DNA of 64,000 nucleotides from Geovibrio ferrireducens (lineage in GTDB: Bacteria > Chrysiogenota > Deferribacteres > Deferribacterales > Geovibrionaceae): the NCBI RefSeq assembly GCF_026226615.1, contig NZ_JAJAPB010000005.1:186001-250000 (forward strand), in the 5' to 3' direction. The number at the start of each line of letters is the position of its first letter. Position 1 is the stretch's first letter. The notes under the pieces are model-generated. The model made no database searches and was not told the origin of the DNA. It worked only from the letters and a program-made list of their open reading frames with translations. Positions 1 through 64,000 of this stretch are shown piece after piece. The position numbers and the translations under genes are program-made.

Positions 1-465
1 CGAAACCGCAAACGCGGCATAAGCCACAAAGCTGAGTGAAGCATGCGCCAGAAGCCAGTTGCTTTTAAGTGCCGGGAGAATCGGCTGAATGTCTTTTGAC
101 ATCCCTGTGGTGTCTATGAAGGCTATCGCCATTCCGGCAAGCATGGCTGCCAGAGCGCCGAAGGCTCTGATCTTATAATAAGATTCCACCAGAATATTGC
201 CGAGGATAAGACACCACGCAAAAAACACCAGCGATTCATAAAGGTTAGTGATGGGTATGGACTGGAAAAAGCCCAGATTATACATCTGCGAGAAGGCAAA
301 CCAGCGGATAGCAAAAGCGCCTGTGTGGCATGCGAAGCTCACAACCGCAACAGATGAGGCAACTCTGCCGACTATATCTCTTCCTGTAACGAAATAGGCT
401 ATGTAAATGACCATTGCAAGCAGGTAGCCGAGACCTGCCGCCGCGAAAAGAGGCGATGAGCTCAT
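1..465 (-). CDS. ccsB: Cytochrome c biogenesis protein CcsB/ResC-like, 3' part outside window
   Basis: Membrane component of the System II haem-delivery and ligation machinery that attaches haem to apocytochromes c on the outer face of the inner membrane. The 155 visible codons begin ATG AGC TCA and give several hydrophobic helices (for example around residues 5-25) and the FxxxLYESLxFF-type stretch typical of this family. The C-terminal haem-binding tryptophan-rich loop would lie beyond the left edge, so it cannot be checked. The start codon overlaps the resB stop by one base (TAATG), indicating translational coupling. Position next to resB and a multihaem reductase supports the call. Confidence 0.88.
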   Translation of the reverse strand, partial: MSSSPLFAAAGLGYLLAMVIYIAYFVTGRDIVGRVASSVAVVSFACHTGAFAIRWFAFSQMYNLGFFQSIPITNLYESLVFFAWCLILGNILVESYYKIRAFGALAAMLAGMAIAFIDTTGMSKDIQPILPALKSNWLLAHASLSFVAYAAFAVS

Positions 466-1850
466 TATTTTTCCCCCCTGCTTTTTTCAATTTCAGCCGA
501 AAGCCCACGGAACAGCTTTTCCGCTTCCCTCTGGGCTGTTACTTTGCCCTTGTCTTTATGGTAAAAAAGGCGCACGGAGATATTTCTCCCGCCCGGCTTG
601 GTTACAATCCACACCCTTCTGTGTGATGTGTAGAAGGCTGTCATCACCCCGATGGAAATAATTATGAAACCGAGATAAATCACAGGCAGACCCGGATCTA
701 TGCGCGCAGAAAGAACAGTGTATTCAGCGCCCCAAACATCATTAAAGGTTATGTGCATATTAGTAAAATCCCCGGATGCGGGATCTTTCATAAGTATCCA
801 TTCACTTGCGGATTCCCCCTCCTGATTGGTGAACACAAAGTTCAGGGCGGGGTTCACAAGCTGGGTGCTGAAGTTGATAAGATTTCCTTCACTGTCCTTA
901 CCAAGAGCGGGCGCAAAGTCATTCAGCATGACCTTAAGCTTGAGATCGGGTATTTCAAACTCCTGTCCGATCCCCATTGAATATTCGGAACTGACACCGG
1001 AGATGAGGGAATCGACCGTGAATTTAAATATAACGTCCCTGTTGGGGAACACGCCGTAGCTTGACTGATAAAATGTTACACCGTCAAACTTAACCGGGCT
1101 GTTCACTGAGACCACTGCGTCTGTTGTTACGTTGTCTTTTATGAAGTGTATTTTGGAGCGGAAGGAACTCTGCTTGGGAGAGTTTTCATAGAACTCAGAT
1201 TCAAAATTTTCGAGATAAACACTGAAAGGAAGCTCAATCTCCTTATCCTTACCGGCAGTGACAATATGTTCCAGCTTACCTTCGAGTATGGCTATATTGC
1301 CGTTGTAGCCGAAAATTCCGCCTATGAAGCCGCCCGCAATGAGTATAACGAGTCCGAGGTGCGTTATAAATGCACCGGATTTGCCGTATCTGCCTTTTTC
1401 CGCAGCGAGAACATCTTCACTCCCGGTTTTTCTCCAGCGTGAGAAAACGGACTCAAAGGCCTTTGCCACATTTTCGGAAGATGTATTAAACTCTTTTTCC
1501 TCAACAAAATAGGCAGAGAAGGCATCCTTATCCGTGCTGATTTTCCCGGTAAGCTTCCTCCATGTTGCCGGAAACTTATCCACGGAACAAAAAATAAGAT
1601 TCAGCGCCAGAAGCAGCAGGATGGAGTTAAACCAGTATGTATGGTAAAGGTCGGTGAAACCTGTTTTATCCAGAAAATTGTAAACCGTCGGTGCAGCCTC
1701 GCCGAAAACAGAGCTGAGCCTTTCTGTTGTTTCTTCGGCCGGTGCGTGCTGTTTAATGAAAGTACCCACGGAGGATACGAAAATTATAACCGCGAAAAGA
1801 ACGAGAGCAAACCTCAGAGAGCCTGCGGCCTTGAATATTTTTTTCATCAT
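465..1850 (-). CDS. resB: Cytochrome c biogenesis protein ResB
   Basis: Partner of CcsB in System II cytochrome c maturation; keeps apocytochrome available and helps haem ligation. The 461-residue product has an N-terminal transmembrane segment (LRFALVLFAVIIFVSSVGTF), a second near residues 65-85 ending in a conserved NLIFCSVD-like motif, a third around 155-175, a large periplasmic domain, and a last helix (PVIYLGFIIISIGVMTAFY) before a cytoplasmic tail. I chose the ATG at 1850 because AGGA sits nine bases upstream; an open frame continues to 1904 without a good ribosome site. It is followed directly by ccsB and lies 3' of the octahaem reductase, from which a terminator separates it. Confidence 0.9.
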   Translation of the reverse strand: MMKKIFKAAGSLRFALVLFAVIIFVSSVGTFIKQHAPAEETTERLSSVFGEAAPTVYNFLDKTGFTDLYHTYWFNSILLLLALNLIFCSVDKFPATWRKLTGKISTDKDAFSAYFVEEKEFNTSSENVAKAFESVFSRWRKTGSEDVLAAEKGRYGKSGAFITHLGLVILIAGGFIGGIFGYNGNIAILEGKLEHIVTAGKDKEIELPFSVYLENFESEFYENSPKQSSFRSKIHFIKDNVTTDAVVSVNSPVKFDGVTFYQSSYGVFPNRDVIFKFTVDSLISGVSSEYSMGIGQEFEIPDLKLKVMLNDFAPALGKDSEGNLINFSTQLVNPALNFVFTNQEGESASEWILMKDPASGDFTNMHITFNDVWGAEYTVLSARIDPGLPVIYLGFIIISIGVMTAFYTSHRRVWIVTKPGGRNISVRLFYHKDKGKVTAQREAEKLFRGLSAEIEKSRGEK

Positions 1851-1965
1851 AATTAAAATTCCTGCTTTCAAAAATAAATTACAGCATTCCCGAATCTTAG
1901 TCATGTTTCGAGAAATCCCGTAATATATATAAACCCTTTAGACAGATTCAGACAGTATTTTTTTG

Positions 1966-1996
1966 TAAAAAAGAATCGGGGGCATTAAGCCCCCGA
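1966..1996 (-). terminator. Rho-independent terminator after the octahaem reductase
   Basis: Eight-base-pair GC stem (TCGGGGGC / GCCCCCGA) with an ATTAA-type loop, followed on the minus strand by ATTCTTTTTTAC. It lies 27 bases past the reductase stop codon, so it should end that transcript before resB. Confidence 0.88.
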
Positions 1997-2022
1997 CTCA
2001 GAGTGTATTCTTATTGTTTAAA

Positions 2023-3687
2023 TTACTTCGCAGCAGCCTGTGCTTTTTTCATTTCGGCTATTGCATCGTTGATTACTTTTATACCCGCCATTGACTCGTC
2101 AATGGATTTGGTGAGAGATTCTCTCGCCATTTCGGGGTTGTGGAAGCCGTCAGAGTTTTCAGCAGTCCAGTATTCCCAGAGGATGTGGGCTTTCAGGTGC
2201 TGATCCTGCGCTTTTTTGATAACTTCCTCGCTGAGGCCTTTATCTTTGCCTTCAAGTATTTTGTCGATAAGGTTTGAAAGCGCAACTTCGGCTTTTCTCA
2301 TTTTGCCTTTGGTGTAGGCTTTTACAGAGTCGATGGAGTAAATAGCATCTTTCTCTGTCCAGCCTGTGTGGCAGCCGCCTGAGAGGCATGATTCTTTAAT
2401 GTGCTCTCTGGGTGTCACAGCAAAGTGAGATGTGTATTTTTTGCCTGTCTTTTTATCAACCATCTTCGGAGTGTGGCATCCGTCGCAGCTTACGCCCGCT
2501 TTAGCGTGTTTTGAGTTGTAGTGGGTTTCAGCTTCGGGGTGCTGGCCTTTCCAGAGTCCGCCGCCAGTAAGCGCATGCTTGAAGTCTATGAAGGAGATCT
2601 GGTTAACATAGTGATCATAGAGCTGAAGCGCGTCTTTGAACGGGAAGTGGTTTGTTCTGGGGTCATCAAAGCCCACAGCCTGTCCGGTTTTGGGGTCTGT
2701 TCCGGGGTTGCAGTTATATTCAACGTGGCACTGGCCGCACTGAAGAGTAGCATCGTATTTTTCAAGGATAGCTATTTTTCTTGTGTAGCCTCTCATACCC
2801 ATATCGATAACTTCGAATTTGGTTCTGTTGGGGTCTTTATGCCACAGAGTGTCCGCTTCGGGTCTTGTAAGAGCCTGAATAAGAGCATCTCTCACGATTC
2901 TGGGTTTAGCAGCGTGAGGATCGTGGCATGTGTAGCAGTTAAGACCGTGCTGAATTTTCTTAGTCTGGATCATTTCAACAGGTTTGCTTTTTCTGGAGAA
3001 GGGCGCGCCTACAGTAGGGTCGCCGAGGTAAGCCCAGTCAAGTATGTGGTCCTGAGTTTTACACTGGAAGCAAACGGGGTTAACCGCTGTGGCGGTCTGT
3101 CTCATGAACACTTTCTGGTCGCTTGTGGAAGGATCAGCGTCAACAATTGTGTCCCAGATTTTGCCGGGTTTCTCGTTAACATACATCCATCCGTTTTTGG
3201 GCTGGAATCTGCCGCCTGCTGCCCTGTCAACTATTACCTGATCAAGGAGCATGTAGCCGTGGCTTCTTGTAAGAGCATGTTCCTTTGTGAAGCCGTGGCC
3301 AGCCATAAGCTTATCCCAGAAGGGGTTGGGCGCTCTGTTAGTGAGCTGTGATTTTTCATCTCTTGCGGGTCTGTGTTTGTTTACTTTAAGGAAACTTCCG
3401 TGCTGTTCCTTGTGGCATGCTCCGCAGGCATCCCATGAAGTAAATACTTCGGGGCGTTTGGAAGAATCTTTCAGGTGCTCGTCAAGACCGCCATGGCAGC
3501 TTATACAGTTAACACCTTTGTGTTTTCCTGACTGGTGAAGTCCCTGAACCACGTCATGGCACTCATAACAGGTTTTGGGATCAACTTTCTTAACAGCAGC
3601 TTTCTGAGCCGCTTCCGCGGACTGAGCTGAAACGAGAAGCATGAGTCCTGCGAGAACGCTGAAAATAAAAGCGCACTTTTTAAACAT
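2023..3687 (-). CDS. Octahaem nitrite reductase (TvNiR-type, NrfA superfamily)
   Basis: Periplasmic multihaem enzyme expected to reduce nitrite to ammonium with six electrons. The 554-residue precursor has a signal peptide ending near AEAA (residue 27). Haem sites, by first Cys: 40, 61, 88, 206 (CFQCK, the lysine-ligated catalytic haem), 251, 317, 401 and 434. The last reads CLSGGCH, a CX4CH site rather than CX2CH. Active-site features of the NrfA/TvNiR families are visible: CGQCHVEY with Tyr324, then Cys326 in the Y-N-C arrangement that forms the Tyr-Cys crosslink in the Thioalkalivibrio enzyme, and GQHPE near 381-385 carrying the catalytic His. The ATG at 3687 follows AGGAGG by five bases; an open frame upstream to 3903 is not used. 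Function as a hydroxylamine or sulfite reductase is less likely given CXXCK and YNC. Confidence 0.9.
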   Translation of the reverse strand: MFKKCAFIFSVLAGLMLLVSAQSAEAAQKAAVKKVDPKTCYECHDVVQGLHQSGKHKGVNCISCHGGLDEHLKDSSKRPEVFTSWDACGACHKEQHGSFLKVNKHRPARDEKSQLTNRAPNPFWDKLMAGHGFTKEHALTRSHGYMLLDQVIVDRAAGGRFQPKNGWMYVNEKPGKIWDTIVDADPSTSDQKVFMRQTATAVNPVCFQCKTQDHILDWAYLGDPTVGAPFSRKSKPVEMIQTKKIQHGLNCYTCHDPHAAKPRIVRDALIQALTRPEADTLWHKDPNRTKFEVIDMGMRGYTRKIAILEKYDATLQCGQCHVEYNCNPGTDPKTGQAVGFDDPRTNHFPFKDALQLYDHYVNQISFIDFKHALTGGGLWKGQHPEAETHYNSKHAKAGVSCDGCHTPKMVDKKTGKKYTSHFAVTPREHIKESCLSGGCHTGWTEKDAIYSIDSVKAYTKGKMRKAEVALSNLIDKILEGKDKGLSEEVIKKAQDQHLKAHILWEYWTAENSDGFHNPEMARESLTKSIDESMAGIKVINDAIAEMKKAQAAAK

Positions 3688-3820
3688 GTAAACCTCCTGA
3701 AGAATTAACAAATGTTTATGCGTTGTCCAACTATACCTGCAAATTCGTAAATGAGGCGTTAAGGTTCTGAAAGGGATGTAAAGAATGTGAAGAGATGTAT
3801 GGAACCGGGCAGCAGTTCGG

Positions 3821-5059
3821 CTAAACTGCTCCCGCCGATTTCCCCGCGAGTGCGCCTGTGCTCCAGCACATCTGGAGGTTATAGCCGCCTGTGGGGGCAT
3901 CAAGGTTGAGCACTTCCCCCGCGAAAAAAAGGTTTTCGATCACTTTTGATTTCATGGTTTTCGGGTCAATTTCTTTAAGGCTCACGCCGCCCGCGGTGAC
4001 TGTGGCTTTGTTAAAGCCGTGGAAGGAGTCAATAACAGTCTCAAGCTCCTTCAATAGCCCCAGAAGAACCTTTCTGTGCGCCTTTGAAACCTTTGCTCCG
4101 TGCATTTCTCCGTCAAGACCTGAGAGCCTGATTAATACAGGCAGCAGTTTTGGCGGGAGAATGCTTCCCAGTGCGGTTTTCATCATTTTTTTATCATTAG
4201 CGGCAAAGAGCTCCGCAAGGCGCTTATCCAGTTCCTCCCTCGGCTCATCGGGGAAAATGTCCAGCAGAAGCTTCATTCCCTGCTCGTTTCCGGAGATACT
4301 ACTGCTTATGTTGTAGACCGCGGGGCCTGTCATCCCGTCCTTAGTGAAGAGGAGATCGCCCCGTTCTTCGGCAATCTTTTTGCCGGAATAGGCACTTATG
4401 GACACATCCCGCAGGCTCAGCCCCTCAAGATCAGCTATCCAGCGTTCCCTGAGCTTAACGGGAGTAAGTACCGGACGGAGCGGAACTATGGTATGTCCGC
4501 ATCTTTCCGCCCACTTGAAGCCGTCACCCTTGGAGCCTGTGGCGGGGTAACTCAGCCCTCCGGTTGCGATTACAACTCTGTCGGCACGGATTATGCCGTT
4601 TTCAAGAATGATCCCCGTAACCATTCCGTCCGTACATTCAAGACGCTTCACTTCGGCATCCGTCCATATCTTGGCGCCGCTGAAACGGACGAAGGTGGTC
4701 AGCGCCCGGAGAACGGACTTCGCATCGTCATCATCGGGGAAAATTCTGCCCGCATCCTCCTCAACGCATGTCACGCCTAGTTCGGAGAAGAATTTCAGCG
4801 TGTCCGCAGGGGAAAAGGAACTGAAAGCGGAATAGAGAAAACGCCCCTCCTTCCCGAAGACTTCGGTGAGTTTCTTTATATCTGTCTGATTATTAGTGAG
4901 ATTACAGCGCCCGCCGCCGGTTATCAGCAGTTTACGCCCTATTGAAGACCCCCGCTCAAGGAGCACTGTTTTTGCCCCCTGCGAGGCTGCAAATCCGGCA
5001 GCAATAAGCCCGGCTGCGCCGCCGCCTATTACCGCCACATCAAAAATATTTTCCGTCAT
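3821..5059 (-). CDS. BaiN/HI0933-family NAD(P)/FAD-dependent oxidoreductase
   Basis: Flavoprotein of about 412 residues. The N-terminal dinucleotide fold reads VAVIGGGAAGLIAAG, followed by GGGRCNLTN, and the C-terminus carries the family's FFAGEVLNLDAPTGGYN flavin motif. Physiological substrates of most members are unknown; BaiN itself acts on bile-acid intermediates, and others are called aminoacetone oxidase-like, so I do not assign a substrate. The start at 5059 overlaps the upstream radical SAM gene's stop (ATGA) with AGGAAGAGGA just before it, so the two are translationally coupled. A five-residue longer start at 5074 is open but less well placed. Confidence 0.85.
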   Translation of the reverse strand: MTENIFDVAVIGGGAAGLIAAGFAASQGAKTVLLERGSSIGRKLLITGGGRCNLTNNQTDIKKLTEVFGKEGRFLYSAFSSFSPADTLKFFSELGVTCVEEDAGRIFPDDDDAKSVLRALTTFVRFSGAKIWTDAEVKRLECTDGMVTGIILENGIIRADRVVIATGGLSYPATGSKGDGFKWAERCGHTIVPLRPVLTPVKLRERWIADLEGLSLRDVSISAYSGKKIAEERGDLLFTKDGMTGPAVYNISSSISGNEQGMKLLLDIFPDEPREELDKRLAELFAANDKKMMKTALGSILPPKLLPVLIRLSGLDGEMHGAKVSKAHRKVLLGLLKELETVIDSFHGFNKATVTAGGVSLKEIDPKTMKSKVIENLFFAGEVLNLDAPTGGYNLQMCWSTGALAGKSAGAV

Positions 5060-6393
5060 TCCTCTTCCTGACAACCGGCAAGGCAGATGCGCTCATCCGC
5101 CCCCTTAAGGTCTTTTCTCATGGATTCCCTTATGTAGTCCATACCGTTATAGAATCCTTTCATCATTACGGAAAGCAGAAAACGCCCCTTGGGTGTGATA
5201 AATTTATGTCCGCCGGACCCGCCCACTGCCCCGACAGCCCTCAATGCGGTGTATTCAAAAAATGGCCTGTAAGGCGGTTCCGCATGGAGCCCGAACATCT
5301 CCACCATCATTCGGTACTGCTTTACCGAATGTCTGCCGAAAGCTGTGCTTTTCACCACGGAGGCCATGCCCGCCGCCACGCGCTCGGCATATTCCTGTAA
5401 TGAGAAGGAGTTGGCGTACAGGGTTCCGTTCAGGAAGCTGAATGCCCCTGAACCCAGCCCCACATACTCGCTGTGATCCACAACATATTCGTCTATAAAT
5501 TCCTTCTTTTTCAGAGCGAAAGCCCATGAGGTGCGCTGCAAGTAAGGGTCTGTCATATTCCGCATTATGAGGGAGAAGAGCTTCGCCTCGTTTTCATTGG
5601 TGGGTTTTCCTATGGCCTCCCTAAGCTTCCTGCCCACGAAAGGTGCGTACATCAGCGGGTAGAATGTCACCTGCTGGGGGTTCAGCTCCCGCACTATGCG
5701 TATATCTTCCAGAAGGTCTTCCTCCGTCTGGCCGGGAAAGTTATACATAAGATCAACATTGACAATGGGAAAGTGCTTTAGTATCGCCTTAACCTTGTCG
5801 TACTGCTCAGCACCCGTGCCGAACTTCTTTATGCGGCCTATGCTTTCCAGAAACCTGTCATTGAAAGTCTGTATCCCCACGGAAAGACGGTCAATACGCC
5901 CTTCGGTGTACATCAGGCTTTGGGGGTCGATATGGTTGGGGTCGCTCTCGCAGGAAACCTCGGTTATCCCGAAAAGCTCTCTGGCGAGATCTATGGTTTT
6001 CGCAAGCTCATCCGGCAGGATAGATGTTGTGCCGCCGCCGAAGTAAGCGGAACTGAAACTGTAGCCTAGCCTTGCGGTCATCCGCATTTCATCCCGCAGA
6101 AGGCTGAAATATCGTCTTGCTGTTTCCTCCTGAAACTTAAACCTGTGGAAAGAGCAGTAAGGGCAGAGGGTGAGACAGAAAGGCACATGGAGATAGAGCA
6201 GATAGCTCTTGTTTTTGTCCGCAGGGGGCAGAACCGTTACATTGTCCTCCGAAAAGCGGAGATAGTATTTTACTGCTGATTTCATAATCAGCCTTGCTGC
6301 GGCGGCGGAAAAATCCCACCTTATGCGCTCAGCACCCCCGGAGGCGGCATCTGCCGCACGTGAAAATGAGTTATCCCTCGGAAACTCCGCCAA
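5056..6393 (-). CDS. HemN/HemW-like radical SAM protein (coproporphyrinogen III oxidase family)
   Basis: Radical S-adenosylmethionine protein of the oxygen-independent coproporphyrinogen oxidase family. LYLHVPFC is followed by the 4Fe-4S motif CLTLCPYC (CX3CX2C), then AYFGGGTTSIL for SAM binding and RLSVGIQTFND, all hallmarks of this family. Whether it is a true HemN, a HemW haem chaperone or a relative cannot be decided from motifs. The longest frame begins with TTG at 6393 after GGGGGTG; an ATG at 6285 preceded by AAGG is a good alternative start. It overlaps the following flavoprotein gene by four bases. A role in haem supply for the nearby cytochromes is only an inference. Confidence 0.78.
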   Translation of the reverse strand: MAEFPRDNSFSRAADAASGGAERIRWDFSAAAARLIMKSAVKYYLRFSEDNVTVLPPADKNKSYLLYLHVPFCLTLCPYCSFHRFKFQEETARRYFSLLRDEMRMTARLGYSFSSAYFGGGTTSILPDELAKTIDLARELFGITEVSCESDPNHIDPQSLMYTEGRIDRLSVGIQTFNDRFLESIGRIKKFGTGAEQYDKVKAILKHFPIVNVDLMYNFPGQTEEDLLEDIRIVRELNPQQVTFYPLMYAPFVGRKLREAIGKPTNENEAKLFSLIMRNMTDPYLQRTSWAFALKKKEFIDEYVVDHSEYVGLGSGAFSFLNGTLYANSFSLQEYAERVAAGMASVVKSTAFGRHSVKQYRMMVEMFGLHAEPPYRPFFEYTALRAVGAVGGSGGHKFITPKGRFLLSVMMKGFYNGMDYIRESMRKDLKGADERICLAGCQEEE

Positions 6394-6417
6394 AATACAC
6401 CCCCGTCAATAAATAAC

Positions 6418-6438
6418 AGCCGTCTGACCGGGACGGCT
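6418..6438 (-). terminator. Hairpin after the RMD1 gene, weak terminator
   Basis: Seven-base-pair stem AGCCGTC / GACGGCT with a seven-base loop; on the minus strand it is followed by GTTATTTATTG, a poor U-tract. It lies 17 bases past the RMD1-family stop and just before the radical SAM gene, so it may be only a partial terminator. Confidence 0.45.
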
Positions 6439-6454
6439 ATGGAACCATTAACAT

Positions 6455-7228
6455 TTATACATGTTTAAAGAACATTTCGTAAAGAGTAAGCATTATCTCC
6501 ACAAGAATAAGAATAACTATATACCACTCAACCCTGAGCGAATGGGCATTGTGCTGGAGGCCGAGCTGCTTTTCCGTGGTGTCTGTCACAAGCTTGAGCT
6601 TACGTTCCAGCGCCTTGCTCCGCTCTATTATTTCAAACTCGTCCTCAAGCTTTAAGTAAAGCCGCTCAAGCTCCGGATGCTCCCAGAGTATCTCCGGCTT
6701 TTCGTTCACCTCAACCCCGCCCACCATGGTATGCTGAATAAGCAGTGCGGAACCGATGGTGCTGACAAGCTCTCTGTAGGTGCGGGTTTTGCCCATGCCG
6801 GACTTAAGGCGCATGGCAAGCGGCTCTATCTGCTGGAAAACCTCGGACATCGCCGCCTCATACCTGCCGAGAACAACGCTTTTTGCCAGTATGTCAGCCA
6901 TGGTGAGCACATGCTGGCGTGTAAGCTCCGCCAGACTAACATGGTCACCCTCAAACCTGTCTTCACCTGTGCCAGTGTTGATAAACAGGCTCTCACTCTC
7001 CACAGAAGGGTTCGGCTCATCTATAAAACTCTCCAGTTCGGAGAGAATATCGTTTCTTTCCTTATCGCTCAGGCCGACCGTCACAATCACGCCGAAACGG
7101 AATATCACAACCCACTGATTTTCACCCAGCCTGAAACTGAGCGGTAAATGAGAGGTGCGCTCGCCGATTTCGATCCCTTTTGTCCTTATCTTCTCACTGA
7201 CGGACATTGCCGTCATTACAAGTTGCAT
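6455..7228 (-). CDS. RMD1/DUF155 family membrane-anchored protein
   Basis: Product of 257 residues resembling the RMD1/DUF155 family, whose founding members include yeast Rmd1 and mitochondrial RMND1; the bacterial function is unknown. The family signature is visible as a VIFRFGVIVTVG strand region near residues 40-52, a charged helical middle (LVSTIGSALLIQ, ERLYLKLEDEFEIIERSKALERKL) and a C-terminal hydrophobic anchor (WYIVILILVEIMLTLYEMF, about 235-253). GGGTGA four bases before the ATG supports this start. It is transcribed away from the FNT transporter gene, with 126 bases of AT-rich promoter region between. Confidence 0.82.
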   Translation of the reverse strand: MQLVMTAMSVSEKIRTKGIEIGERTSHLPLSFRLGENQWVVIFRFGVIVTVGLSDKERNDILSELESFIDEPNPSVESESLFINTGTGEDRFEGDHVSLAELTRQHVLTMADILAKSVVLGRYEAAMSEVFQQIEPLAMRLKSGMGKTRTYRELVSTIGSALLIQHTMVGGVEVNEKPEILWEHPELERLYLKLEDEFEIIERSKALERKLKLVTDTTEKQLGLQHNAHSLRVEWYIVILILVEIMLTLYEMFFKHV

Positions 7229-7354
7229 TTTTTCACCCGCCGATATAAAAAGTACATATATTTATAGAATTATAGAACTTTATCCGAAACTAATCATCAG
7301 AATTCAGCCTTTTTAAAAAAAATAAAACATATTCACTCTAACTACAGGTGCCGG

Positions 7355-8206
7355 ATGCGAAAATTCCTTACCCCTCCAGAAATGACCGAAGCCATGCTTG
7401 AATCAGCCTCAGCCAAGTGCGCCCTTCCCGCTTCCAGAGCCTTTGTTCTGGCGCTGCTGGCAGGGGCGTATATAGGCTTCGCCGCTCATCTGGCAACTAT
7501 GGTGACCACAGGCAGCACGGAGTGGATCGGGGTTCAGAGGTTTCTCACCGGGGCGGTGTTCTCCTTCGGGCTGATGCTGGCGGTTATTCCGGGGTCTGAG
7601 CTCTGGACGGGAAACACAATGATGATAGCAGGCATAGCGGACAGACGGATCACCGCTGCTGACATGCTGCGCAACTGGATGATAGTTTACATCGGCAACC
7701 TCATAGGTGCGGTTATCCTCGCCCTGCTTGTGGTGAAGGGAACAGGGCTCACTGACGGGCAGTTCGGCGCAACCGCCATAAAAATAGCCTACGCCAAGAC
7801 CAATGAACAGGTTTACGGCATAGAGCACCAGTACGCCTATTTTTTCAGGGGGCTTCTCTGTAACTGGCTGGTGTGCCTTGCCGTTTTAATTGCCATGAGC
7901 GCGCAGGACATAGGGGGAAAAATCCTCGGCATATTCTTCCCCATAATGGCCTTTGTAGCCAGCGGGTTTGAACACTCTGTGGCTAATATGTACTTCATCC
8001 CGGCGGGAATATTCGCAAAATCATTCCCCGCTGCGGCTGCGGCCAGCGGGCTTGATGCAGCCTCCCTGAGCGCCCTGAACTGGGGGAGCATGTTCACCGG
8101 AAATATCATAGCCGTTACTCTCGGAAACCTTGCGGGGGGCGGGCTTATGGTAGCCTGTGTAATGCTTTTCATCCACGGCGGAAAAAAGAGGGAACAGAAC
8201 CTTTAA
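7355..8206 (+). CDS. Formate/nitrite transporter (FNT) family channel
   Basis: Inner-membrane pentameric channel family (FocA, NirC) that moves small monovalent anions such as formate, nitrite or hydrosulfide. The 283-residue protein has six hydrophobic helices and two family signatures: GSELWTGN (about residues 85-92) and GFEHSVANMYFIPAGIF, the latter containing the conserved gating histidine. Motifs do not separate formate from nitrite use. The octahaem nitrite reductase 3.7 kb away makes nitrite plausible, but they are not in one operon. The ATG has AGGTG four bases upstream. Confidence 0.9.
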   Translation: MRKFLTPPEMTEAMLESASAKCALPASRAFVLALLAGAYIGFAAHLATMVTTGSTEWIGVQRFLTGAVFSFGLMLAVIPGSELWTGNTMMIAGIADRRITAADMLRNWMIVYIGNLIGAVILALLVVKGTGLTDGQFGATAIKIAYAKTNEQVYGIEHQYAYFFRGLLCNWLVCLAVLIAMSAQDIGGKILGIFFPIMAFVASGFEHSVANMYFIPAGIFAKSFPAAAAASGLDAASLSALNWGSMFTGNIIAVTLGNLAGGGLMVACVMLFIHGGKKREQNL

Positions 8207-8292
8207 ATAAATATTGATTTGCTCATAAATAGGATTATAGTCTGATCTCGTCTGCCCGTCATATTTTCAGGTACGGGAATGAGGTACAGGCT

Positions 8293-8640
8293 TTGTTCCG
8301 CACAGTTTTTCTTCTCATTTTGTCCAACATTTTCATGACCTACGCATGGTACGGTCATCTCAAAACTCTCAGAGACAAACCGCTTATAATCGCGATCCTT
8401 ATTTCATGGGGCGTGGCCTTCTTTGAGTACTGCCTTCAGGTTCCGGCAAACAGGCACGGTTTCGGCATTTTCACCCTGCCGCAGCTTAAAGTTATGCAGG
8501 AGATAATAACCATGGCAGTCTTCGCTGTTTTTGCCGTCTGGTATATGAACGTGCCCGTCACAAGGAACTTTTTTTACGCTTCCATGTGTCTGGTGGGCGC
8601 GGCGTATTTCATATTCAGGGACGCGGCGGCTCTTCCCTGA
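8293..8640 (+). CDS. DUF486 family small membrane protein (DMT superfamily-like)
   Basis: Product of 115 residues, the usual length of DUF486 proteins, with four predicted helices and the conserved stretch NIFMTYAWYGHLK followed by ISWGVAFFEYCLQVPANR. The function of the family is unknown, although it resembles half of a drug/metabolite transporter. The best start is TTG at 8293 with GAGG and AGG upstream; a nearby ATG at 8279 is in another frame. The gene sits 86 bases after the FNT channel gene. Confidence 0.83.
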   Translation: MFRTVFLLILSNIFMTYAWYGHLKTLRDKPLIIAILISWGVAFFEYCLQVPANRHGFGIFTLPQLKVMQEIITMAVFAVFAVWYMNVPVTRNFFYASMCLVGAAYFIFRDAAALP

Positions 8641-8706
8641 AAAATCTTAACTTCCGCTTGATAATTTATCGTCAAAGGTAAAATATACAATTATGGAGGA
8701 ACGCAT

Positions 8707-9432
8707 ATGACAAAAGACATGAACATAAGCATTCTTCCGCAGCCGGATGACACCTCCTGCGGCCCGACATGCCTTCATGCGGTTTATTCATATTACGGTG
8801 AGGATCTCAGGCTTGAAGACCTCAGAAAAGAAATAGCAGAACTGGAAACCGGCGGCACACTGGCCGTTGTTCTCGGTCTGCATGCCCTGAGAAGGGGGTA
8901 CAGGGTAACAATATACTCCTACAACCTTGTGGTTTTTGACCCCACATGGTTCAGGCTTCCGCCCGAAGGCATAATAAACAAGCTCAAAAAGCAGATGGAA
9001 GTGAAAACAGACCCTAAACTGAGGTATACTTCCAAAAAATATATTGAGTTTCTCACCCTCGGCGGGGAACTTAAGTTTGCGGATCTCTCCCCTGCGCTCA
9101 TAAGGAAGTATCTGGACAGGCAGACACCCATAATAACCGCACTGAGCGCAACCTACCTCTACCGCAGCCCAAGGGAGATACCGGAGAACACGGACTATGA
9201 CGACATAAAAGGCGAACCCTCCGGTCACTTTGTTGTCATAACCGGATATGACAAACCTGCAAAAAAAGTAAGCGTGGCAGACCCCATGCTCCCCAACCCT
9301 TTTATGAAAACAAACCGCTACAGCGTGAGGATGACGCATCTTATAAACGCCATCCTCCTCGGCGTTCTTACATACGACGCCAAACTGCTGGTTATAGAAA
9401 AAAATGAAACAGACGGTGATGTGCAGAAATGA
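8707..9432 (+). CDS. Peptidase C39-like (papain-fold) protein, first gene of amidoligase operon
   Basis: Predicted cytoplasmic cysteine peptidase of 241 residues. The catalytic set is visible: Gln12 (QPDDTSCGPTC, oxyanion hole), Cys18, His174 in GHFVVITGYD and Asp192 in VADP. No ABC-transporter domain or signal peptide is present, unlike bacteriocin-exporting C39 proteins. GGAGG lies eight bases before the ATG. The stop overlaps the start of the RimK-like ligase (ATGA), so the two are coupled. In this setting it probably cleaves, or transfers, the product of the ligases downstream; that is inference from the operon and not shown by sequence. Confidence 0.85.
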   Translation: MTKDMNISILPQPDDTSCGPTCLHAVYSYYGEDLRLEDLRKEIAELETGGTLAVVLGLHALRRGYRVTIYSYNLVVFDPTWFRLPPEGIINKLKKQMEVKTDPKLRYTSKKYIEFLTLGGELKFADLSPALIRKYLDRQTPIITALSATYLYRSPREIPENTDYDDIKGEPSGHFVVITGYDKPAKKVSVADPMLPNPFMKTNRYSVRMTHLINAILLGVLTYDAKLLVIEKNETDGDVQK

Positions 9433-10886
9433 CAAACATTATAGTAGTTAACACGCCCTCAGAATGGAAGTTTGATACCCCCGACGCAAGAGTTGTCTCC
9501 GCATGGAACTACCTCACCGACCCCGAATTCAACACTGTTAAAAAAGCCAAAGTGTTCAACCTCTGCCGCTCGTACCAGTACCAGAGCTACGGGTACTATG
9601 TTTCCCTTCTGGCGGCGGCACGCGGTCATATGCCGTACCCCAATGTCATGACCATTCAGGACTTCAAGTCCAAGGCTTTTGCAAAGCTGATCTCTGATGA
9701 GATAGATGAGCTGATACAGAAAAGCCTCGGTCACCTCACATCGGAAAGCTTTACGCTGAGCATATATTTCGGCCGCAACCTCGCAAAACGATACGACAAG
9801 CTCAGCTCACGCCTCTTCGGAATGTTCGTTGCCCCTATGGTGCGGGCGGACTTCGTGAAGCTCAAGGAAAAGTGGATGATCCACGCCATAGCCCCCATAT
9901 CCATGAAGCAGGTTCCTGAGGAGCACTTCGGCTTTGTGGAACAGGCTGCCAGAGAGTTCTTTGTACGCAAACCGAGAGCAGCCCACATAAAAAACTACCG
10001 CTTTGATCTCGCCATTCTTTTCAACCCTGCGGAGAAGACCCCCCCTTCCGATGATGTGGCTATTCAGCGGTTCATAAAAGCGGCTGAAAAGGAAGGAGTA
10101 AGCACAGAGATAATCAGCAAGGACGACTACACGAGAATACCTGAATTTGACGCACTCTTCATAAGGGAAACAACCAGCGTGAACCACCACACATACCGCT
10201 TCTCCCGCAAGGCAGAGACGGAAGGGCTAGTGGTTATGGACGACCCCACATCCATACTGCGCTGCACAAACAAGGTTTACCTTTCGGAACTGATGCAGAA
10301 AAATAAAATTCCCACGCCTAAAACCACCATCCTGCACAGGCACAATATGAACCACGCAAAAAAGGTTCTCCCCTTCCCCATCATTCTCAAGCAGCCTGAC
10401 AGCTCCTTTTCTCAGGGTGTTGTAAAGGTTCATGATGAAAAGGAATACAAAGAGGCGATGGAAAAGCTTCTGGATAAATCAGCCCTTGTGGTTGCGCAGG
10501 AGTTCATGCCCACCAGCTTTGACTGGCGGGTGGGAGTGATAGGCGGAAAAGCCCTGTATGTCTGCCGTTACTTCATGCACGGGGATCACTGGCAGATAGT
10601 GGAACGTGATGAACACGGACAGCTTCATAACGGCAAATTCGACACAATGCCGGTCGAGGCCGCACCCGCAGGTGCTGTTGAGCTTGCCCTCAAAGCCACG
10701 AAGTGCATAGGCAGCTCCCTCTACGGTGTTGATATAAAGCAGGTCGGAAACAAGTTTTATGTGATAGAAGTAAACGATAACCCCAGCATCGAATCAGATG
10801 TTGAGGATAATGTTCTCGGTAAAAAGCTGTATGAGATAATCATAGGCGAGTTTGTGAACAGGCTTGTTGCGAGGAAGGTAAAATAG
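9429..10886 (+). CDS. RimK-family ATP-grasp ligase with RLAN N-terminal domain
   Basis: ATP-dependent carboxylate-amine ligase of 485 residues. The N-terminal half (SEWKFDTPDARVVSAWNYL, then LCRSYQYQSYGYYVSLLA) matches the RLAN domain that precedes some RimK-like enzymes. The C-terminal ATP-grasp domain shows PFPIILKQPDSSFSQGVVKV (nucleotide-binding lysine and glycine-rich loop), EFMPTSFDWRVGVIGG and YVIEVNDNPSI with the Mg-binding Glu and Asn. RimK-type enzymes join amino acids to an acceptor carboxylate; the acceptor here is unknown. It lies between the C39-like gene (4-base overlap) and the GCS2 gene (two-base gap). Confidence 0.9.
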   Translation: MTNIIVVNTPSEWKFDTPDARVVSAWNYLTDPEFNTVKKAKVFNLCRSYQYQSYGYYVSLLAAARGHMPYPNVMTIQDFKSKAFAKLISDEIDELIQKSLGHLTSESFTLSIYFGRNLAKRYDKLSSRLFGMFVAPMVRADFVKLKEKWMIHAIAPISMKQVPEEHFGFVEQAAREFFVRKPRAAHIKNYRFDLAILFNPAEKTPPSDDVAIQRFIKAAEKEGVSTEIISKDDYTRIPEFDALFIRETTSVNHHTYRFSRKAETEGLVVMDDPTSILRCTNKVYLSELMQKNKIPTPKTTILHRHNMNHAKKVLPFPIILKQPDSSFSQGVVKVHDEKEYKEAMEKLLDKSALVVAQEFMPTSFDWRVGVIGGKALYVCRYFMHGDHWQIVERDEHGQLHNGKFDTMPVEAAPAGAVELALKATKCIGSSLYGVDIKQVGNKFYVIEVNDNPSIESDVEDNVLGKKLYEIIIGEFVNRLVARKVK

Positions 10887-10888
10887 CT

Positions 10889-12100
10889 ATGTACGGACTT
10901 TTTTCCGTTTGCGGAATCGAACTGGAGTACATGATCGTCTCAAAGGACGATCTGGGAGTTCTCCCCGTAAGCGACAAGCTTCTGGAAGCAGTTGCAGGTG
11001 AGATGACACAGTTTTTTGAGCAAGGAGCTGTGGGATGGTCAAACGAGCTTGTTCTGCACGTTATAGAGCTTAAAACCAACGGCCCCGCAAAGGACATACG
11101 GGGTCTGGACACACATTTTGCCGCAAACATTAAAGAGATTAATACTATTCTGGACAGGTTCGGAGGCATGCTTATGCCCGCTGCCATGCACCCGCTGATG
11201 AACCCCGATACTGATATGCACCTCTGGAACCACGGCGATAAAGAGATATACGAAACATACAACAGGATATTCAACTGCAAGGGGCACGGGTGGTCAAACC
11301 TGCAAAGCACCCATATCAACCTCCCCTTCGCCACGGATGAGGAATTCGGCAGGCTGCATGCTGCTATCAGGGTTCTTCTCCCGCTGATTCCGGCTCTTGC
11401 CGCAAGCTCCCCCTTCCGTGAAGGCGAGCACACAGGATGGCTTGATACAAGGATAATCACCTACAGAAATAATCAAAAGAAAATCCCCTCCATCACAGGG
11501 CAGGTAATACCTGAGCCCTGCTTCTCATGGGAGGCATACGAAAAGGGTATACTGGAGCCCATGTACCGTGACATAGCTCCGTATGATCCCGAATGCATCC
11601 TTCAGGAGGAGTGGCTGAACTCAAGGGGGGCTATAGCCCGTTTTGACCGCAGCGCCATAGAAATACGCCTCATGGACATACAGGAATGCCCGAAGGCAGA
11701 TCTTGCCGCTGTTTCGCTTATTAAAGAAACACTGAAAAAACTGGTCAGCACTGAGTGGAGCAGCTATTCCGCCCAGAAAGAGGCTGATCAGGCCATGCTT
11801 GTGGATCTCATGGATAAATGTGCCAAAGATGCCCGCAATGTGGATATTGAGAACCCGTCATACACCGCCCTTTTCGGCATGGAAGGCAGAGTGACCGCCG
11901 GTGAGCTCCTGCACAGGCTGGCGGAAGAAATGCCCGATGAGGCTCCTTACAAAACCGAGGCAGCGGAGCTCTGTTCCATCGACTCACTTGCGGAAAGGAT
12001 AATGTCCCGCACGGGCAGCAGACCTTCACCCGATAAGCTCAGGGAAGTTTACGGCGAACTTGCCGTCTGTCTGGCGGAAAACAGATTCTTTAAGCCATGA
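10889..12100 (+). CDS. Glutamate-cysteine ligase family 2 (GCS2)-like enzyme
   Basis: Predicted carboxylate-amine ligase of the glutamine-synthetase fold, 403 residues. Family features seen are GIELEYMIV near the N-terminus (metal-binding glutamates), LHVIELKTNGP, STHINLPF and AIEIRLMDIQECP. Such enzymes make gamma-glutamyl or related amide bonds; true glutathione synthesis is doubtful because the partner here is an RLAN/RimK ligase plus a peptidase. It starts two bases after the RimK-like stop, with GAGGAAGG inside that gene's end as ribosome site, and overlaps the next gene by four bases. Confidence 0.85.
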   Translation: MYGLFSVCGIELEYMIVSKDDLGVLPVSDKLLEAVAGEMTQFFEQGAVGWSNELVLHVIELKTNGPAKDIRGLDTHFAANIKEINTILDRFGGMLMPAAMHPLMNPDTDMHLWNHGDKEIYETYNRIFNCKGHGWSNLQSTHINLPFATDEEFGRLHAAIRVLLPLIPALAASSPFREGEHTGWLDTRIITYRNNQKKIPSITGQVIPEPCFSWEAYEKGILEPMYRDIAPYDPECILQEEWLNSRGAIARFDRSAIEIRLMDIQECPKADLAAVSLIKETLKKLVSTEWSSYSAQKEADQAMLVDLMDKCAKDARNVDIENPSYTALFGMEGRVTAGELLHRLAEEMPDEAPYKTEAAELCSIDSLAERIMSRTGSRPSPDKLREVYGELAVCLAENRFFKP

Positions 12101-12759
12101 GCATTATAATTACCTGCGAACATGCGGTGAACACTGTTCCTGCGGAGTTCTCACGCCTTTTCAGGGGACATGAGGACGTTTTGAGTTCTCACAGAGGGTA
12201 TGACGCAGGCGCAGCGGAAGCGGCTTTGCTGTTGGGCAGCCTCCTCGGAGTAACACCAGTTATGGGGAATATCACCCGGCTTCTCATCGATCTCAACCGC
12301 TCGCCGCACAACAGGGCGCTTTTCTCGGAGTTTTCAGGAAACCTCAGCACAGCGGAAAAGCAGCGGCTGCTTGATGAATACCATGCACCGTTCAGAAACA
12401 GAGTGCTTGAGGCTGCGGAAAAAGCGGAAAAACCTTTGCTCCATATATCCGTTCATTCATTCACCCCCGTGCTTAAGAATGAAGTGCGGAAGGCGGACAT
12501 AGGCATTCTTTACGATCCGGCGGGAAAAAGGGAAAAGGCAGCGGCAGCCGTCCTCACGGACGGATTAAGGGCACTGCCTTATAAGGTTATGAAAAACAGC
12601 CCCTATCAGGGCAAATCTGACGGAACGGCGGCATGGCTGAGGAAGCTCATGCCCGATTCAGAGTATGCAGGGATTGAGCTTGAACTCAATCAAAAACTCC
12701 TCATAAACGGACGCTTTCCGGAGGAGATAACCAAAAAAACGGCTGAAATGCTAGTTTAG
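12097..12759 (+). CDS. N-formylglutamate amidohydrolase-family protein
   Basis: Predicted Zn-dependent amidohydrolase of 220 residues. The family's metal and substrate motifs are all present: CEHAVNTVP at the N-terminus, SSHRGYDAGA, DLNRSPHN and HISVHSFTP. The family hydrolyses N-formylglutamate in histidine degradation, but no hut genes are nearby. In this operon it more likely trims an acylated or amide-linked product of the two ligases. Its start overlaps the GCS2 stop (ATGA), and its 3' end overlaps the convergent nuclease-like gene by nine bases. Confidence 0.86.
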   Translation: MSIIITCEHAVNTVPAEFSRLFRGHEDVLSSHRGYDAGAAEAALLLGSLLGVTPVMGNITRLLIDLNRSPHNRALFSEFSGNLSTAEKQRLLDEYHAPFRNRVLEAAEKAEKPLLHISVHSFTPVLKNEVRKADIGILYDPAGKREKAAAAVLTDGLRALPYKVMKNSPYQGKSDGTAAWLRKLMPDSEYAGIELELNQKLLINGRFPEEITKKTAEMLV

Positions 12760-13278
12760 GAAATCAGCATTATCAGCAAGCGACTGTATATAAACGGAAC
12801 GGGTGATCATATAAAATAAATAAATATTCCCGTTAATTCTATTTACGCCCGTGACAGTCATACTGGGAGGACGTTCCACAAAATCATCCATTTCATTGCT
12901 GTACCCCTGAGTGAAAACCCCTAACACAATTCCTTCATAATTCTGATATTCTCCCATTGCCTGATTGAGCTTGTCTATATCTTCCATTATTAGATGTTCA
13001 AAACCAACTGTCTGTCTGGACTGACACTTGAGTTCTACAATGTAGCTCCTGTTTTTTAAATGAAACAGAAAGTCCGCTCTTTTAAGCACATTTCCATACA
13101 CATGACCTGCCTCACGCTCATAAAAAACAGCCACACCATCTCTTGCGTTGAGAAATCTGATCATTTCACACTGAAGCCAACCTTCAAAACCTCCGGGATA
13201 TTGGCAGCACTCTTCAATATTATCAGCCTGTTCACCCAGCCATCTTATTATCTCGCCGATTAAGACACGGACAGACAT
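12751..13278 (-). CDS. PD-(D/E)XK nuclease-like protein of unknown function
   Basis: Product of 175 residues that I do not recognise as a named family. A restriction-endonuclease-type core is suggested by an early Glu (GWLQCEMIRFL), then RADFLFHL with the Asp, and YIVELKCQS giving the E-x-K pair, followed by a helix with DKLNQAMGEY. It follows two DUF2589 genes with only ten bases between, and its start has AAGGA upstream, so the three form an operon. The 3' end overlaps the convergent amidohydrolase gene by nine bases. Nuclease activity is a prediction from motif spacing only. Confidence 0.68.
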   Translation of the reverse strand: MSVRVLIGEIIRWLGEQADNIEECCQYPGGFEGWLQCEMIRFLNARDGVAVFYEREAGHVYGNVLKRADFLFHLKNRSYIVELKCQSRQTVGFEHLIMEDIDKLNQAMGEYQNYEGIVLGVFTQGYSNEMDDFVERPPSMTVTGVNRINGNIYLFYMITRSVYIQSLADNADFLN

Positions 13279-13288
13279 AATAAATTCC

Positions 13289-13852
13289 TTAGCCGCCGCT
13301 GCCTGAAACAGGAATCGGAGTGACGCAGGAGGCCATTATATCCATCAAGCGGCTGAGCCCTTCCGTGGGCTGCTGCTGTCTGGCAGAAACACGCACCTGA
13401 TATTTAGCTGTCTGGTTGGTGCTTCTGGTGTTTTCCCTTGTGGATGTGACATTGCCGTGAATCTTAATGCCGCCGCTGCCGAAGAGGCCGAACTTGAAAT
13501 TAGCGTTAACATCAGCATCCACACTCTTGGAGTCAGTCTCCTTTGATGTGGCTGTGTCCGTGACTTCCATCTGAAAGTCAATCTGAACATCGTTAACAAG
13601 CAGAGACGGAATCGGCACAAGACCGATAAAAGGCGCCTGAACCTTAACGTTTGACACTCCGCCCTGATCGCCGAGCGGACGCTGGAGATTAAATTCAAGC
13701 AACCTCGGCTTGTCACCGTCAAAACCTATCTCCTTCATGAAAGCAAAAGCGGAAACCGCCAGATGTTTCTGCGCATCGCACGCCGCCTTGAGCGGTGCAG
13801 CTATAAGCTCCTCAATGGGCAGCCCCCTGAACTCCGAACCAACGTTAGGCAT
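13289..13852 (-). CDS. DUF2589 domain protein, second copy
   Basis: DUF2589-family protein of 187 residues, function unknown. It shares its layout with the upstream neighbour: an N-terminal helical part (EELIAAPLKAACDAQKHLAV), a strand-rich middle (VPIPSLLVNDVQIDFQMEV) and a closing PTEGLSRLMDIM stretch. A Gly-rich FGLFGSGGIKIHG segment and a Ser/Thr/Asn-rich region near the middle are also seen. AGGAG six bases upstream supports the start. It sits 11 bases after the first DUF2589 gene and 10 bases before the nuclease-like gene. Confidence 0.78.
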   Translation of the reverse strand: MPNVGSEFRGLPIEELIAAPLKAACDAQKHLAVSAFAFMKEIGFDGDKPRLLEFNLQRPLGDQGGVSNVKVQAPFIGLVPIPSLLVNDVQIDFQMEVTDTATSKETDSKSVDADVNANFKFGLFGSGGIKIHGNVTSTRENTRSTNQTAKYQVRVSARQQQPTEGLSRLMDIMASCVTPIPVSGSGG

Positions 13853-13863
13853 AGCAAACTCCT

Positions 13864-14367
13864 TTATTTATCAGTTTCTTTTCTGGGCTCTATGGTTTTA
13901 TCGAAATCTGTTATTATTCTGGACATCCCCTCCGGTATGGGGGCGGCTCTGAACTTGACCCGGACATTCATTACCGATTCGCCCTTACCGCCGAAGCTGA
14001 CATTCAGGCTTGAGCGCTCAACCCGGTTCGCATAGAGCATATTATCCGAGTTGTTCAGAAGCGATGTGTCCGGCTGTCTCTGCTTGAGTTCGGTCTGGTT
14101 GACCCTCACGGAGAAATCCATCTCCACCTCTTTGATATTAAGCGTGGACGGATTTACAACTGAGATAAGGGGCACATCTATCACCGTGTCCTCATCCAGA
14201 CGCAGACGGCGGGTGACAGGCTCCCCCGTTCTGGGGTCAAAATATCTGCCGAGGATTTCTATATTCCTCGCCTCTATCATCTCCATTGCGGAGCTGATGG
14301 AATGCTGCAAACCCCTTATCAGATCCGAAAAGGTCTGAGTGTCTTCCGTTTTCTGCTTCCAGAACAT
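13864..14367 (-). CDS. DUF2589-like protein, first gene of the triad
   Basis: Product of 167 residues homologous in layout to the following DUF2589 protein: N-terminal helix (FSDLIRGLQHSISSAMEMIEA), VIDVPLISVVNPSTLNIKE followed by the alternating EMDFSVRVNQTE strand, and a closing PEGMSRIITDFDK. No signal peptide or membrane segment is seen, so both copies should be cytoplasmic. The upstream 156 bases, shared with the divergent EamA transporter gene, are very AT-rich and hold the promoters. The role is unknown. Confidence 0.7.
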   Translation of the reverse strand: MFWKQKTEDTQTFSDLIRGLQHSISSAMEMIEARNIEILGRYFDPRTGEPVTRRLRLDEDTVIDVPLISVVNPSTLNIKEVEMDFSVRVNQTELKQRQPDTSLLNNSDNMLYANRVERSSLNVSFGGKGESVMNVRVKFRAAPIPEGMSRIITDFDKTIEPRKETDK

Positions 14368-14523
14368 AAACCCGCCCGCGGCTGTCTCTTACCTTTATAA
14401 TAACCAATATCATGTGCATGTAAAGCATAATATACACATAAAGAAAATAAAAATATCTCAAAGACAATTACATTAATTGTAAATATCTGTTTATTTTTCC
14501 CCGGATTATGATAATCTCCGCCG

Positions 14524-15402
14524 ATGAAAATTAATTACAGCAACCCCCATTTCCTGATGCTTCTGTACACCGTTCTTGTTTCAGGCTCGTTCCATATAGG
14601 CCATGTACTTGTAAATTATATGGATTCCACAGTGCTTACCTTTGTGCGGTTTCTGCTGGGTTCCGTGCTTTTCGGGGTGTATGTTTTTCCGAGGTACAAG
14701 GTAAGGCTTCCCTCCCTGAGCGATCTTGCGCGGTATTTCGCCATAAGCGCCAGCATGATCTTCTACTTCTGGGCGATGTTTGAGGCTCTGCGCTACACGA
14801 CTCCGCTGAACACAGCAATAACCTACACCGTGGTTCCGCTGTTTTCCGCTGTTTACGGAATTTTCCTGCTGAAAGAGAGGGTTTCATTTGTGAAGTTCGC
14901 TGTGCTGTTCGCCGCTATGCTTGGCGCTGTGTGGGTTATTATAGACGGTTCGCTCTCAAGGCTTGCGGAGCTTGATTTTAATAAAGGAGATCTAATCTTC
15001 CTCGCAGGCTGTCTGTGCATCGGGCTGTATTCGCCGCTTTCCAAAAAGCTTCATAAGACTGAGCCCATGCCTGTGCTGACACTGTGGACGATGATAACCG
15101 GAACTGTATGGCTGCTTCTGATAGCGAATGTGAAAATACTTAAAATCAATTTCTCTGCGCTGGACACAGCCTTCTTTGCAGGTGTGGCGTACATCACTGT
15201 TTTTGCCACCATCGCCACTTTCTTCATAGTGCAGTATTCCAGCAAGAAGCTCCCGGTGAGCGAGGTTATGAGCTACATATACCTCACCCCCGTATTCGTG
15301 ATAATAATACAGGCTCTCATAGGAAAGAGACTGCCGCACACGGCGGTGATACCCGGTGTTGCGGCCTCGGTTGTTGCAACCTTCTATTTTCTGCGCTCCT
15401 AA
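14524..15402 (+). CDS. EamA-family (DMT superfamily) transporter
   Basis: Inner-membrane transporter of 292 residues with about ten hydrophobic helices arranged as two EamA repeats (roughly 8-135 and 155-290). The first repeat ends with a typical TTPLNTAITYTVVPLFSA and LLKERVS, the second with SEVMSYIYLTPVFVIIIQ. Substrates of such proteins range from amino acids to other metabolites and cannot be read from sequence. Its TAA stop shares bases with the TAG stop of the convergent diguanylate cyclase gene. Confidence 0.88.
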   Translation: MKINYSNPHFLMLLYTVLVSGSFHIGHVLVNYMDSTVLTFVRFLLGSVLFGVYVFPRYKVRLPSLSDLARYFAISASMIFYFWAMFEALRYTTPLNTAITYTVVPLFSAVYGIFLLKERVSFVKFAVLFAAMLGAVWVIIDGSLSRLAELDFNKGDLIFLAGCLCIGLYSPLSKKLHKTEPMPVLTLWTMITGTVWLLLIANVKILKINFSALDTAFFAGVAYITVFATIATFFIVQYSSKKLPVSEVMSYIYLTPVFVIIIQALIGKRLPHTAVIPGVAASVVATFYFLRS

Positions 15403-16832
15403 GCGCTGGTTACCTTATCCCTTCCTGTCTTCTTTGCCTCGTAAAGGGCTTCGTCCGCCCTTTTTATGAGGCTGTCCATGCTTTCGCCCGGAATGTATTT
15501 TGACACGCCGCAGCTTACCGTTACCTTCGGTGCGCCGCCGCAGCTTATGAGGTTTATCCCTGCCCTTATCCTTTCCGCTATGGCAACGGCTATCTCCTCT
15601 CCGCCGTAGGCAAGGATTATGAACTCATCCCCTCCCCAGCGGGCAAAAATATCCACCTGACGGATCTTCTCAATGGCTGTGGCAGTTACTTTCTTAAGTA
15701 TCTCGTCCCCTGTGCCGTGTCCGCAGGTATCGTTTATCGCCTTGAAGCCGTCCAGATCAAAAAGAATAATGGAAAATGCGGTTCCGTTTCTCTCCGCGAA
15801 GGCCTCCGCCCTGCGGAATTCATTTTCAAAAGCGCGCCTGTTCAGCAGTCCGGTGAGTTCATCGGTCGAAGCCATTTTTTCAAGCCTGCTCTGGAAAAAA
15901 TTAACGGTAAAAATATTTATGAGAATAACAAGAATGCTCACGAAAAAGCCCAGAAACATGTTCTGCCACAGGTTTTTGCGCAGACCTTCAAGAGACTTGC
16001 TCTGGTTGTTCTCCACAAAAAGGAACCAGTCCAGCTCCTCAATATAGCGCACAGTGAGGAATATGTTGTCCCCTCCCCTGTCGTATTCATAAAAGCCTGA
16101 TATTTCACTGACGGTCAGGGCATCCTTAGCCACATCCCTGAGCCCTTCCTCATTGTATATGTTATCAGCAAGGGTTTTGCCGCCGGGGTGCATCTGTATG
16201 TTCCCCTCCCTGTCCACAAGGTATATGTCGCGGTCGTATTTTACCTGATAAGCGCTGAGAAGGTTTGTTATACGCTGGAGTTCAAGCCCCACTCCGGTAA
16301 CGCCGAGGAGATTATTGTTGTAGTCATTCAGCCTGTGGTTGATAAAAACCGTGAGGGTGTTCTCCTCCGCCTGATTTTCATCTATAACTATATCGTAGTC
16401 TTTATACAGTGCCTTGAAGTTGTAATACCAGACATCATGCTCGTCACCCATTTTAATTCTTTTCAGAACACCGTCGTGGTAATAGTACTTTCCGCTTTTC
16501 TCGGAAACGAAGAAGGCGGTGAAGAAGCCGTACTTATTCTTTATCTCCTGGAGATATTTCTCCACCATTCCCGTGCTCTGTTCGCCCTCCAGAACCCAGT
16601 CCTTAAGAAAGGTGTCGTGCGCCATGAGAGAGGAAACAAAAACAGGCCTCATAAGATCCCGCTGAATCTCTGTGTAAATGTTATCCCTCGTGAGGGGGAG
16701 AGAACCGTATATTTCATTCTCACGCATGGTCTTTTTTACTGAGAAATAATTAATGAGATTAACGCATAAGAAACCTGTGAAAAGAATAAAGCACAAAATA
16801 GTGATAAGCTTGGATTTAACGGAAACAGCCAT
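15399..16832 (-). CDS. Membrane diguanylate cyclase with Cache-type sensor and GGDEF domain
   Basis: Makes cyclic di-GMP from two GTP in response to a periplasmic signal. The 477-residue protein has a first transmembrane helix (ITILCFILFTGFLCVNLIN), a periplasmic dCache-like domain to about residue 285, a second helix (NMFLGFFVSILVILINIFTV) and a C-terminal GGDEF domain. WGGDEF is intact and RQVD lies five residues before GGDEF, giving the inhibitory I-site, so the enzyme should be active and product-inhibited. I chose the ATG at 16832 because AGAGGT precedes it; the frame is open to 16853 without a ribosome site. Confidence 0.9.
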   Translation of the reverse strand: MAVSVKSKLITILCFILFTGFLCVNLINYFSVKKTMRENEIYGSLPLTRDNIYTEIQRDLMRPVFVSSLMAHDTFLKDWVLEGEQSTGMVEKYLQEIKNKYGFFTAFFVSEKSGKYYYHDGVLKRIKMGDEHDVWYYNFKALYKDYDIVIDENQAEENTLTVFINHRLNDYNNNLLGVTGVGLELQRITNLLSAYQVKYDRDIYLVDREGNIQMHPGGKTLADNIYNEEGLRDVAKDALTVSEISGFYEYDRGGDNIFLTVRYIEELDWFLFVENNQSKSLEGLRKNLWQNMFLGFFVSILVILINIFTVNFFQSRLEKMASTDELTGLLNRRAFENEFRRAEAFAERNGTAFSIILFDLDGFKAINDTCGHGTGDEILKKVTATAIEKIRQVDIFARWGGDEFIILAYGGEEIAVAIAERIRAGINLISCGGAPKVTVSCGVSKYIPGESMDSLIKRADEALYEAKKTGRDKVTSA

Positions 16833-16907
16833 CTGATACCTCTTAACACTCATAAATATAATATTACCCGATAATAGTGAAGAAATATCGTATTAATTCA
16901 GCAGAAA

Positions 16908-16937
16908 AACTGAAAGAAGGGGCGCTTGATACGCCCC
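16908..16937 (-). terminator. Rho-independent terminator after the P1B ATPase
   Basis: Six-base-pair stem GGGGCG / CGCCCC with a seven-base loop at 16919-16937; on the minus strand it is followed by TTCTTTCAGTTTTT. It lies just past the ATPase stop codon and ends the csoR operon. Confidence 0.75.
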
Positions 16938-16944
16938 GACCTAT

Positions 16945-18813
16945 TTACGCGCTTTTGAAATTGAGCAGAAGCGCTGAGTTTATTATCACCGCCACTGACC
17001 CCAGATTGTGTACCAAGGCTCCCATAACAGGGTTGAGAAGCCCGCCCATAGCCATGAATATGGCAGCAAAGTTCAGTACAAGGGAGAGGGTTATATTTAT
17101 ATTAATGGTGGACATGGTTTTCCGCGCCAGCTTAAGCAGGTGCGGCACAGCCTTTATCTCATCCCCCACAAGGGCAACATCAGCCGCCTCTACCGCAATA
17201 TCGCTGCCTATTCCGCCCATCGCAACACCCACATAGGCGCATTTGAGAGCGGGTGCGTCATTTATGCCGTCCCCTATCATGCAGACCATCTTTTTCTGTT
17301 TCTGATATTTGTCAATGTAGTACATCTTGTCTTCCGGCAGGCAGTCAAAATGCACCTTGGGGATTCCAGCACCCCTTGCTATATGTCCTGCCGCTTCCTG
17401 ATGGTCTCCGGTGAGGAGGACACTATCCACCTTAAGATCACGGAGCTTCCGCACTGTCTCGGCGGATTCGCCCCGCAGGGCATCCGCAAGGGCAATGAGC
17501 CCTGCCTCTTTCCCGTCGAGAGCCACATATATAACCGTCCGCCCTTCTCCGCGGTGGAGTGAGGCTGCGTTTTTGAGTTCATCAGAAAGAGATACGGAGT
17601 TTTCCGCCATCATCTCCGCATTGCCTGCCAGAACGGCTATTCCGTCCACAACTGCCCTGACTCCCCGTCCTGCGGTCATCAGAAAGTCCTTCGGTTCCTT
17701 CGGGCGGGTTTTGAAATTTGCACAAAAGCCTGCTACAACTGCCCTGCCCAGCGGGTGCTCGGATCTGGATTCCGCAGCAGCGGTAAGCTCCAGAAGCTTA
17801 TCCTGAGAAACGGCCGGGGCAAAACTCTCCACAGCGGCGACCTCAGGCTTGCCGTAAGTGAGGGTTCCTGTTTTATCGAAAGCGACCTTTGTAACCTTCG
17901 CCAGCCTCTCCAGCGCATCACCCTCACGGATGAGTATGCCGAACTTGGTGGCATTGCCTATGCCCGCCATGATGGCGGTCGGTGTGGCAAGCACAAGGGC
18001 GCAGGGGCAGAAAACAACAAGGATAGTCACGGCACGTATTATCTCACCGGTCACAAACCATGTACCCGCAGCGGAAACGAGGGCTATGACCACAATCCAT
18101 GTCGCCCACCTGTCCGCAAGGCCGACTATCTTTGCCTTGCCCGCATCGGCTGATTCCACAAGGCGGATCATCCTCTGGAGTGATGAGTCCCCGCCGACTT
18201 TCACAGCCTTCATATCAAAAGCGCCGAACTGGTTCACTGTACCGCTGGACACTTCATCCCCCACGCCTTTATCAACAGGGAGAGACTCCCCGGTCATAAC
18301 CGACTGGTCTATGGATGTCTGCCCGGAAACTATAACTCCGTCCACGGCGACCGTCTCGCCCGGCAGCACACGGAGCAGATCGCCCACCTGCACCTCTTCG
18401 GCGGGAACAACCCTTTCGTCTCCGTCCGGAGATATTATCCTCGCCGTTCTGGGCGAAAGCTGAACAAGCTTCTCTATGCCCGCTCTGGCTTTGGCAACCG
18501 TACGCTCCTCAAGCATGGCTCCCAGAGCCATAATGAAAGCCACCTCACCTGCGGCGAAGGTTTCGCCTATAATAACAGCGGCCGTTAGCGCAAGCGCCAC
18601 AAGCACATCCGCCTTGATGTCAAACTCTGTGACAAGGCCGATTACGGCGCCCTTTATTATCGGCACTCCGCAAAGCAGAATAGCCACCCATGCAGCGTCC
18701 AAAGGGAGGCTGCCTATCTCAAAAAAACTCACCGCAAGAGACAGGCAGGACAAAACCAGAAAAAGAACTGTCCGCTTATCCCCGTCCTCAAATAATTCCT
18801 TTATTTTTTCCAT
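16945..18813 (-). CDS. Heavy-metal P1B-type ATPase, probably copper export
   Basis: Metal efflux ATPase of 622 residues lacking any N-terminal HMA domain. Core motifs: TGES, the membrane CPC (FCPCALVLATP), phosphorylation site DKTGTLT, SEHPLG and GDGINDAP. The two last helices read NITLSLVLNFAAIFMAMGGL and HNLGSVAVIINSALLL, so neither the YN/MxxSS set of classical Cu(I) pumps nor the K/DxG set of Zn/Cd pumps is present. Copper is inferred from the partner CsoR, whose ligand set is Cu-like. The ATG follows the csoR stop by six bases with AGG as ribosome site. A terminator follows. Confidence 0.85.
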   Translation of the reverse strand: MEKIKELFEDGDKRTVLFLVLSCLSLAVSFFEIGSLPLDAAWVAILLCGVPIIKGAVIGLVTEFDIKADVLVALALTAAVIIGETFAAGEVAFIMALGAMLEERTVAKARAGIEKLVQLSPRTARIISPDGDERVVPAEEVQVGDLLRVLPGETVAVDGVIVSGQTSIDQSVMTGESLPVDKGVGDEVSSGTVNQFGAFDMKAVKVGGDSSLQRMIRLVESADAGKAKIVGLADRWATWIVVIALVSAAGTWFVTGEIIRAVTILVVFCPCALVLATPTAIMAGIGNATKFGILIREGDALERLAKVTKVAFDKTGTLTYGKPEVAAVESFAPAVSQDKLLELTAAAESRSEHPLGRAVVAGFCANFKTRPKEPKDFLMTAGRGVRAVVDGIAVLAGNAEMMAENSVSLSDELKNAASLHRGEGRTVIYVALDGKEAGLIALADALRGESAETVRKLRDLKVDSVLLTGDHQEAAGHIARGAGIPKVHFDCLPEDKMYYIDKYQKQKKMVCMIGDGINDAPALKCAYVGVAMGGIGSDIAVEAADVALVGDEIKAVPHLLKLARKTMSTININITLSLVLNFAAIFMAMGGLLNPVMGALVHNLGSVAVIINSALLLNFKSA

Positions 18814-18819
18814 TAAAAC

Positions 18820-19095
18820 CTAGCCTATTCTCGAAAAGTGCTCCACTGCTTTGGCAAATTCGGCTATGGTTCTGTCCGCGTTTCCGTGCTCTATCCCGTC
18901 ACGGACGCAGTGCTGCAAGTGCCCTTCCAGAACAAGCTGCCCGACCTTGTGCAGCGCGCTCTTGGCGGCGTTTATCTGGATAAGTATATCCTCGCAGGGG
19001 ACATCCTTATCAACCATATCCGAAATAGCCCTGAGCTGACCTTCGATCTTTTTTATTCGTGTGCGTACCTTCGGAACGTCTATACACTGACGCAT
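18820..19095 (-). CDS. csoR: CsoR-family metal-responsive repressor
   Basis: Four-helix DUF156 repressor of 91 residues. The family's Cu(I) ligand set is present: Cys in VPCEDIL, then His and Cys in the spaced LEGHLQHCV (H-x3-C). Formaldehyde-sensing FrmR and Ni/Co-sensing RcnR differ at these positions, so copper sensing is favoured. AGGAGG sits six bases before the ATG. A CsoR-type operator lies 27 bases upstream of the start, implying autoregulation of the csoR-ATPase operon and release by Cu(I). Confidence 0.88.
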   Translation of the reverse strand: MRQCIDVPKVRTRIKKIEGQLRAISDMVDKDVPCEDILIQINAAKSALHKVGQLVLEGHLQHCVRDGIEHGNADRTIAEFAKAVEHFSRIG

Positions 19096-19121
19096 TTTTA
19101 CCTCCTACAGTTATGCCGGCG

Positions 19122-19143
19122 ATACCCATAGGGGTATGGGTAT
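19122..19143 (-). promoter_or_regulatory. CsoR-type operator
   Basis: Inverted repeat with arms ATACCCATA and TATGGGTAT flanking a GGGG core on the plus strand, closely like known CsoR sites (TACC...GGGGGTA...GGTA). A TTGACA -35 element lies at 19166-19171 on the minus strand, so bound repressor would cover the -10 region. Confidence 0.82.
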
Positions 19144-19206
19144 AGTTACGCCTGTTTTCTGAAAGTGTCAATGGATTTATTTTGAACATCAAACTTTATT
19201 TTCATA

Positions 19207-19231
19207 CAAAAAAACCCCTCCTCAGAGGGGT
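19207..19231 (-). terminator. Rho-independent terminator after motB
   Basis: Seven-base-pair stem ACCCCTC / GAGGGGT with a four-base loop, followed on the minus strand by a run of seven T. It lies 24 bases after the motB stop and ends the motAB transcript. Confidence 0.9.
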
Positions 19232-19255
19232 GTCTTATATTCGAGACTGCTGCAT

Positions 19256-20020
19256 TCAGTCGGCAGGAGGCATGGGAAACTTGCGTTTCACAAGCACCTC
19301 CACACGCCTGTTAAGCTGCCTGTTCTCCTCAGTGATATTAGGCACAATGGGATGATACTCTCCGTAGCCTGCGGAACTGAAACGGGCTGGATTAAGCCTC
19401 GGATCATTCAGCATCTCCTTCATGAAGCTCAGAGCTCTGGCAGAGCTGAGATCCCAGTTAGGCACAGTGCCGGACGGAACATCGTCAGTGTGCCCCGCCA
19501 CAACCACGCTTTGATCGTAATTTTCCAGAAGCTTCGCTATTCCCGCGGCAATCCTGTCCGCTTCGGGCATAAGTGCTGAGCTGCCGGAGGAGAAAAGAGC
19601 CACACTCTTTATGGAGATCATGAGCCCTTCTCCGGTTATGCTGGTGCTGAGATAACCGGGCAGGCTGTTCATTTTTGAAAATTCATCCACATCATTTTTA
19701 AGCTGTATAAGATCTGTCTCCTCCTGAGCGGCCTTTGCCCCGCCTCCGCCCTTATCACCTGTCTGAGCGGGTGCATCAGGAGTATTGCCTGTATCAGGCT
19801 TGACCTTCCTGAACGGAGCCATGCTGTCCATTATACCCGTCTGACCTGACAGTATATCGGTGAAAACCTCCGCCATCTGCTCCATTTTCTTTTTATCGCT
19901 CTGGCTTGTTGCAAAAAGGACAATGAACAGCGCCAGAAGAAGCGTCAGCAGGTCAGCGTAAGGTATGAGCCATGATTCATCCACATGCTCTTCATGGTGC
20001 TTATGTTTATGTTTCTTCAT
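19256..20020 (-). CDS. motB: Flagellar motor stator protein MotB
   Basis: Stator component of the flagellar motor, anchored to peptidoglycan. The 254-residue protein has a His/Lys-rich cytoplasmic start, the proton-channel sequence SWLIPYADLLTLLLALFIVLF with the critical Asp23, a plug/linker region, and a C-terminal OmpA-type domain with VVAGHTDDVPSG and NWDLSSARA. The motA gene lies nine bases upstream. Asp in a YADLLT context fits a proton-driven MotB; sodium-type variants cannot be ruled out. Confidence 0.94.
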   Translation of the reverse strand: MKKHKHKHHEEHVDESWLIPYADLLTLLLALFIVLFATSQSDKKKMEQMAEVFTDILSGQTGIMDSMAPFRKVKPDTGNTPDAPAQTGDKGGGGAKAAQEETDLIQLKNDVDEFSKMNSLPGYLSTSITGEGLMISIKSVALFSSGSSALMPEADRIAAGIAKLLENYDQSVVVAGHTDDVPSGTVPNWDLSSARALSFMKEMLNDPRLNPARFSSAGYGEYHPIVPNITEENRQLNRRVEVLVKRKFPMPPAD

Positions 20021-20029
20021 GTCATGACC

Positions 20030-20797
20030 CTATTCCGGTTTTTCGCGTTTTTTCTGCGGGAGGAAGACATTAAGCTTCTCCTCCACTGTGGATGCGGAAT
20101 CACCTGCCTGAAGCGCCGTTATTCCCTCGAAAATCATTTTCTTCAGCTCCGCCTCATGCTTTGAGAAACGTTTGAGCTTGTTAGCGAAAGGATGCCAGAG
20201 AACATAGCCGCTGAAAATACCCATAAGAGTTGCGATGAACGCCGCAGCTATCGAATGACCGAGCTTCTCTATATCATTCAGGTTTCCCAGAGCAGCCACA
20301 AGCCCTATAACCGCACCGAGAACCCCCAGCGTAGGCGCGTATGTACCTGCCTGTGTGAAGATCTGCGCCCCCATCTGGTGACGCTCCTCCATTGCGCTTA
20401 TATCCTCCTGAAGGATGTTCTGCACAAATTCCGGATCGCGGCCGTCAATTATCAGTGACAGACCTTTACGCATGTAGGGGTTGTGAACCTCGTCCATCCG
20501 CCCTTCCAGCGAGAGCAGCCCGCTCTTGCGCGCTGTTCCGGCAAAGTCGGTAAATATACGGATCAGTTCCTCCTCCGTTTCGTGCTTCTGCCCCTTCATT
20601 ATTATCCCCAGAAGAACAGGGAATTTTGAAATTTCCTTCATGGGAAAGCCTATGAAAAGGGTCGCTGCTGTGCCGACAAAGATAATGAGAAACGCCGCCG
20701 GATTCAGGAGGAATGTGAGGCTGGCGCCTTTGAACACCATTCCGACACCGACTGCGACAAAACCGAGGATAAGACCTATGACTGTGGACTTTTCCAT
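20030..20797 (-). CDS. motA: Flagellar motor stator protein MotA
   Basis: Ion-channel partner of MotB, 255 residues with four membrane helices; IGLILGFVAVGVGMVF and FLIIFVGTAATLFIGF form the N-terminal pair, and TYAPTLGVLGAVIGLVAALG and SIAAAFIATLMGIFSGYVLW the C-terminal pair. The cytoplasmic loop between holds the family's charged torque-generating helices (ARKSGLLSLEGRMDEV). I chose the ATG at 20797, five bases after GGAG, over the GTG two codons upstream. It forms a two-gene operon with motB. Confidence 0.93.
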   Translation of the reverse strand: MEKSTVIGLILGFVAVGVGMVFKGASLTFLLNPAAFLIIFVGTAATLFIGFPMKEISKFPVLLGIIMKGQKHETEEELIRIFTDFAGTARKSGLLSLEGRMDEVHNPYMRKGLSLIIDGRDPEFVQNILQEDISAMEERHQMGAQIFTQAGTYAPTLGVLGAVIGLVAALGNLNDIEKLGHSIAAAFIATLMGIFSGYVLWHPFANKLKRFSKHEAELKKMIFEGITALQAGDSASTVEEKLNVFLPQKKREKPE

Positions 20798-20976
20798 ATT
20801 CACTCCGGGATAAACTGTTTAATATTCCTGAATACTGTAATTTTTTAATTATCCCAATTAGCACTGTCAAAATCAACAGGAGCTTTTATTATGGCGAATA
20901 ATAAAGTAAAGTTTTATTGAAGAAAAACTTCTCTGTTGCTAAGATTCAGATTCCTGCACTAATAAAAAAGGTTCTT

Positions 20977-21384
20977 ATGGAAAAGCTGTCAAACGTTGTT
21001 GTTGAATTTTATGAAAAGCTCTCCTCATGGGAGCACTCCGTTGTAAAAGATACAGGCCTCACGCTGCCGCAGATGCATACTATAGAGGTTCTGGGCAGCA
21101 GCGAACCCCTGCGCATGAAGGAACTGGCGGAAAAAATGGGCATAACCACCGGCACTCTCACAGTGAATATAGATAAGCTGGTGAAGCTGGGGTATGTGAT
21201 CAGAAAGCCGAACGAAACTGACAGAAGGTCTTACTATGTGGCGCTCTCTGATGAAGGGGAGGAGATTTACCGCCGCCACCATGCACTGCACCTTGAGCTA
21301 ACCGAGGAGATCCTCAGCGAACTCACGCCGGAGGAGGGGCAGATTCTGGAAAAGCTGCTCACCAAGGCAATGCGGGCGTTCTAA
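20977..21384 (+). CDS. MarR-family transcriptional regulator
   Basis: Winged-helix repressor or activator of 135 residues. The DNA-binding core is visible as LRMKELAEKMGITTGTLTVNIDKLVKLGYV followed by the wing RKPNETDRRSYYVALSDEG. The ATG at 20977 has AAGG five bases upstream; an open frame begins 20 codons earlier with TTG. It faces away from motA, and its TAA stop overlaps the TAG stop of the convergent EVE-domain gene. The ligand and targets are unknown. Confidence 0.88.
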   Translation: MEKLSNVVVEFYEKLSSWEHSVVKDTGLTLPQMHTIEVLGSSEPLRMKELAEKMGITTGTLTVNIDKLVKLGYVIRKPNETDRRSYYVALSDEGEEIYRRHHALHLELTEEILSELTPEEGQILEKLLTKAMRAF

Positions 21385-21848
21385 ACCTTTTCGCCCGCCA
21401 TCTCAAGAATTATATTATATTCTTCCGCCGAAACGGGCTGAACGGAGAGGCGCATCCCTTTCTGGACAAGCTTCATCCCCTCAAGCCCCGGCATCTCTTT
21501 TATATCCTTAAGCGTCACTGGCTTATCAAGCTTCTTAATGAACCTGACCTCCGTCATGAACCACCTTGGTTTTTCCTGCGGCGATTTGGGGTCGTAATAT
21601 TTGCTTGATTTATCCCAAGCTGTGAAATCCGCTGCCGCCCCATCCGCACACACCTCAGCCAGCCCGACAACCGCGGGCTCTGCGGTGTTTGAGTGATAAA
21701 AGAGAACCTTGTCCCCTTTTTTCATCTCATTCATCATAAAATTGCGCGCCTGATAGTTTCTTACCCCTTCCCAGAAGGTTTTACCTTCCTTCGCCAGTCT
21801 GTCTATGGAGTAGGATTCCGGCTCGGACTTCATCAGCCAGTATTTCAT
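21381..21848 (-). CDS. EVE-domain protein
   Basis: Small 155-residue protein of the EVE family (PUA-like fold related to YTH domains and human THYN1), thought to bind modified bases. The signature MKYWLMKSEPESYS at the N-terminus, then WEGVRNYQARNFM and KGDKVLFYHSN, is very typical. The start codon follows the nitroreductase stop with no gap (TAAATG). The stop overlaps that of the convergent marR gene. The modified base it recognises in this organism is unknown. Confidence 0.9.
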   Translation of the reverse strand: MKYWLMKSEPESYSIDRLAKEGKTFWEGVRNYQARNFMMNEMKKGDKVLFYHSNTAEPAVVGLAEVCADGAAADFTAWDKSSKYYDPKSPQEKPRWFMTEVRFIKKLDKPVTLKDIKEMPGLEGMKLVQKGMRLSVQPVSAEEYNIILEMAGEKV

Positions 21849-22370
21849 TTATTTGCCGCCCCAGCGGTTTTTGTGCACTTTATCCGCATCAAACCTGTCG
21901 GCTGGGTGTCCTTTCGCATCGGAATAGCCGATTGCGATAAGCGCCATGGCGCGTATTTCAGCGGGGATTTTAAGCAGTTCCTTAACTGCCGCCTCCGGCT
22001 TTTCGTTAGGGTAAAGCCCGCACCAGACAGCCTCAAGCCCCAGAGCCTGAGTGGCAAGCAGTATGTTCTGCACAGCCGCCGCGCAGTCCTGCGGCCAGTA
22101 GCCCTTGTGCTTTTCCTTTGAAGGATCAGCGCAGACCGCTATGCCCAGCGGAGCCTGAGAAAACATAGCCCCGTAAGGGTGTATGGAGGGGATCTCCCTC
22201 AGGGTTGACTCATCATCAATCACCACAAAGACCCACGGCTGCTGATTTCCCGCTGAGGGAGCGCTCATTGCCGCCTTAAGCAGTGTTTCCACCTTATCTT
22301 TCTCCACCTTTTTCACAACGGAAAAACGCCTGATGCTTCTCCTGTTGAAAATAGCCTCAAGAATCTGCAT
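21849..22370 (-). CDS. Nitroreductase-family FMN protein
   Basis: FMN-dependent oxidoreductase of 173 residues. Flavin-binding motifs are clear: RRSIRRFS at the N-terminus, MSAPSAGNQQPWVFV, and QNILLATQALGLEAVWCG. The C-terminus (HPADRFDADKVHKNRW) matches the short nitroreductases of anaerobes. The substrate cannot be read from sequence. It is placed between glnS (17-base gap) and the EVE gene (no gap), so the three are probably co-transcribed. Confidence 0.9.
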   Translation of the reverse strand: MQILEAIFNRRSIRRFSVVKKVEKDKVETLLKAAMSAPSAGNQQPWVFVVIDDESTLREIPSIHPYGAMFSQAPLGIAVCADPSKEKHKGYWPQDCAAAVQNILLATQALGLEAVWCGLYPNEKPEAAVKELLKIPAEIRAMALIAIGYSDAKGHPADRFDADKVHKNRWGGK

Positions 22371-22387
22371 ATCTCCTCCTTAAATAA

Positions 22388-24073
22388 TCAGCCCTTCTGC
22401 TGTTCCTTAGCCCATGAATCCTTAAGGGAAACAGTTCTGTTGAACACAGGCTTTTCTTTTGATGTATCCGGGTCCGCCACGAAGTAGCCCTGTCTGAGAA
22501 ACTGGAAGGAGGTAAACTCCGCAGCCTCCGCCAGAGAAGGCTCGCCCCAGCACCCGGTAATTTTCAGTGAATCGGGGCTGATGTTCGCCGTGAAGTCCTG
22601 CCCCTCTTCCACGTCATCGGGGTTCTCTTTTATGAACAGGTTGTCATAAATGCGGACTTCGCACCTGACAGCGTGTCTTGCGCTCACCCAGTGGGATGTG
22701 CCCCTGACCTTGCGCCCGTCCTCCGTCCAGCCCCCTTTGCTTGCGGGGTCGTATGTGCAGTGAACTTCGGTCACATTGCCCTCAGCGTCCTTCACCACAT
22801 TAACGCAGGTCACGTAGTAGGCATGCTTAAGCCTTATCTCACCGCCGGGGAAAAGCCTGAAATATTTCTTCGGCGGGTTTTCCATGAAGTCTTCCCGCTC
22901 TATGTAAAGCTCTCTGGAGAAAGGGATCATCCTTTTGCCGTCCGCTTCGTTTTCCGGGTTGTTTTCAGCCTCAAGAAGCTCTTCTTTGTCTTCCGGATAG
23001 TTGATGATAACCATCTTAAGCGGGTCAATAACCGCCATGCGCCTGTGGGCGCGCTTGTTTAGGTCATCCCTCAGGCAGTTTTCAAGGAGGGAGTATTCGA
23101 TTATGCTGTTGCTTTTGGAAACGCCGATCATGTCCGTGAACATGCGGATCGATTCCGGTGTGAAGCCCCTTCTCCGCAGACCTGCGATGGTGGGCATTCT
23201 GGGGTCGTCCCATCCGTTTACATATTTATCCTGCACGAGTTTGAGCAGCTTGCGCTTGCTCATCACCGTATTGGTGAGATTCAGCCTCGCGAACTCTATC
23301 TGCTGGGGGTGGTACACGCCGAGTTTTTCCAGAAACCAGTCATAAAGAGGTCTGTGATCCTCGAACTCCAGTGTGCAGATCGAGTGGGTTATCCCCTCTA
23401 TGGAATCCTCAAGCCCGTGGGCAAAGTCATACATAGGGTAAATGCACCAGTCGTTTCCGGTGTTGTGGTGCTCGGCGTGGGCTATGCGGTATATAACCGG
23501 GTCACGCATGTTTATGTTCGGCGAGCTCATGTCAATCTTGGCTCTCAGAACCTTTTCGCCGTCTTTGAACTCACCTTTTTTCATGCGTTCAAGGAGGTCA
23601 AGGTTTTCCTCAACACTGCGGTTTCTGTAAGGGCTTTCCCTGCCGGGTTCGGTGAGCGAGCCTCTGTACTGCCTTATCTCCTCTGCCGTGAGGTCGTCCA
23701 CAAACGCCAGTCCGTCCCTGACGAGCTGCACTGCGTATTCGTAAAACTTCCCGAAGTAGTCGGAAGCGAAATATTCCCTGTCTTCCCAGTCAAAACCGAG
23801 CCATTTCACATCGCGCCTGATCGATTCCACATACTCCGTGTCCTCTTTCAGCGGGTTGGTATCGTCAAAACGGAGGTTGCATTTTCCGCCGAACTCCTCC
23901 GCCATTCCGAAATTGAGGCAGATCGATTTCGCATGCCCTATATGGAGATAGCCGTTAGGCTCAGGCGGGAAGCGGGTATGCACCCTGCCCTCGTTTTTGC
24001 CTTCCTCAAGGTCTTTTATGATTATATTCCTGATAAAGTTGGAACCCTTGTAAGTTTCTTTTGACTCGCTCAT
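22388..24073 (-). CDS. glnS: Glutaminyl-tRNA synthetase
   Basis: Class I aminoacyl-tRNA synthetase charging tRNA-Gln, 561 residues. The HIGH motif appears as [10 protein letters not shown] and the KMSKS loop as [18 protein letters not shown] and RFDDTNP are GlnRS/GluRS signatures and the C-terminal anticodon-binding barrels are full length. The ATG at 24073 with GGTGA upstream is preferred to a GTG three codons before. Many bacteria lack GlnRS and use the Glu-tRNA amidotransferase route, so whether both exist here is worth noting but not visible. Confidence 0.95.
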
Positions 24074-24242
24074 CAGTTTCACCGCTTATTTTTTGTTAAA
24101 CTCAAATATTAGGGGAAATTTACGCCGAATGCAACAGCGGACGGAAAAGGTTTTCTTATTACGTCCAACTGTTAATTCCTGCTTTACTTTCTTAAGCAGC
24201 ACTATTATATTTTGTCACCATAATTTTCATTCGGAGACTCAT

Positions 24243-25895
24243 ATGCCCGACAGTTTATTCAGAACAGACCCCGCAACAGGCGATTTTAAGATTGAAATAC
24301 CTGAGTTTTACAACTTCGGTTTTGATGTTATAGACAAAAGGGCGGAACTCACGCCGGATAAAACCGCACTTATTTTCGTTGATACAGACGGTGAAACAGA
24401 CATACATTTTTCCTATAAAGACTTAAGCAGAATGAGCGCAAGGTTCGCCCATGTCCTGAAAAAGCACGGGTTCAGAAAAGGGGACAAGCTCTATGTAATG
24501 ATCCCCCGTGTGCCTGAGTGGTATGCGGTTATGCTCGGCTGTTTCAAGATGGGCGTTGTCCCCATGCCCGCACCGAAAATACTCCAGCCCAACGACATAA
24601 ACTACCGCATAGCCGCTTCCGGAGCAAAGGGTGCAGCGGTTTACCATGACTGCCTGGAAAAAATGCAGAAATGCAATCTCAACAACCTCGAAGGGAAAAT
24701 AGCCGTAGGCGCCGAATGCGAAGGCTGGATCTCCTATGAACAAGAGATGGAGAACGCACCCGCAGACTTCCGGAGGGAGGATGCAGAACCCACTCTCCCG
24801 ACCGACCCGCTCATAATGTACTTCACAAGCGGAACAACCAAGTTCCCCCGCATGGTAATGCACGACCAGACATACGCCCTCGGTCATTACATAACAGCCC
24901 GCTTCTGGCAGGACTTAACAGAGAACGACATCCACTGGACACTCAGCGACACAGGCTGGGGAAAAGCTGTCTGGGGCAAGATGTTCGGTCAGTGGATAAT
25001 CGGCACAACGGTTCTCATGCACAATGCGGCCGACCACTTTGAGCCGGAAAAACACCTCTACATCATGGAGAAATACGGTGTGACAACTTTCTGCGCTCCC
25101 CCCACCGCCTACAGGATGATCATTCTTCAGGATCTCACACGGTATGACTTTTCAAAGCTGCGCCACTCGGTAAGCGCAGGGGAACCGCTGAACCCCGAAG
25201 TCATACGCATCTGGAAGGAGCACACAGGAACAACCATATATGACGGCTACGGTCAGACGGAAACGGTGAACACCATCGCCAACTGCCCCGCATTTGAGAT
25301 ACGCTTCGGCAGCATGGGCAAGCCTGCGCCGGGCTTCAATGTTGACATAGTTGATGATGACGGTCTTCCGCTTCCCGCAGGCGAAACGGGGCATATCGCC
25401 ATTGAATGCGCCTCAAACCACCCCGTAGGTCTTTTCAGAGGCTACTACAACGATGAGGAAAGTACAAAGGAAGCCTTCCGCGGCGGCTGGTATTTCACAG
25501 GGGACAAGGCCTACAAGGATGCGGACGGCTACTTCTGGTTTGTGGGCAGAGCGGATGATGTTATCAAGGCAAGCGGCTACAGGGTAGGCCCCTTCGAAGT
25601 GGAAAGCGCACTCCAGAGCCACGGCGCAGTTGCCGAAAACGCCGTTGTCGGCTCGCCAGACCCTATCAGGGGCACAATTGTCAAGGCGTTCGTGGTGTTG
25701 AAAAAAGGGTACGAGCCGTCACCTGAATTAATCAAATCGCTTCAGGAGCACGTTAAAAAAGAGACCGCGCCGTATAAATATCCCAGAGAAATAGAGTTTG
25801 TGGAATCGCTCCCTAAAACCGTAAGCGGAAAAATCCGCAGGGTTGAACTCAGGCAGAGGGAAGAGGCAAAACACGCGGATATGGTCAAGGAATAG
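24243..25895 (+). CDS. Acyl-CoA synthetase (AMP-forming, medium-chain/AcsM-like)
   Basis: Adenylate-forming enzyme of 550 residues that activates a carboxylic acid to its CoA thioester. Core motifs: YFTSGTTKFPRMV (P-loop), YGQTET, GWYFTGDKAYKDADGYFW, VGRADDVIKASGYRVGP and the catalytic Lys in TVSGKIRRVE. The stretch WTLSDTGWGKAVWGKMFGQW is typical of medium-chain or aromatic acyl-CoA synthetases rather than acetyl-CoA synthetase. GGAG seven bases before the ATG at 24243 fixes the start; the open frame extends upstream to 24093. No partner genes indicate the substrate. Confidence 0.9.
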   Translation: MPDSLFRTDPATGDFKIEIPEFYNFGFDVIDKRAELTPDKTALIFVDTDGETDIHFSYKDLSRMSARFAHVLKKHGFRKGDKLYVMIPRVPEWYAVMLGCFKMGVVPMPAPKILQPNDINYRIAASGAKGAAVYHDCLEKMQKCNLNNLEGKIAVGAECEGWISYEQEMENAPADFRREDAEPTLPTDPLIMYFTSGTTKFPRMVMHDQTYALGHYITARFWQDLTENDIHWTLSDTGWGKAVWGKMFGQWIIGTTVLMHNAADHFEPEKHLYIMEKYGVTTFCAPPTAYRMIILQDLTRYDFSKLRHSVSAGEPLNPEVIRIWKEHTGTTIYDGYGQTETVNTIANCPAFEIRFGSMGKPAPGFNVDIVDDDGLPLPAGETGHIAIECASNHPVGLFRGYYNDEESTKEAFRGGWYFTGDKAYKDADGYFWFVGRADDVIKASGYRVGPFEVESALQSHGAVAENAVVGSPDPIRGTIVKAFVVLKKGYEPSPELIKSLQEHVKKETAPYKYPREIEFVESLPKTVSGKIRRVELRQREEAKHADMVKE

Positions 25896-25960
25896 AGGAA
25901 GGCACGAATGTGTAGGAAATAGGGCAGATGAGCTACTGTAAGATATTCGCTCATTTATAA

Positions 25961-26716
25961 CTATGAAATACTATATATTTTAATCACGTTTTCTATTAGT
26001 GTTGTTTTATCAGTTGTGATACCCAAATCTTTCATTTTGACATCATCGTCTCTCAACATATTGAGGCAATCAGCTAAATCTTTCTGCACTAGAGAAGGAA
26101 TAGATATACGAGTATCAGGAGCAATAGTGTCGGCAATTCTGAAAATATCGCCTCGGTGTTTTCTAATATCTTTATCTCCAACAAATATTCCTTTTTCTTT
26201 TTTACTTATGTTATCTATATATGCCCTTGCCTTAAGTGGTATTATTATTTCTTTCTGCACGAAAGTTATATTATTTTCTGATACACAGTTATTCTTAATC
26301 ATATCATAGTATTCTTCATTAAGCAGAATAGCAGAAAGGCTGTTAATTTCTTCATCAACAGTGATAGGAGCACAAATCTGGTCCTCTTTTATGTCAATTA
26401 AATCCGCTTTTTTGGAAAAGAGTTCAATCATAACCGGGAATCTTCCATCATCCGGGTTTTCAAATCTGTAAAATTGCTTTTCCCCTGTGGATTTCTTTAT
26501 ATGTTTATAGCCTGCATCGCTGACAAACAGTTGAAATCTGTCATTAAAATCTTTATTTAGAACTTCTAATAAAACAACAATATCAATATCTTTTGTCAGC
26601 CTGAATTCAATATCTTCTTTATCCAGAAAATAATCGCATGCAGTACCGCCTATGATAACGTAGCATTCAGTATAATCTTTAAAATATTCGGCAAATAACT
26701 CCAATCCTTTTACCAT
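25961..26716 (-). CDS. AbiEii-like nucleotidyltransferase (putative toxin)
   Basis: Predicted nucleotidyltransferase of 251 residues. IIGGTACDYFL followed by LTKDIDIVVLL gives the polymerase-beta-type GG...D-x-D signature, and VMIELFSKKAD carries a third acidic position. Such proteins act as toxins in AbiE-type (type IV) toxin-antitoxin systems. Its start lies inside the end of the upstream regulator gene (ATGGTAA overlap), the usual antitoxin-toxin order. This stretch is clearly more AT-rich than the surroundings, suggesting acquisition. Toxicity is inferred from family and context. Confidence 0.78.
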   Translation of the reverse strand: MVKGLELFAEYFKDYTECYVIIGGTACDYFLDKEDIEFRLTKDIDIVVLLEVLNKDFNDRFQLFVSDAGYKHIKKSTGEKQFYRFENPDDGRFPVMIELFSKKADLIDIKEDQICAPITVDEEINSLSAILLNEEYYDMIKNNCVSENNITFVQKEIIIPLKARAYIDNISKKEKGIFVGDKDIRKHRGDIFRIADTIAPDTRISIPSLVQKDLADCLNMLRDDDVKMKDLGITTDKTTLIENVIKIYSIS

Positions 26717-27720
26717 TGCATTTTCTCCAACACATCTGCAAGCTCGCCCTGAACCCTTTCATCATAATCATTCCTCAAAGAAAGATACATAGATAACTTA
26801 TCTACAGCAGCATTACCGAAAGAGAACGGATGTTCAGTTTCTGACTTATAATCCAATACTTTTTCAGGAGGGTAAGTCCAGATTTCAACCTCCAGTGCAG
26901 CTTCATCAGCATATTTTGCCAATTGGTAAATATTGGAGTGTTCATCCCAAGTTTTTTGAGAAACAGCAAACGACGGTCTTCTTGGTGTTGATAACATGGA
27001 ACATTCTGAAAGAGCCGTAAGCCCAGCAATAAAGCCTACAACCACAGGACTATTGAAATCCTTTATAAACAACCGTTTTTTCACCGGTGATTTTAAGTAT
27101 TTAACAGAATTATCCCAAAGCTCTTTTCCGCTAAAAACAAATCTTGCTATTCGCTCACGCCCCTCTTTATGGCTTTCCGCCAATCCCAATTCTTCTAAAT
27201 CATCTATTAATCTCTGAGCATTTGATGTTGATATTCCAAATCTATCCACCAAAGCACCTATGGAAAAAGTCACATCGAAAGTTCTCCACAACACTGATAA
27301 CAATACCATCTGAGCCGATGGAGAAAAGTATTCAGCTTTATTTTTTCTTTTAGAAAAATGTTCACGCAGGTCAATTCTTAAGTCAGGCAGAAATATCTGT
27401 TTATTAGGCACAACAAACTGGACACCATATTTTATCAGCCTTTCTCTGTCGTAAGAAGTCATAACTTCATCAACATAAACTAAAGGTTGATTCAGTATGT
27501 TTTGAACCTTATTGTAATCCTTATAGATCTGGGCAGGAGTCAGTTCATAATCATCGCACTGCATAAAAATCAGTCTTTGTTCAAAAAGATAAGTTGAAAA
27601 ATACTTATATCTTGAAGACAGATACATAGGCAAGCTTCCAAAACTCTCTTTTTGAAAGCCCTGAAAATTCCAACCAAGAGTCTTTAATAAATATTTACGA
27701 ACAGAATCTCCTATTCCCAT
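26710..27720 (-). CDS. AbiEi-like antitoxin / winged-helix regulator
   Basis: Product of 336 residues with a winged-helix segment in the middle (SIGALVDRFGISTSNAQRLIDDLEELGLAES, about residues 152-182) rather than at the N-terminus. Before it lies a domain including LVYVDEVMTSYDRERLIKYGVQFVVPNK, after it a C-terminal domain ending DVLEKMQW. Long antitoxins of AbiE-like pairs have this build. It is coupled to the nucleotidyltransferase by a seven-base overlap. AGGTGA precedes the ATG. A 9-bp inverted repeat flanks its promoter, consistent with autoregulation. Confidence 0.7.
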   Translation of the reverse strand: MGIGDSVRKYLLKTLGWNFQGFQKESFGSLPMYLSSRYKYFSTYLFEQRLIFMQCDDYELTPAQIYKDYNKVQNILNQPLVYVDEVMTSYDRERLIKYGVQFVVPNKQIFLPDLRIDLREHFSKRKNKAEYFSPSAQMVLLSVLWRTFDVTFSIGALVDRFGISTSNAQRLIDDLEELGLAESHKEGRERIARFVFSGKELWDNSVKYLKSPVKKRLFIKDFNSPVVVGFIAGLTALSECSMLSTPRRPSFAVSQKTWDEHSNIYQLAKYADEAALEVEIWTYPPEKVLDYKSETEHPFSFGNAAVDKLSMYLSLRNDYDERVQGELADVLEKMQW

Positions 27721-27739
27721 TTATCACCTATTTATCAAT

Positions 27740-27787
27740 ATTATCCCAATATATTTGCACTATACCACACATAATGGGATAATGCAA
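27740..27787 (-). promoter_or_regulatory. Promoter and inverted-repeat operator of the AbiE-like operon
   Basis: On the minus strand TTGCAT (27787-27782), a 17-base spacer and TATAGT (27764-27759) form a good sigma-70 promoter. Perfect 9-base arms ATTATCCCA (27740-27748) and TGGGATAAT (27775-27783) flank it, 26 bases apart, so a bound dimer or tetramer would cover both elements. Confidence 0.7.
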
Positions 27788-27903
27788 TATTGTAGGGATA
27801 GCAATCATCCTACCGAAAAAAGAGTTCAAGTGACTCTACATGCATCTTAAAAAAATACATATAGAATCACAAATGAAAGCTGAGGTTTTGAAAGAAGCCA
27901 TTG

Positions 27904-27938
27904 AAAAAAACTTAAAGCCATCTCTAAAAAGAGATGGC
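27904..27938 (-). terminator. Rho-independent terminator, probably the original metY terminator
   Basis: Nine-base-pair perfect stem GCCATCTCT / AGAGATGGC with an AAAA loop (27917-27938), followed on the minus strand by TTTAAGTTTTTTTC. It now lies about 260 bases beyond metY, on the far side of the inserted repeat. Confidence 0.8.
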
Positions 27939-28044
27939 CGTGTCATCAGTCAAGTATGGTCGCCTAAATATCTGTCAGAGATAAGAAGATTTAAACTTTG
28001 GGCATTTATGCTTAACCCGCTTATCACTCCCGCCCAAGGAAACC

Positions 28045-28087
28045 TTTATATCTGCGCTAAAGCCTGCGCAAAGTCTGTCTGTCCTTA
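28045..28087 (-). pseudogene. Duplicated fragment of the metY 3' end
   Basis: This stretch repeats the last codons and stop of metY: read on the minus strand it encodes DFAQALAQI and TAA, as does the real gene end at 28201-28239. About 33 of the first 35 positions agree, with a small indel after. The two copies flank the three-hairpin repeat like long direct repeats. Confidence 0.75.
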
Positions 28088-28089
28088 AC

Positions 28090-28185
28090 TATAAAAAATT
28101 CGCCCTCCGTGGGAATTTTTTATACACGCTCGCGGCGGGATAAACCCGCCTTCGCTCGCACGGCGCGCTCCCTTCCATGGGAGCG
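28090..28185. repeat. Three-hairpin repeat element, copy A
   Basis: Three stem-loops joined by conserved linkers. Hairpin 1 has arms TATAAAAAATTC / GAATTTTTTATA (28090-28101, 28113-28124). Then comes CACGCTCGCGG, hairpin 2 GGCGGG / CCCGCC (28134-28150), linker TTCGCTCGCACGGCG, and hairpin 3 CGCTCCC / GGGAGCG around TTCCAT (28166-28185). The linkers match copies B and C, while stem sequences differ but still pair. Confidence 0.82.
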
Positions 28186-28201
28186 GGGGGCGGGGAGTGT
28201 T

Positions 28202-29476
28202 TTATATCTGCGCCAAAGCCTGTGCAAAGTCTTCCTTAATATCTTCAATGTGTTCTATGCCGACGGAGACGCGGATAAGCTCATCAGGGGAGCCTGCGGC
28301 TCTTCTGCCTTCGCTGGAAAGTTGCCTGTGGCTGGTGCTTGCGGGGTGAGTGACGAGGGTGCGCACATCGGCGAAGTTTGCCACATGGTTAGCTATCTTA
28401 AGTGCCTCAATAACCTTTACAGCCGCATCCAGACCGCCCTTCACGCCGAAGCTGAGCACCCCTGAGCCATAGCCTTTCAGGTACTTGTCAGCCCTTGCCT
28501 TATTGAGGCTTCCGGGAAGCGCGGGGTAGTTCACCCACTCAACCTTTTCATGCTCCTGCAAAAACTGCGCAAGGGAGAGGGCATTTTCAGAGTGAGCCTT
28601 TATTCTGAGATGCAGGGTTTCTATACCCTGTAAAATGTAAAACGAGTTCTGCGGCGAGAGGCATCCGCCCGCATCACGCAGGGCTTCAACACGCACCTTC
28701 ACACCGAAAGCCGCCGCACCGAAGGTTTCTGCGAATTTAAGTCCGTGATAGCTGGGGTTCGGCTCGGTAAATGAAGGGAACCTTCCTGAGCCTGCCCAGT
28801 CGAACGTGCCCAGATCGATAACCACCCCGCCCATGGAGTTGGCGTGTCCGCCTATGTATTTCGTCAGCGAATGTATGACTATGTCCGCCCCGAAGTCCTT
28901 CGGGCGGCAGAGAAGCGGTGTCGCCTGCGTACTGTCCGCAATGAGCGGAAGCTTATGCTTTTTGGCTATGGCGCTCCACGCCTCGAAGTCTGCTATGTCG
29001 CATGACGGGTTGCTGATGGTTTCTATGAACAGAGCTTTGGTTTTTTCGTTTATCGCCTTCTCCACCGCCTCAAAGTCATACTGATCAACTATATTCACCT
29101 TAACTCCGAGGTTGCCGAGAAAGTAAGTGAAAAGGTTAACCGAGCCGCCGTAAAGTCTGGATGAGGAAACAATTTCATCACCCGCGCCGGCGATAACGCT
29201 TATTGCCGCAAATTCCGCAAAGTGACCGGAAGAGGTTACCACCGCATGCACACCGCCTTCAAGCTGGCAGAGCCTCTCCTCAAGAACAGCAGTGGTGGGG
29301 TTTGTTATGCGGGTGTAGATATGCCCGAACTCTTTTAGATCAAAGAGATTTCTGGCATGTTCAATGTCGCGGAACTGGTAAGCGTTCGTCTGGTAGATAG
29401 GCACTGTGATAGAGCCGTTGTGCTCTTCGGGTTTATAGCCCCCTCTTACGGCTATGGTTTCCTGTCTGTGCGGCAT
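28202..29476 (-). CDS. metY: O-acetylhomoserine aminocarboxypropyltransferase (MetY)
   Basis: PLP-dependent enzyme of 424 residues that makes homocysteine from O-acetylhomoserine and sulfide in methionine synthesis. The family features are IYTRITNPTTAVLEERLCQLEGG, the PLP lysine in IVIHSLTKYIGGHANSMGG, and RFPSFTEPNPSYHGLKF, typical of O-acetylhomoserine sulfhydrylases rather than cystathionine synthases. Its leader carries a SAM-I riboswitch followed by a terminator, so the gene should be shut off when SAM is plentiful. The 3' end has been partly duplicated downstream next to a repeat. Confidence 0.93.
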   Translation of the reverse strand: MPHRQETIAVRGGYKPEEHNGSITVPIYQTNAYQFRDIEHARNLFDLKEFGHIYTRITNPTTAVLEERLCQLEGGVHAVVTSSGHFAEFAAISVIAGAGDEIVSSSRLYGGSVNLFTYFLGNLGVKVNIVDQYDFEAVEKAINEKTKALFIETISNPSCDIADFEAWSAIAKKHKLPLIADSTQATPLLCRPKDFGADIVIHSLTKYIGGHANSMGGVVIDLGTFDWAGSGRFPSFTEPNPSYHGLKFAETFGAAAFGVKVRVEALRDAGGCLSPQNSFYILQGIETLHLRIKAHSENALSLAQFLQEHEKVEWVNYPALPGSLNKARADKYLKGYGSGVLSFGVKGGLDAAVKVIEALKIANHVANFADVRTLVTHPASTSHRQLSSEGRRAAGSPDELIRVSVGIEHIEDIKEDFAQALAQI

Positions 29477-29523
29477 AGTTTCCTCCTCTGGATACCGGGG
29501 GACGGGGAAAATAATTCGGCTAT

Positions 29524-29555
29524 AAAAAAACCCTGACCGTCAGGAACGATCAGGG
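29524..29555 (-). terminator. Riboswitch-controlled terminator upstream of metY
   Basis: On the minus strand arms CCCTGA / TCAGGG (with an alternative inner CCTGA / TCAGG pairing) are followed by seven T. Located between the SAM-I aptamer and the metY start, it is the expression platform: formed when SAM is bound, giving early termination. Confidence 0.88.
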
Positions 29556-29590
29556 GCTTATGAGTCTTATAACCGGAGAATCTGTCTCCG

Positions 29591-29698
29591 CCTATCTGCC
29601 CCTGAAAATATTATAGGGCGGGAGTTAGCACCTTTACGCGTCTGTGCGCAGGGTTGCTGCGGCTTCGCAGGGCCCGTCCCTCAGCCGCTCTGGATAAG
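29591..29698 (-). promoter_or_regulatory. SAM-I (S-box) riboswitch aptamer
   Basis: On the minus strand the S-box landmarks occur in order: CTTATCCAGAGCGGCTGAGG (P1, kink-turn side), GGGCCCTGCGAAGCC, GGCAACC-equivalent GCAGCAACCCTGC, AAAGGTGCTAACTCC and closing GGCAGATAGG that pairs with the start. This is a SAM-binding leader of the type found before methionine and cysteine genes; the gene controlled here is metY. Confidence 0.94.
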
Positions 29699-29839
29699 CA
29701 TATACACAGGATAAAGCATATTTTTCTTTTGTCAAGACAAAACCTATAGATTTACTATGTATTACACAGCGCTTTATAGATTGAAAATAGGAGGAATTAG
29801 TCTATAATCCTTAGGAATCCGCTGATACAGGTTATTTAT

Positions 29840-32572
29840 ATGATTAACGGCAAACCGAGAATCTCCGTAACAACCCTCAATATACTTAATGTGCTGTTTA
29901 TCTTTGTGTCATTCATAATGCTTATCGGTTATTTCCTTTTTTACGAAGCGGAAAAGGAGTTCGAAACCCGCGCCGGAAACATCCGCGACCGATTCATAGA
30001 AACCCAGAAAGCCAACATAAAAACCGAAATCGGGCGCGCCGAGGCGAAGATAGAGAATATGCGCCTCATGCGTCAGGAAACGATCCGCATCTTTCTGAAA
30101 AACAGGGCGGAAAACGCTGAGGATATTCTAAAAAAACTCTATGCGGCAAATGCTCCGCAATCATTAATCACTCAGACTCTGGACAGCCTGAAATGGGACA
30201 ACGGAACAGGCTACTGCTTTGTTTTCGACAGTAACGGCAAATTTATTTTCCACGGCGGAAACAACAGCCTGACCGGAACCAGCATATTCAGCATTGTAGA
30301 AGGGAACGAGGGGCTGGAAAAGTTTTTGGCCGATCTTGAGGGAAAGAACGAAACTTTCGGTCACTATGACTGGATTAAGCCTGCGGCGGACAAAAACGAC
30401 CTTTATCCCAAAATAGCTTTCGCAAAATATGTCCCCGAACTGGGCATCTACATCGCAGCCGCTTCCTATACCGAATTTCAGGATGCATATCTCAAAAAAT
30501 ATATTCTGGAGCTTTTCCGTGAGGAACGCTTCGGCTATAACGACTATGGCTATTTCTTCATTATGGACGCAGACTACAGAGTGCTTCTGCATCCGGTAAT
30601 GAGCGAAATCGAAAATATGAGCACCTTTGACATAACCGACTCAAAGGGGAACAACCTGGGCAGCCTGTTCTCCGAAGCGCTCAAAAGCACTGATTCAGCC
30701 TATGTTTCATACTACTGGAAAGCTCCGAAAGGGCAAGAACCGGAAGAAAAAGTCACTTACATGGCTAAAATCTCCGCGTGGGACTGGATAATCGCCACAG
30801 GGTTTTACTCCAGCGATTTCAACACTTATCTCGACAGGGAAAGCAGAGAACTGAAAGAGGTCTTCCACAATGACCTTATACGCATCTCCGCACTGCTGGC
30901 GATCATTGTCCTCATAACAGCACTGATAAGCATATACATAAACGTGCATATAAGAAAAATAGAGAAAAGCCGACTGCGTGAAATGAACATGCTGGAACAG
31001 TACAAGCTTGTTCTGGACGAGTCATCAATCGTCTCCAAGACAGACCCTCAGGGGCGCATCAACTATGTCAATGACAAGTTCAGCACCACCACTCTCTACA
31101 GCAAAGATGACGTAATCGGCCGCTCCCACAATGTGGAACGCCACCCGGCCACACCAAGGGAAACCTTCCGCAGGATGTGGGAAACCATAAGCAGCGGCAG
31201 AGTATGGCACGGAGTGCTCAAAAACAAAAAAGCCGACGGCACAAGCTATTACAAGAGTGCCACCATCGTGCCTCTTAAAGATGAGGACGGGCACATAATC
31301 GAATACATATCATCCGGTCATGACATAACGGAGCTCATGGAGAACAGGGACAGGCTTGAAAATATTTTCAACACGGATGTTCTCACCAGCTTAGGAAGCA
31401 GGATGAAGCTTCTGGCGGATATAGAAAGAACAGAGAAACCCGTTCTGGGGCTCCTTGATATTGACCGTTTCAGCGCTGTAAATGACCACTACGGAAACAA
31501 AACCGGAGACGGGGTCATAAGGGAAACCGGGTCATCCATTTTCCGCAGACTCAGCAGGAAGCCCTACTCCTTTTACCGTGTGAATGCCGATACCTTCGCG
31601 GTTCTCGCTGACGGGGCGGATATTGAACAGTTCAAAAACGACATCAGGGACGTTCAGTACAGCATAGCCTCAACAGGAGTTAAAATAGGCAGCGAAGAGA
31701 TACCCATAACCCTGAGAAGCGGCATAGCATACGGCAGCAGGGACGTTCTGGCATATGCAGACATGGCTCTGAACAACGCAAAGGCAAGAAACGCCGACTA
31801 CTATGTTTACGACCCCGCGGATATGCAGATGGCGGCAAACTACGGCAAAGATATTGCAGTGCTGAAAAGCATTTATGCTGCCATAAAGAATGATAAGGTT
31901 TTCCCGGTGTTCCAGCCAATATACAATATAGCCACAGGCAGAATCGAGAAATACGAGTGCCTCATGCGGGCGGAGGATGAAACCGGGCAAATCCTCACCC
32001 CAGGCGACTTCATGGATATAAGCAAGAAAACAAGGATATATCCGAGACTCACGCTTATCATAATAGAGAAATCAGTGCAGAAGTTCAAAAACCTTCCGTA
32101 TGAGTTTTCCATCAACCTCACCATTGAGGATCTGATGAATGATGAAACAATGGAATACCTGATCACTTACGCCAAAAGCCACGATGTTCTCAGCAGGCTT
32201 GTGATCGAAATCGTGGAAACGGAGGAGCTTCAGGGGTTTGAGGAAGTGCTTACCCTGCTCAGGGAGTTCAAGAATCATGGTGTGAAAATAGCCATAGACG
32301 ATTTCGGCTCAGGTTACTCAAACTTTGAATACCTCATAAAGCTCAACGCGGACTATGTGAAAATAGATGCAGGCATAATGAAGCATGTGCTTGAAGATGA
32401 AAGGGCAACAGAGATTGTCCGCTCCATAGTCACCTTCGCCAGACAGACCGGTGTCCGGACAATAGCGGAGTTTATCAGCAGCGAAGAGCTTCTGAAAGCC
32501 GCCGACAGCCTCGGTGTGGACTATGCGCAGGGCTACTTCATCGGCAAACCGGAAAGGGAGCTGGCGGGCTAA
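29840..32572 (+). CDS. Cache-PAS-GGDEF(degenerate)-EAL protein, likely c-di-GMP phosphodiesterase
   Basis: Membrane signalling protein of 910 residues. Order: transmembrane helix (12-35), two Cache-type periplasmic modules with LPEL/YIAAASYT-like and WIIATGFYSSDF endings (to about 335), second helix (ISALLAIIVLITALISIYI), PAS (about 390-500), GGDEF-like domain, EAL domain. The cyclase motif reads NADTF in place of GGDEF, so this half should be catalytically dead and perhaps a GTP sensor. The EAL half keeps the catalytic residues: ECLMR (E for the EAL Glu), SINLT, EIVETEE, AIDDFGSGYSN, VKIDAG and QGYFIGKP. Its stop overlaps that of the convergent SDR gene. Confidence 0.88.
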   Translation: MINGKPRISVTTLNILNVLFIFVSFIMLIGYFLFYEAEKEFETRAGNIRDRFIETQKANIKTEIGRAEAKIENMRLMRQETIRIFLKNRAENAEDILKKLYAANAPQSLITQTLDSLKWDNGTGYCFVFDSNGKFIFHGGNNSLTGTSIFSIVEGNEGLEKFLADLEGKNETFGHYDWIKPAADKNDLYPKIAFAKYVPELGIYIAAASYTEFQDAYLKKYILELFREERFGYNDYGYFFIMDADYRVLLHPVMSEIENMSTFDITDSKGNNLGSLFSEALKSTDSAYVSYYWKAPKGQEPEEKVTYMAKISAWDWIIATGFYSSDFNTYLDRESRELKEVFHNDLIRISALLAIIVLITALISIYINVHIRKIEKSRLREMNMLEQYKLVLDESSIVSKTDPQGRINYVNDKFSTTTLYSKDDVIGRSHNVERHPATPRETFRRMWETISSGRVWHGVLKNKKADGTSYYKSATIVPLKDEDGHIIEYISSGHDITELMENRDRLENIFNTDVLTSLGSRMKLLADIERTEKPVLGLLDIDRFSAVNDHYGNKTGDGVIRETGSSIFRRLSRKPYSFYRVNADTFAVLADGADIEQFKNDIRDVQYSIASTGVKIGSEEIPITLRSGIAYGSRDVLAYADMALNNAKARNADYYVYDPADMQMAANYGKDIAVLKSIYAAIKNDKVFPVFQPIYNIATGRIEKYECLMRAEDETGQILTPGDFMDISKKTRIYPRLTLIIIEKSVQKFKNLPYEFSINLTIEDLMNDETMEYLITYAKSHDVLSRLVIEIVETEELQGFEEVLTLLREFKNHGVKIAIDDFGSGYSNFEYLIKLNADYVKIDAGIMKHVLEDERATEIVRSIVTFARQTGVRTIAEFISSEELLKAADSLGVDYAQGYFIGKPERELAG

Positions 32573-33288
32573 TCCTCATATATCATCTTCACAGTCATTC
32601 CGCCGTCCGCAGTGAAGCTTTGCCCTGTAATAAACTTCGCCTCATCTGAAACCAGATAATAAGCAAGGGATGCTATATCCTCCGCCTTTCCCACCCTGCC
32701 CGCCGGGTGCTGTGCGTGATCCCTTTCCGATGTTCTGTAACCTGAAACATTTATCCAGCCGGGGCAGATGCAGTTCACCCGGACATCAGGGCCGAGGCTC
32801 ACGGCGGAAGCGTGGGTGAGAGCTGTCAGCCCGCCTTTGGACGCGGCGTAGCTCTCTGAGTTTTTCTCAGACTGAAAAGCCCTTGTGGAAGCCATATTTA
32901 TTATGCTGCCGTTTGTTTTTCTCAGGTAAGGCACACAGTGCTTGGTCATAAGAAATGCTCCGGTGAGGTTCACGCCGATCACCCTGTTCCACTCCTCAAG
33001 GCTCAGGCTCTCCACCGGCTCCGTAAAAGGGTTTGCTATGCCTGCGTTATTTATAAGCGCATCTATCCGCCCGAATCTTTTTACACATCGTTCGACACAG
33101 GCTTTCACGCTCTCCTCTGATGCCACATCTGTAACCGCAAAGTCAGCACCGTCAATACTGCGCGCCGCCTCCGGACATGCTTCCCCGTTTATATCCGCGA
33201 TAAACACCGACCAGCCTTTTCCGGCGAAGTATGAGGCGCAGCCGAGACCTATTCCGCCTGCTCCGCCTGTAATCAGCACACATTTCAT
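32569..33288 (-). CDS. Short-chain dehydrogenase/reductase (SDR)
   Basis: Classical NAD(P)-dependent SDR of 239 residues. Motifs: TGGAGGIG (cofactor loop), NNAG, catalytic Ser in INMASTRAF, YAASK with Tyr and Lys, and a C-terminal TGQSFTADGG. An acidic residue at the end of strand 2 (FIADINGE) favours NAD(H). The substrate is unknown. The ATG at 33288 follows AGAGGG by six bases; a TTG-started frame six codons longer is less likely. Confidence 0.9.
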   Translation of the reverse strand: MKCVLITGGAGGIGLGCASYFAGKGWSVFIADINGEACPEAARSIDGADFAVTDVASEESVKACVERCVKRFGRIDALINNAGIANPFTEPVESLSLEEWNRVIGVNLTGAFLMTKHCVPYLRKTNGSIINMASTRAFQSEKNSESYAASKGGLTALTHASAVSLGPDVRVNCICPGWINVSGYRTSERDHAQHPAGRVGKAEDIASLAYYLVSDEAKFITGQSFTADGGMTVKMIYED

Positions 33289-33424
33289 AAATATCCCTCT
33301 TTTCAATGAATTATTCAGCGTTATTTTTGTCCGGATAATGTTAAAAATTGCATCTGGGTAAAAAATAGCATCGAATATTACTGTAAATAATATAATATAC
33401 CCTGAGTTATTTGGAGGAAAATTT

Positions 33425-34288
33425 ATGAAATATGCAGCAGCCTTGTTTTTGTGTCTTTTTTCTGTTCATGCCTTGGCAGCGGAAATAGGTTTCATCGGCG
33501 GCTTCACCAGCCCTGATGACCTTGGTGCAGCCTACTACGGGGCAGAGGTTTCCGAAACAATCGACATACCGAACAATCATAAGCTTAAACTCTCCGCAGA
33601 TTATAAAATGACCGATTTCAACGATGCGGCAGGCTTCATGCCGGACACCCTGACTCAGGCTGCTCTGGGAATTGATATAGAGGGACATGAATATCTGCTC
33701 AATATGAAGGCAGGAGTATCGACTGATGAGCCGTTTGAGGAATCGGACGGTTATTTCGTCGGAATCGTGGCGGCAAAAAAGATTTACGAAACCGGACCGC
33801 ATAAATTTTATCTCGGACTGGTTGCCTCTAATAAGGAGCTTTTGGACGACATGTACGTTCTGCCCGCCTTCGGGTATTCCTACACTGCCCCAAACCTTTA
33901 CATTCTGGCGGGTTCGCTTAATATGATTAAGTGGAAACCGGCGGAGAAGGTAAGCTTTGAGGCCTCGCTCTCCATTCTGGGACAGGGCAAAGTGAAGGGA
34001 ACTTACCACTGGTCGGACGATTTCAGAACTTCTCTGGTATACTCAAACAATACGGACACATTTTATCTGGGCAAAGACTACCCGGAGGATTCGGAGCTTA
34101 GGCTGCGCATAGCCTCAGTAAGCCTTGAGGCTGAAAAGGACATCAGCAGCTACGCAAGGCTGGTACTTTCCGCAGGGATGATCACCAGCGCCAGATATTA
34201 TATTGTTGATGACGATGACGAAGTTCTCCGCGATCAGAAAGTTAACGGCGGAGCAACAGGCAGCGCCGAACTGCGCATAATGTTCTAG
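33425..34288 (+). CDS. Predicted outer-membrane beta-barrel protein
   Basis: Secreted protein of 287 residues with a clear signal peptide (cleavage about ALA-AE at 20). The remainder alternates polar and aromatic residues in short strands (HKFYLGLVASN, LYILAGSLNM, SFEASLSILG, RTSLVYSN, SELRLRIASVSLE) and ends in Phe (SAELRIMF), the usual barrel-insertion signal. I do not recognise the family beyond a DUF6268-like pattern; a porin or outer-membrane sensor is possible. GGAGG precedes the ATG. The methyltransferase follows by eight bases. Confidence 0.75.
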   Translation: MKYAAALFLCLFSVHALAAEIGFIGGFTSPDDLGAAYYGAEVSETIDIPNNHKLKLSADYKMTDFNDAAGFMPDTLTQAALGIDIEGHEYLLNMKAGVSTDEPFEESDGYFVGIVAAKKIYETGPHKFYLGLVASNKELLDDMYVLPAFGYSYTAPNLYILAGSLNMIKWKPAEKVSFEASLSILGQGKVKGTYHWSDDFRTSLVYSNNTDTFYLGKDYPEDSELRLRIASVSLEAEKDISSYARLVLSAGMITSARYYIVDDDDEVLRDQKVNGGATGSAELRIMF

Positions 34289-34296
34289 GAGAAATA

Positions 34297-34974
34297 ATGG
34301 AGTTCTACCGCATACTCGCAAAAGCTTATGACGAGGTTTTCCCTTTTTCGCAGACCACATTCGACTTCCTCAGGCTGCACGCCGCGGGAAGAGTTCTGGA
34401 TGTCGGCTGCGCCACCGGAGCCTATGTAAAAAGGTTCCATGGGGAAGGATTCAGCGCAGAAGGCATTGAGTATGTTCCCGAACTCATTAAATACACCGAA
34501 AATATATCCGCCGGAGATATGCGCCGCCTGCCGGAAAGCTTCTCCGGCAGATTTTCCCTTGTGTACTGCATAGGCAACACCCTCGCCCACTGCACAGACA
34601 CTGCGGACGCAGAAAATATCCTCGGCGGATTTGCCCGCACCCTGCAAAGCGGAGGAAAGGCGGTAATCCAGATACTTAACTACGCCCGTATACTGAAAAA
34701 CCGCCCCCTCAGTCTGCCCCTTATCGAAACTGACAGAGTGCGTTTCGTCAGGGACTACACCTACGCGGAGAACAGCATCAAATTCACAGGGACACTCACC
34801 GCAGACAGACAGACATCCTCTTCATCCGTAATGCTTTATCCTCTGACCCATACTGAGCTTTCCACAGCTGCCGCACAGGCGGGCTTTTCATCATGTGTCC
34901 ACTACGGCGATTTCAGCGGCAGTAAGTTTGACGAAGCTGAAAGCTTCATGCTTGTCAGCGTTCTGGGCAAATAA
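34297..34974 (+). CDS. Class I SAM-dependent methyltransferase
   Basis: Cytoplasmic methyltransferase of 225 residues. The SAM-binding motif I reads VLDVGCATGAYV, followed by an acidic end of strand 2 (GIEYVPE), GDMRRLP and LVYCIGNTLAHC (motif IV). The acceptor substrate is not deducible. The gene begins eight bases after the barrel-protein gene with AGGAG in the gap, so the pair is probably one transcript. Confidence 0.85.
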   Translation: MEFYRILAKAYDEVFPFSQTTFDFLRLHAAGRVLDVGCATGAYVKRFHGEGFSAEGIEYVPELIKYTENISAGDMRRLPESFSGRFSLVYCIGNTLAHCTDTADAENILGGFARTLQSGGKAVIQILNYARILKNRPLSLPLIETDRVRFVRDYTYAENSIKFTGTLTADRQTSSSSVMLYPLTHTELSTAAAQAGFSSCVHYGDFSGSKFDEAESFMLVSVLGK

Positions 34975-35046
34975 CAAAAGCTTTTATTACCATCAGTTCG
35001 TTAGGCAGACGTTTCAAAAAACTTTGATTCTCCTTTCATGTTAAGG

Positions 35047-35095
35047 TTGTCAAAATTGTCAGATTACGGTTATATTCCTGTCAGATTTTTGTCAT
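35047..35095 (+). promoter_or_regulatory. Pho-box-like TGTCA repeats and promoter of the Na/Pi transporter
   Basis: Four TGTCA-containing heptamers occur: TTGTCAA at 35047, TTGTCAG at 35056, CTGTCAG at 35078 and TTGTCAT at 35089. The last pair has the exact 7-4-7 spacing of the Pho box, and 35056, 35078 and 35089 are in 11-base register. TTGTCA at 35047, 18 bases and TATATT at 35071 form a plausible sigma-70 promoter. Confidence 0.6.
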
Positions 35096-35110
35096 CCAAA
35101 GGAGCATTTT

Positions 35111-36778
35111 GTGACGTCATCGGACTGGTTTAACCTGATTGCGGGACTCTTCGGCGGTCTCGGTCTATTCATATTCGGCATGAAGCTCATGTCCGAAGCA
35201 CTTCAGAAATCCGCAGGACAGGGTCTCAAAAAAGCCCTCGAAAAGCTTACTAGCAACAGATTCGTGGGAACATTTGTCGGACTTGCGGTCACAGCTATAA
35301 TACAAAGCTCCTCAGCAACCACCGTAATGGTTGTCGGTTTTGTCAACGCCGGGCTGATGAGCCTTACTCAGGCACTCAGTGTTGTTCTGGGTGCAAACCT
35401 CGGTACAACAGTCACAGCGCAGCTTATCGCATTTGACATACACGCTTTTGCGCTCCCCGCCATAGCCATAGGCATGATGCTTAAAATGTTCTCCAAGGAT
35501 GTTATGAAACAGTACTGGGGCGAGATTCTTCTCGGCTTCGGTATGCTCTTCATCGGTATGGAGATCATGAAGGACGGCTTTGTCCCCTTACGCAAGACCG
35601 ATGGTTTCAGGGATATGTTCGTATTCTTCTCCAGCAACCCCATCCTTGCGGTGAGCGCAGGCGCACTTCTCACCGTTTTAGTGCAGAGCTCCTCAGCCAC
35701 CATAGGTATTACCATAGCACTGGCAACCACAGGGCTTATAGATTTCTACGGCGCATGCGCCCTTGTTCTCGGTGAGAACATAGGCACAACAATAACAGCC
35801 AACCTTGCGGCCATAGGGACAAACCGCACGGCAAAACAGGCGGCATTCGGCCACTTCCTCCTTAACTTTATCGGTGTTGTGTACATGCTGTTCATACTGC
35901 GTTATCTGGTGGATTTCGTTAACTATGTCACTCCGGGAGATGCGGACTTAGTGGCGGCAGACGGCTCCAAGCCCAATATAGCACGCCACATCGCCAACCT
36001 GCACACAATGTTCAACCTGATTAACATGCTTGTGTTCCTCCCCTTCATCCACTATCTGGCCAGACTGTGCGAAGTCATAATCAAACCGGACAAACCGGAT
36101 GAAAACAGGATGGTGCGCCTCAGCGACAATATAATGAGCACACCCTCAATAGCGGTTGAACAGGCTAAAAAAGAAGTCCTGCGCATGTCAGGCTATGCGG
36201 GCAGCATGGTGGAAGCTACCGGAAAATACCTTGTAAACGGCGATGAATCAGGCCTTGCGGATGTTAAAGTCTTTGAGGGGCATCTGGACACGTTCGACAA
36301 GGAAATATCTGCGTTCCTCGTTAAGCTGTCCATGAAAAACATCAGCCAGAACTCCGCAAACCAGATCAATAAGATGCACCATGTTGTCCATAATCTGGAA
36401 AAAATCGGCGACTATTCCGAAAGCATATATAACTCAATCAAGAAAATCAGAAAAAAACAGATAGTTTTCAGCCCGGAAGCCAATGAAGAACTGAGAGAAA
36501 TTTATGACGTTGTACAAAGCTTCTACAGGCATACCATGAACTGTTTCATGAACGGTGCTTTAAAAATCGATACAGAAGATGAAGACATCATAGACAGCAT
36601 GAGAAAACGTTTTAAGAAGAACCATGTGAAAAGGCTCAACGCCGGAGAGTGCACCATTGATGCCGGGCTGATTTATGTTGATATACTGAACTGCCTTGAA
36701 AAAATAGGCGACCATACATTCAACATTGCGCAGGTTCTTATGGCCGGAGAGAGCGCCGCAATCGGCAAACCGCACTAA
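35111..36778 (+). CDS. Na+/phosphate cotransporter (NptA/YjbB type) with C-terminal PhoU-like domain
   Basis: Inner-membrane Na/Pi transporter of 555 residues. The first half has two inverted Na_Pi_cotrans repeats, each with the QSSSATT-type signature: IIQSSSATTVMVVGF and VLVQSSSATIGITIAL. After about residue 340 it is cytoplasmic, with two PhoU-like three-helix segments (HHVVHNLEKIGDYSESIYNSI and CLEKIGDHTFNIAQ). GTG is the start, six bases after AAAGGAG. Pho-box-like repeats lie just upstream and a PhoR-like kinase gene just downstream on the other strand. Confidence 0.9.
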   Translation: MTSSDWFNLIAGLFGGLGLFIFGMKLMSEALQKSAGQGLKKALEKLTSNRFVGTFVGLAVTAIIQSSSATTVMVVGFVNAGLMSLTQALSVVLGANLGTTVTAQLIAFDIHAFALPAIAIGMMLKMFSKDVMKQYWGEILLGFGMLFIGMEIMKDGFVPLRKTDGFRDMFVFFSSNPILAVSAGALLTVLVQSSSATIGITIALATTGLIDFYGACALVLGENIGTTITANLAAIGTNRTAKQAAFGHFLLNFIGVVYMLFILRYLVDFVNYVTPGDADLVAADGSKPNIARHIANLHTMFNLINMLVFLPFIHYLARLCEVIIKPDKPDENRMVRLSDNIMSTPSIAVEQAKKEVLRMSGYAGSMVEATGKYLVNGDESGLADVKVFEGHLDTFDKEISAFLVKLSMKNISQNSANQINKMHHVVHNLEKIGDYSESIYNSIKKIRKKQIVFSPEANEELREIYDVVQSFYRHTMNCFMNGALKIDTEDEDIIDSMRKRFKKNHVKRLNAGECTIDAGLIYVDILNCLEKIGDHTFNIAQVLMAGESAAIGKPH

Positions 36779-36785
36779 TTAACAA

Positions 36786-36877
36786 GGTCAATCAGTGCGT
36801 CCTGCCGGATTGACCCACACGCTCGCGGATTGCAGGGCAATCCTTCGCTGCGCACGGCGGCGGCACATCCATGTGCC
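36786..36877. repeat. Three-hairpin repeat element, copy B
   Basis: Same architecture as copy A. Hairpin 1 arms are GGTCAATC / GATTGACC (36786-36793, 36808-36815), the linker CACACGCTCGCGG, hairpin 2 GGATTGC / GCAATCC (36827-36843), linker TTCGCTGCGCACGGCGG and hairpin 3 GGCACAT / ATGTGCC (36862-36877). A truncated second hairpin 1 with nearly the same loop (GTGCGTCCTGCC) follows at 36890-36917. It sits between the Na/Pi transporter and the convergent kinase gene. Confidence 0.82.
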
Positions 36878-36889
36878 TTCACCCAACAA

Positions 36890-36969
36890 CATCAATCATC
36901 CGTGCGTCCTGCCGGATTGACCTACAACCCTTTAAAGGCTGCTGTCATTGCGAACGCCAGTGAAGCAAT
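36890..36969. repeat. Truncated repeat B' and an ATTGC/GCAAT hairpin
   Basis: At 36890-36917 TCAATC and GATTGA arms enclose the same GTGCGTCCTGCC loop as in copy B, but the rest of the element is missing. At 36947-36969 arms ATTGC and GCAAT enclose GAACGCCAGTGAA, resembling a CATTGCGA...GAAGCAATCTC motif seen scattered in many bacterial genomes. Confidence 0.5.
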
Positions 36970-36995
36970 CTCTCAGTATTCTTAAACCTTACACA

Positions 36996-38702
36996 TCACT
37001 CCGGCTGCGTAATGCGCACCTTAAAGGTGTTGCCGCCCCTGCTGTTGGTTTCAAGGGTTATGCCGCCTCTGTATAATCTGCATATATGCTTGACTATGGA
37101 AAGCCCTAGCCCTGTGCTTGAGATATTCTTATTTCTGGATTTTGAAACAGTGTAGAAGCGCTCAAATATTCTGTCCCGCTCCTCGGCAGGGATGACGGGG
37201 CCGCCGTCCTCCACATCAAGGCAAAATTCATCCGCGGTGCTGAGCATTCTCACCTCTATATAATCCTTCCCTGAGTAAGCGACAGCATTCTCTATGAGAT
37301 TCGTGACAAGGCTCGAAAGGTGCGCCCTGTTCACCCTGACAGGCTCTCCTTCCGCAGTAATTTTCATTCCGGGGGCGAATTTATCCGAATAGTAATCCCT
37401 GAGTTCCTCAGCGTATTCGGCCGGGTCCGTCTCCTCTTCGGTTTCAATATCCTCCGCAGAGGATGATTCGTATCTGTGCAGTTCTATAACATCATTAATA
37501 ATCTGGTTAAGCTGGGTTGTCCCTTTATAAACCTTGCCGAGGAACTTATCCCTGTCCTCCGGCTTCATGTTCGGATGCTCCATAAGCGTTTCCGCATACC
37601 CCATAACCAGCGCCAGCGGTGTTTTAAGTTCGTGGGAAATATTGGTTATAAGCTCGCTCTTGTATTTGCTGTAGCGTTCGCTGTCGGTTATATCCGTGAG
37701 CACGATGATTCTTGAGCCCTCCATGAAGCGCACATACAGTTCATAAACCGCATTCTGGAGTTCGTACACCTTTGTGCAGTCCGTTTCGTAGGAGAGGATC
37801 TCCTTAGCCAGAACTATGGCATCCCTGTCAGTTACCTTAGCCAGAACATCATCCCCCTGCCTGAGCAGGCAGCCGAGAATTTTTTCAGCCCTTTTATTGG
37901 CAAGTTCCACCCTGCCGTTTTCATCCAGCTTGATTATCCCCTCCTCAAGGAGATTAACCAGACCGTTCAGCTTTTTCTTTTCCGCCTCAAGTATGTGCTT
38001 CTGTTTCTCCAGAGCGTTGTATGTCCGGTATATCAGCCCCGCGACCTTATCCATCAGCCTGCTTTTGAAAATAGGAAAAACAGGCGGTCTGCCGCTTTCT
38101 ATATCCTCAACAATGCGGCTTATCTTCACCACTGGTCTGCTCACTCTCAGGCTTATGAACCACAGCACAGCGAAAAGAACGGCAAAAAGCCCCAGAAAGG
38201 TGGCGTAGGCCTGTTCCTTCATCTTTTTTTTCAGGCTTTCCACATAAAGCATGGGGTAGGCTATGCGCAGAACATTCCCCCCTTCTTTAAGCTCCTTCGC
38301 GTAATATATCATCCGCTGCCCGGTTGTTGTACTGAAACGCTTCTCCATCCCTTCGCCGTTTTTGAAGGCATCCTGAATTTCCGGGCGGGAACTGTGGTTT
38401 TCTATTCCAGGCACGGAATCCGCCGCCACATAGGAATCATCGATAACCACACCGTCCGAGCTGATAAGAGTAATCCGCAAGGGGGCTGCCCGGCTTATGG
38501 ATTCAAGCCTCGCTCTGGCTTCATGCGGGGGGAGCTCAAGCACTCCGGACGCGTTTATTATCTCCCACTTGTTTTTAAGCTCGTTGACAAGCTCATTCTC
38601 CGCATTGATGAGCAACTGCTTCTGATAAGTGAAAAACATCAGCAGTGTCACACACATGACAGGAATTATTATAAAAGAGAAAAGACGTATGTATATCCTC
38701 AT
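36996..38702 (-). CDS. PhoR-like membrane sensor histidine kinase
   Basis: Two-component sensor of 568 residues: helix 1 (about 4-22), periplasmic domain to about 165, helix 2 (ATFLGLFAVLFAVLWFISL), HAMP-like linker (VSRPVVKISRIVEDIESG), PAS domain, HisKA with the phospho-acceptor in NISHELKTPLALVMGYAETL, and HATPase with NLIENAVAYSG, STGLGLSIVKHI. The layout matches PhoR/PnpS. No response regulator gene is adjacent, so its partner is elsewhere. Nearness to the Na/Pi transporter with Pho-box-like sites suggests phosphate sensing, as inference. The ATG at 38702 follows AAGGAG by six bases; the frame is open into the upstream repeat. Confidence 0.85.
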   Translation of the reverse strand: MRIYIRLFSFIIIPVMCVTLLMFFTYQKQLLINAENELVNELKNKWEIINASGVLELPPHEARARLESISRAAPLRITLISSDGVVIDDSYVAADSVPGIENHSSRPEIQDAFKNGEGMEKRFSTTTGQRMIYYAKELKEGGNVLRIAYPMLYVESLKKKMKEQAYATFLGLFAVLFAVLWFISLRVSRPVVKISRIVEDIESGRPPVFPIFKSRLMDKVAGLIYRTYNALEKQKHILEAEKKKLNGLVNLLEEGIIKLDENGRVELANKRAEKILGCLLRQGDDVLAKVTDRDAIVLAKEILSYETDCTKVYELQNAVYELYVRFMEGSRIIVLTDITDSERYSKYKSELITNISHELKTPLALVMGYAETLMEHPNMKPEDRDKFLGKVYKGTTQLNQIINDVIELHRYESSSAEDIETEEETDPAEYAEELRDYYSDKFAPGMKITAEGEPVRVNRAHLSSLVTNLIENAVAYSGKDYIEVRMLSTADEFCLDVEDGGPVIPAEERDRIFERFYTVSKSRNKNISSTGLGLSIVKHICRLYRGGITLETNSRGGNTFKVRITQPE

Positions 38703-38723
38703 AGTTGGCTCCTTAATATTATT

Positions 38724-38818
38724 ATCACAAATTTTTATCCTTAAAAATTTGTGATACACGCTCGCGGTTTGCAAAGGCAAACCTTCGCTGCGCACGGCGC
38801 ACTCCCTTCCATGGGAGT
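38724..38818. repeat. Three-hairpin repeat element, copy C
   Basis: Hairpin 1 arms ATCACAAATTTTTA / TAAAAATTTGTGAT (38724-38737, 38742-38755), linker ACACGCTCGCGG, hairpin 2 GGTTTGC / GCAAACC (38766-38783), linker TTCGCTGCGCACGGCGC, hairpin 3 ACTCCC / GGGAGT around TTCCAT (38801-38818). Compared with copy A, hairpin 3 has a G-to-A change in one arm matched by C-to-T in the other. It lies in the leader or promoter region of the PhoR-like kinase. Confidence 0.84.
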
Positions 38819-38827
38819 GTTAAACAT

Positions 38828-38886
38828 TATTATCACAAATTACTCTCTATCATTAAAAATTTGTGATACACGCTCGCGGTTTGCAG
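38828..38886. repeat. Three-hairpin repeat element, copy D (truncated tandem copy)
   Basis: Begins like copy C with ATCACAAATT and AAATTTGTGAT arms but a longer loop, keeps the linker ACACGCTCGCGG and the first arm of hairpin 2 (GGTTTGC), then stops at 38886. Copies C and D are direct repeats about 105 bases apart. Confidence 0.75.
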
Positions 38887-38923
38887 AAGGAAAAACAGTG
38901 TGTTTCGCCTTTCGTACTAACCT

Positions 38924-38941
38924 CCCCCTTAATAAAGGGGG
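38924..38941. repeat. CCCCCTT/AAGGGGG hairpin
   Basis: Seven-base-pair stem with AATA loop, followed by a second G-run (GACAGAGGGGGATTTTT) on the plus strand. It is 98 bases past the haem-kinase stop on the minus strand but has no U-tract in that direction. Similar CCCCCTTAATAAGGGGG hairpins occur in other genomes; the role is unknown. The rest of 38703-39039 holds no gene. Confidence 0.45.
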
Positions 38942-39039
38942 ACAGAGGGGGATTTTTATCCGTTAAACGGACAGACATATCGGCATCATTATAATTATTA
39001 GCATGAAGACAAAAGAAAAGAAACTGTTCCGGCTGAAGG

Positions 39040-40791
39040 CTATAATCTGAAAGATACCCGGAAGTATGCCCCGCCGTCATTCCCCAGGAAATATTCACCG
39101 CCGAGCTGTTTCACAAGGTTAATGACAATAGGCAGACCGAGGCTTTCCAGAGATGCCGCATCTAGACCGGGCGGATAGCCTCTGCCGTTATCCTTCACAG
39201 TCATGTTGCAGAGGTCACCTTCGGTTTTGAATGAAAAAAGTATCTGCGGATTTTCGCTTTCCTCATCAAAAGCGTATTTTATGCTGTTCATCACAAGCTC
39301 ATTCACTATGAGCCCGCAGCACATTATTGTATCTATAGGCAGTGATACAGCCTCCACATCCTCTATTATCTCAATGGGAATACTTTTCATGTTCTTGCGC
39401 ATATTGTCCAGAAGGCTGTGGAAATACGCATCCAGCCTCACCACTGACATATTCTCAGACCTGTACAGAGACTGATGCAGAAGCGCCATAGCCATTACCC
39501 TGCTTTCCGCTTCCCCCAATGCATCGCTGGTTTCTTTGGAGCCGCTGGATTCCTTCTGGAGGCTTAAAAAGCTGCTTATAATTTGCAGGTTATTTTTGAC
39601 TCTGTGGTGTATCTCCTTAAGCAGAATCTCCTTTTCATCCAGCGAGCGCTTGATGGTCTCCCTGTTGCTGATCTGCTCTGTTATATCATAATATGAAACA
39701 ACGGCGCCCTGCACCCTGCCGCCCTTCTTGATTGGTGCGGCAAATACCTCAACGTTTATAAAAGTGCCGTTTTTACAGCGGAAAATCTGCTCCTCACGCC
39801 GTCTTTCACCGTCATGAATGGTTTTAAACACCGGACAGTCAGCCTCTTCCAGAGGGTTGCCCTGTTTATTCCTGCGCTGCAGCACAATGTGGTGTGACTT
39901 GCCGAGAAGCTCATCCCTTGAATATCCTGTAATCTGCTCCACAACTGGGTTAACGAAAATAATAATCCCTGTACTGTCCACACCCAGAATAGCCTCACCT
40001 GTGGAGGAAAGGATAGCTGACTTCTGTTCGTTCAGTTCATGAAGCTTGTCCTTGCTTTCTGCAAGTTCATACATCATGTCGTATATTTTCCTGTAGCCCA
40101 CAGCAAGCACCGCAAGGCCTATAACCCAGATAAGACTGTGGGTTATTATCGAAAGAAGTATTTCATTGGTCTCTATGTCAGAAAGCTTTCTGAGAGGTAT
40201 GCTGACGCTTATGCCGCCACGGATTTCGCCCACACTGTACCCCTGAACAGCGTGACATTTCAGACAGCCCTCAGAAGTCACAAACGGGCGCATGAACCGC
40301 AGATACTTCTCGCCGTCTATTGTATCCACAGATACATACTCCTGAGCACCGCCGAAAAGCTTGGCCAGTGCGAGCTTCTCCCACGTGTCCGGCTTGTTCA
40401 CAGGGTTTATGAGCACGTCACTTGTGAGATGCGTCTGTATGACATCCGTGTCGATGGCCATTTCATAAACCTGTCTGCTCATGTACGCCGGGTTTACAAG
40501 GGTGAGTTTTCTGCCGGAATCAGTGACAATATCCCTGTCCTGAACATGTATGAGGTACGGGTTCGGCTTAACATCGTCAGTAACAGGAACATATACCCCG
40601 CCGTGACCGGTGTTCCATTTTCTGTAGAGTTCGTCCTTGGTAAAGGCTGATTCGGCCATCATAGTGGCAATTCTTTCTGTTGAGTTGGATATTTCCAGAT
40701 ACTGCAGAAATGTAAGGGCAACAATAAGTCCGGTCCATATCATGACCAAAAGCACAGAATAAAGCTTGACCCGTCTGATTTCCTCTCGCAT
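39040..40791 (-). CDS. Sensor histidine kinase with DUF3365 haem domain, PAS and HisKA_2
   Basis: Membrane kinase of 583 residues. Helix 1 (SVLLVMIWTGLIVALTF), a periplasmic DUF3365 (Tll0287-like) domain with the c-haem site CLKCHA near residue 176, helix 2 (SLIWVIGLAVLAVGY), a PAS domain (about 265-380), then a HisKA_2 dimerisation segment EIHHRVKNNLQIISSFLSLQ with the phospho-His and an HATPase domain with NELVMNSIKYAF and DNGRGYP. The covalent haem suggests redox, NO or oxygen sensing. The apo-domain would need the System II maturation genes in this window. No response regulator is adjacent. Confidence 0.88.
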   Translation of the reverse strand: MREEIRRVKLYSVLLVMIWTGLIVALTFLQYLEISNSTERIATMMAESAFTKDELYRKWNTGHGGVYVPVTDDVKPNPYLIHVQDRDIVTDSGRKLTLVNPAYMSRQVYEMAIDTDVIQTHLTSDVLINPVNKPDTWEKLALAKLFGGAQEYVSVDTIDGEKYLRFMRPFVTSEGCLKCHAVQGYSVGEIRGGISVSIPLRKLSDIETNEILLSIITHSLIWVIGLAVLAVGYRKIYDMMYELAESKDKLHELNEQKSAILSSTGEAILGVDSTGIIIFVNPVVEQITGYSRDELLGKSHHIVLQRRNKQGNPLEEADCPVFKTIHDGERRREEQIFRCKNGTFINVEVFAAPIKKGGRVQGAVVSYYDITEQISNRETIKRSLDEKEILLKEIHHRVKNNLQIISSFLSLQKESSGSKETSDALGEAESRVMAMALLHQSLYRSENMSVVRLDAYFHSLLDNMRKNMKSIPIEIIEDVEAVSLPIDTIMCCGLIVNELVMNSIKYAFDEESENPQILFSFKTEGDLCNMTVKDNGRGYPPGLDAASLESLGLPIVINLVKQLGGEYFLGNDGGAYFRVSFRL

Positions 40792-40911
40792 TCCCGACCC
40801 CGGAAGAACTTGTGTATTTATCTTATTTTACATCTCAAAAATGAAGTTTCCAAGCGAGATGAAGCTTTTTTGATTAGAAAACGAAAAATAAGCATGCTTA
40901 TAAATAAGTAA

Positions 40912-40933
40912 GAAAAAGCCGCCCGGAGGCGGC
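40912..40933 (-). terminator. Rho-independent terminator after the ABC ATPase
   Basis: Six-base-pair GC stem GCCGCC / GGCGGC with a four-base loop, followed on the minus strand by TTTTTCTTACTT. It lies seven bases past the ATPase stop codon and closes the DUF2318-permease-ATPase operon. Confidence 0.88.
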
Positions 40934-40939
40934 ATGTCT

Positions 40940-41623
40940 TTATGCTGATTTGACTGTTATTTTGTCAACATTTCCGTCGGAGAGCTCCACAACCTTGCCG
41001 GCATACTCCGCGTAATCCCTCTGGTGGGTCACCATGACTACGGTAAGCCCTTCCTTATTCAGATCGCTCAGTATTTTCATCACAGCGTCCCCGTTGGCTT
41101 TGTCCAGGCTGCCTGTCGGTTCATCCGCAAAGAGAACGGCAGGTCTGCCCACTATGGCTCTGGCTATTGCCACCCTTTGCTGCTCGCCGCCGGAAAGCTG
41201 TGAGGGAAGGCGCTTTTCCTTTCCGGCCAGCCCAACCTTCGCCAAAGCGTCATAGGCTCTGGCTTTCTGTTCCTTCCCTGCGGGCTTAATGCCGGAGAGA
41301 AAAGGAAGCATAACATTTTCAAAGGCTGTCATATACGGCATGAGGTGATGAAACTGGAATATCATTGCTGCCTCTTCCCTGCGGAAGCGGTCAGTTTCGC
41401 AGCGTTTCATACCCCTGAAAGGCTTGTCCATATAAATTATGTCACCCTTATCCGCATCCAGCAGGGAGGACATTATGTTCAGCAGTGTACTCTTGCCTGA
41501 ACCCGAACGGCCGAGGAGGCACACAAACTCCCCTTTGCCGACTTCAAGGGAAACCCCTTTCAGCACAGGGGTAACGACCCCGCTGCCGCTGTAGCTTTTA
41601 TATATATCATTTACCTTAAGCAT
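40940..41623 (-). CDS. ABC transporter ATP-binding protein (LolD/MacB type)
   Basis: ATPase of 227 residues for the FtsX-like permease encoded upstream. Walker A is GRSGSGKSTLL, the signature LSGGEQQRVAIARAI, Walker B AVLFADEPTGSLD, and the switch His is in VVMVTHQRD. The MacB/LolD subfamily drives extracytoplasmic conformational work rather than classical import. The ATG ATG pair at 41626/41623 follows AGGTGA; I take the second for spacing. Together with DUF2318 it probably forms an iron-linked transporter. Confidence 0.88.
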   Translation of the reverse strand: MLKVNDIYKSYSGSGVVTPVLKGVSLEVGKGEFVCLLGRSGSGKSTLLNIMSSLLDADKGDIIYMDKPFRGMKRCETDRFRREEAAMIFQFHHLMPYMTAFENVMLPFLSGIKPAGKEQKARAYDALAKVGLAGKEKRLPSQLSGGEQQRVAIARAIVGRPAVLFADEPTGSLDKANGDAVMKILSDLNKEGLTVVMVTHQRDYAEYAGKVVELSDGNVDKITVKSA

Positions 41624-41631
41624 CATTTCAC

Positions 41632-42873
41632 CTAGAGCCTTATTATGGCGCTTGCCGGTTCGGTTCTGGCCGCTTTGAGTGCGGGAATGACCGATGCAGC
41701 TACAGAAACAAGGCACACCACAGCCACGCTGAGAATCAGATGAGCAGGTTCAAAGTGTATCGCCGCCCCGTCTGTAAGCTCCATTTTCTCAAGTATTTTC
41801 ACCGCAGTGAAATAACCCGCCCCGAAACCTGCAATGCCTGAGGCAGCGCCTATTACCAGCGATTCAAAGCTGAACAGGCAGAAGATCTTGAATCTTGAAT
41901 AGCCCATGGAACGGAGAATGCCTATCTCGCTCCTGCGTTCGGCTACAGAGGCCATCATAAACACGGCAAGCATGAAGCAGGCTATAACGAGGATAACCGC
42001 ACTAATTACGAGAACAAGGTTTTTCACGAAATTAACCGTAAACATCCTCTGCTTAACCACGCTCTGCATGGCAGTTACATCCACATCAGGCAGAGCCTGC
42101 TTTATCTGCACCACTATATCTTCAATCGGGCATCCGGCACACAGGGCTGAGACCTCAACGAAGGTGACCTCTCCGGGCTTGTTTTTAAGCTCCTGCAAGG
42201 CCTCTATATCCATGAACACCAGCTTGTCCTCATCAGTTCCCATAGGAGCGAGGACACCTGCCACATTAAAAGTCTTTCCTTCAATCTCCGTTTCCCAGCC
42301 CTTTTCAAGTCCCAAAAGCTTTGCTGCGGTGTTTCCGGCCACTATGTCGTATTTCCCGAACTCGCTTCCTTCCTCAAGTCCGTCCATGACCATTTCCGTG
42401 CCTTCGGGTAGGCTCGCCGTGTCGTGCCCGTGCGCTTTGTGGTCTGCCTTGTCTATGTACCAGTAGCTTTTTATCTTAAGCTCTTCCACCCAGTTTATCC
42501 CCACAACGGCAAACTCCCTGCCGTCTATGGAGGATGTTTCCAGAAGCTTGGGTGCAACAGAGCTTATGCGCTCCTTATAGCCTATGCCGCGCACTCCGTT
42601 TTCCACCTCATCCATATCAAGCTTGTGGATATTGTAGGAAAGGTTGCCCATGGAAAAACCGCCGTAGCTCACATCCAGACTTTCGGAATGGGGTCTTATG
42701 AGGATATTGGCTCCGTAGGCGGTGAGCTTCTGCTCAAGGCTCTCACCCACAGTGGCAGAGACATAGTAAAGCCCCACCACGGAGATTATCCCCGCCGAGA
42801 AAACCAGCGTCAGCATCGCCGTGCGGAGAGCTTTGCGCCGGAGATTCTTTAAAGGTATCGTAAACAGATTCAT
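41632..42873 (-). CDS. FtsX/MacB-family ABC transporter permease
   Basis: Permease of 413 residues: N-terminal helix (ALRTAMLTLVFSAGIISVVGLYYV), a periplasmic MacB-type core domain to about 270, then three C-terminal helices (LVLVISAVILVIACFMLAVFMM, SLVIGAASGIAGFGAGYF, LILSVAVVCLVSVAASVIPAL). The loop ALCAGCPIEDI carries a CXXC pair not usual for MacB cores, perhaps binding metal or forming a disulfide. RRSEIGILRSMGYSR is the coupling helix typical of the FtsX family. It lies nine bases after the DUF2318 gene and overlaps the ATPase ribosome site. Confidence 0.87.
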   Translation of the reverse strand: MNLFTIPLKNLRRKALRTAMLTLVFSAGIISVVGLYYVSATVGESLEQKLTAYGANILIRPHSESLDVSYGGFSMGNLSYNIHKLDMDEVENGVRGIGYKERISSVAPKLLETSSIDGREFAVVGINWVEELKIKSYWYIDKADHKAHGHDTASLPEGTEMVMDGLEEGSEFGKYDIVAGNTAAKLLGLEKGWETEIEGKTFNVAGVLAPMGTDEDKLVFMDIEALQELKNKPGEVTFVEVSALCAGCPIEDIVVQIKQALPDVDVTAMQSVVKQRMFTVNFVKNLVLVISAVILVIACFMLAVFMMASVAERRSEIGILRSMGYSRFKIFCLFSFESLVIGAASGIAGFGAGYFTAVKILEKMELTDGAAIHFEPAHLILSVAVVCLVSVAASVIPALKAARTEPASAIIRL

Positions 42874-42881
42874 CAGCTATC

Positions 42882-43322
42882 CTAGAAGTACATCGCGCCT
42901 GAAGCTATATCAGTTGCCTTGATGTAGACAAAATCCTTGTCAGTTGTTCTTGTCAGGGGCGAAGGGTTGCAGCCGCCTTTGACCTCGTTTATTTTCATGG
43001 AGTGGAACTTCATACCGCAGTTGTTGCAGACCATGAAATCGCCCTGCTGTGAGTAGCCTTTTTTCTCGCGGTAGCAGACATCACAGGCATCAAACGCTGC
43101 CCTGATCACGCCGTCACTGCTTTTAAGTATGAAATACTTCACGTCTTTGCCGTTGATTTTTGTATGAAAATAATGAGCCTTGCCGTCATTCACATCTTTA
43201 AGGGCTATTTTAACCACGCCGTTCTGGGCTTTTGCCTCTTTTGTTTTGCTTCCGCCCCAGCTCCACGCCGCGACAGACATAACAAGAACGCCTAATAACA
43301 TTAATTTAAACAAAATCTTCAT
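42882..43322 (-). CDS. DUF2318 secreted Cys-rich protein
   Basis: Periplasmic protein of 146 residues with an N-terminal signal or anchor (LFKLMLLGVLVMSVAAW). The DUF2318 pattern is clear: FDACDVCYREKKGYSQQGD, then MVCNNCGMKFHSMKINE and KGGCNPSP, giving a CxxC-CxxC-C set for metal or Fe-S binding. DUF2318 proteins accompany FtsX-like permeases and an ATPase in Ftr1/P19-type iron-uptake clusters (Campylobacter, FetMP); here Ftr1 and P19 are absent from the window. GGAGG six bases before the ATG fixes the start. Confidence 0.87.
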   Translation of the reverse strand: MKILFKLMLLGVLVMSVAAWSWGGSKTKEAKAQNGVVKIALKDVNDGKAHYFHTKINGKDVKYFILKSSDGVIRAAFDACDVCYREKKGYSQQGDFMVCNNCGMKFHSMKINEVKGGCNPSPLTRTTDKDFVYIKATDIASGAMYF

Positions 43323-43726
43323 ATTTCCTCCGTGTGTATCTACGTATGAACCTTTCAAACAGAAAAAGTTCCGCTCATGCGGCGCTGCCCATGCGGAGTG
43401 GACAGCGCCGTCTGCGGAAGACTCCTCCCCCGAGAAGTCCTGAAAGCCATATTCATATTAACTTTATAGGAAATATAGATGGCTGTTTTTCCGGTGGCAA
43501 CATCAAACTGCAAAAAAATAAATATCCCGCCAAAACACTGACAAAATTACCTATTTGCGTTATACATATGTTTGATTTCTGCATCATATGCTCCTTCTCA
43601 GCCAGCCTGCCCTCTTTTCCTGTGCAGTTTTTGCACAGATCATATTTGTTGGGCTGATGCTTACATTGACTTGATCACGATTTATAAAAGGAGTAACATC
43701 ATATGAATATCAAGGAGGTATTATTT
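43323..43726. other. 404-base divergent intergenic region with two inverted repeats
   Basis: No gene is supported. It separates the DUF2318 operon (minus) from the YtkA-like/SafE pair (plus). Arms CGGCGCTG / CAGCGCCG (43380-43387, 43403-43410) form a hairpin in the DUF2318 side. CTGTGCA / TGCACAG with a five-base centre (43620-43638) makes a 19-base palindrome suited to a dimeric regulator, about 90 bases before the plus-strand gene. A FNR-like TTGATCACGATTTA at 43671-43684 is too imperfect to claim. Confidence 0.5.
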
Positions 43727-44167
43727 ATGAAAAAATTTATTACACTCTTAACCGCTGCAGTCATCGTATGCATGTTCTCGGCAGCCTTCGCTGCGGAGCG
43801 CTTCGTCATACCCCTTGATGCGGAAAACGATCTCTATACTGCGGACAAAACCTTCACAGTGGACGGCATTGAGATAGCAGCCGCAATGTCACGCCCGACA
43901 GAGGCCTTCAAGCCGATCACCTTCACATTTGCCTTTACGGAAAAGGGAGCTCCGATTGCGGTTGAAAACGGTAAAATACGCTTTAACATGAAGATGGATA
44001 TGGGTGAATATGCCTATGACCTCGCAAAAGCGGACGGAAAATACACCGCAACCGCTGTTCTGCCCAAGTGCATGATGGGCGGGGAAATCTGGTTCGGCAA
44101 GCTCACCTTCTCCTACAAAGGCGCTGAGCACTCCAAGGTATTTTTCTTCAAAATACCAAAAAGCTAG
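43727..44167 (+). CDS. Secreted YtkA/FixH-like protein
   Basis: Periplasmic protein of 146 residues with a signal peptide (LLTAAVIVCMFSAAFAAE, cleavage near residue 22). The mature part is a small beta-sandwich of the YtkA/FixH-like type, with Met-containing FNMKMDMGEY and KCMMGGEIWFGK that could bind Cu. The ATG at 43727 has AAGGAGG eight bases upstream; a start eight codons earlier is less good. It is followed nine bases later by a SafE-like membrane gene, the partner often found with cbb3 assembly genes, which lie convergent just beyond. Confidence 0.75.
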   Translation: MKKFITLLTAAVIVCMFSAAFAAERFVIPLDAENDLYTADKTFTVDGIEIAAAMSRPTEAFKPITFTFAFTEKGAPIAVENGKIRFNMKMDMGEYAYDLAKADGKYTATAVLPKCMMGGEIWFGKLTFSYKGAEHSKVFFFKIPKS

Positions 44168-44176
44168 GAGCCGATC

Positions 44177-44836
44177 TTGCAGAACATTGACCTTCTGGGG
44201 TTTCTGTCGCTCGGTTTTTTCGGGGGGTTCGGGCACTGCATAGGCATGTGCCACCCCTTCGTTCTTTATATTTCCGGCAGATTCGTGGGCGGAAACAAAG
44301 GCTATGCGAATATGTACGCCCCGCACCTGAAATACAATATAGGCCGCTCAGTCACTTACGCCGTGATGGGCGCTGCGGCGGGCGCTCTGGGGAATATGGC
44401 CACCCTCGCCGGAAACATGGCGGGGATACAGAAAGCCTCCGCCGTATTCGCCGGAGTATTCCTCATACTTTACGGGCTCCTGTCATTCTTCGGCTACAAC
44501 CTGCTGAACAGGTTCGAGAACAGGTTTGCCGCAGAGAAAATAATGAATCTGATAAAAAAGGTTCAGCCTAAAACAGCCTTCGGCAGCGGACTGGTTCTGG
44601 GGCTTATCCCCTGCGGGCTTGTTTACGGGGCGCTTATAGCCGCTTCCGCCTCCGCAAACGCAGTGAAGGGCGCATTGTCCATGTTCCTCTTCGGCATAGG
44701 CACGATCACCGCCATGATGCTCGCCGCCGTCTTCGGCAACTTCATCATGGGCAGAAGGGGGTTCTTCAACCTCCTCAGCCTCATACTCCTCATCTGCATG
44801 GGCGCATGGTTTATCTGGCAGGGGGTAAGGTTTTAG
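44177..44836 (+). CDS. SafE/TauE-like (DsbD-like) membrane protein, cbb3-associated
   Basis: Six-helix membrane protein of 219 residues. The signature FFGGFGHCIGMCHPFVLY holds the C-x3-C pair of the UreH/SafE-type family found beside cco genes, and LVLGLIPCGLVYGALIAA is the internal repeat with a second Cys. It is thought to act in copper or thiol handling for oxidase assembly. The start is TTG at 44177 with AGGAG seven bases upstream. The TAG stop overlaps the TAA stop of ccoI on the other strand. Confidence 0.85.
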   Translation: MQNIDLLGFLSLGFFGGFGHCIGMCHPFVLYISGRFVGGNKGYANMYAPHLKYNIGRSVTYAVMGAAAGALGNMATLAGNMAGIQKASAVFAGVFLILYGLLSFFGYNLLNRFENRFAAEKIMNLIKKVQPKTAFGSGLVLGLIPCGLVYGALIAASASANAVKGALSMFLFGIGTITAMMLAAVFGNFIMGRRGFFNLLSLILLICMGAWFIWQGVRF

Positions 44837-47274
44837 GACTTCGAGTTGATACGCATTGAGTTGAACACCACGATCAGGGAGCTTACCGCCATGAACGCGG
44901 CGGAGAATATGGGGTGTATCTTCCCTGTTACCGCAAGCGGTATTGCGATGAAATTATAGGAGAAAGCCCAGAACAGGTTCTCTTTTATCACAGCAAATGT
45001 TTTTTTCGCAGTCTTGTTTAATTTTATAATAACGGAGAGATCGCCCCTCATCAGCACAACATCCGCGCTTTCGATGGCTATGTCAGTCCCCTTGCCCATG
45101 GCTATGCCTGCGTCCGCCTCAGTCAGCGCCGGAGCGTCATTTATACCGTCACCGACCATAGCCACCCTCAGGCCTTCGCCTTTCAGTTTCCGCACAGTTT
45201 CTGCCTTTTCAAAAGGGGTGACCTCGGCGCAGCATTCTATTCCCTCTATGCCTATGGTATTCACGAGTTTGTCCGCCGCCTTGCGGCTGTCACCGGTGAG
45301 AATAAGCACACGGTTTCCGCGCCTCACAAGCTCGCCCAGAGTATACCCCGCCTCCTCACGCACTGAGTCGGAAAGGAGGATGAAGCCGATCAGCTCCCTC
45401 TCCTCTGAGACTGCGGCGACGGTGTGCCCTTTGGCTGTGAAGTAGTCATGCTGTTCCCGCATTTCGGGGGTGACTTCTGCGTGCTCCTCAATGAATTTCA
45501 GCTTGCCTGCCCGGATTTTTCTGCCGTTTATATCCGCCTCAACACCGTTTCCGGGTATCTCACGGAAATTTTCGGCGGGAAGGAATGTGCCGTCATAATA
45601 ATCCGTAACCGCTTTTGATATAAGGTGGGATGAATAACGCTCAACCGATGCGGCAAGCTCCAGCGTCCGCCCTGAGCCGAGATCATAAATATCCGCCACT
45701 TTCATCTCGCCTCTGGTGATTGTGCCTGTTTTGTCAAAGCACCAGCAGTTTATGCGGCTGAGGGTTTCCATGACCTCACCGCTGCGCACCAGCGCACCGA
45801 ATGAGGCCGTCTTAGTGGTGGCTATCATCACAGCCAGCGGAGTTGCCAGCCCTAGGGCGCAGGGGCAGGCGATCACCAGCACTGAGACGGCGTTCATGAA
45901 CCCGGTAAGCCCGTTTCCTGTGGTGAAGTACCACCAGCCGAAGGTCACGGCGGCTATTGTGATTATGACAGGTACAAACCAGCCCACTATGCTGTCCGCC
46001 AGATTCTGGATCGGCGCTTTTTCCGCCTGAGCCTCCTCCACAGCCTTCACTATGCGGGAGAGCACAGTTCCGCTCCCCGCCTGAGCGCATTCTATGACAA
46101 GGGTTCCGTTAAGGTTTGATGTCCCTGCGAAAACCTCTGCATTCTCCGTTTTGAACACAGGGGAGGACTCCCCGGTGAGCATGGATTCGTCCACCTCGCT
46201 TTCACCGCAGATTACCCGTCCGTCCGCAGGAACGGAAGAACCGGGCAGAACCTCAAGGAAATCGCCTGTTTTCACTGACCTGACAGGGACAAGCACAGGT
46301 TCAAGTTTTCCCGCGGTGTAGGCTGCGGGGTCAAAGTCCCTGATGATCCTGACGGTCTGAGGCTGGTAGGATAAAAGGCGGGTGACAGCGCCGCTGTGGC
46401 GGAGCTTGGCTCCGGTTTCTATGAATCTCCCCAGAAGTATGAGGGTTATTATCATGCATGTGGTATCGAAATAGACTTCCCTCTCGCTGAAAACCGCGCC
46501 CACGCTGTAAACGTATGAGCTGAACGATCCCAGAAAAACCAGAACATCCATATTCAGCACACGGTTGCGTACAGACTTGATGCTGTTAACGATGAACGGC
46601 CAGCCGGAGTAGAACATAACCGGAGTAGCCAGAGCCCACGAAAGAAGCTTGAAGAATTTATTCAGCCCCTCTTCCATCCCCTGAAAATATCCGGCATACA
46701 TGGCGAAGGTGTAGAGCATTACGTTCATGGCGAAAAACGAACCGACAGAGAAGCGGTAGAAATAGTCCTTCCGTTCCTCCTCAAGGACAGTGTTTCTGCC
46801 CCCTTTGCCCACAGGCATGGGCGGATAGCCGAGGGAGCGGAACTTCTCCAGCATATCACTCAGGCTCAGCGTGCCCTTTTTCCAGCGCACTTTTGCCTTG
46901 TGGGTTGCGTAGTTGACCCGCACATATGAAATGTTTTCATCCTTGCGGAAGAAATTTTCCACCAGCCATATGCAGGAGGAGCAGCGGACACCGGAAAGCA
47001 CCACATCAAGGGAGCATTCCCCGTTGTCCTCTTTGAAGTCATCCTCGAAAAGCTCATCCGAAACGCGGGCGGAATCCACCCCGCCCTCTTTCCAGTCAGT
47101 GCGGCGGATATAAAAGGAATCAAGCCCCGCATCGTGTATAAGCCCGTAAACGCTCATGCAGCCGTGACAGCAGAAGTATAAGGTCTCTCCGTCCTTTTCG
47201 ATTTTAATGGCGGAGTTTTCCTTAACATCAAGCTGACAGTGGGCACATTTCCTATTTGTCGTCTTCGTCGTCAT
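44833..47274 (-). CDS. ccoI: Cu(I)-translocating P1B ATPase CcoI (FixI)
   Basis: Copper ATPase of 813 residues that supplies copper for the CuB site of cbb3 oxidase. N-terminus: CAHC, FCCHGC metal-binding segment, then an HMA domain with VRCSSCIWLVENFF. Core: TGESSPV, membrane ACPCALGLATP, DKTGTITRG, GDGINDAPAL. The last helices contain FSYNFIAIPLA and MAVSSLIVV, the Cu(I) ligand pattern, unlike the other P1B ATPase in the window. I took the ATG at 47274, which lies inside the end of ccoS (23-base overlap); the frame stays open to 47352. It is the last gene of the cco block. Confidence 0.93.
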   Translation of the reverse strand: MTTKTTNRKCAHCQLDVKENSAIKIEKDGETLYFCCHGCMSVYGLIHDAGLDSFYIRRTDWKEGGVDSARVSDELFEDDFKEDNGECSLDVVLSGVRCSSCIWLVENFFRKDENISYVRVNYATHKAKVRWKKGTLSLSDMLEKFRSLGYPPMPVGKGGRNTVLEEERKDYFYRFSVGSFFAMNVMLYTFAMYAGYFQGMEEGLNKFFKLLSWALATPVMFYSGWPFIVNSIKSVRNRVLNMDVLVFLGSFSSYVYSVGAVFSEREVYFDTTCMIITLILLGRFIETGAKLRHSGAVTRLLSYQPQTVRIIRDFDPAAYTAGKLEPVLVPVRSVKTGDFLEVLPGSSVPADGRVICGESEVDESMLTGESSPVFKTENAEVFAGTSNLNGTLVIECAQAGSGTVLSRIVKAVEEAQAEKAPIQNLADSIVGWFVPVIITIAAVTFGWWYFTTGNGLTGFMNAVSVLVIACPCALGLATPLAVMIATTKTASFGALVRSGEVMETLSRINCWCFDKTGTITRGEMKVADIYDLGSGRTLELAASVERYSSHLISKAVTDYYDGTFLPAENFREIPGNGVEADINGRKIRAGKLKFIEEHAEVTPEMREQHDYFTAKGHTVAAVSEERELIGFILLSDSVREEAGYTLGELVRRGNRVLILTGDSRKAADKLVNTIGIEGIECCAEVTPFEKAETVRKLKGEGLRVAMVGDGINDAPALTEADAGIAMGKGTDIAIESADVVLMRGDLSVIIKLNKTAKKTFAVIKENLFWAFSYNFIAIPLAVTGKIHPIFSAAFMAVSSLIVVFNSMRINSKS

Positions 47275-47401
47275 CAAGCATCCGGTATTTCGGCCCTTCA
47301 ATATCGTCAAACTGCCCTTTTCTGCCGGCATAAAGAAACAGCCCCAGAGCAATGGCTCCGAGGATGAGGCTGACCGGAATCAGCAGGTATAAGGCTGACA
47401 T
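47252..47401 (-). CDS. ccoS: cbb3 oxidase assembly protein CcoS
   Basis: Small membrane protein of 49 residues needed for cofactor insertion into cbb3 oxidase. One N-terminal helix (LLIPVSLILGAIALGLFLYA) is followed by the family tail GQFDDIEGPKYRMLDDDED, where FDDxEGP is the CcoS hallmark. The ATG directly follows the stop of the preceding 28-codon gene (TAAATG). The 3' end overlaps the ccoI start in another frame. Confidence 0.9.
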   Translation of the reverse strand: MSALYLLIPVSLILGAIALGLFLYAGRKGQFDDIEGPKYRMLDDDEDDK

Positions 47402-47488
47402 TTATCCGGCGTATTTAAGGGCGAACAGAAGGGGTATGCCTATCATGGTTATCAGGCTTATTATCATCAGAATTGTTCCCTTTCTCAT
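47402..47488 (-). CDS. 28-residue single-helix membrane microprotein
   Basis: A tiny frame between ccoH and ccoS: positively charged start (MRKG), a hydrophobic helix of about 20 residues (ILMIISLITMIGIPLLFALK) and a short YAG end. AGGAGG five bases before the ATG is one of the best ribosome sites in the block, and TAA runs straight into the ccoS ATG, so translation is probably coupled. I know no family; a role in cbb3 assembly or stability is suggested only by position. Confidence 0.7.
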   Translation of the reverse strand: MRKGTILMIISLITMIGIPLLFALKYAG

Positions 47489-47510
47489 ATGATCCTCCTG
47501 AAAATGAACA

Positions 47511-47933
47511 CTAGTTTATATAAAAGTTCCTTTTGAGCCTAACCTCTTTGCCGTCCACGGCAAAGGTGACCTTAAGGATATGGTAGCCTTTTTCAAGCTG
47601 CGGTGCGGACAGGGCGTAGCCTTCCCCGCTTTCCGTGACCGGAACCTCAAGGGTTCTGCCGCCCACGGGTCTTTCCACTTCCGCTTTCAGGCTTTGAGGC
47701 CTGTATGTTCCGCCGAGGGAGAAATCCATAAACACGTTTTTCTCCGTCTGCTCTATTTTCTTAACAGTGAGCTTAAGCCCCTTTTCCATAACGGTATCCC
47801 GCATTTCGTCATAGGCAAGCCCTTTCTCGTATGAATTATCCTCCACCCTGCCGTCAAAAAGCTTCTTTCCAACCACCACAGATGGTGCGATGGTTATAAT
47901 AGCCAGCAGAAATATAAGAACAGTTACTTTCAT
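47511..47933 (-). CDS. ccoH: FixH-family cbb3 assembly protein CcoH
   Basis: Membrane-anchored protein of 140 residues with an N-terminal helix (VLIFLLAIITIAPSVVV) and a periplasmic FixH domain ending KGYHILKVTFAVDGKEVRLKRNFYI. CcoH binds the oxidase late in assembly and stabilises it. YDEMRDTVMEKGLKL follows the helix, as in other FixH proteins. Its ATG overlaps the ccoG stop (ATGA), and the microprotein gene follows after 22 bases. Confidence 0.85.
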   Translation of the reverse strand: MKVTVLIFLLAIITIAPSVVVGKKLFDGRVEDNSYEKGLAYDEMRDTVMEKGLKLTVKKIEQTEKNVFMDFSLGGTYRPQSLKAEVERPVGGRTLEVPVTESGEGYALSAPQLEKGYHILKVTFAVDGKEVRLKRNFYIN

Positions 47934-49138
47934 TTCTTCCTCCCTATGGGTTTGCGGAACCCGGCCTCCGACATCACGGACGCAGGGCTCTCCCCTTCCG
48001 TTTCCGCTTTCAGATTAAATGTCCGCACCGGATATTTCCCGAACGCTTCCTCCGGCAGAATGATATAAACCTCTTTCCTGACCGATTCGCCCGCCCCCAG
48101 TTCAAAAACCCGGCCGGGCTGAATTTCGGCGTTTTCCGCACCTTCCACACTGAGGCTTATGCTCATGTCTCTTCCCGTGCGGTTGGTGAGCCTCACATCA
48201 AAGGCATTTAATATCCGTCCGTCATATTCACGGGGCATTATCTGCGAAGCGGGATAAACCTCAAAGCCGAACGGATCGCTGAGAAGCAGCCGCACAGTGA
48301 ACAAAACAGCAAATATAAGAAACAGGCCCGAAGTTATCAGCACATTGACCCTGAAAAACTTCGGCTTATCCTCAAGGCCGTAAACATAGCCGATGAGAGA
48401 TGTCTTCCCTTTTTTGCCCATCACCCTGCCGCATGCCTGAATGCACTCCGCGCAGTTTATGCACCCCTGCGAAAAGCCCCTGCGTATGTCTATCCCCGTG
48501 GGGCATGTTTTTACACAGGCAAGGCAGTTTATGCACTCGTCCCTTCTTTCGGGGTGCATAGTGATTGCCATGGTGTGGGCATCAAACATGATCCCCTGAA
48601 GCTTCGCATAGGGACAGACTGTGGTGCAGAAGCCGTGGCGGAAAAAAGCAAAGTTAATATAGGTTATGACCGAAAGCACACCCCAGAACCACAGAGTGAC
48701 ACTGCCGAGCCTTAACTCCGCCAGTTCCTTTATAAAATCGTAAGGCGGCACAAAGTACCATACCATACAAGCTGCGATCATTATGCTGAAAACCGCTGTG
48801 AAGAGATTGCTTTCTATCTTCGCAGCTGTGTTCAGCTTTTTTGAGTCCATCTTTCTGGTGAAGTCCACCATCAAAGTCTGCGGACAGAGCCATCCGCACC
48901 ATACCCGCCCGAAAAGCTGGGTCACGGATATGAACAGAAACGTCAATGCGAATATGAACAGAAGAATCAGGAAAAAATCCTCTATCCATATTGCTTTCCC
49001 GAAAAAGAACAGCCTGAGGGTCGGAACATCAAACCTCAGCAGGCTTTCCCCGTTAAGGCGCACAAAGGGGACAGCGAAAAACAGCAGAGTCGCTCCCCAG
49101 CGCACCGCCTTTCTGTAAAACTGCAAGTCAGCGGTCAT
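47930..49138 (-). CDS. ccoG: cbb3 oxidase accessory protein CcoG (FixG/RdxA)
   Basis: Membrane ferredoxin-type protein of 402 residues, implicated in copper reduction for cbb3 assembly. Helices at about 13-35, 50-75, 125-145 and 290-310 surround a cytoplasmic two-cluster module: CINCLACVKTCPTGID and GCINCAECIQACGRVM give two CX2CX2CX3C sites. RVWCGWLCPQTLM and FCTTVCPYAKLQG, also family marks, lie before it. The C-terminal 90 residues form an Ig-like periplasmic domain. The start overlaps the ccoQ stop (ATGA). Confidence 0.94.
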   Translation of the reverse strand: MTADLQFYRKAVRWGATLLFFAVPFVRLNGESLLRFDVPTLRLFFFGKAIWIEDFFLILLFIFALTFLFISVTQLFGRVWCGWLCPQTLMVDFTRKMDSKKLNTAAKIESNLFTAVFSIMIAACMVWYFVPPYDFIKELAELRLGSVTLWFWGVLSVITYINFAFFRHGFCTTVCPYAKLQGIMFDAHTMAITMHPERRDECINCLACVKTCPTGIDIRRGFSQGCINCAECIQACGRVMGKKGKTSLIGYVYGLEDKPKFFRVNVLITSGLFLIFAVLFTVRLLLSDPFGFEVYPASQIMPREYDGRILNAFDVRLTNRTGRDMSISLSVEGAENAEIQPGRVFELGAGESVRKEVYIILPEEAFGKYPVRTFNLKAETEGESPASVMSEAGFRKPIGRKK

Positions 49139-49299
49139 TTCTTATCTTCTGTTTCCTGCTCATCATCTTCGAGCATTCTGTACTTGGCCTCTTCCACCTT
49201 ATCTTTGCGCTTGGATGAAAAGTAGTAAATTATCAGCCCCGCAAAAACAGCAGTGAGAAGAATGCCGTACAGTAAAAATGACAGTGCTCCGAATTCCAT
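49135..49299 (-). CDS. ccoQ: CcoQ (FixQ)-like small subunit
   Basis: Single-helix protein of 54 residues (FLLYGILLTAVFAGLIIYYF) with a charged cytoplasmic tail, the size and build of CcoQ, which stabilises the oxidase. The tail EAKYRMLEDDEQ is strikingly like the CcoS tail PKYRMLDDDED encoded further down. It overlaps ccoG by four bases and follows the FixP N-domain gene by 73 bases that contain a strong hairpin. Confidence 0.8.
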   Translation of the reverse strand: MEFGALSFLLYGILLTAVFAGLIIYYFSSKRKDKVEEAKYRMLEDDEQETEDKK

Positions 49300-49322
49300 C
49301 AGTTGTCCGTCCTTTTAATATG

Positions 49323-49352
49323 CCCCTCCGCAGACTGCACGCCGCGGAGGGG
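49323..49352 (-). other. Intercistronic hairpin between the FixP N-domain gene and ccoQ
   Basis: Eight-base-pair stem CCCCTCCG / CGGAGGGG with a 14-base loop. On the minus strand it is followed by CATATTAAAAGG without a U-tract, so it is more likely an mRNA-stabilising or processing element that sets a higher level of the oxidase subunits than of the assembly factors. Confidence 0.6.
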
Positions 49353-49372
49353 TCTTGAATTTATAGGTCAGG

Positions 49373-49561
49373 TTATTTCTCTATGCTTTCCTGGTATGCC
49401 TTTTCCTGTGTCCAGCCGCTGATAGCGGGGGTATACATTGCGAAATAGTACACACCCCAGAGAATCAGCCCGATGAAAAGCACAAGCCAGCCCAAGGGGA
49501 GCTTATGCTCCGTGTCCTTGCGGTTAAATTCTTCAAAATTATCGAATTCTTCTTTCTGCAT
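49373..49561 (-). CDS. Stand-alone FixP/CcoP N-terminal domain protein
   Basis: Protein of 62 residues with one transmembrane helix (LPLGWLVLFIGLILWGVYYF) and a C-terminal TPAISGWTQ stretch. This matches the N-terminal membrane domain of CcoP (cbb3_ox N domain), which in normal oxidases is followed by two cytochrome c domains. Here the gene stops after the anchor, and no full CcoP is present. It starts 11 bases after the CcoO-fusion gene, with AAGG near the ATG. It probably holds the CcoP position in the complex while the haem domain is supplied by the CcoO fusion. Confidence 0.8.
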   Translation of the reverse strand: MQKEEFDNFEEFNRKDTEHKLPLGWLVLFIGLILWGVYYFAMYTPAISGWTQEKAYQESIEK

Positions 49562-49572
49562 GGCCTTTCTCC

Positions 49573-50457
49573 TTACTCAGCGAGTGATTCAATATACTCA
49601 ACCAGCGCCCAGATTCTCTCTCTGCTGAAAGAGGATGCAAAGCCGGGCATCACGCCTTCGTAGCCGTTGGCAATTATTATATAAGTGTCCCTTGAAGCAG
49701 GTCCGGCAGAAGCGTAATCCACAAGGGAAGCGCCTATGTTGCCTTCTGCATTAACACCGTGGCAGCCTGCGCACTCAGCAGCGTAAAGAGCCTTGCCCTC
49801 TGCCAGTGCTTCCGCATTTCCGGCCAGCGGGTTTGCTTCTTCAACTGAGTCCTCTTCAACAAGCATCACGCCTTCCTTCTCAACTGCGGTTCCCAGAACC
49901 TGAAGGTAAGCAACCATTGCGTCAAGCTCGGTTGACTCCGCAGCCTGTGCGAGGTCTTCCTCTGTGTACGGGAAGCCGAGAGCGTTCATTCTGGCTTTCA
50001 TCTCATTCACATTAAGAGGCTTATCTTTCAGCCACGGATACTTGGGCATGTTCGATTTGGGGAAGAATGCCTGCGGGTTTTCCATATGCTGAATGTGCCA
50101 TTCGTCAGAATATTTGCCGCCCACCCTCGCAAGGTCGGGACCTGTGCGTTTCGAGCCCCAGAGGAAGGGACGGTCATAGGCAAATTCGCCCGCTTTGGAG
50201 TAATCCCCGTAACGGAGAACATCAGCCTTAAGCGGTCTTACTGTCTGAGTGTGGCAGTTTACGCAGCCTTCTTTCTGATAAACATCACGCCCTGCAAGTT
50301 CGAGGATGGTATAAGGCTTAAGGTTATCAAGCTTAGGGTGCATGCCTTTTGTAAACATAGGGGCGATAGTGGTTACAATTGTACCTACGAGTATGGTAAC
50401 AGCAACCATCAGCGCAAACGGTATGGTTTTGGAGTAAATATCTTTTTTCTGACTCAT
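49573..50457 (-). CDS. ccoO: CcoO fused to a CcoP-like cytochrome c domain (cbb3 subunit II)
   Basis: Dihaem subunit of 294 residues. An N-terminal anchor (IPFALMVAVTILVGTIVTTI) leads into the CcoO domain with haem site EGCVNCHTQTVRP (Cys65, Cys68, His69) and Met ligand in SNMPKYPWL (Met137). After about residue 210 a second class I cytochrome c domain follows, with CAGCH (Cys229-His233) and GVMPGFAS carrying a likely Met ligand. Standard CcoO ends after the first domain, so the second appears to replace one of the CcoP haem domains. ATG at 50457 follows AGGAGG; ccoN ends 12 bases before. Confidence 0.88.
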   Translation of the reverse strand: MSQKKDIYSKTIPFALMVAVTILVGTIVTTIAPMFTKGMHPKLDNLKPYTILELAGRDVYQKEGCVNCHTQTVRPLKADVLRYGDYSKAGEFAYDRPFLWGSKRTGPDLARVGGKYSDEWHIQHMENPQAFFPKSNMPKYPWLKDKPLNVNEMKARMNALGFPYTEEDLAQAAESTELDAMVAYLQVLGTAVEKEGVMLVEEDSVEEANPLAGNAEALAEGKALYAAECAGCHGVNAEGNIGASLVDYASAGPASRDTYIIIANGYEGVMPGFASSFSRERIWALVEYIESLAE

Positions 50458-50469
50458 CACCGCACCTCC

Positions 50470-51879
50470 TTACGCTGCTTTCGCTTCAGCAGCGGCAGCC
50501 TGAGTCTGCCCCTGTCTGATTGTCATGAAAACGTTATAAACAAAGAACAGCATGCCCACGACGAAGATAACGCCGGCCACGGTTCTCATCTGCCAGTATG
50601 GGTAGTTGCCCACGAGTGTTTCCATAAATGTGTATTTCAGGCTTCCGTCGGCGTTGGTCATTTTCCACATAGCGCCCTGCTGAATACCTGTTACCCACAT
50701 AGTTACGGAGAACATTAGCTGTCCCACAAGCACAAGCCAGAAGTGGATGTTTGCCACCTTCTCGCTGAAAATCTTAGTTTTGTATATGTGGGGAATAATC
50801 ACATACACGGATGCACAGATAACCATAGTCACCCAGCCCATTGTACCCATATGAACGTGACCGGGAACCCAGTCTGTATAGTGGATAAGTGAGCTTATCA
50901 CCCTGATCCCCTGTGAGGGGCCCTGAATGGTCTGCAAACCGTAGAAGGTAATGCCCAGCACAAAGAACTTGGTGAGGTAGTTGGTTCTCATTTTACCCCA
51001 GTCTGCATCCACCGTGAAGTAGCCGTTGATAACGGAGCCCCATGAAGGAGCTATGAGGAACAGGGTAAACACTATGCCCAGAGTCTGAATCCAGTCGGGC
51101 AGGGGTGTGTAGACAAGGTGATGCGCGCCTGTCCAGAGGTAGGCGAATATCAGCGACCAGAAAGATATAATTGAGAGTCTGTGGCTGTAGAGGGGGAGTC
51201 CTGTCGCTTTGGGAAGAAAATAATAGAACATCGCCAGTATGGGCGTGGTAAAAAGGAAGCCCACGGCGTTATGCCCGTACCACCATTCAACGTTCGCACT
51301 GTTTGTCCCTGCGAACAGGTGGTAAGATTTGGTCAGCGTGGCGGGGATATGCAGGTTGTTCACTATGTACAGAATTGCAACTGCTATAAGTGTTGCGATT
51401 ATGTACCAGAGAGAAACGTACATATGCTCCTCTTTCCTTTTGAAAATGTTGGTAAGAATAACGATGGTGAAAATCACCCAGAGAATAACAATGGCGATGT
51501 CGATGGGCCACTCAAACTCAGCATACTCAAGTGACTGGTTCATCCCTATGAAAAGGGTGAAGGTCGCCAGAACCATGCCTACGTTAAACAGCCAGAGGTG
51601 AAATCTGGCCAGCTTACCCAGCACAAGGTTCCTTTTGGTGAGCCTGATGGTAAGATAGTAAAAAATACCGAACTCCGCACCGATTCCAAGCCCGTAAGCA
51701 AGGACATTGGTATGGATGGTTCTCAGTCTTCCGTAGGAGAAGTATTCACCGAAGTTGAAGTCGACATTCCACATCTGCACTGAGATAAGAAGGCCGATGA
51801 CAAGCCCGATGACTCCCCAGAAGATTGCAGAGAGTATGAACCCCTGCACCGTTCTGTAGTCATATGAGTATTCATTCAT
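50470..51879 (-). CDS. ccoN: cbb3-type cytochrome c oxidase subunit I CcoN
   Basis: Catalytic haem-copper subunit of 469 residues with about twelve helices, reducing oxygen at high affinity. Haem and CuB ligands are visible: His in RLRTIHTNVLAYG (low-spin haem), WWYGHNAVGF (CuB His plus the cbb3-specific nearby Tyr), WTGAHHLVYTPLPDW (the His pair) and TDWVPGHVHMGTMGW (high-spin and low-spin haem His). GGAGG precedes the ATG. The Rrf2 gene lies 42 bases upstream on the same strand. Confidence 0.95.
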   Translation of the reverse strand: MNEYSYDYRTVQGFILSAIFWGVIGLVIGLLISVQMWNVDFNFGEYFSYGRLRTIHTNVLAYGLGIGAEFGIFYYLTIRLTKRNLVLGKLARFHLWLFNVGMVLATFTLFIGMNQSLEYAEFEWPIDIAIVILWVIFTIVILTNIFKRKEEHMYVSLWYIIATLIAVAILYIVNNLHIPATLTKSYHLFAGTNSANVEWWYGHNAVGFLFTTPILAMFYYFLPKATGLPLYSHRLSIISFWSLIFAYLWTGAHHLVYTPLPDWIQTLGIVFTLFLIAPSWGSVINGYFTVDADWGKMRTNYLTKFFVLGITFYGLQTIQGPSQGIRVISSLIHYTDWVPGHVHMGTMGWVTMVICASVYVIIPHIYKTKIFSEKVANIHFWLVLVGQLMFSVTMWVTGIQQGAMWKMTNADGSLKYTFMETLVGNYPYWQMRTVAGVIFVVGMLFFVYNVFMTIRQGQTQAAAAEAKAA

Positions 51880-51921
51880 TTAGAACCTCCTGCCGCCTTT
51901 TTGGCAGCTCCATGTATGTAA

Positions 51922-52320
51922 TTAATAAATGAAGTCTTTTACCCTGGAGTTCATCAATTGTTCCGTCATTACTGATTGGATTTCGCCCAGTCTGTGGGTC
52001 ACGCGGCAGAAGGGTTTGCGGGAACAGGCGGAAGGGTGAGCAACACACACATTTATATCCAGTGTGACACCCATGCATTTGAGAATATCGTACAGGCTCG
52101 CCTCCGCTGCGGAGGGGGCAGCCTCTATGCCGCCGTTTTTGCCTGTTCGTGTGGTGATGAAGCCGCACTTTTTAAGCCGGTTTATGACCTTTGCCGTTGT
52201 GGGTTTGGGAACCCCTATGGCTGCGCTTATATCTTCCACTTTTTTCATCCCGCCGTTTTCGGCTAAATAAACAACAATCCTTATGGCGTAGTCGCCTTCT
52301 CTGGCAATGAAAGAGTCCAA
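51922..52320 (-). CDS. Rrf2-family Fe-S transcriptional regulator
   Basis: Winged-helix regulator of 132 residues. REGDYAIRIVVYLAEN and DISAAIGVPKPTTAKVINRLKKCGFI are the Rrf2 DNA-binding part; VCVAHPSACSRKPFC supplies three cysteines spaced C-x6-C-x5-C for an Fe-S cluster, as in IscR, NsrR and relatives. Start is TTG at 52320, seven bases after GAGGT. A near-perfect palindrome overlaps its own promoter, so it is probably autoregulated. Its place directly before ccoN suggests control of the cbb3 operon by oxygen, NO or iron. Confidence 0.87.
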   Translation of the reverse strand: MDSFIAREGDYAIRIVVYLAENGGMKKVEDISAAIGVPKPTTAKVINRLKKCGFITTRTGKNGGIEAAPSAAEASLYDILKCMGVTLDINVCVAHPSACSRKPFCRVTHRLGEIQSVMTEQLMNSRVKDFIY

Positions 52321-52343
52321 TTGTTTACCTCATAGGTCAACAA
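52321..52343 (-). promoter_or_regulatory. Palindromic operator for the Rrf2 regulator
   Basis: Ten-base arms TTGTTGACCT and AGGTAAACAA flank ATG on the minus strand, pairing at nine of ten positions. It covers the -10 element, the ribosome site and runs up to the TTG start codon, a good position for autorepression. Confidence 0.68.
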
Positions 52344-52368
52344 TACCCCTCTTTCTCCCCCTTGTCAA
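52340..52368 (-). promoter_or_regulatory. Sigma-70 promoter of the rrf2-cco operon
   Basis: TTGACA (52368-52363), a 17-base spacer and TATTGT (52345-52340). It should drive rrf2 and, since no terminator follows, ccoN and the genes beyond. Confidence 0.78.
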
Positions 52369-52391
52369 CAGATTTAAAAAGACAATATTAA

Positions 52392-52410
52392 TCCTATATC
52401 ACTGATAGGA
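52392..52410 (-). promoter_or_regulatory. Second inverted repeat upstream of the rrf2 promoter
   Basis: Perfect six-base arms TCCTAT / ATAGGA with a seven-base centre, 24 bases upstream of the -35 element. This is a position suited to an activator. The binding protein is unknown. Confidence 0.5.
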
Positions 52411-52425
52411 AATAAAAACAAAGAT

Positions 52426-53817
52426 TCAGCCCTTGACTCTTTTATTCATGGCCTGCCGGGATATACCCAGAAGGGATGCCGCCTTGCTCTGGTTGCCGCC
52501 GCTGATTTTCAGCGCTTCATCGATCAGAATATTCTCCATATCCTTCAGCGAAGGGAACCTTCCGGAATAAGTGAACTGTGCTCCGCCGGGCATGTTTGAG
52601 CTCACAGCGCCTCTGCTTCTTCCGGTGGATTCCAGATAAGAGATAACATCCCCAGCGCTCAGTACATCCCCGCTCCTTGCGGCAAGATCATATGCTATGG
52701 CACGAAGCTCCCTGATATTTCCCGGAAAAGTGTACGAGGAGAGTACACCCGCCGCAGCTTTCTCAAAAGTTTTGGTCGGCGTGCCCAGCTCTTTGCCGGC
52801 AAGCTTATAAAAATGGGAAAAAAGCAGGGCGATGTCCCCCTTCCTTTCCCTGAGCGGCGGAAGCAGGAGCTTGTGTATTGCTATTCTGTAGTAGAGGTCT
52901 TTTCTGAACCTGCCTGCCTCAACTTTTTTTTCGAGATCGGCATTTGTGGCAAGCACAATGCGCACATCGGACTTCTCCTCTGTGTCACTCCCAATGGCGC
53001 GGAAAGTGCCTTCCTGAAGAAAACGGAGAAGTTTAAGCTGAGAATTTTCGGAGATGTCCCCCACCTCATCCAGAAACAGTGTGCCTCCTGAGGCTTCAAG
53101 GAGAAGACCGCGCCGTGCCTTATCCGCCCCGGTGAAGGCTCCCTTTCTGTGACCGAAAAGAGTATCCGAGAAAACGGTGTCATCCACATCCGCAACATTC
53201 ACGGGGACAAACGCTCCCTTTCTCCGGCTGGCCTTATGAACTGCCTCTGCCATGAGCTCCTTCCCCGTGCCTGTCTCACCGCAGATAAGGACAGGCTGCA
53301 TGCCTCCCGCCACGGCTTCTATATACTTGAATATGGAGTACATGCCGCTCTCTTTGGTGACAATCGCCCCGAAATCGTCCGGGCATTTAAGATGAGAAAC
53401 CTCGGCGGCATCGGAAAAACTCTCCACCTGACGCTTAAGTTCCTCTTTTTCGAGAATGTTTTTTATGGTGGTGATGAAGCGCAGACTGTCCACAGGTTTG
53501 AGGATGTAGTCGTCTGCCCCTTTTTTAAGGCAGTTTACCGCAGTCTGTGAATCGTCCGCCGCTGTTATGATTACCACAGGTGTGCCGGGGTATCTGGCTG
53601 AAATGAAATCAAGAATGTCATTGCCGTCCACTTCCGGCATGTAAAGATCGAGTACTACCAGCGCAAAGGCTTTCTGTCCGAGGATTTCGATTGCTTTTTT
53701 ACCGCCGGAGGCAGCGGTTACATTTTTATATCCCGCGCTTTTAAGAGCAAAACTGTATGAAAAAAGAATGTCCTCCTCGTCATCAACGAGAAGGATGGGC
53801 GCATCATATTTCAGCAT
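52426..53817 (-). CDS. NtrC-type sigma-54-dependent response regulator
   Basis: Response regulator of 463 residues: receiver domain (ILLVDDEEDILFS with the acidic pocket, phospho-Asp in LVVLDLYMPEVDG, Lys in YILKPVD), AAA+ domain (Walker A GETGTGKE, sigma-54 loop GAFTGA, GGTLFLDEVGD) and a Fis-type helix-turn-helix (NQSKAASLLGISRQAMNKR). It should activate RpoN promoters on phosphorylation. The ATG at 53817 has GGGAGG upstream and lies 14 bases after the kinase stop, so the kinase just upstream is the likely partner. Confidence 0.92.
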   Translation of the reverse strand: MLKYDAPILLVDDEEDILFSYSFALKSAGYKNVTAASGGKKAIEILGQKAFALVVLDLYMPEVDGNDILDFISARYPGTPVVIITAADDSQTAVNCLKKGADDYILKPVDSLRFITTIKNILEKEELKRQVESFSDAAEVSHLKCPDDFGAIVTKESGMYSIFKYIEAVAGGMQPVLICGETGTGKELMAEAVHKASRRKGAFVPVNVADVDDTVFSDTLFGHRKGAFTGADKARRGLLLEASGGTLFLDEVGDISENSQLKLLRFLQEGTFRAIGSDTEEKSDVRIVLATNADLEKKVEAGRFRKDLYYRIAIHKLLLPPLRERKGDIALLFSHFYKLAGKELGTPTKTFEKAAAGVLSSYTFPGNIRELRAIAYDLAARSGDVLSAGDVISYLESTGRSRGAVSSNMPGGAQFTYSGRFPSLKDMENILIDEALKISGGNQSKAASLLGISRQAMNKRVKG

Positions 53818-53831
53818 AAAATTCCTCCCGC

Positions 53832-55718
53832 TCATCCCTGTGCGGGAAACGTCACCGTTACCGTTGTTCCTTTCTCCGGTTCGGAGAAAAAGTCCAGCTC
53901 TCCTTTATGCTCCTTCACATAAGTGTACACAATAGAAAGCCCAAGTCCGGTCCCCCCGTCCTTAAGCTTTGTGGTGAAGAAGGGCTCTGTTATCCTTCTT
54001 ATTATATCACCGGGAATACCTACACCGGTATCGGAAACGCATATTTTTACATTTCCGTTTTCATCCGCTGAGGCAGTAAGCCTCACTGTGCCGTTTTTAT
54101 CCTTAAGCGCCTCAAGGGCGTTGAGAATAAGGTTGATAAGCACCTGCTCCACCTTCTGCCTGTTCCCTTTGAAACAGGGCACAGGCTTTATCACCTCGGT
54201 TTCGAAGTTTGCGGTGTATCTCATTATATGCTGTTTCAGAATTTTCACGGCAGAGGTGACAACCTCTTCTATGTTGATCCTGTCATCCATCTGCTCTGAA
54301 TCGCCTTTTGAAAAGCTTTTCAGCTCATGGACAATTTTCTTGATCCTCTCCGAGCCTCCGGCTATCCCCTCCAGAAGTTTGGGAATATCCTCCCGCAGTA
54401 CAGAGTAAGGCAGGTTCTCTATCTCAAAATCCCCTTCTTTTTCATAAACCCTGTCCAGCACCTGACTGAACCCCTTCCAGAGATCCAGCATCATTTTGCT
54501 GTTGAACATTATGAAATTGTTCGGATTATTTATCTCGTGCGCTATGCCCGAAACCAGGGTTCCCAGAGCAGTCATTTTATTGGTCTGTATAAGCTTTTCC
54601 TGTAACTGGCGCTCTCTTTTCTCAAGCTTTTTCGCCTCTGTGATGTCCTTAAAGGAGAGATAGAGATATTCCGTTCCGCCTATGCTGAGCCTCTGTGAAT
54701 TGGCAAGGAATGTGAACGCATCGTCTGCGTGACGGGTCATGGTGCACACAGCCTCATCCTGCCCCGAATCGCCAAGAATGCAGCCGCTGACGGCGAGAAC
54801 ACGTATCAGTTCCTTGGGGACTTTTCCCAGCATCTCACTCTTTTTGAAGCCAAGCATCTTTTCTGCAGCAGGGTTGAGGTCAGATACGGTGTGTTCGGGA
54901 ATTTTAAGAAGCACCAGAGCATCGCGGTTTTTTTCGAAAATTTCGTCAAAGTTTCTTGCTGTGGTGTCCAGCTCGTTCTTCATTCTCTCAAGTTCGCTGA
55001 GATCTGAAAAAATGAACAAGTATCTTGTGGTCTCACCGTCCAGACTGAAAGCGGAAACGTTCATGAGCACGGCCTTGAGCTTTCCGTCTATGCCGATGTC
55101 TATCCTTTTGGCGCTGCTCTCCCTGCCTTCAATAACGCCTGAAACTACTCCGGCAAGTGAGGGCTCAATCTCAGTGATGACCTTATCCAGACTTTCACCG
55201 TATATGTCGCCCCTTTCTATTCCGAAAATCTCCATGAAGATATGGTTAAAGTATTTTATTTTCAGCGTTTCATCCGCAACCGCTATCCCTTCTGCGGAGT
55301 TTTCCAGAACTGCCTCAAAAAGCCCGTTCTGCTCCACAAGGTTGCGCTCAACGGAGGCCCTTTTAATAGCCATAGACACAACAGAGTAAAGCGACTGTGT
55401 TTCCACCGGCTTGACTATGTAGCCGTAGGGGGCAGCCTCGCTGGCTCTGTCCATTGTATTTATGTCAGAATAGCTTGTGAGAAACACAACCGGGATTCTG
55501 TATGATGTATTTATGATTCCGGCCAGATCTATGCCGTCAAGATCCGACTTGAGATTAATATCCATAAGTACAAGAGAGGGAACCTCTTTTTCTATCTCCT
55601 TCATCGCGTCCTCAGGCCTTACCGCGTACACGACTTCAGAATAGCCGAAACTTAAAAGCTTCGATCTTATATCCATTGCTATCAGAGCTTCATCTTCGAC
55701 AATAAGTATCTTTCCCAT
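53832..55718 (-). CDS. Soluble hybrid sensor: receiver-PAS-PAS-histidine kinase
   Basis: Protein of 628 residues with an N-terminal receiver (ILIVEDEALIAMD, Asp in LVLMDINLKSDLDG, YIVKPVE), two PAS domains (about 135-255 and 265-380) and a C-terminal NtrB-like kinase: GIAHEINNPNNFIMFN holds the phospho-His, NLILNALEAL, DTGVGIP and GTGLGLSIVYTYV form the ATP site. No membrane helix is seen, so it senses cytoplasmic signals. ATG at 55718 follows AAGGA by six bases. It precedes and probably phosphorylates the sigma-54 regulator. Confidence 0.9.
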   Translation of the reverse strand: MGKILIVEDEALIAMDIRSKLLSFGYSEVVYAVRPEDAMKEIEKEVPSLVLMDINLKSDLDGIDLAGIINTSYRIPVVFLTSYSDINTMDRASEAAPYGYIVKPVETQSLYSVVSMAIKRASVERNLVEQNGLFEAVLENSAEGIAVADETLKIKYFNHIFMEIFGIERGDIYGESLDKVITEIEPSLAGVVSGVIEGRESSAKRIDIGIDGKLKAVLMNVSAFSLDGETTRYLFIFSDLSELERMKNELDTTARNFDEIFEKNRDALVLLKIPEHTVSDLNPAAEKMLGFKKSEMLGKVPKELIRVLAVSGCILGDSGQDEAVCTMTRHADDAFTFLANSQRLSIGGTEYLYLSFKDITEAKKLEKRERQLQEKLIQTNKMTALGTLVSGIAHEINNPNNFIMFNSKMMLDLWKGFSQVLDRVYEKEGDFEIENLPYSVLREDIPKLLEGIAGGSERIKKIVHELKSFSKGDSEQMDDRINIEEVVTSAVKILKQHIMRYTANFETEVIKPVPCFKGNRQKVEQVLINLILNALEALKDKNGTVRLTASADENGNVKICVSDTGVGIPGDIIRRITEPFFTTKLKDGGTGLGLSIVYTYVKEHKGELDFFSEPEKGTTVTVTFPAQG

Positions 55719-55761
55719 AACAATTCCTTTTTTGCTCATAGCAATTTTAACAAATAACAGG

Positions 55762-58116
55762 TTAAAATTTCAAAATAAACGCTGTTCCGCCGTTATTTTC
55801 AATCCGCAAATCCCCGGCAAGCTGCGAGATAAGCGAGATAATTATCTGAGAGCCAAGGGTATCTGAGTTTCTGAAACGGTCGGCATCTTCAATCCCCGCT
55901 CCGTTGTCTGCAATCAGTATTTCCCGTTTTTCGTCATTAGTGAAGCATACACGTATATTTATGCGCGCATCAACCGAGTTTTTGCTGAATGCGTGTTTAT
56001 AACAGTTGGTGATTATTTCGGTTATCAGCAGACTGACCGCAATCGATTCATCCAGATTAAGCCTCATCTCGCAGCATTCAACATCAACATAAACCGGGCA
56101 CACAGAGGTGTAAGTCATTGCTATCTCACCTACAAGTTTTGTGAGATAGGCTTTGAAATCAAGCCCCTGCGCGCTGTCACCTCTGTAGAGCATTTCATGT
56201 ATTATAGCCATGGATTTTATACGCTGAATACTGTTTTTGAAATAACTTACGGCTTTTTCATCATTCAGATACTCACTCTGAATGCTGAGCAGGCTGCTGA
56301 CTATCTGTAGATTATTTTTTACCCTGTGATGTATCTCCCTTATGAGAAAGTTTTTCTCCTCCAGACCAGCTATAAGGCCGTCCTTTGTATTTCTTTCCTC
56401 CGTAATATCCCTGAAAACGAGAACGCCCCCGTTCTCGTATGAGTCATGCTCTATTTTGTTTATGCTGTAAGCAACAGGAATTATGCTCCCCGCACTGTTT
56501 TTGAAAAAAGCCTCGCCTCTGTGTATGCCTCTGTTTTTTTCAACCGCTTCAAGCAGCGGAGACTCCTCGTTTTCTGTTCCGGGCCGGAGAATATCCCTGA
56601 GGTTTTCGGGCTGGGTTGACGGGCTGTATTTAAGAATCCGCTCTGCTGAGCTATTCATAAACTTGATGTTGATCGCACCGTCAAAAACCATAACTCCTTC
56701 ATCCATCGCATTAAGCAGAGCCTTGTGTATGCTCTCAAGGCTGAACAGGCGGTTTGTCAGGTATTTTTCGTTGCTTTTGTCCATCACTATGGCAAAGATG
56801 TACTCCTTTTCCCTGAAACGCACCTTCGCACAAAGAAGCAGGAAGTCCTTTGTGCCCCCTTTTTCACCGGTAAAAGAGCACTGCATCTTGCCCTGACCCT
56901 CTATCTCTATCTTTTTAAGAAAGTCAGATGAAAAAGGATTTTCCCCGAACACGGAATCAGACAGGAGGCAGTTTTTCATTTTTTCCACCCCTGTGCCGAA
57001 AAATATTTCCGCGGCGCGGTTAGCATCCTCAATCATAAGCGTGTTTATATTGATAAAAAGCATCGGAACGCCCGAAAGCCGGAACATCCCTTCGTACCAC
57101 TCCATCCTGTTCAGACTTTCGCGGAATTTCATATATTTATCCGACACATCAAACACAAAGCCTGTGAGGCTTGTGCAGCTGCCGTCTGAGGAATATTCTG
57201 CCATGTTGTAGAACTCAAGCCACCTTGTTCTCCCCTCAAAGTCTGTAAACGGGAGTGATTCAATATCCACCGGATTTTCGGATTTCTGCCTTCTTTTCTC
57301 ATAATCCGCTATTCGCAGTATTATTTCCGCGTTCCGGCTCTCATCGCTGCTGAACCCTATGAGCCGGGCAGCGTTCGCGCTGAGCACCTCCACAGAAGGC
57401 TCCGGTCTGAAATTAAAGCTGTAATAAGCTGAATTGCCCGCGCTACTGAGCTTGTCCAGAATTATGGACAGATGCCTCTCAAGTTTTTTAACCTTTTCGA
57501 AGTGCATTATGATAACGCCCATGGAAACGGTGAATGTGAAAAATACTGCAAGCTGGAAACCGGCGGAATAGTACTGGATGTTTACTGAACCTTCCCTTGC
57601 TGCCTGTTCAATAAACGGGTATGTCTGCTTGTGTATTCCCCAGAGCACAAGGGATATTCCGGTTAGTTTTTTCCCGAAACCCTGAAATGAGCCGGACAGA
57701 AGTATAATAACCCCGGCATATATGAAGGCGGCTGAGGACAGTATGAATACGGCAGTATCAGCAGTGTAATAGGATGCACCGTCAAATAGCGCGGCAGCAA
57801 GAAGGACTTCCGCACTCAATGCTGCCGGTAAAAGAAAACGCGGCCGCTTTTTATCCATGAGCATGTGCGCGCCCATGATGAGCAGCATGCCTCCGGCAAG
57901 TACAAAACTCAGCTTAAGAAATACTAGGACATCTGTTTCCCCGTAAATGCGGATGATAATCTGCACGATGTATCTGAAAATGTTGAATAACCAACTGTAA
58001 CCCCATATTTTCAGGTAATCGTTGCGCTCGTTTACGTAAAGATACATAAACATGAACATCACAGCCACGGAGGCTGTGAGGATTCCCACCAACTCATGCA
58101 GATAGCCGTTTTGCAT
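55762..58116 (-). CDS. Multi-helix membrane sensor kinase, PAS domains and HisKA_2
   Basis: Sensor of 784 residues. The first 220 residues make about seven helices, a MASE-like integral membrane sensor, followed by three PAS-like segments (about 235-335, 345-460, 465-580) and a HisKA_2 kinase: EIHHRVKNNLQIVSSLLSIQ carries the phospho-His, then ITEIITNCYKHAF and ADNGAGIED for ATP binding. It is built like the DUF3365 kinase at 39040 in its catalytic half. ATG at 58116 follows GGGAG; cheB ends 14 bases before. Confidence 0.85.
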   Translation of the reverse strand: MQNGYLHELVGILTASVAVMFMFMYLYVNERNDYLKIWGYSWLFNIFRYIVQIIIRIYGETDVLVFLKLSFVLAGGMLLIMGAHMLMDKKRPRFLLPAALSAEVLLAAALFDGASYYTADTAVFILSSAAFIYAGVIILLSGSFQGFGKKLTGISLVLWGIHKQTYPFIEQAAREGSVNIQYYSAGFQLAVFFTFTVSMGVIIMHFEKVKKLERHLSIILDKLSSAGNSAYYSFNFRPEPSVEVLSANAARLIGFSSDESRNAEIILRIADYEKRRQKSENPVDIESLPFTDFEGRTRWLEFYNMAEYSSDGSCTSLTGFVFDVSDKYMKFRESLNRMEWYEGMFRLSGVPMLFININTLMIEDANRAAEIFFGTGVEKMKNCLLSDSVFGENPFSSDFLKKIEIEGQGKMQCSFTGEKGGTKDFLLLCAKVRFREKEYIFAIVMDKSNEKYLTNRLFSLESIHKALLNAMDEGVMVFDGAINIKFMNSSAERILKYSPSTQPENLRDILRPGTENEESPLLEAVEKNRGIHRGEAFFKNSAGSIIPVAYSINKIEHDSYENGGVLVFRDITEERNTKDGLIAGLEEKNFLIREIHHRVKNNLQIVSSLLSIQSEYLNDEKAVSYFKNSIQRIKSMAIIHEMLYRGDSAQGLDFKAYLTKLVGEIAMTYTSVCPVYVDVECCEMRLNLDESIAVSLLITEIITNCYKHAFSKNSVDARINIRVCFTNDEKREILIADNGAGIEDADRFRNSDTLGSQIIISLISQLAGDLRIENNGGTAFILKF

Positions 58117-58130
58117 CAAACGCTCCCGCC

Positions 58131-59195
58131 TCAGCTTCGGCAGTAGGAAACAACAAACGGAGCTATGCTTCCGAGAGGGAGAATTTTCTGCGCCGCTCCG
58201 AGTTCTATCGCTACTTTGGGCATCCCAAAAACAATGCTGGTGGCTTCATCCTGAGCTATTGTGAAGGCTCCCGCCTCCTTAAGTTCAAGAAGCCCCTTGG
58301 AGCCGTCGTCCCCCATTCCGGTCATGATAACGGCAACCCCATTGGAGCCTACATACCTCGCACCGGAGCGGAAGAGAACATCAACCGAGGGTCTGTGCCT
58401 GCTCACGAGGGGTCCGTCCTTTATCTCGGCAAAGTATCTGGCTCCGCTGCGCTTTATCAGCATATGCTTGTTTCCGGGCGCAATCAGAGCCCTTCCGGGG
58501 AGGACAGTATCACCGTTTTCCGCTTCCTTAACACTGATTTTACAGAGGGAGTCAAGCCTTTGGGCAAATGAAGCGGTAAAGTTCTCCGGCATATGCTGAA
58601 CTATGACTATTCCGGGAGCATCGGGCGGCATGGCGGTGAGAAAAACCGTCAGAGCCTCTGTTCCGCCGGTTGACGCACCCACGAGAATAACCTTCTCTGT
58701 GGTTTCCACCATAGCCTTGTTTGTGCTTTTGGGGATAATAACATCCGCTGTGAACTTTGGCTGAACAGTGTACGATGATGCGGATATTTTTCTGACAGAT
58801 GCCTTGGCAGCGGCCTTTACCGCATCACAGATGAGTATTTTTGATTCCTCAAGAAATGCCTTCGTCCCGGACTTCGGTTTCTGGATAACATCCACCGCGC
58901 CGTACTCCATAGCCTTCATAAGCGTCTGCGAGTTCTCGACTGTGAGGCTTGAACACATAACAACCGGAATCGGGTGCTGGGACATAAGTTTTTTCAGAAA
59001 GGTTATGCCGTCCATGCGGGGCATTTCCACATCAAGAGTGATCACATCAGGGATAAAATGCTTCATTCTTTCCGCGGCATAAAACGGATCCTGACAGGAA
59101 GCGACCTCGCTTATCTCAGGATCGGATGAGAGAATCTCAGTGAGAGTCTGTCTGACTACGGCGGAATCATCTACAACAAGAACCTTCAGACCCAT
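58131..59195 (-). CDS. cheB: Chemotaxis protein-glutamate methylesterase CheB
   Basis: Demethylates chemoreceptors on phosphorylation, 354 residues. The receiver ([14 protein letters not shown], phospho-Asp in [20 protein letters not shown]) is joined by a linker to the methylesterase domain with catalytic Ser in [11 protein letters not shown], His in [13 protein letters not shown] and Asp in [11 protein letters not shown]. It follows cheD by four bases. The mcp-cheW-mcp-cheR-cheD-cheB order suggests one adaptation module, although no CheA or CheY is visible inside the window. Confidence 0.95.
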
Positions 59196-59199
59196 ATAA

Positions 59200-59751
59200 T
59201 TAACCTGCGTTTACTGTATTCCTAAGGTTTTTCATAAAAACGCGCCCTTCGGCGGAGTAGAAATAAAGCTTTCGCCCCATGCTTCCCCCTACGTCCTGCG
59301 CGGTAATTCTATAACCCAGATCGGCCAGTGCGGCAAAAGCCGCCTGAATGTTTTTTGCGCCGATGGTTTCTCTTTTAAGCTTGCCCGATTCCGTGCGGAA
59401 CATATCCGCACCGCCGAACACCTTTACTTCCAGTTCCATGGGGTAAGCCCCCCATGACTGAAAGCGGCTGTGCATATAATTTATTGATGAGTCAACGAAT
59501 TTATTAGAATAAGATGAGCTTTCGCCAACAACGCAGAAATTGGATGACGGGAGCATGGCATGGCACATGCCGCCAACTTTAACCGCCGGCCAAAACATCA
59601 CCACGGAAACGCATGAACCAAGAACGGTGCTGACCACCGCAGGTTCCTTGTTGATATACATTTCACATGGTTTCAGATAAATGTTTTTTATCAACGGTTT
59701 TATTCCGGTATCATAATTTTCTGTAAACTGTTGGTGCGACTGTTTCCACAT
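59200..59751 (-). CDS. cheD: Chemoreceptor glutamine deamidase CheD
   Basis: Deamidates receptor glutamines, up to 183 residues. The catalytic Cys is in VLGSCVSVV and the His in [18 protein letters not shown] and ETIGAKNI are further family marks. The start is uncertain: the ATG at 59751 overlaps the cheR end by 41 bases, while a TTG just past the cheR stop (before [12 protein letters not shown]) would match usual CheD length better. It lies between cheR and cheB. Confidence 0.9.
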
Positions 59752-60559
59752 CAAGATTCATCCCGTGTATTGTCTCTGAGTGTCCGAGAAAAAGAAACCT
59801 TCCCGGTTTCAGATGACTCACGAGTTTCCTCAGGATTCTCTCCTGGGTTTCTCTGTCAAAATATATTATAACATTGCGGCAGAATATTATATCGTAATCC
59901 TTATCATGCGAAAACTTTTCATCCATAAGATTAAGACGCGCAAATCTTACGGATTTCCTTACAAACGGCTTCGGGCGCACCTTGCAGTCGTTCCTGTCCT
60001 TTGATCTTAAAAAAAACTTTTTCTTTATTTCAAAAGGGAGATTAGAAATTTTCTCCTCATCGTAAATCGCTGTGCATGCTTTTCTGAGAACTTCCGTTGA
60101 AATATCCGTTGCGAGAATTTCAAAGCTCCAGCCCTTGATATTTTCAAAAAAGCCGTGCAGTTCCATAGAGAGAGTGTAGGGCTCCTCGCCGCTTGAGCAG
60201 CCTGCGCTCCACACTTTAACTCTTGCGCTGTCATTGTCTTTGAGCAGATATGGGAGAACCCTGTCACGCATGTATTCGAAATGGCCGGGTTCGCGGTAGA
60301 AGTCGGTTTTGTTGGTGGTCAGTACATCAATGAGGCTGACTATCTCCTCCTCACCTTCGCCGGAGGTGAAAACATAGTCAAGGTACTCCTCATAGGTGGT
60401 GAAACTGTGCTTCCGAAGACGCTTTCTCAGGCGTCCCTCTACCATCTGCTTTTTTGTGGGCGGGAGTTTGATTCCGCAGTGGTTCTCTATAAAATCCTTT
60501 ATTCTTTCAAACTCCGCAGATGACAGGTTCTGACGGAAAACATCAAAGTTTGACGACAT
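59711..60559 (-). CDS. cheR: Chemotaxis methyltransferase CheR
   Basis: Methylates receptor glutamates with SAM, 282 residues. N-terminal helical domain (FERIKDFIENHCGI), then the SAM site VWSAGCSSGEEPYTLSM, ILATDIS, and YDIIFCRNVIIYFDR, all standard for CheR. The ATG at 60559 (SSNFDVFRQ) is preceded by GGAG at short spacing; an open frame starts at 60601. A hairpin lies between it and the upstream mcp. Both receptors here end in an aromatic tail that could dock CheR. Confidence 0.94.
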   Translation of the reverse strand: MSSNFDVFRQNLSSAEFERIKDFIENHCGIKLPPTKKQMVEGRLRKRLRKHSFTTYEEYLDYVFTSGEGEEEIVSLIDVLTTNKTDFYREPGHFEYMRDRVLPYLLKDNDSARVKVWSAGCSSGEEPYTLSMELHGFFENIKGWSFEILATDISTEVLRKACTAIYDEEKISNLPFEIKKKFFLRSKDRNDCKVRPKPFVRKSVRFARLNLMDEKFSHDKDYDIIFCRNVIIYFDRETQERILRKLVSHLKPGRFLFLGHSETIHGMNLDVETVAPTVYRKL

Positions 60560-60578
60560 ACTCCACCCTTTTAGATTA

Positions 60579-60614
60579 ACCCGCTTCGCAGATAAATACA
60601 ACCGCGAAGCGGGT
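60579..60614 (-). other. Hairpin between mcp and cheR
   Basis: Eleven-base-pair stem ACCCGCTTCGC / GCGAAGCGGGT with a 14-base loop. On the minus strand it is followed by TAATCTAAAAG, so the U-tract is poor; partial termination or mRNA protection is more likely than a full stop. Confidence 0.6.
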
Positions 60615-60636
60615 CTTATTTTATAGAACGTTCATG

Positions 60637-62688
60637 TCAGTAGCTCACAAACTCTTCATCTAGTTTGTCATTATCATCATGAAGGTTAAGATTTACCCCG
60701 CTCTTTGAGGCGGTTTTTCTCTTAGGTTCCTTCATAACAGGCAGCGCAGCAGGCCTTCCCGTTTTAAAGGTTCCGGTATTTTTCGGTCTGTAGCTGCCTG
60801 ATGAGGATGAGCCGCTCATTCTGAAGAAAGCAACCGCGCTCTGCAATGCTTCCGCCTGACTCGCCAGTTCTTCCGCTGTGGAAGCCATCTCTTCGGAGGC
60901 TCCGGCGTTTCTCTGTATAACCTGATCAAGCTGCTGTATGGCGCTGTTTATCTGTTCGGCGCCTGTTCTCTGCTCGGTGCTGGAGGCTGTTATCTCCTGC
61001 ACAAGCTCGGCTGTTTTCTGTATATCCGGCAGTATCTGCTGAAGAAGCGCTCCCGCACGTTCGGCAACCTCCACACTGCTCACGGAGAGTTCGCTTATCT
61101 CCCCTGCTGCTTCCTGAGAGCGTTCGGCGAGTTTGCGCACTTCGCTTGCAACAACAGCGAAGCCTTTTCCGTGCTCCCCTGCCCTTGCAGCCTCAATTGC
61201 CGCGTTGAGGGCGAGAAGGTTTGTCTGGCGGGCTATCTCTTCGATTATAGAGATTTTACCCGCTATGTCCTTCATAGCCTTCACGGTGAGTTCAACCGCG
61301 CCGCCGCCCTCTTTCGCATCATCAGCCGCCTTGCGGGCGATCTTCTCTGTCTGGAGGGCGTTGTCTGCGTTCTGGTTTATGTTGGAGGTCATCTCCTCCA
61401 TTGAGCTTGAGGCTTCTTCCGCCGCCGCTGCCTGCTCAGTAGCACCCTGTGACATTTCCTGTGCGGCGCTGCTGAGCTGTTCGCTGCCTGAGGAAACATT
61501 TTCAGATGAGCTTTTCACATCGGAGACTATTTCTCTAAGCTTGGCTATCATCTCCCTGAGAGAAGCAGCAAGCTGTCCTATTTCATCTTTGCTTTCCAAA
61601 TCTATATGTGCATCAAGGTTACCCGCCGCAACCTGTCTGGCAAACTCTACACCCATAAAGAGCGGCTTTGTAATCATCCTTGTCATTATGACCGCGAGGG
61701 TGACACCTATTATAAGCGCAATTATCAGACCGGTCATCACTGTAAACGCAGATGCGTTAAGTACAGAGACAGCCTGACGGGCTATAGCCGTGGTCTGTTC
61801 CATTCCGGCCACAGCTATGTTCTGTGCGCCTTCAAGGAGTCTTGCAGCTGCTGCACCGCGCTTTTCGCCCAGTGCGTTCAGTTCTTTCCATGAAACAACC
61901 AGAGATTCCATGCCCTTTTCATAATCGGCAAGAGCCTGTTTGATCCCTGCAAGCTGATTGAGATTATTCTGCCTGCGGGTTACAGCAGTTATCCCTTCAA
62001 GAATCTCCTCAATATCGGCAAATTTCGGGAAAGTTGCGTTCAGTGCCTCCAGATCTCCGGTTGACTGCGCTTTCCACACCTCTATACGTATGAAGTTGCC
62101 GTCCATCATCACCTGATTCATCATAGCGACTTTTCGGGCTCTTTCCGAAAGTTTGTCCGCGCTCAGACCGCTTTTTATCTCACTGAGAAGTTCCTGCTCC
62201 TGCTGATGCAGATAGGACTCGGAGTTTTTCATAAAAACAGCGGCAGACGCACCCATTTTATCCAGAGAGGAAAGAATGGCTCTGTTGACATCATCAGTTG
62301 CTTTTGCAAGCCCCTCATACTCATTTGCGGAAGCAAGCACTTCACCTGCGGTGGCGTTCAGGGTCTTCAGGTTTTTTGATCTGTCGGCCAGGGCCTGAAT
62401 ATCCGCTATATACTTTCTGAGGTCAGAGAACCCGGTCAGCGCATTTTTATAATCTGCATCGCTTTTTGTGTACTGGTATGTACGCATGTTCAGCATAACA
62501 GCAGCGTTTGTTCTTTCTATCTTACCGGCCAGTTCCACTTCCGGCACATATTCCTCGGAGAGCTTAAGCGACTCCGTTTTGACCCTAGACATATTCAGCA
62601 TAGCCACCGTACCAAGTACAGCGATTATGAGGATGAGCAGCCCGAAAGCCATGCCGAGTTTCATTCCAAGTTTCATATTCTTGAACAT
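60637..62688 (-). CDS. Methyl-accepting chemotaxis protein, first complete receptor
   Basis: Transmembrane receptor of 683 residues: helix 1 ([20 protein letters not shown]), a helical periplasmic domain to about 305, helix 2 ([20 protein letters not shown]), HAMP ([20 protein letters not shown]), then a long coiled-coil signalling domain with the hairpin tip [28 protein letters not shown]. After a Ser/Pro/Lys linker it ends LDEEFVSY. The signalling region is nearly the same as that of the receptor cut by the right edge. GAGGGA precedes the ATG. Confidence 0.95.
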
Positions 62689-62759
62689 TTCGATCCCTCG
62701 CTCTGTTTATCAGTAAAGTTAAACTGCGCGCGTGCAGAGATCAGATATAACGGTTCTCA

Positions 62760-62782
62760 GGGAGGGAGCAATGCTCCCTCCC
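62760..62782. other. Strong palindromic hairpin between cheW and mcp
   Basis: Ten-base-pair stem GGGAGGGAGC / GCTCCCTCCC with a three-base loop. A short T-run (CTTTTTACC) follows on the plus strand, not on the minus strand where the flanking genes are read, so for cheW-mcp it is an intercistronic hairpin rather than a proper terminator. A smaller GACGG / CCGTC stem follows at 62816-62831. Confidence 0.6.
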
Positions 62783-62859
62783 CTTTTTACCGCTCACAAC
62801 GGTGTCAGAAAAAGTGACGGCTCATCCGTCGTCAGATAAAATTCCGGAAAAATCCCGGT

Positions 62860-63357
62860 TTATGAAGCGTTTTCCTGTAATCCCGAATACATATTCAGTT
62901 CATCGGCGGAAAATACCTTATTAATGTTCAGAATGATTACAAAACCCTCACCCTTTTTCGCCATGCCCTGGATAAACTCAGTATTAAGCTGTGTGCCGAT
63001 CCGGGGAGCAGGCTCTATGAACTCTTTTTCAAAGTCCACAACTTCCTGCACTGAATCCGCCAGTGCACCCAGAATTGCACTCTCGCCGTCGAGAGAAACC
63101 TCAACAATGATTATGCAGGTGTTCACGGTGCGTTCTGTGGCCGACATGCCGAACTTAAGCTTGAGGTCAATAACCGGGACAACATTTCCCCTGAGATTGA
63201 TAACTCCCCGCATAAAATCCGGTGTCTGCGGAACTTTTGTAACATTGGTGTAGTCAAGCACCTCCCTGACGGACATGATGTTCACTCCGAACACCTCTTC
63301 GCCCATCTTAAAGGTAAGCACCTGGCAGCTTCCAGTGTCGTTTATGTTTTCCGACAT
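62860..63357 (-). CDS. cheW: Chemotaxis coupling protein CheW
   Basis: Adaptor linking receptors to CheA, 165 residues. Typical core: VLTFKMGEEVFGVNIMSVREVL, TPDFMRGVINLRGNVVPVIDLKLKFG and a closing GEGFVIILNINKVF. The ATG at 63357 follows GGAGG; the frame is open 14 codons upstream into the spacer. It is flanked by two receptor genes on the same strand, 16 bases after the first. Confidence 0.95.
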   Translation of the reverse strand: MSENINDTGSCQVLTFKMGEEVFGVNIMSVREVLDYTNVTKVPQTPDFMRGVINLRGNVVPVIDLKLKFGMSATERTVNTCIIIVEVSLDGESAILGALADSVQEVVDFEKEFIEPAPRIGTQLNTEFIQGMAKKGEGFVIILNINKVFSADELNMYSGLQENAS

Positions 63358-63373
63358 AACTACCTCCGATTTG

Positions 63374-64000
63374 TCAGTAACTAATAAACTCGTCATCAAG
63401 TTTATCGTGGTCGCTGCCCGAAAGGTTCAGCTCCACTCCCTCCCCCTGCTGTTTTCCCTTGGCGGGTTTAAGCGCGGGGGTTTTGTTTGAGTTAATGTGT
63501 GCGCTCCTGATTGCAGGCTTTCTGTGTCTGCCTGAGGATATGCCTGATCCGTCCTTCATCTTGAAGAACTGCATTGTCTGTTCAAGAGCTTCTGCCTGGC
63601 TTGAGAGTTCTTCCGCAGTTGAGGCCATCTCTTCTGAGGCTCCGGCATTCTGCTGAATAACCTGGTCAAGCTGCTGAATCGCGCTGTTTATCTGCTCCGC
63701 TCCGGTTCTCTGTTCGCTGCTTGATGCAGTTATTTCCTGAACCAGTTCGGCTGTTTTCTGAATATCGGGAAGAATCTGCTGGAGCAGACTGCCCGCTTTT
63801 TCCGCTATCTCAACACTTGTGGTGGAGAGTTCGCTTATCTCTCTTGCCGCTTCCTGTGAGCGTTCGGCAAGCTTGCGTACTTCGCTTGCAACAACAGCAA
63901 AGCCTTTTCCGTGCTCGCCTGCCCTTGCTGCCTCTATAGCGGCGTTCAGTGCGAGGAGGTTTGTCTGGCGGGCTATCTCTTCTATTATCGAGATTTTGCC
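63374..64000 (-). CDS. Methyl-accepting chemotaxis protein, C-terminal part only
   Basis: The last 208 codons of a receptor that continues past the right edge. The signalling tip [20 protein letters not shown] is visible, followed by a coiled coil nearly identical to the neighbouring receptor, a diverged Lys/Gly/Pro linker and the tail [10 protein letters not shown]. The ligand domain is not in view. The gene starts the visible mcp-cheW-mcp-cheR-cheD-cheB series. Confidence 0.93.

Follow-up and report, generated by a model that had tools for sequence, protein, structure and literature searches.

The 64,000-nucleotide stretch of the Geovibrio ferrireducens genome analysed here (the window) carries copies of an intergenic element of about 100 bases, made of three hairpins, which is present in about 100-150 or more copies per genome in this organism and its two nearest relatives. 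The hairpin stems covary, and on the minus strand of the window the loops of two of the hairpins retain an A and a GGA while the N positions vary freely in evolution. CsrA binding is the best-supported account of these loops and probably the correct one. Judged from sequence, we consider it fairly probable that the elements are transcribed, modular CsrA-binding RNA elements lying beside many genes.

Structure and covariation of a dispersed three-hairpin family

The earlier note had reported three copies (A, B and C) in the order hairpin-linker-hairpin-linker-hairpin and a truncated fourth (D), and all were found, D comprising HP1 and linker 1 and breaking off early in HP2. The positions given for A, B and C were essentially right, except that C ends at 38819 and that linker 2 of copy A, TTCGCTCGCACGGCG, is one base shorter than had been described. 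An RNA made from the minus strand would run HP3', linker 2', HP2', linker 1', HP1'.

28090..28185, minus strand (sense, the proposed RNA strand): copy A, whole; in plus-strand order HP1 28090-28124, linker 1 28124-28134, HP2 28134-28150, linker 2 28151-28165, HP3 28166-28185
36786..36877, minus strand (sense): copy B, whole; HP1 36786-36815, linker 1 36817-36827, HP2 36827-36843, linker 2 36844-36859, HP3 36862-36877
36996..38702, minus strand: histidine kinase gene (HATPase_c, HisKA); on the sense strand it is closely preceded by copy C and followed by copy B
38723..38819, minus strand (sense): copy C, whole; HP1 38723-38756, linker 1 38756-38766, HP2 38766-38783, linker 2 38784-38799, HP3 38800-38819
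38831..38886, minus strand: copy D, truncated

Copy A lies 16 nt past the stop of a metY-like gene (28202-29476, minus strand), and at the orthologous site of the congener G002 four tandem copies directly follow the same gene. Copy B is flanked by convergent genes, for a Na/Pi cotransporter (plus strand) and the histidine kinase (minus strand); its site holds three tandem copies with different stems in L031 (apparently the same genome as the congener G001), and in G002 the element is absent from it. The start codon of the histidine kinase gene lies about 20 nt beyond the end of HP1' of copy C, whose predicted RNA fold has a z of -5.6.

The finding of further copies in the genome had been set beforehand as a test. 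With at most one mismatch, linker 1 occurred 100 + 44 times genome-wide, against 0 + 1 times for a reversed control. A covariance model (R1) built from 22 copies matched at least 149 elements among the best 150 candidates scored in this genome, at least 150 among the best candidates scored in G002, and at least 97 in G001. In 1.6 Mb of G002 there were 157 elements at 73 loci, 44 of which were arrays of 2-8 copies; none of the 73 lay inside a called gene, in line with the claim that the copies lie between genes. The same architecture with diverged linkers was seen in further genera of this family and in a single genus from a second family (G023, G029, G037 and G038), where linker 2 is able to form a hairpin of its own (GTCGCTctcgcAAGCGAC in L144). 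Other families of the phylum gave no elements at the stricter threshold and single weak matches otherwise, with a model that may miss diverged forms. The model for the distant searches already included the loops, and the CsrA motif was recognised after inspection; both points weigh against the CsrA reading. Rfam returned no family match for the element at the window, where it placed only a SAM riboswitch nearby, and nothing over gathering scores at four loci. A literature search that covered few subscription journals yielded no relevant paper on the linker core strings, on Geovibrio palindromic repeats or on CsrA-binding interspersed repeats.

The stem differences noted among the window copies were all seen, including the G-to-A change between HP3 of A and C that is matched by C-to-T in the other arm, and the same behaviour extends to the family. 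Compensatory double changes were present in 19 of 25 predicted pairs among 22 copies and in all 26 named pairs among 137 aligned copies. In the latter set, 89.8% of pair cells were paired, where shuffled data gave 58% and slid partners 36-49%, percentages that are biased toward structure as the alignment was fitted to it; the covariation score was 0.72, versus 0.18 shuffled and 0.08-0.15 slid. Among 39 ortholog pairs there were 32 double Watson-Crick-to-Watson-Crick changes, some of them from swaps, and 34 single changes that broke or weakened a Watson-Crick pair. The covariation and the double changes together support the proposed selection for structure.

HP1 often has one unpaired base, two or three pairs under the loop. 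The linkers are nearly constant, linker 1 being ACACGCTCGCG in 100 of 135 parsed copies. In predicted folds, parts of the linkers pair together around HP2'; because the linkers are invariant, this pairing gives no covariation evidence. Pairs were 97% strict Watson-Crick, with only 29 G-U pairs in 2582 when both strand readings are combined. So few G-U pairs would not be expected of an RNA that evolves slowly and fit stem renewal at the DNA level better, which speaks against the CsrA reading.

The minus-strand loops and the CsrA/RsmE site

The earlier note read the less informative strand and missed that the other strand has invariant A(N)GGA loops. On the minus strand, the HP3' loop is C[ANGGAN]G and the HP1' loop is C[AGGAN]G or C[ANGGAN]G. 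In the window these are CAUGGAAG and CACGGAGG for copy A, CAUGGAUG and CAGGACG for copy B, and CAUGGAAG and UAAGGAUA for copy C (HP3' and HP1', respectively), while the HP1' loop of copy D has lost its GGA. Across 93 even-centred HP3 loops of this genome, the A, G, G and A were 97, 97, 95 and 99% invariant, whereas each N position took all four bases. The loop CANGGANG occurred in 80 of these 93 and in 48 of 55 in G002, and 153 of 165 HP1 loops were CAGGANG or CANGGANG. HP2 served as an internal control and had A(N)GGA in only 2 of 135 cases. In the 39 ortholog pairs, of which those from arrays and adjacent copies are incompletely independent, the A and GGA positions differed in 7/212 (3.3%) as against 16/80 (20%) for N (p = 1.3e-5), with 15.5% differing in the flanks and 2.6-4.6% in the linkers. 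The constancy of the A and GGA of HP3' beside free N positions is not explicable by pairing across the loop.

Loops of the form A(N)GGAN closed by C-G are those of CsrA/RsmE-binding RNA. Published sites comprise an ANGGAX hexaloop closed by C-G and, in RsmZ SL3/SL4, pentaloops from which the N is missing (PMC4005645). The SELEX consensus for CsrA is RUACARGGAUGU and the CsrB repeat is CAGGA(U/A/C)G (PMC7652899). In the distant genome G023, all six elements read bear AUACARGGAUGU, an exact match to the SELEX consensus. SELEX ligands of CsrA are mostly short-stemmed (PMC7652899) and the element stems measure 7-13 bp; within an element, the GGA of one loop is a median of 64 nt from that of the other, and the reported range for bridging by a dimer is 10-63 nt. 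Stems longer than most SELEX ligands and a spacing at the upper bridging limit count against the CsrA reading.

A csrA gene is present and adjoins fliW. The encoded CsrA can be aligned to solved CsrA/RsmE chains, 2jpp among them, and carries MLVLSR... and VSVHRKEI, with the RNA-binding residues at positions L4 and R44 kept. Every genome with element matches has csrA, and the 9 of 40 genomes without a csrA match have no element matches, an association confounded by kinship and incomplete genomes. CsrA does not explain the conserved linkers, and elements went undetected in many members of the order that do have csrA; both points tell against the CsrA reading.

Flagellin leaders provided an independent control for the CANGGANG loop. 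In this genome, in both congeners and in one of the G023 genes, a CANGGANG hairpin precedes the start by about 40 nt and the Shine-Dalgarno sequence supplies a second GGA. Elements whose HP1' ends shortly before a start codon resemble these leaders in GGA-to-GGA distance. There are 22 such genes in this genome, among them the histidine kinase gene of the window and genes that, named from sequence alone, are presumably accD, murG, dnaG, lexA, recA, folD, ribBA, carA, cmk, purD and rplJ. Where the Shine-Dalgarno sequence has a GGA (14/22), it is mostly 23-38 nt from the GGA of HP1'; for copy C and the histidine kinase gene the distance is 28 nt.

Hairpin exchange and the placement of copies

Modules are exchanged at shared sites. 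At L127, HP2 is CCGTGGTGAACACGG here and GTTTGCAAAGCAAAC in G002, with HP1 and the flanks kept; whole-HP2 swaps relative to G002 were also found at L021, L139, L166, L172, L200 and L201 (about seven sites in all), and at L139 HP3 differs between the two species as well. An identical 16-base HP2 recurs in up to eight copies whose neighbouring hairpins are different, and stem types of HP1, HP2 and HP3 were unassociated in 96 unlinked copies (Mantel r about 0, p 0.32-0.45). The earlier suggestion that the element adopts new stems as it moves gives way to a narrower account, in which hairpins are swapped in place, as modules, with the linkers between them fixed: 47 of 63 syntenic sites carry copies in both species, with flanks mostly 76-95% identical. 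At 13 of the 63 sites G002 has no copy, and inspection showed no clean junction.

From these patterns we infer that hairpins would be copied from one element to another, by recombination or by template switching within the linkers they have in common. That stems covary around fixed linkers is better explained by exchange than by serial point compensations, although some pairs may have been compensated singly. Gradual compensation by way of G-U as the sole route was rejected, wobble pairs being rare and whole HP2 units being swapped. A recent transposon was rejected on the 47 sites held in common with the congener and the lack of any clean empty site. The earlier note had also proposed a link to a RAYT/Y1 transposase. 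This link fails: the genome has no Y1_Tnp match at all, control genomes do give matches, and REP/RAYT was discarded. The statement that no transposase is nearby stands for the REP type, Y1_Tnp being what the search covered.

Independent reassortment, whole HP2 swaps at shared sites, tandem arrays and the near lack of wobble on either strand are also what a REP- or MITE-like palindromic repeat without RNA function would produce, one that multiplies at the DNA level, is kept uniform and perfectly complementary in its arms by gene conversion or template switching in the linkers, and has constant loops only as part of the recognised DNA. The bias of the GGA strand toward the replication leading strand, which extends to convergent sites, adds to this. 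We nevertheless regard such a repeat as rather unlikely, as it leaves aside that the fixed A and GGA with both N free follow a known RNA-protein site pattern, that a distant genome carries the exact SELEX consensus and that proximity to start codons is one-sided; the absence of a Y1 transposase also weighs against it.

Orientation bears on both the DNA-level and the CsrA readings. The GGA strand was co-directional with genes 46:13 (p = 2e-5, from home-made gene calls). A start codon lay within 45 nt in 20 of 51 cases on the HP1' side, 3' of the GGA strand, versus 2 of 18 on the other side (p = 0.04). Wobble pairs were asymmetric in favour of the minus strand, with counts of 20:9 for the genome itself (p = 0.06) and 15:6 among ortholog changes. 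The GGA strand also followed the replication leading strand at 51 of 73 loci and at 16 of 19 convergent sites, so that gene direction and replication as the cause of orientation are confounded in these numbers. That the sense strand tracks the leading strand as well is a further observation against the CsrA reading.

Many copies start no more than 20 nt from a stop codon, and the elements avoid divergent promoter regions. With their stable folds, these features would suit an RNA element of the 3'-UTR that serves some other purpose, such as termination, exonuclease protection or RNase processing, whose GGA loops bind a partner other than CsrA. We judge this quite improbable: such roles do not need loops that fit ANGGAN position by position, and there is no strong T-run conservation on either side of the element, nor any T-run after HP1' on the sense strand. 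A Rho-independent terminator was rejected, with no strong conserved T-run after HP3 and a sequence beyond HP1' that is not a T-run.

A candidate Csr regulon and its relation to known systems

In the CsrA-binding model that we favour, the minus strand of the window would be transcribed into an RNA module, usually within the untranslated part of an mRNA after the stop codon and in about twenty cases directly before a Shine-Dalgarno sequence. The module would display two hairpins of the CsrA/RsmE-site type, HP3' and HP1', spaced by HP2' and the two conserved linkers, and one CsrA dimer could bind one or both loops. Near a start codon, translation might be lowered by CsrA spanning HP1' and the Shine-Dalgarno GGA, a mechanism also proposed for the flagellin leaders. 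In other places, modules that are single or in arrays of up to eight may mark the mRNA, stabilise it or titrate CsrA, which in the proposed scheme would be controlled by FliW. At the DNA level, modules would be amplified in tandem, with hairpins passing between them via the common linkers.

In an overlapping variant of this model, the transcribed arrays would act as a CsrA sponge, titrating CsrA like CsrB, with single copies as by-products. Arrays of 4-8 modules offer 5-14 CA(N)GGANG sites per intergenic region on the sense strand versus 0-4 on the other, numbers comparable to the repeats of CsrB (PMC7652899). We hold the sponge to be unlikely, given that 63 of the 73 loci have one to three modules and not long arrays, and that about twenty elements stand directly before start codons, for example those of dnaG, recA and murG. 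In addition, csrA is paired with fliW, an arrangement in which control of CsrA need not involve sponge sRNAs (PMC4894983).

Bacterial genomes commonly carry interspersed repeats, few of which have a known role; here each copy has a candidate CsrA site twice, under base-by-base constraint. If binding is true, a repeat family distributes a post-transcriptional regulatory site genome-wide, and its copies would map a candidate Csr regulon for Deferribacterota, a phylum with little RNA biology. We suggest, tentatively, that a self-multiplying, hairpin-swapping repeat may have spread hundreds of CsrA sites within one family and so brought many genes under a common regulator. On this repeat-built view, core genes (dnaG, recA, lexA, murG and accD) would possibly belong to the regulon. 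The family is moreover a natural record of wholesale stem exchange with loops retained.

The element resembles CsrA/RsmE hairpins (the glgC, flagellin and hcnA leaders, RsmZ and CsrB), with which it shares a GGA hexa- or pentaloop on C-G, an A before (N)GGA, a free N, a subset near the Shine-Dalgarno sequence and sites repeated in arrays. Their targets are known one by one, and CsrB and RsmZ are single sRNA genes, whereas the element is a fixed three-hairpin module with conserved linkers, exchangeable stems and about 150 dispersed copies per genome. Like REP, BIME and REPIN sequences with RAYT, it is a short palindromic intergenic repeat with more than 100 copies per genome, found in arrays and near gene ends; unlike them, it has no Y1 transposase gene and conserves linkers and loops instead of stem sequence. 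BOX of Streptococcus pneumoniae, Bcr1 and ERIC are likewise mosaic, structured, intergenic composite repeats of unknown mobility, from which, compared by description, the present element differs in its covarying modules and protein-site loops.

Sequences adjoining the window copies

Two features lie next to copies of the three-hairpin element:
29589-29700, minus strand: SAM riboswitch (RF00162, 80.6 bits), 5' of the metY-like gene that has copy A at its 3' end.
38921-38957: repeat of the form CCTCCCCCTTAATAAAGGGGGACAGAGGGGGATTT, adjoining copy D and also found at many other loci of the G. ferrireducens genome.

Akin to the latter are CCCCCTTT...AAAGGGGG repeats elsewhere in that genome. Further repeat families (for example TCATTGCGAACCCTGAAAGGGTGAAGCAATCTC) were observed in element-bearing intergenic regions at L027, L121, L128 and other G. 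ferrireducens loci, and these co-resident families share with the elements the plan of a fixed core with variable stems. Related forms carrying GCGAAGCGAAG look like the minus strand of linker 2.

A putative insertion in hairpin 3

At the site in the congener genome G002 that is orthologous to L114, the hairpin 3 loop seems to be split by a segment of about 115 bases, bounded by terminal inverted repeats (GAACTGTATCCTTTAATT ... TTATAGGATACAGTTC) and looking like a small inserted transposable element.

CsrA-type sites in flagellin leaders and in an array

In the flagellin genes of the genus (leaders L330-L339), CANGGANG hairpins were found 5' of GGA-bearing Shine-Dalgarno sequences; this arrangement likely reflects conserved CsrA-FliW control of flagellin. 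G002 also carries an array of eight elements (G002:C1:571909-572903) within a 1.6 kb intergenic region. With 14 CA(N)GGANG sites on its sense strand, the array is a candidate CsrB-like sponge RNA.
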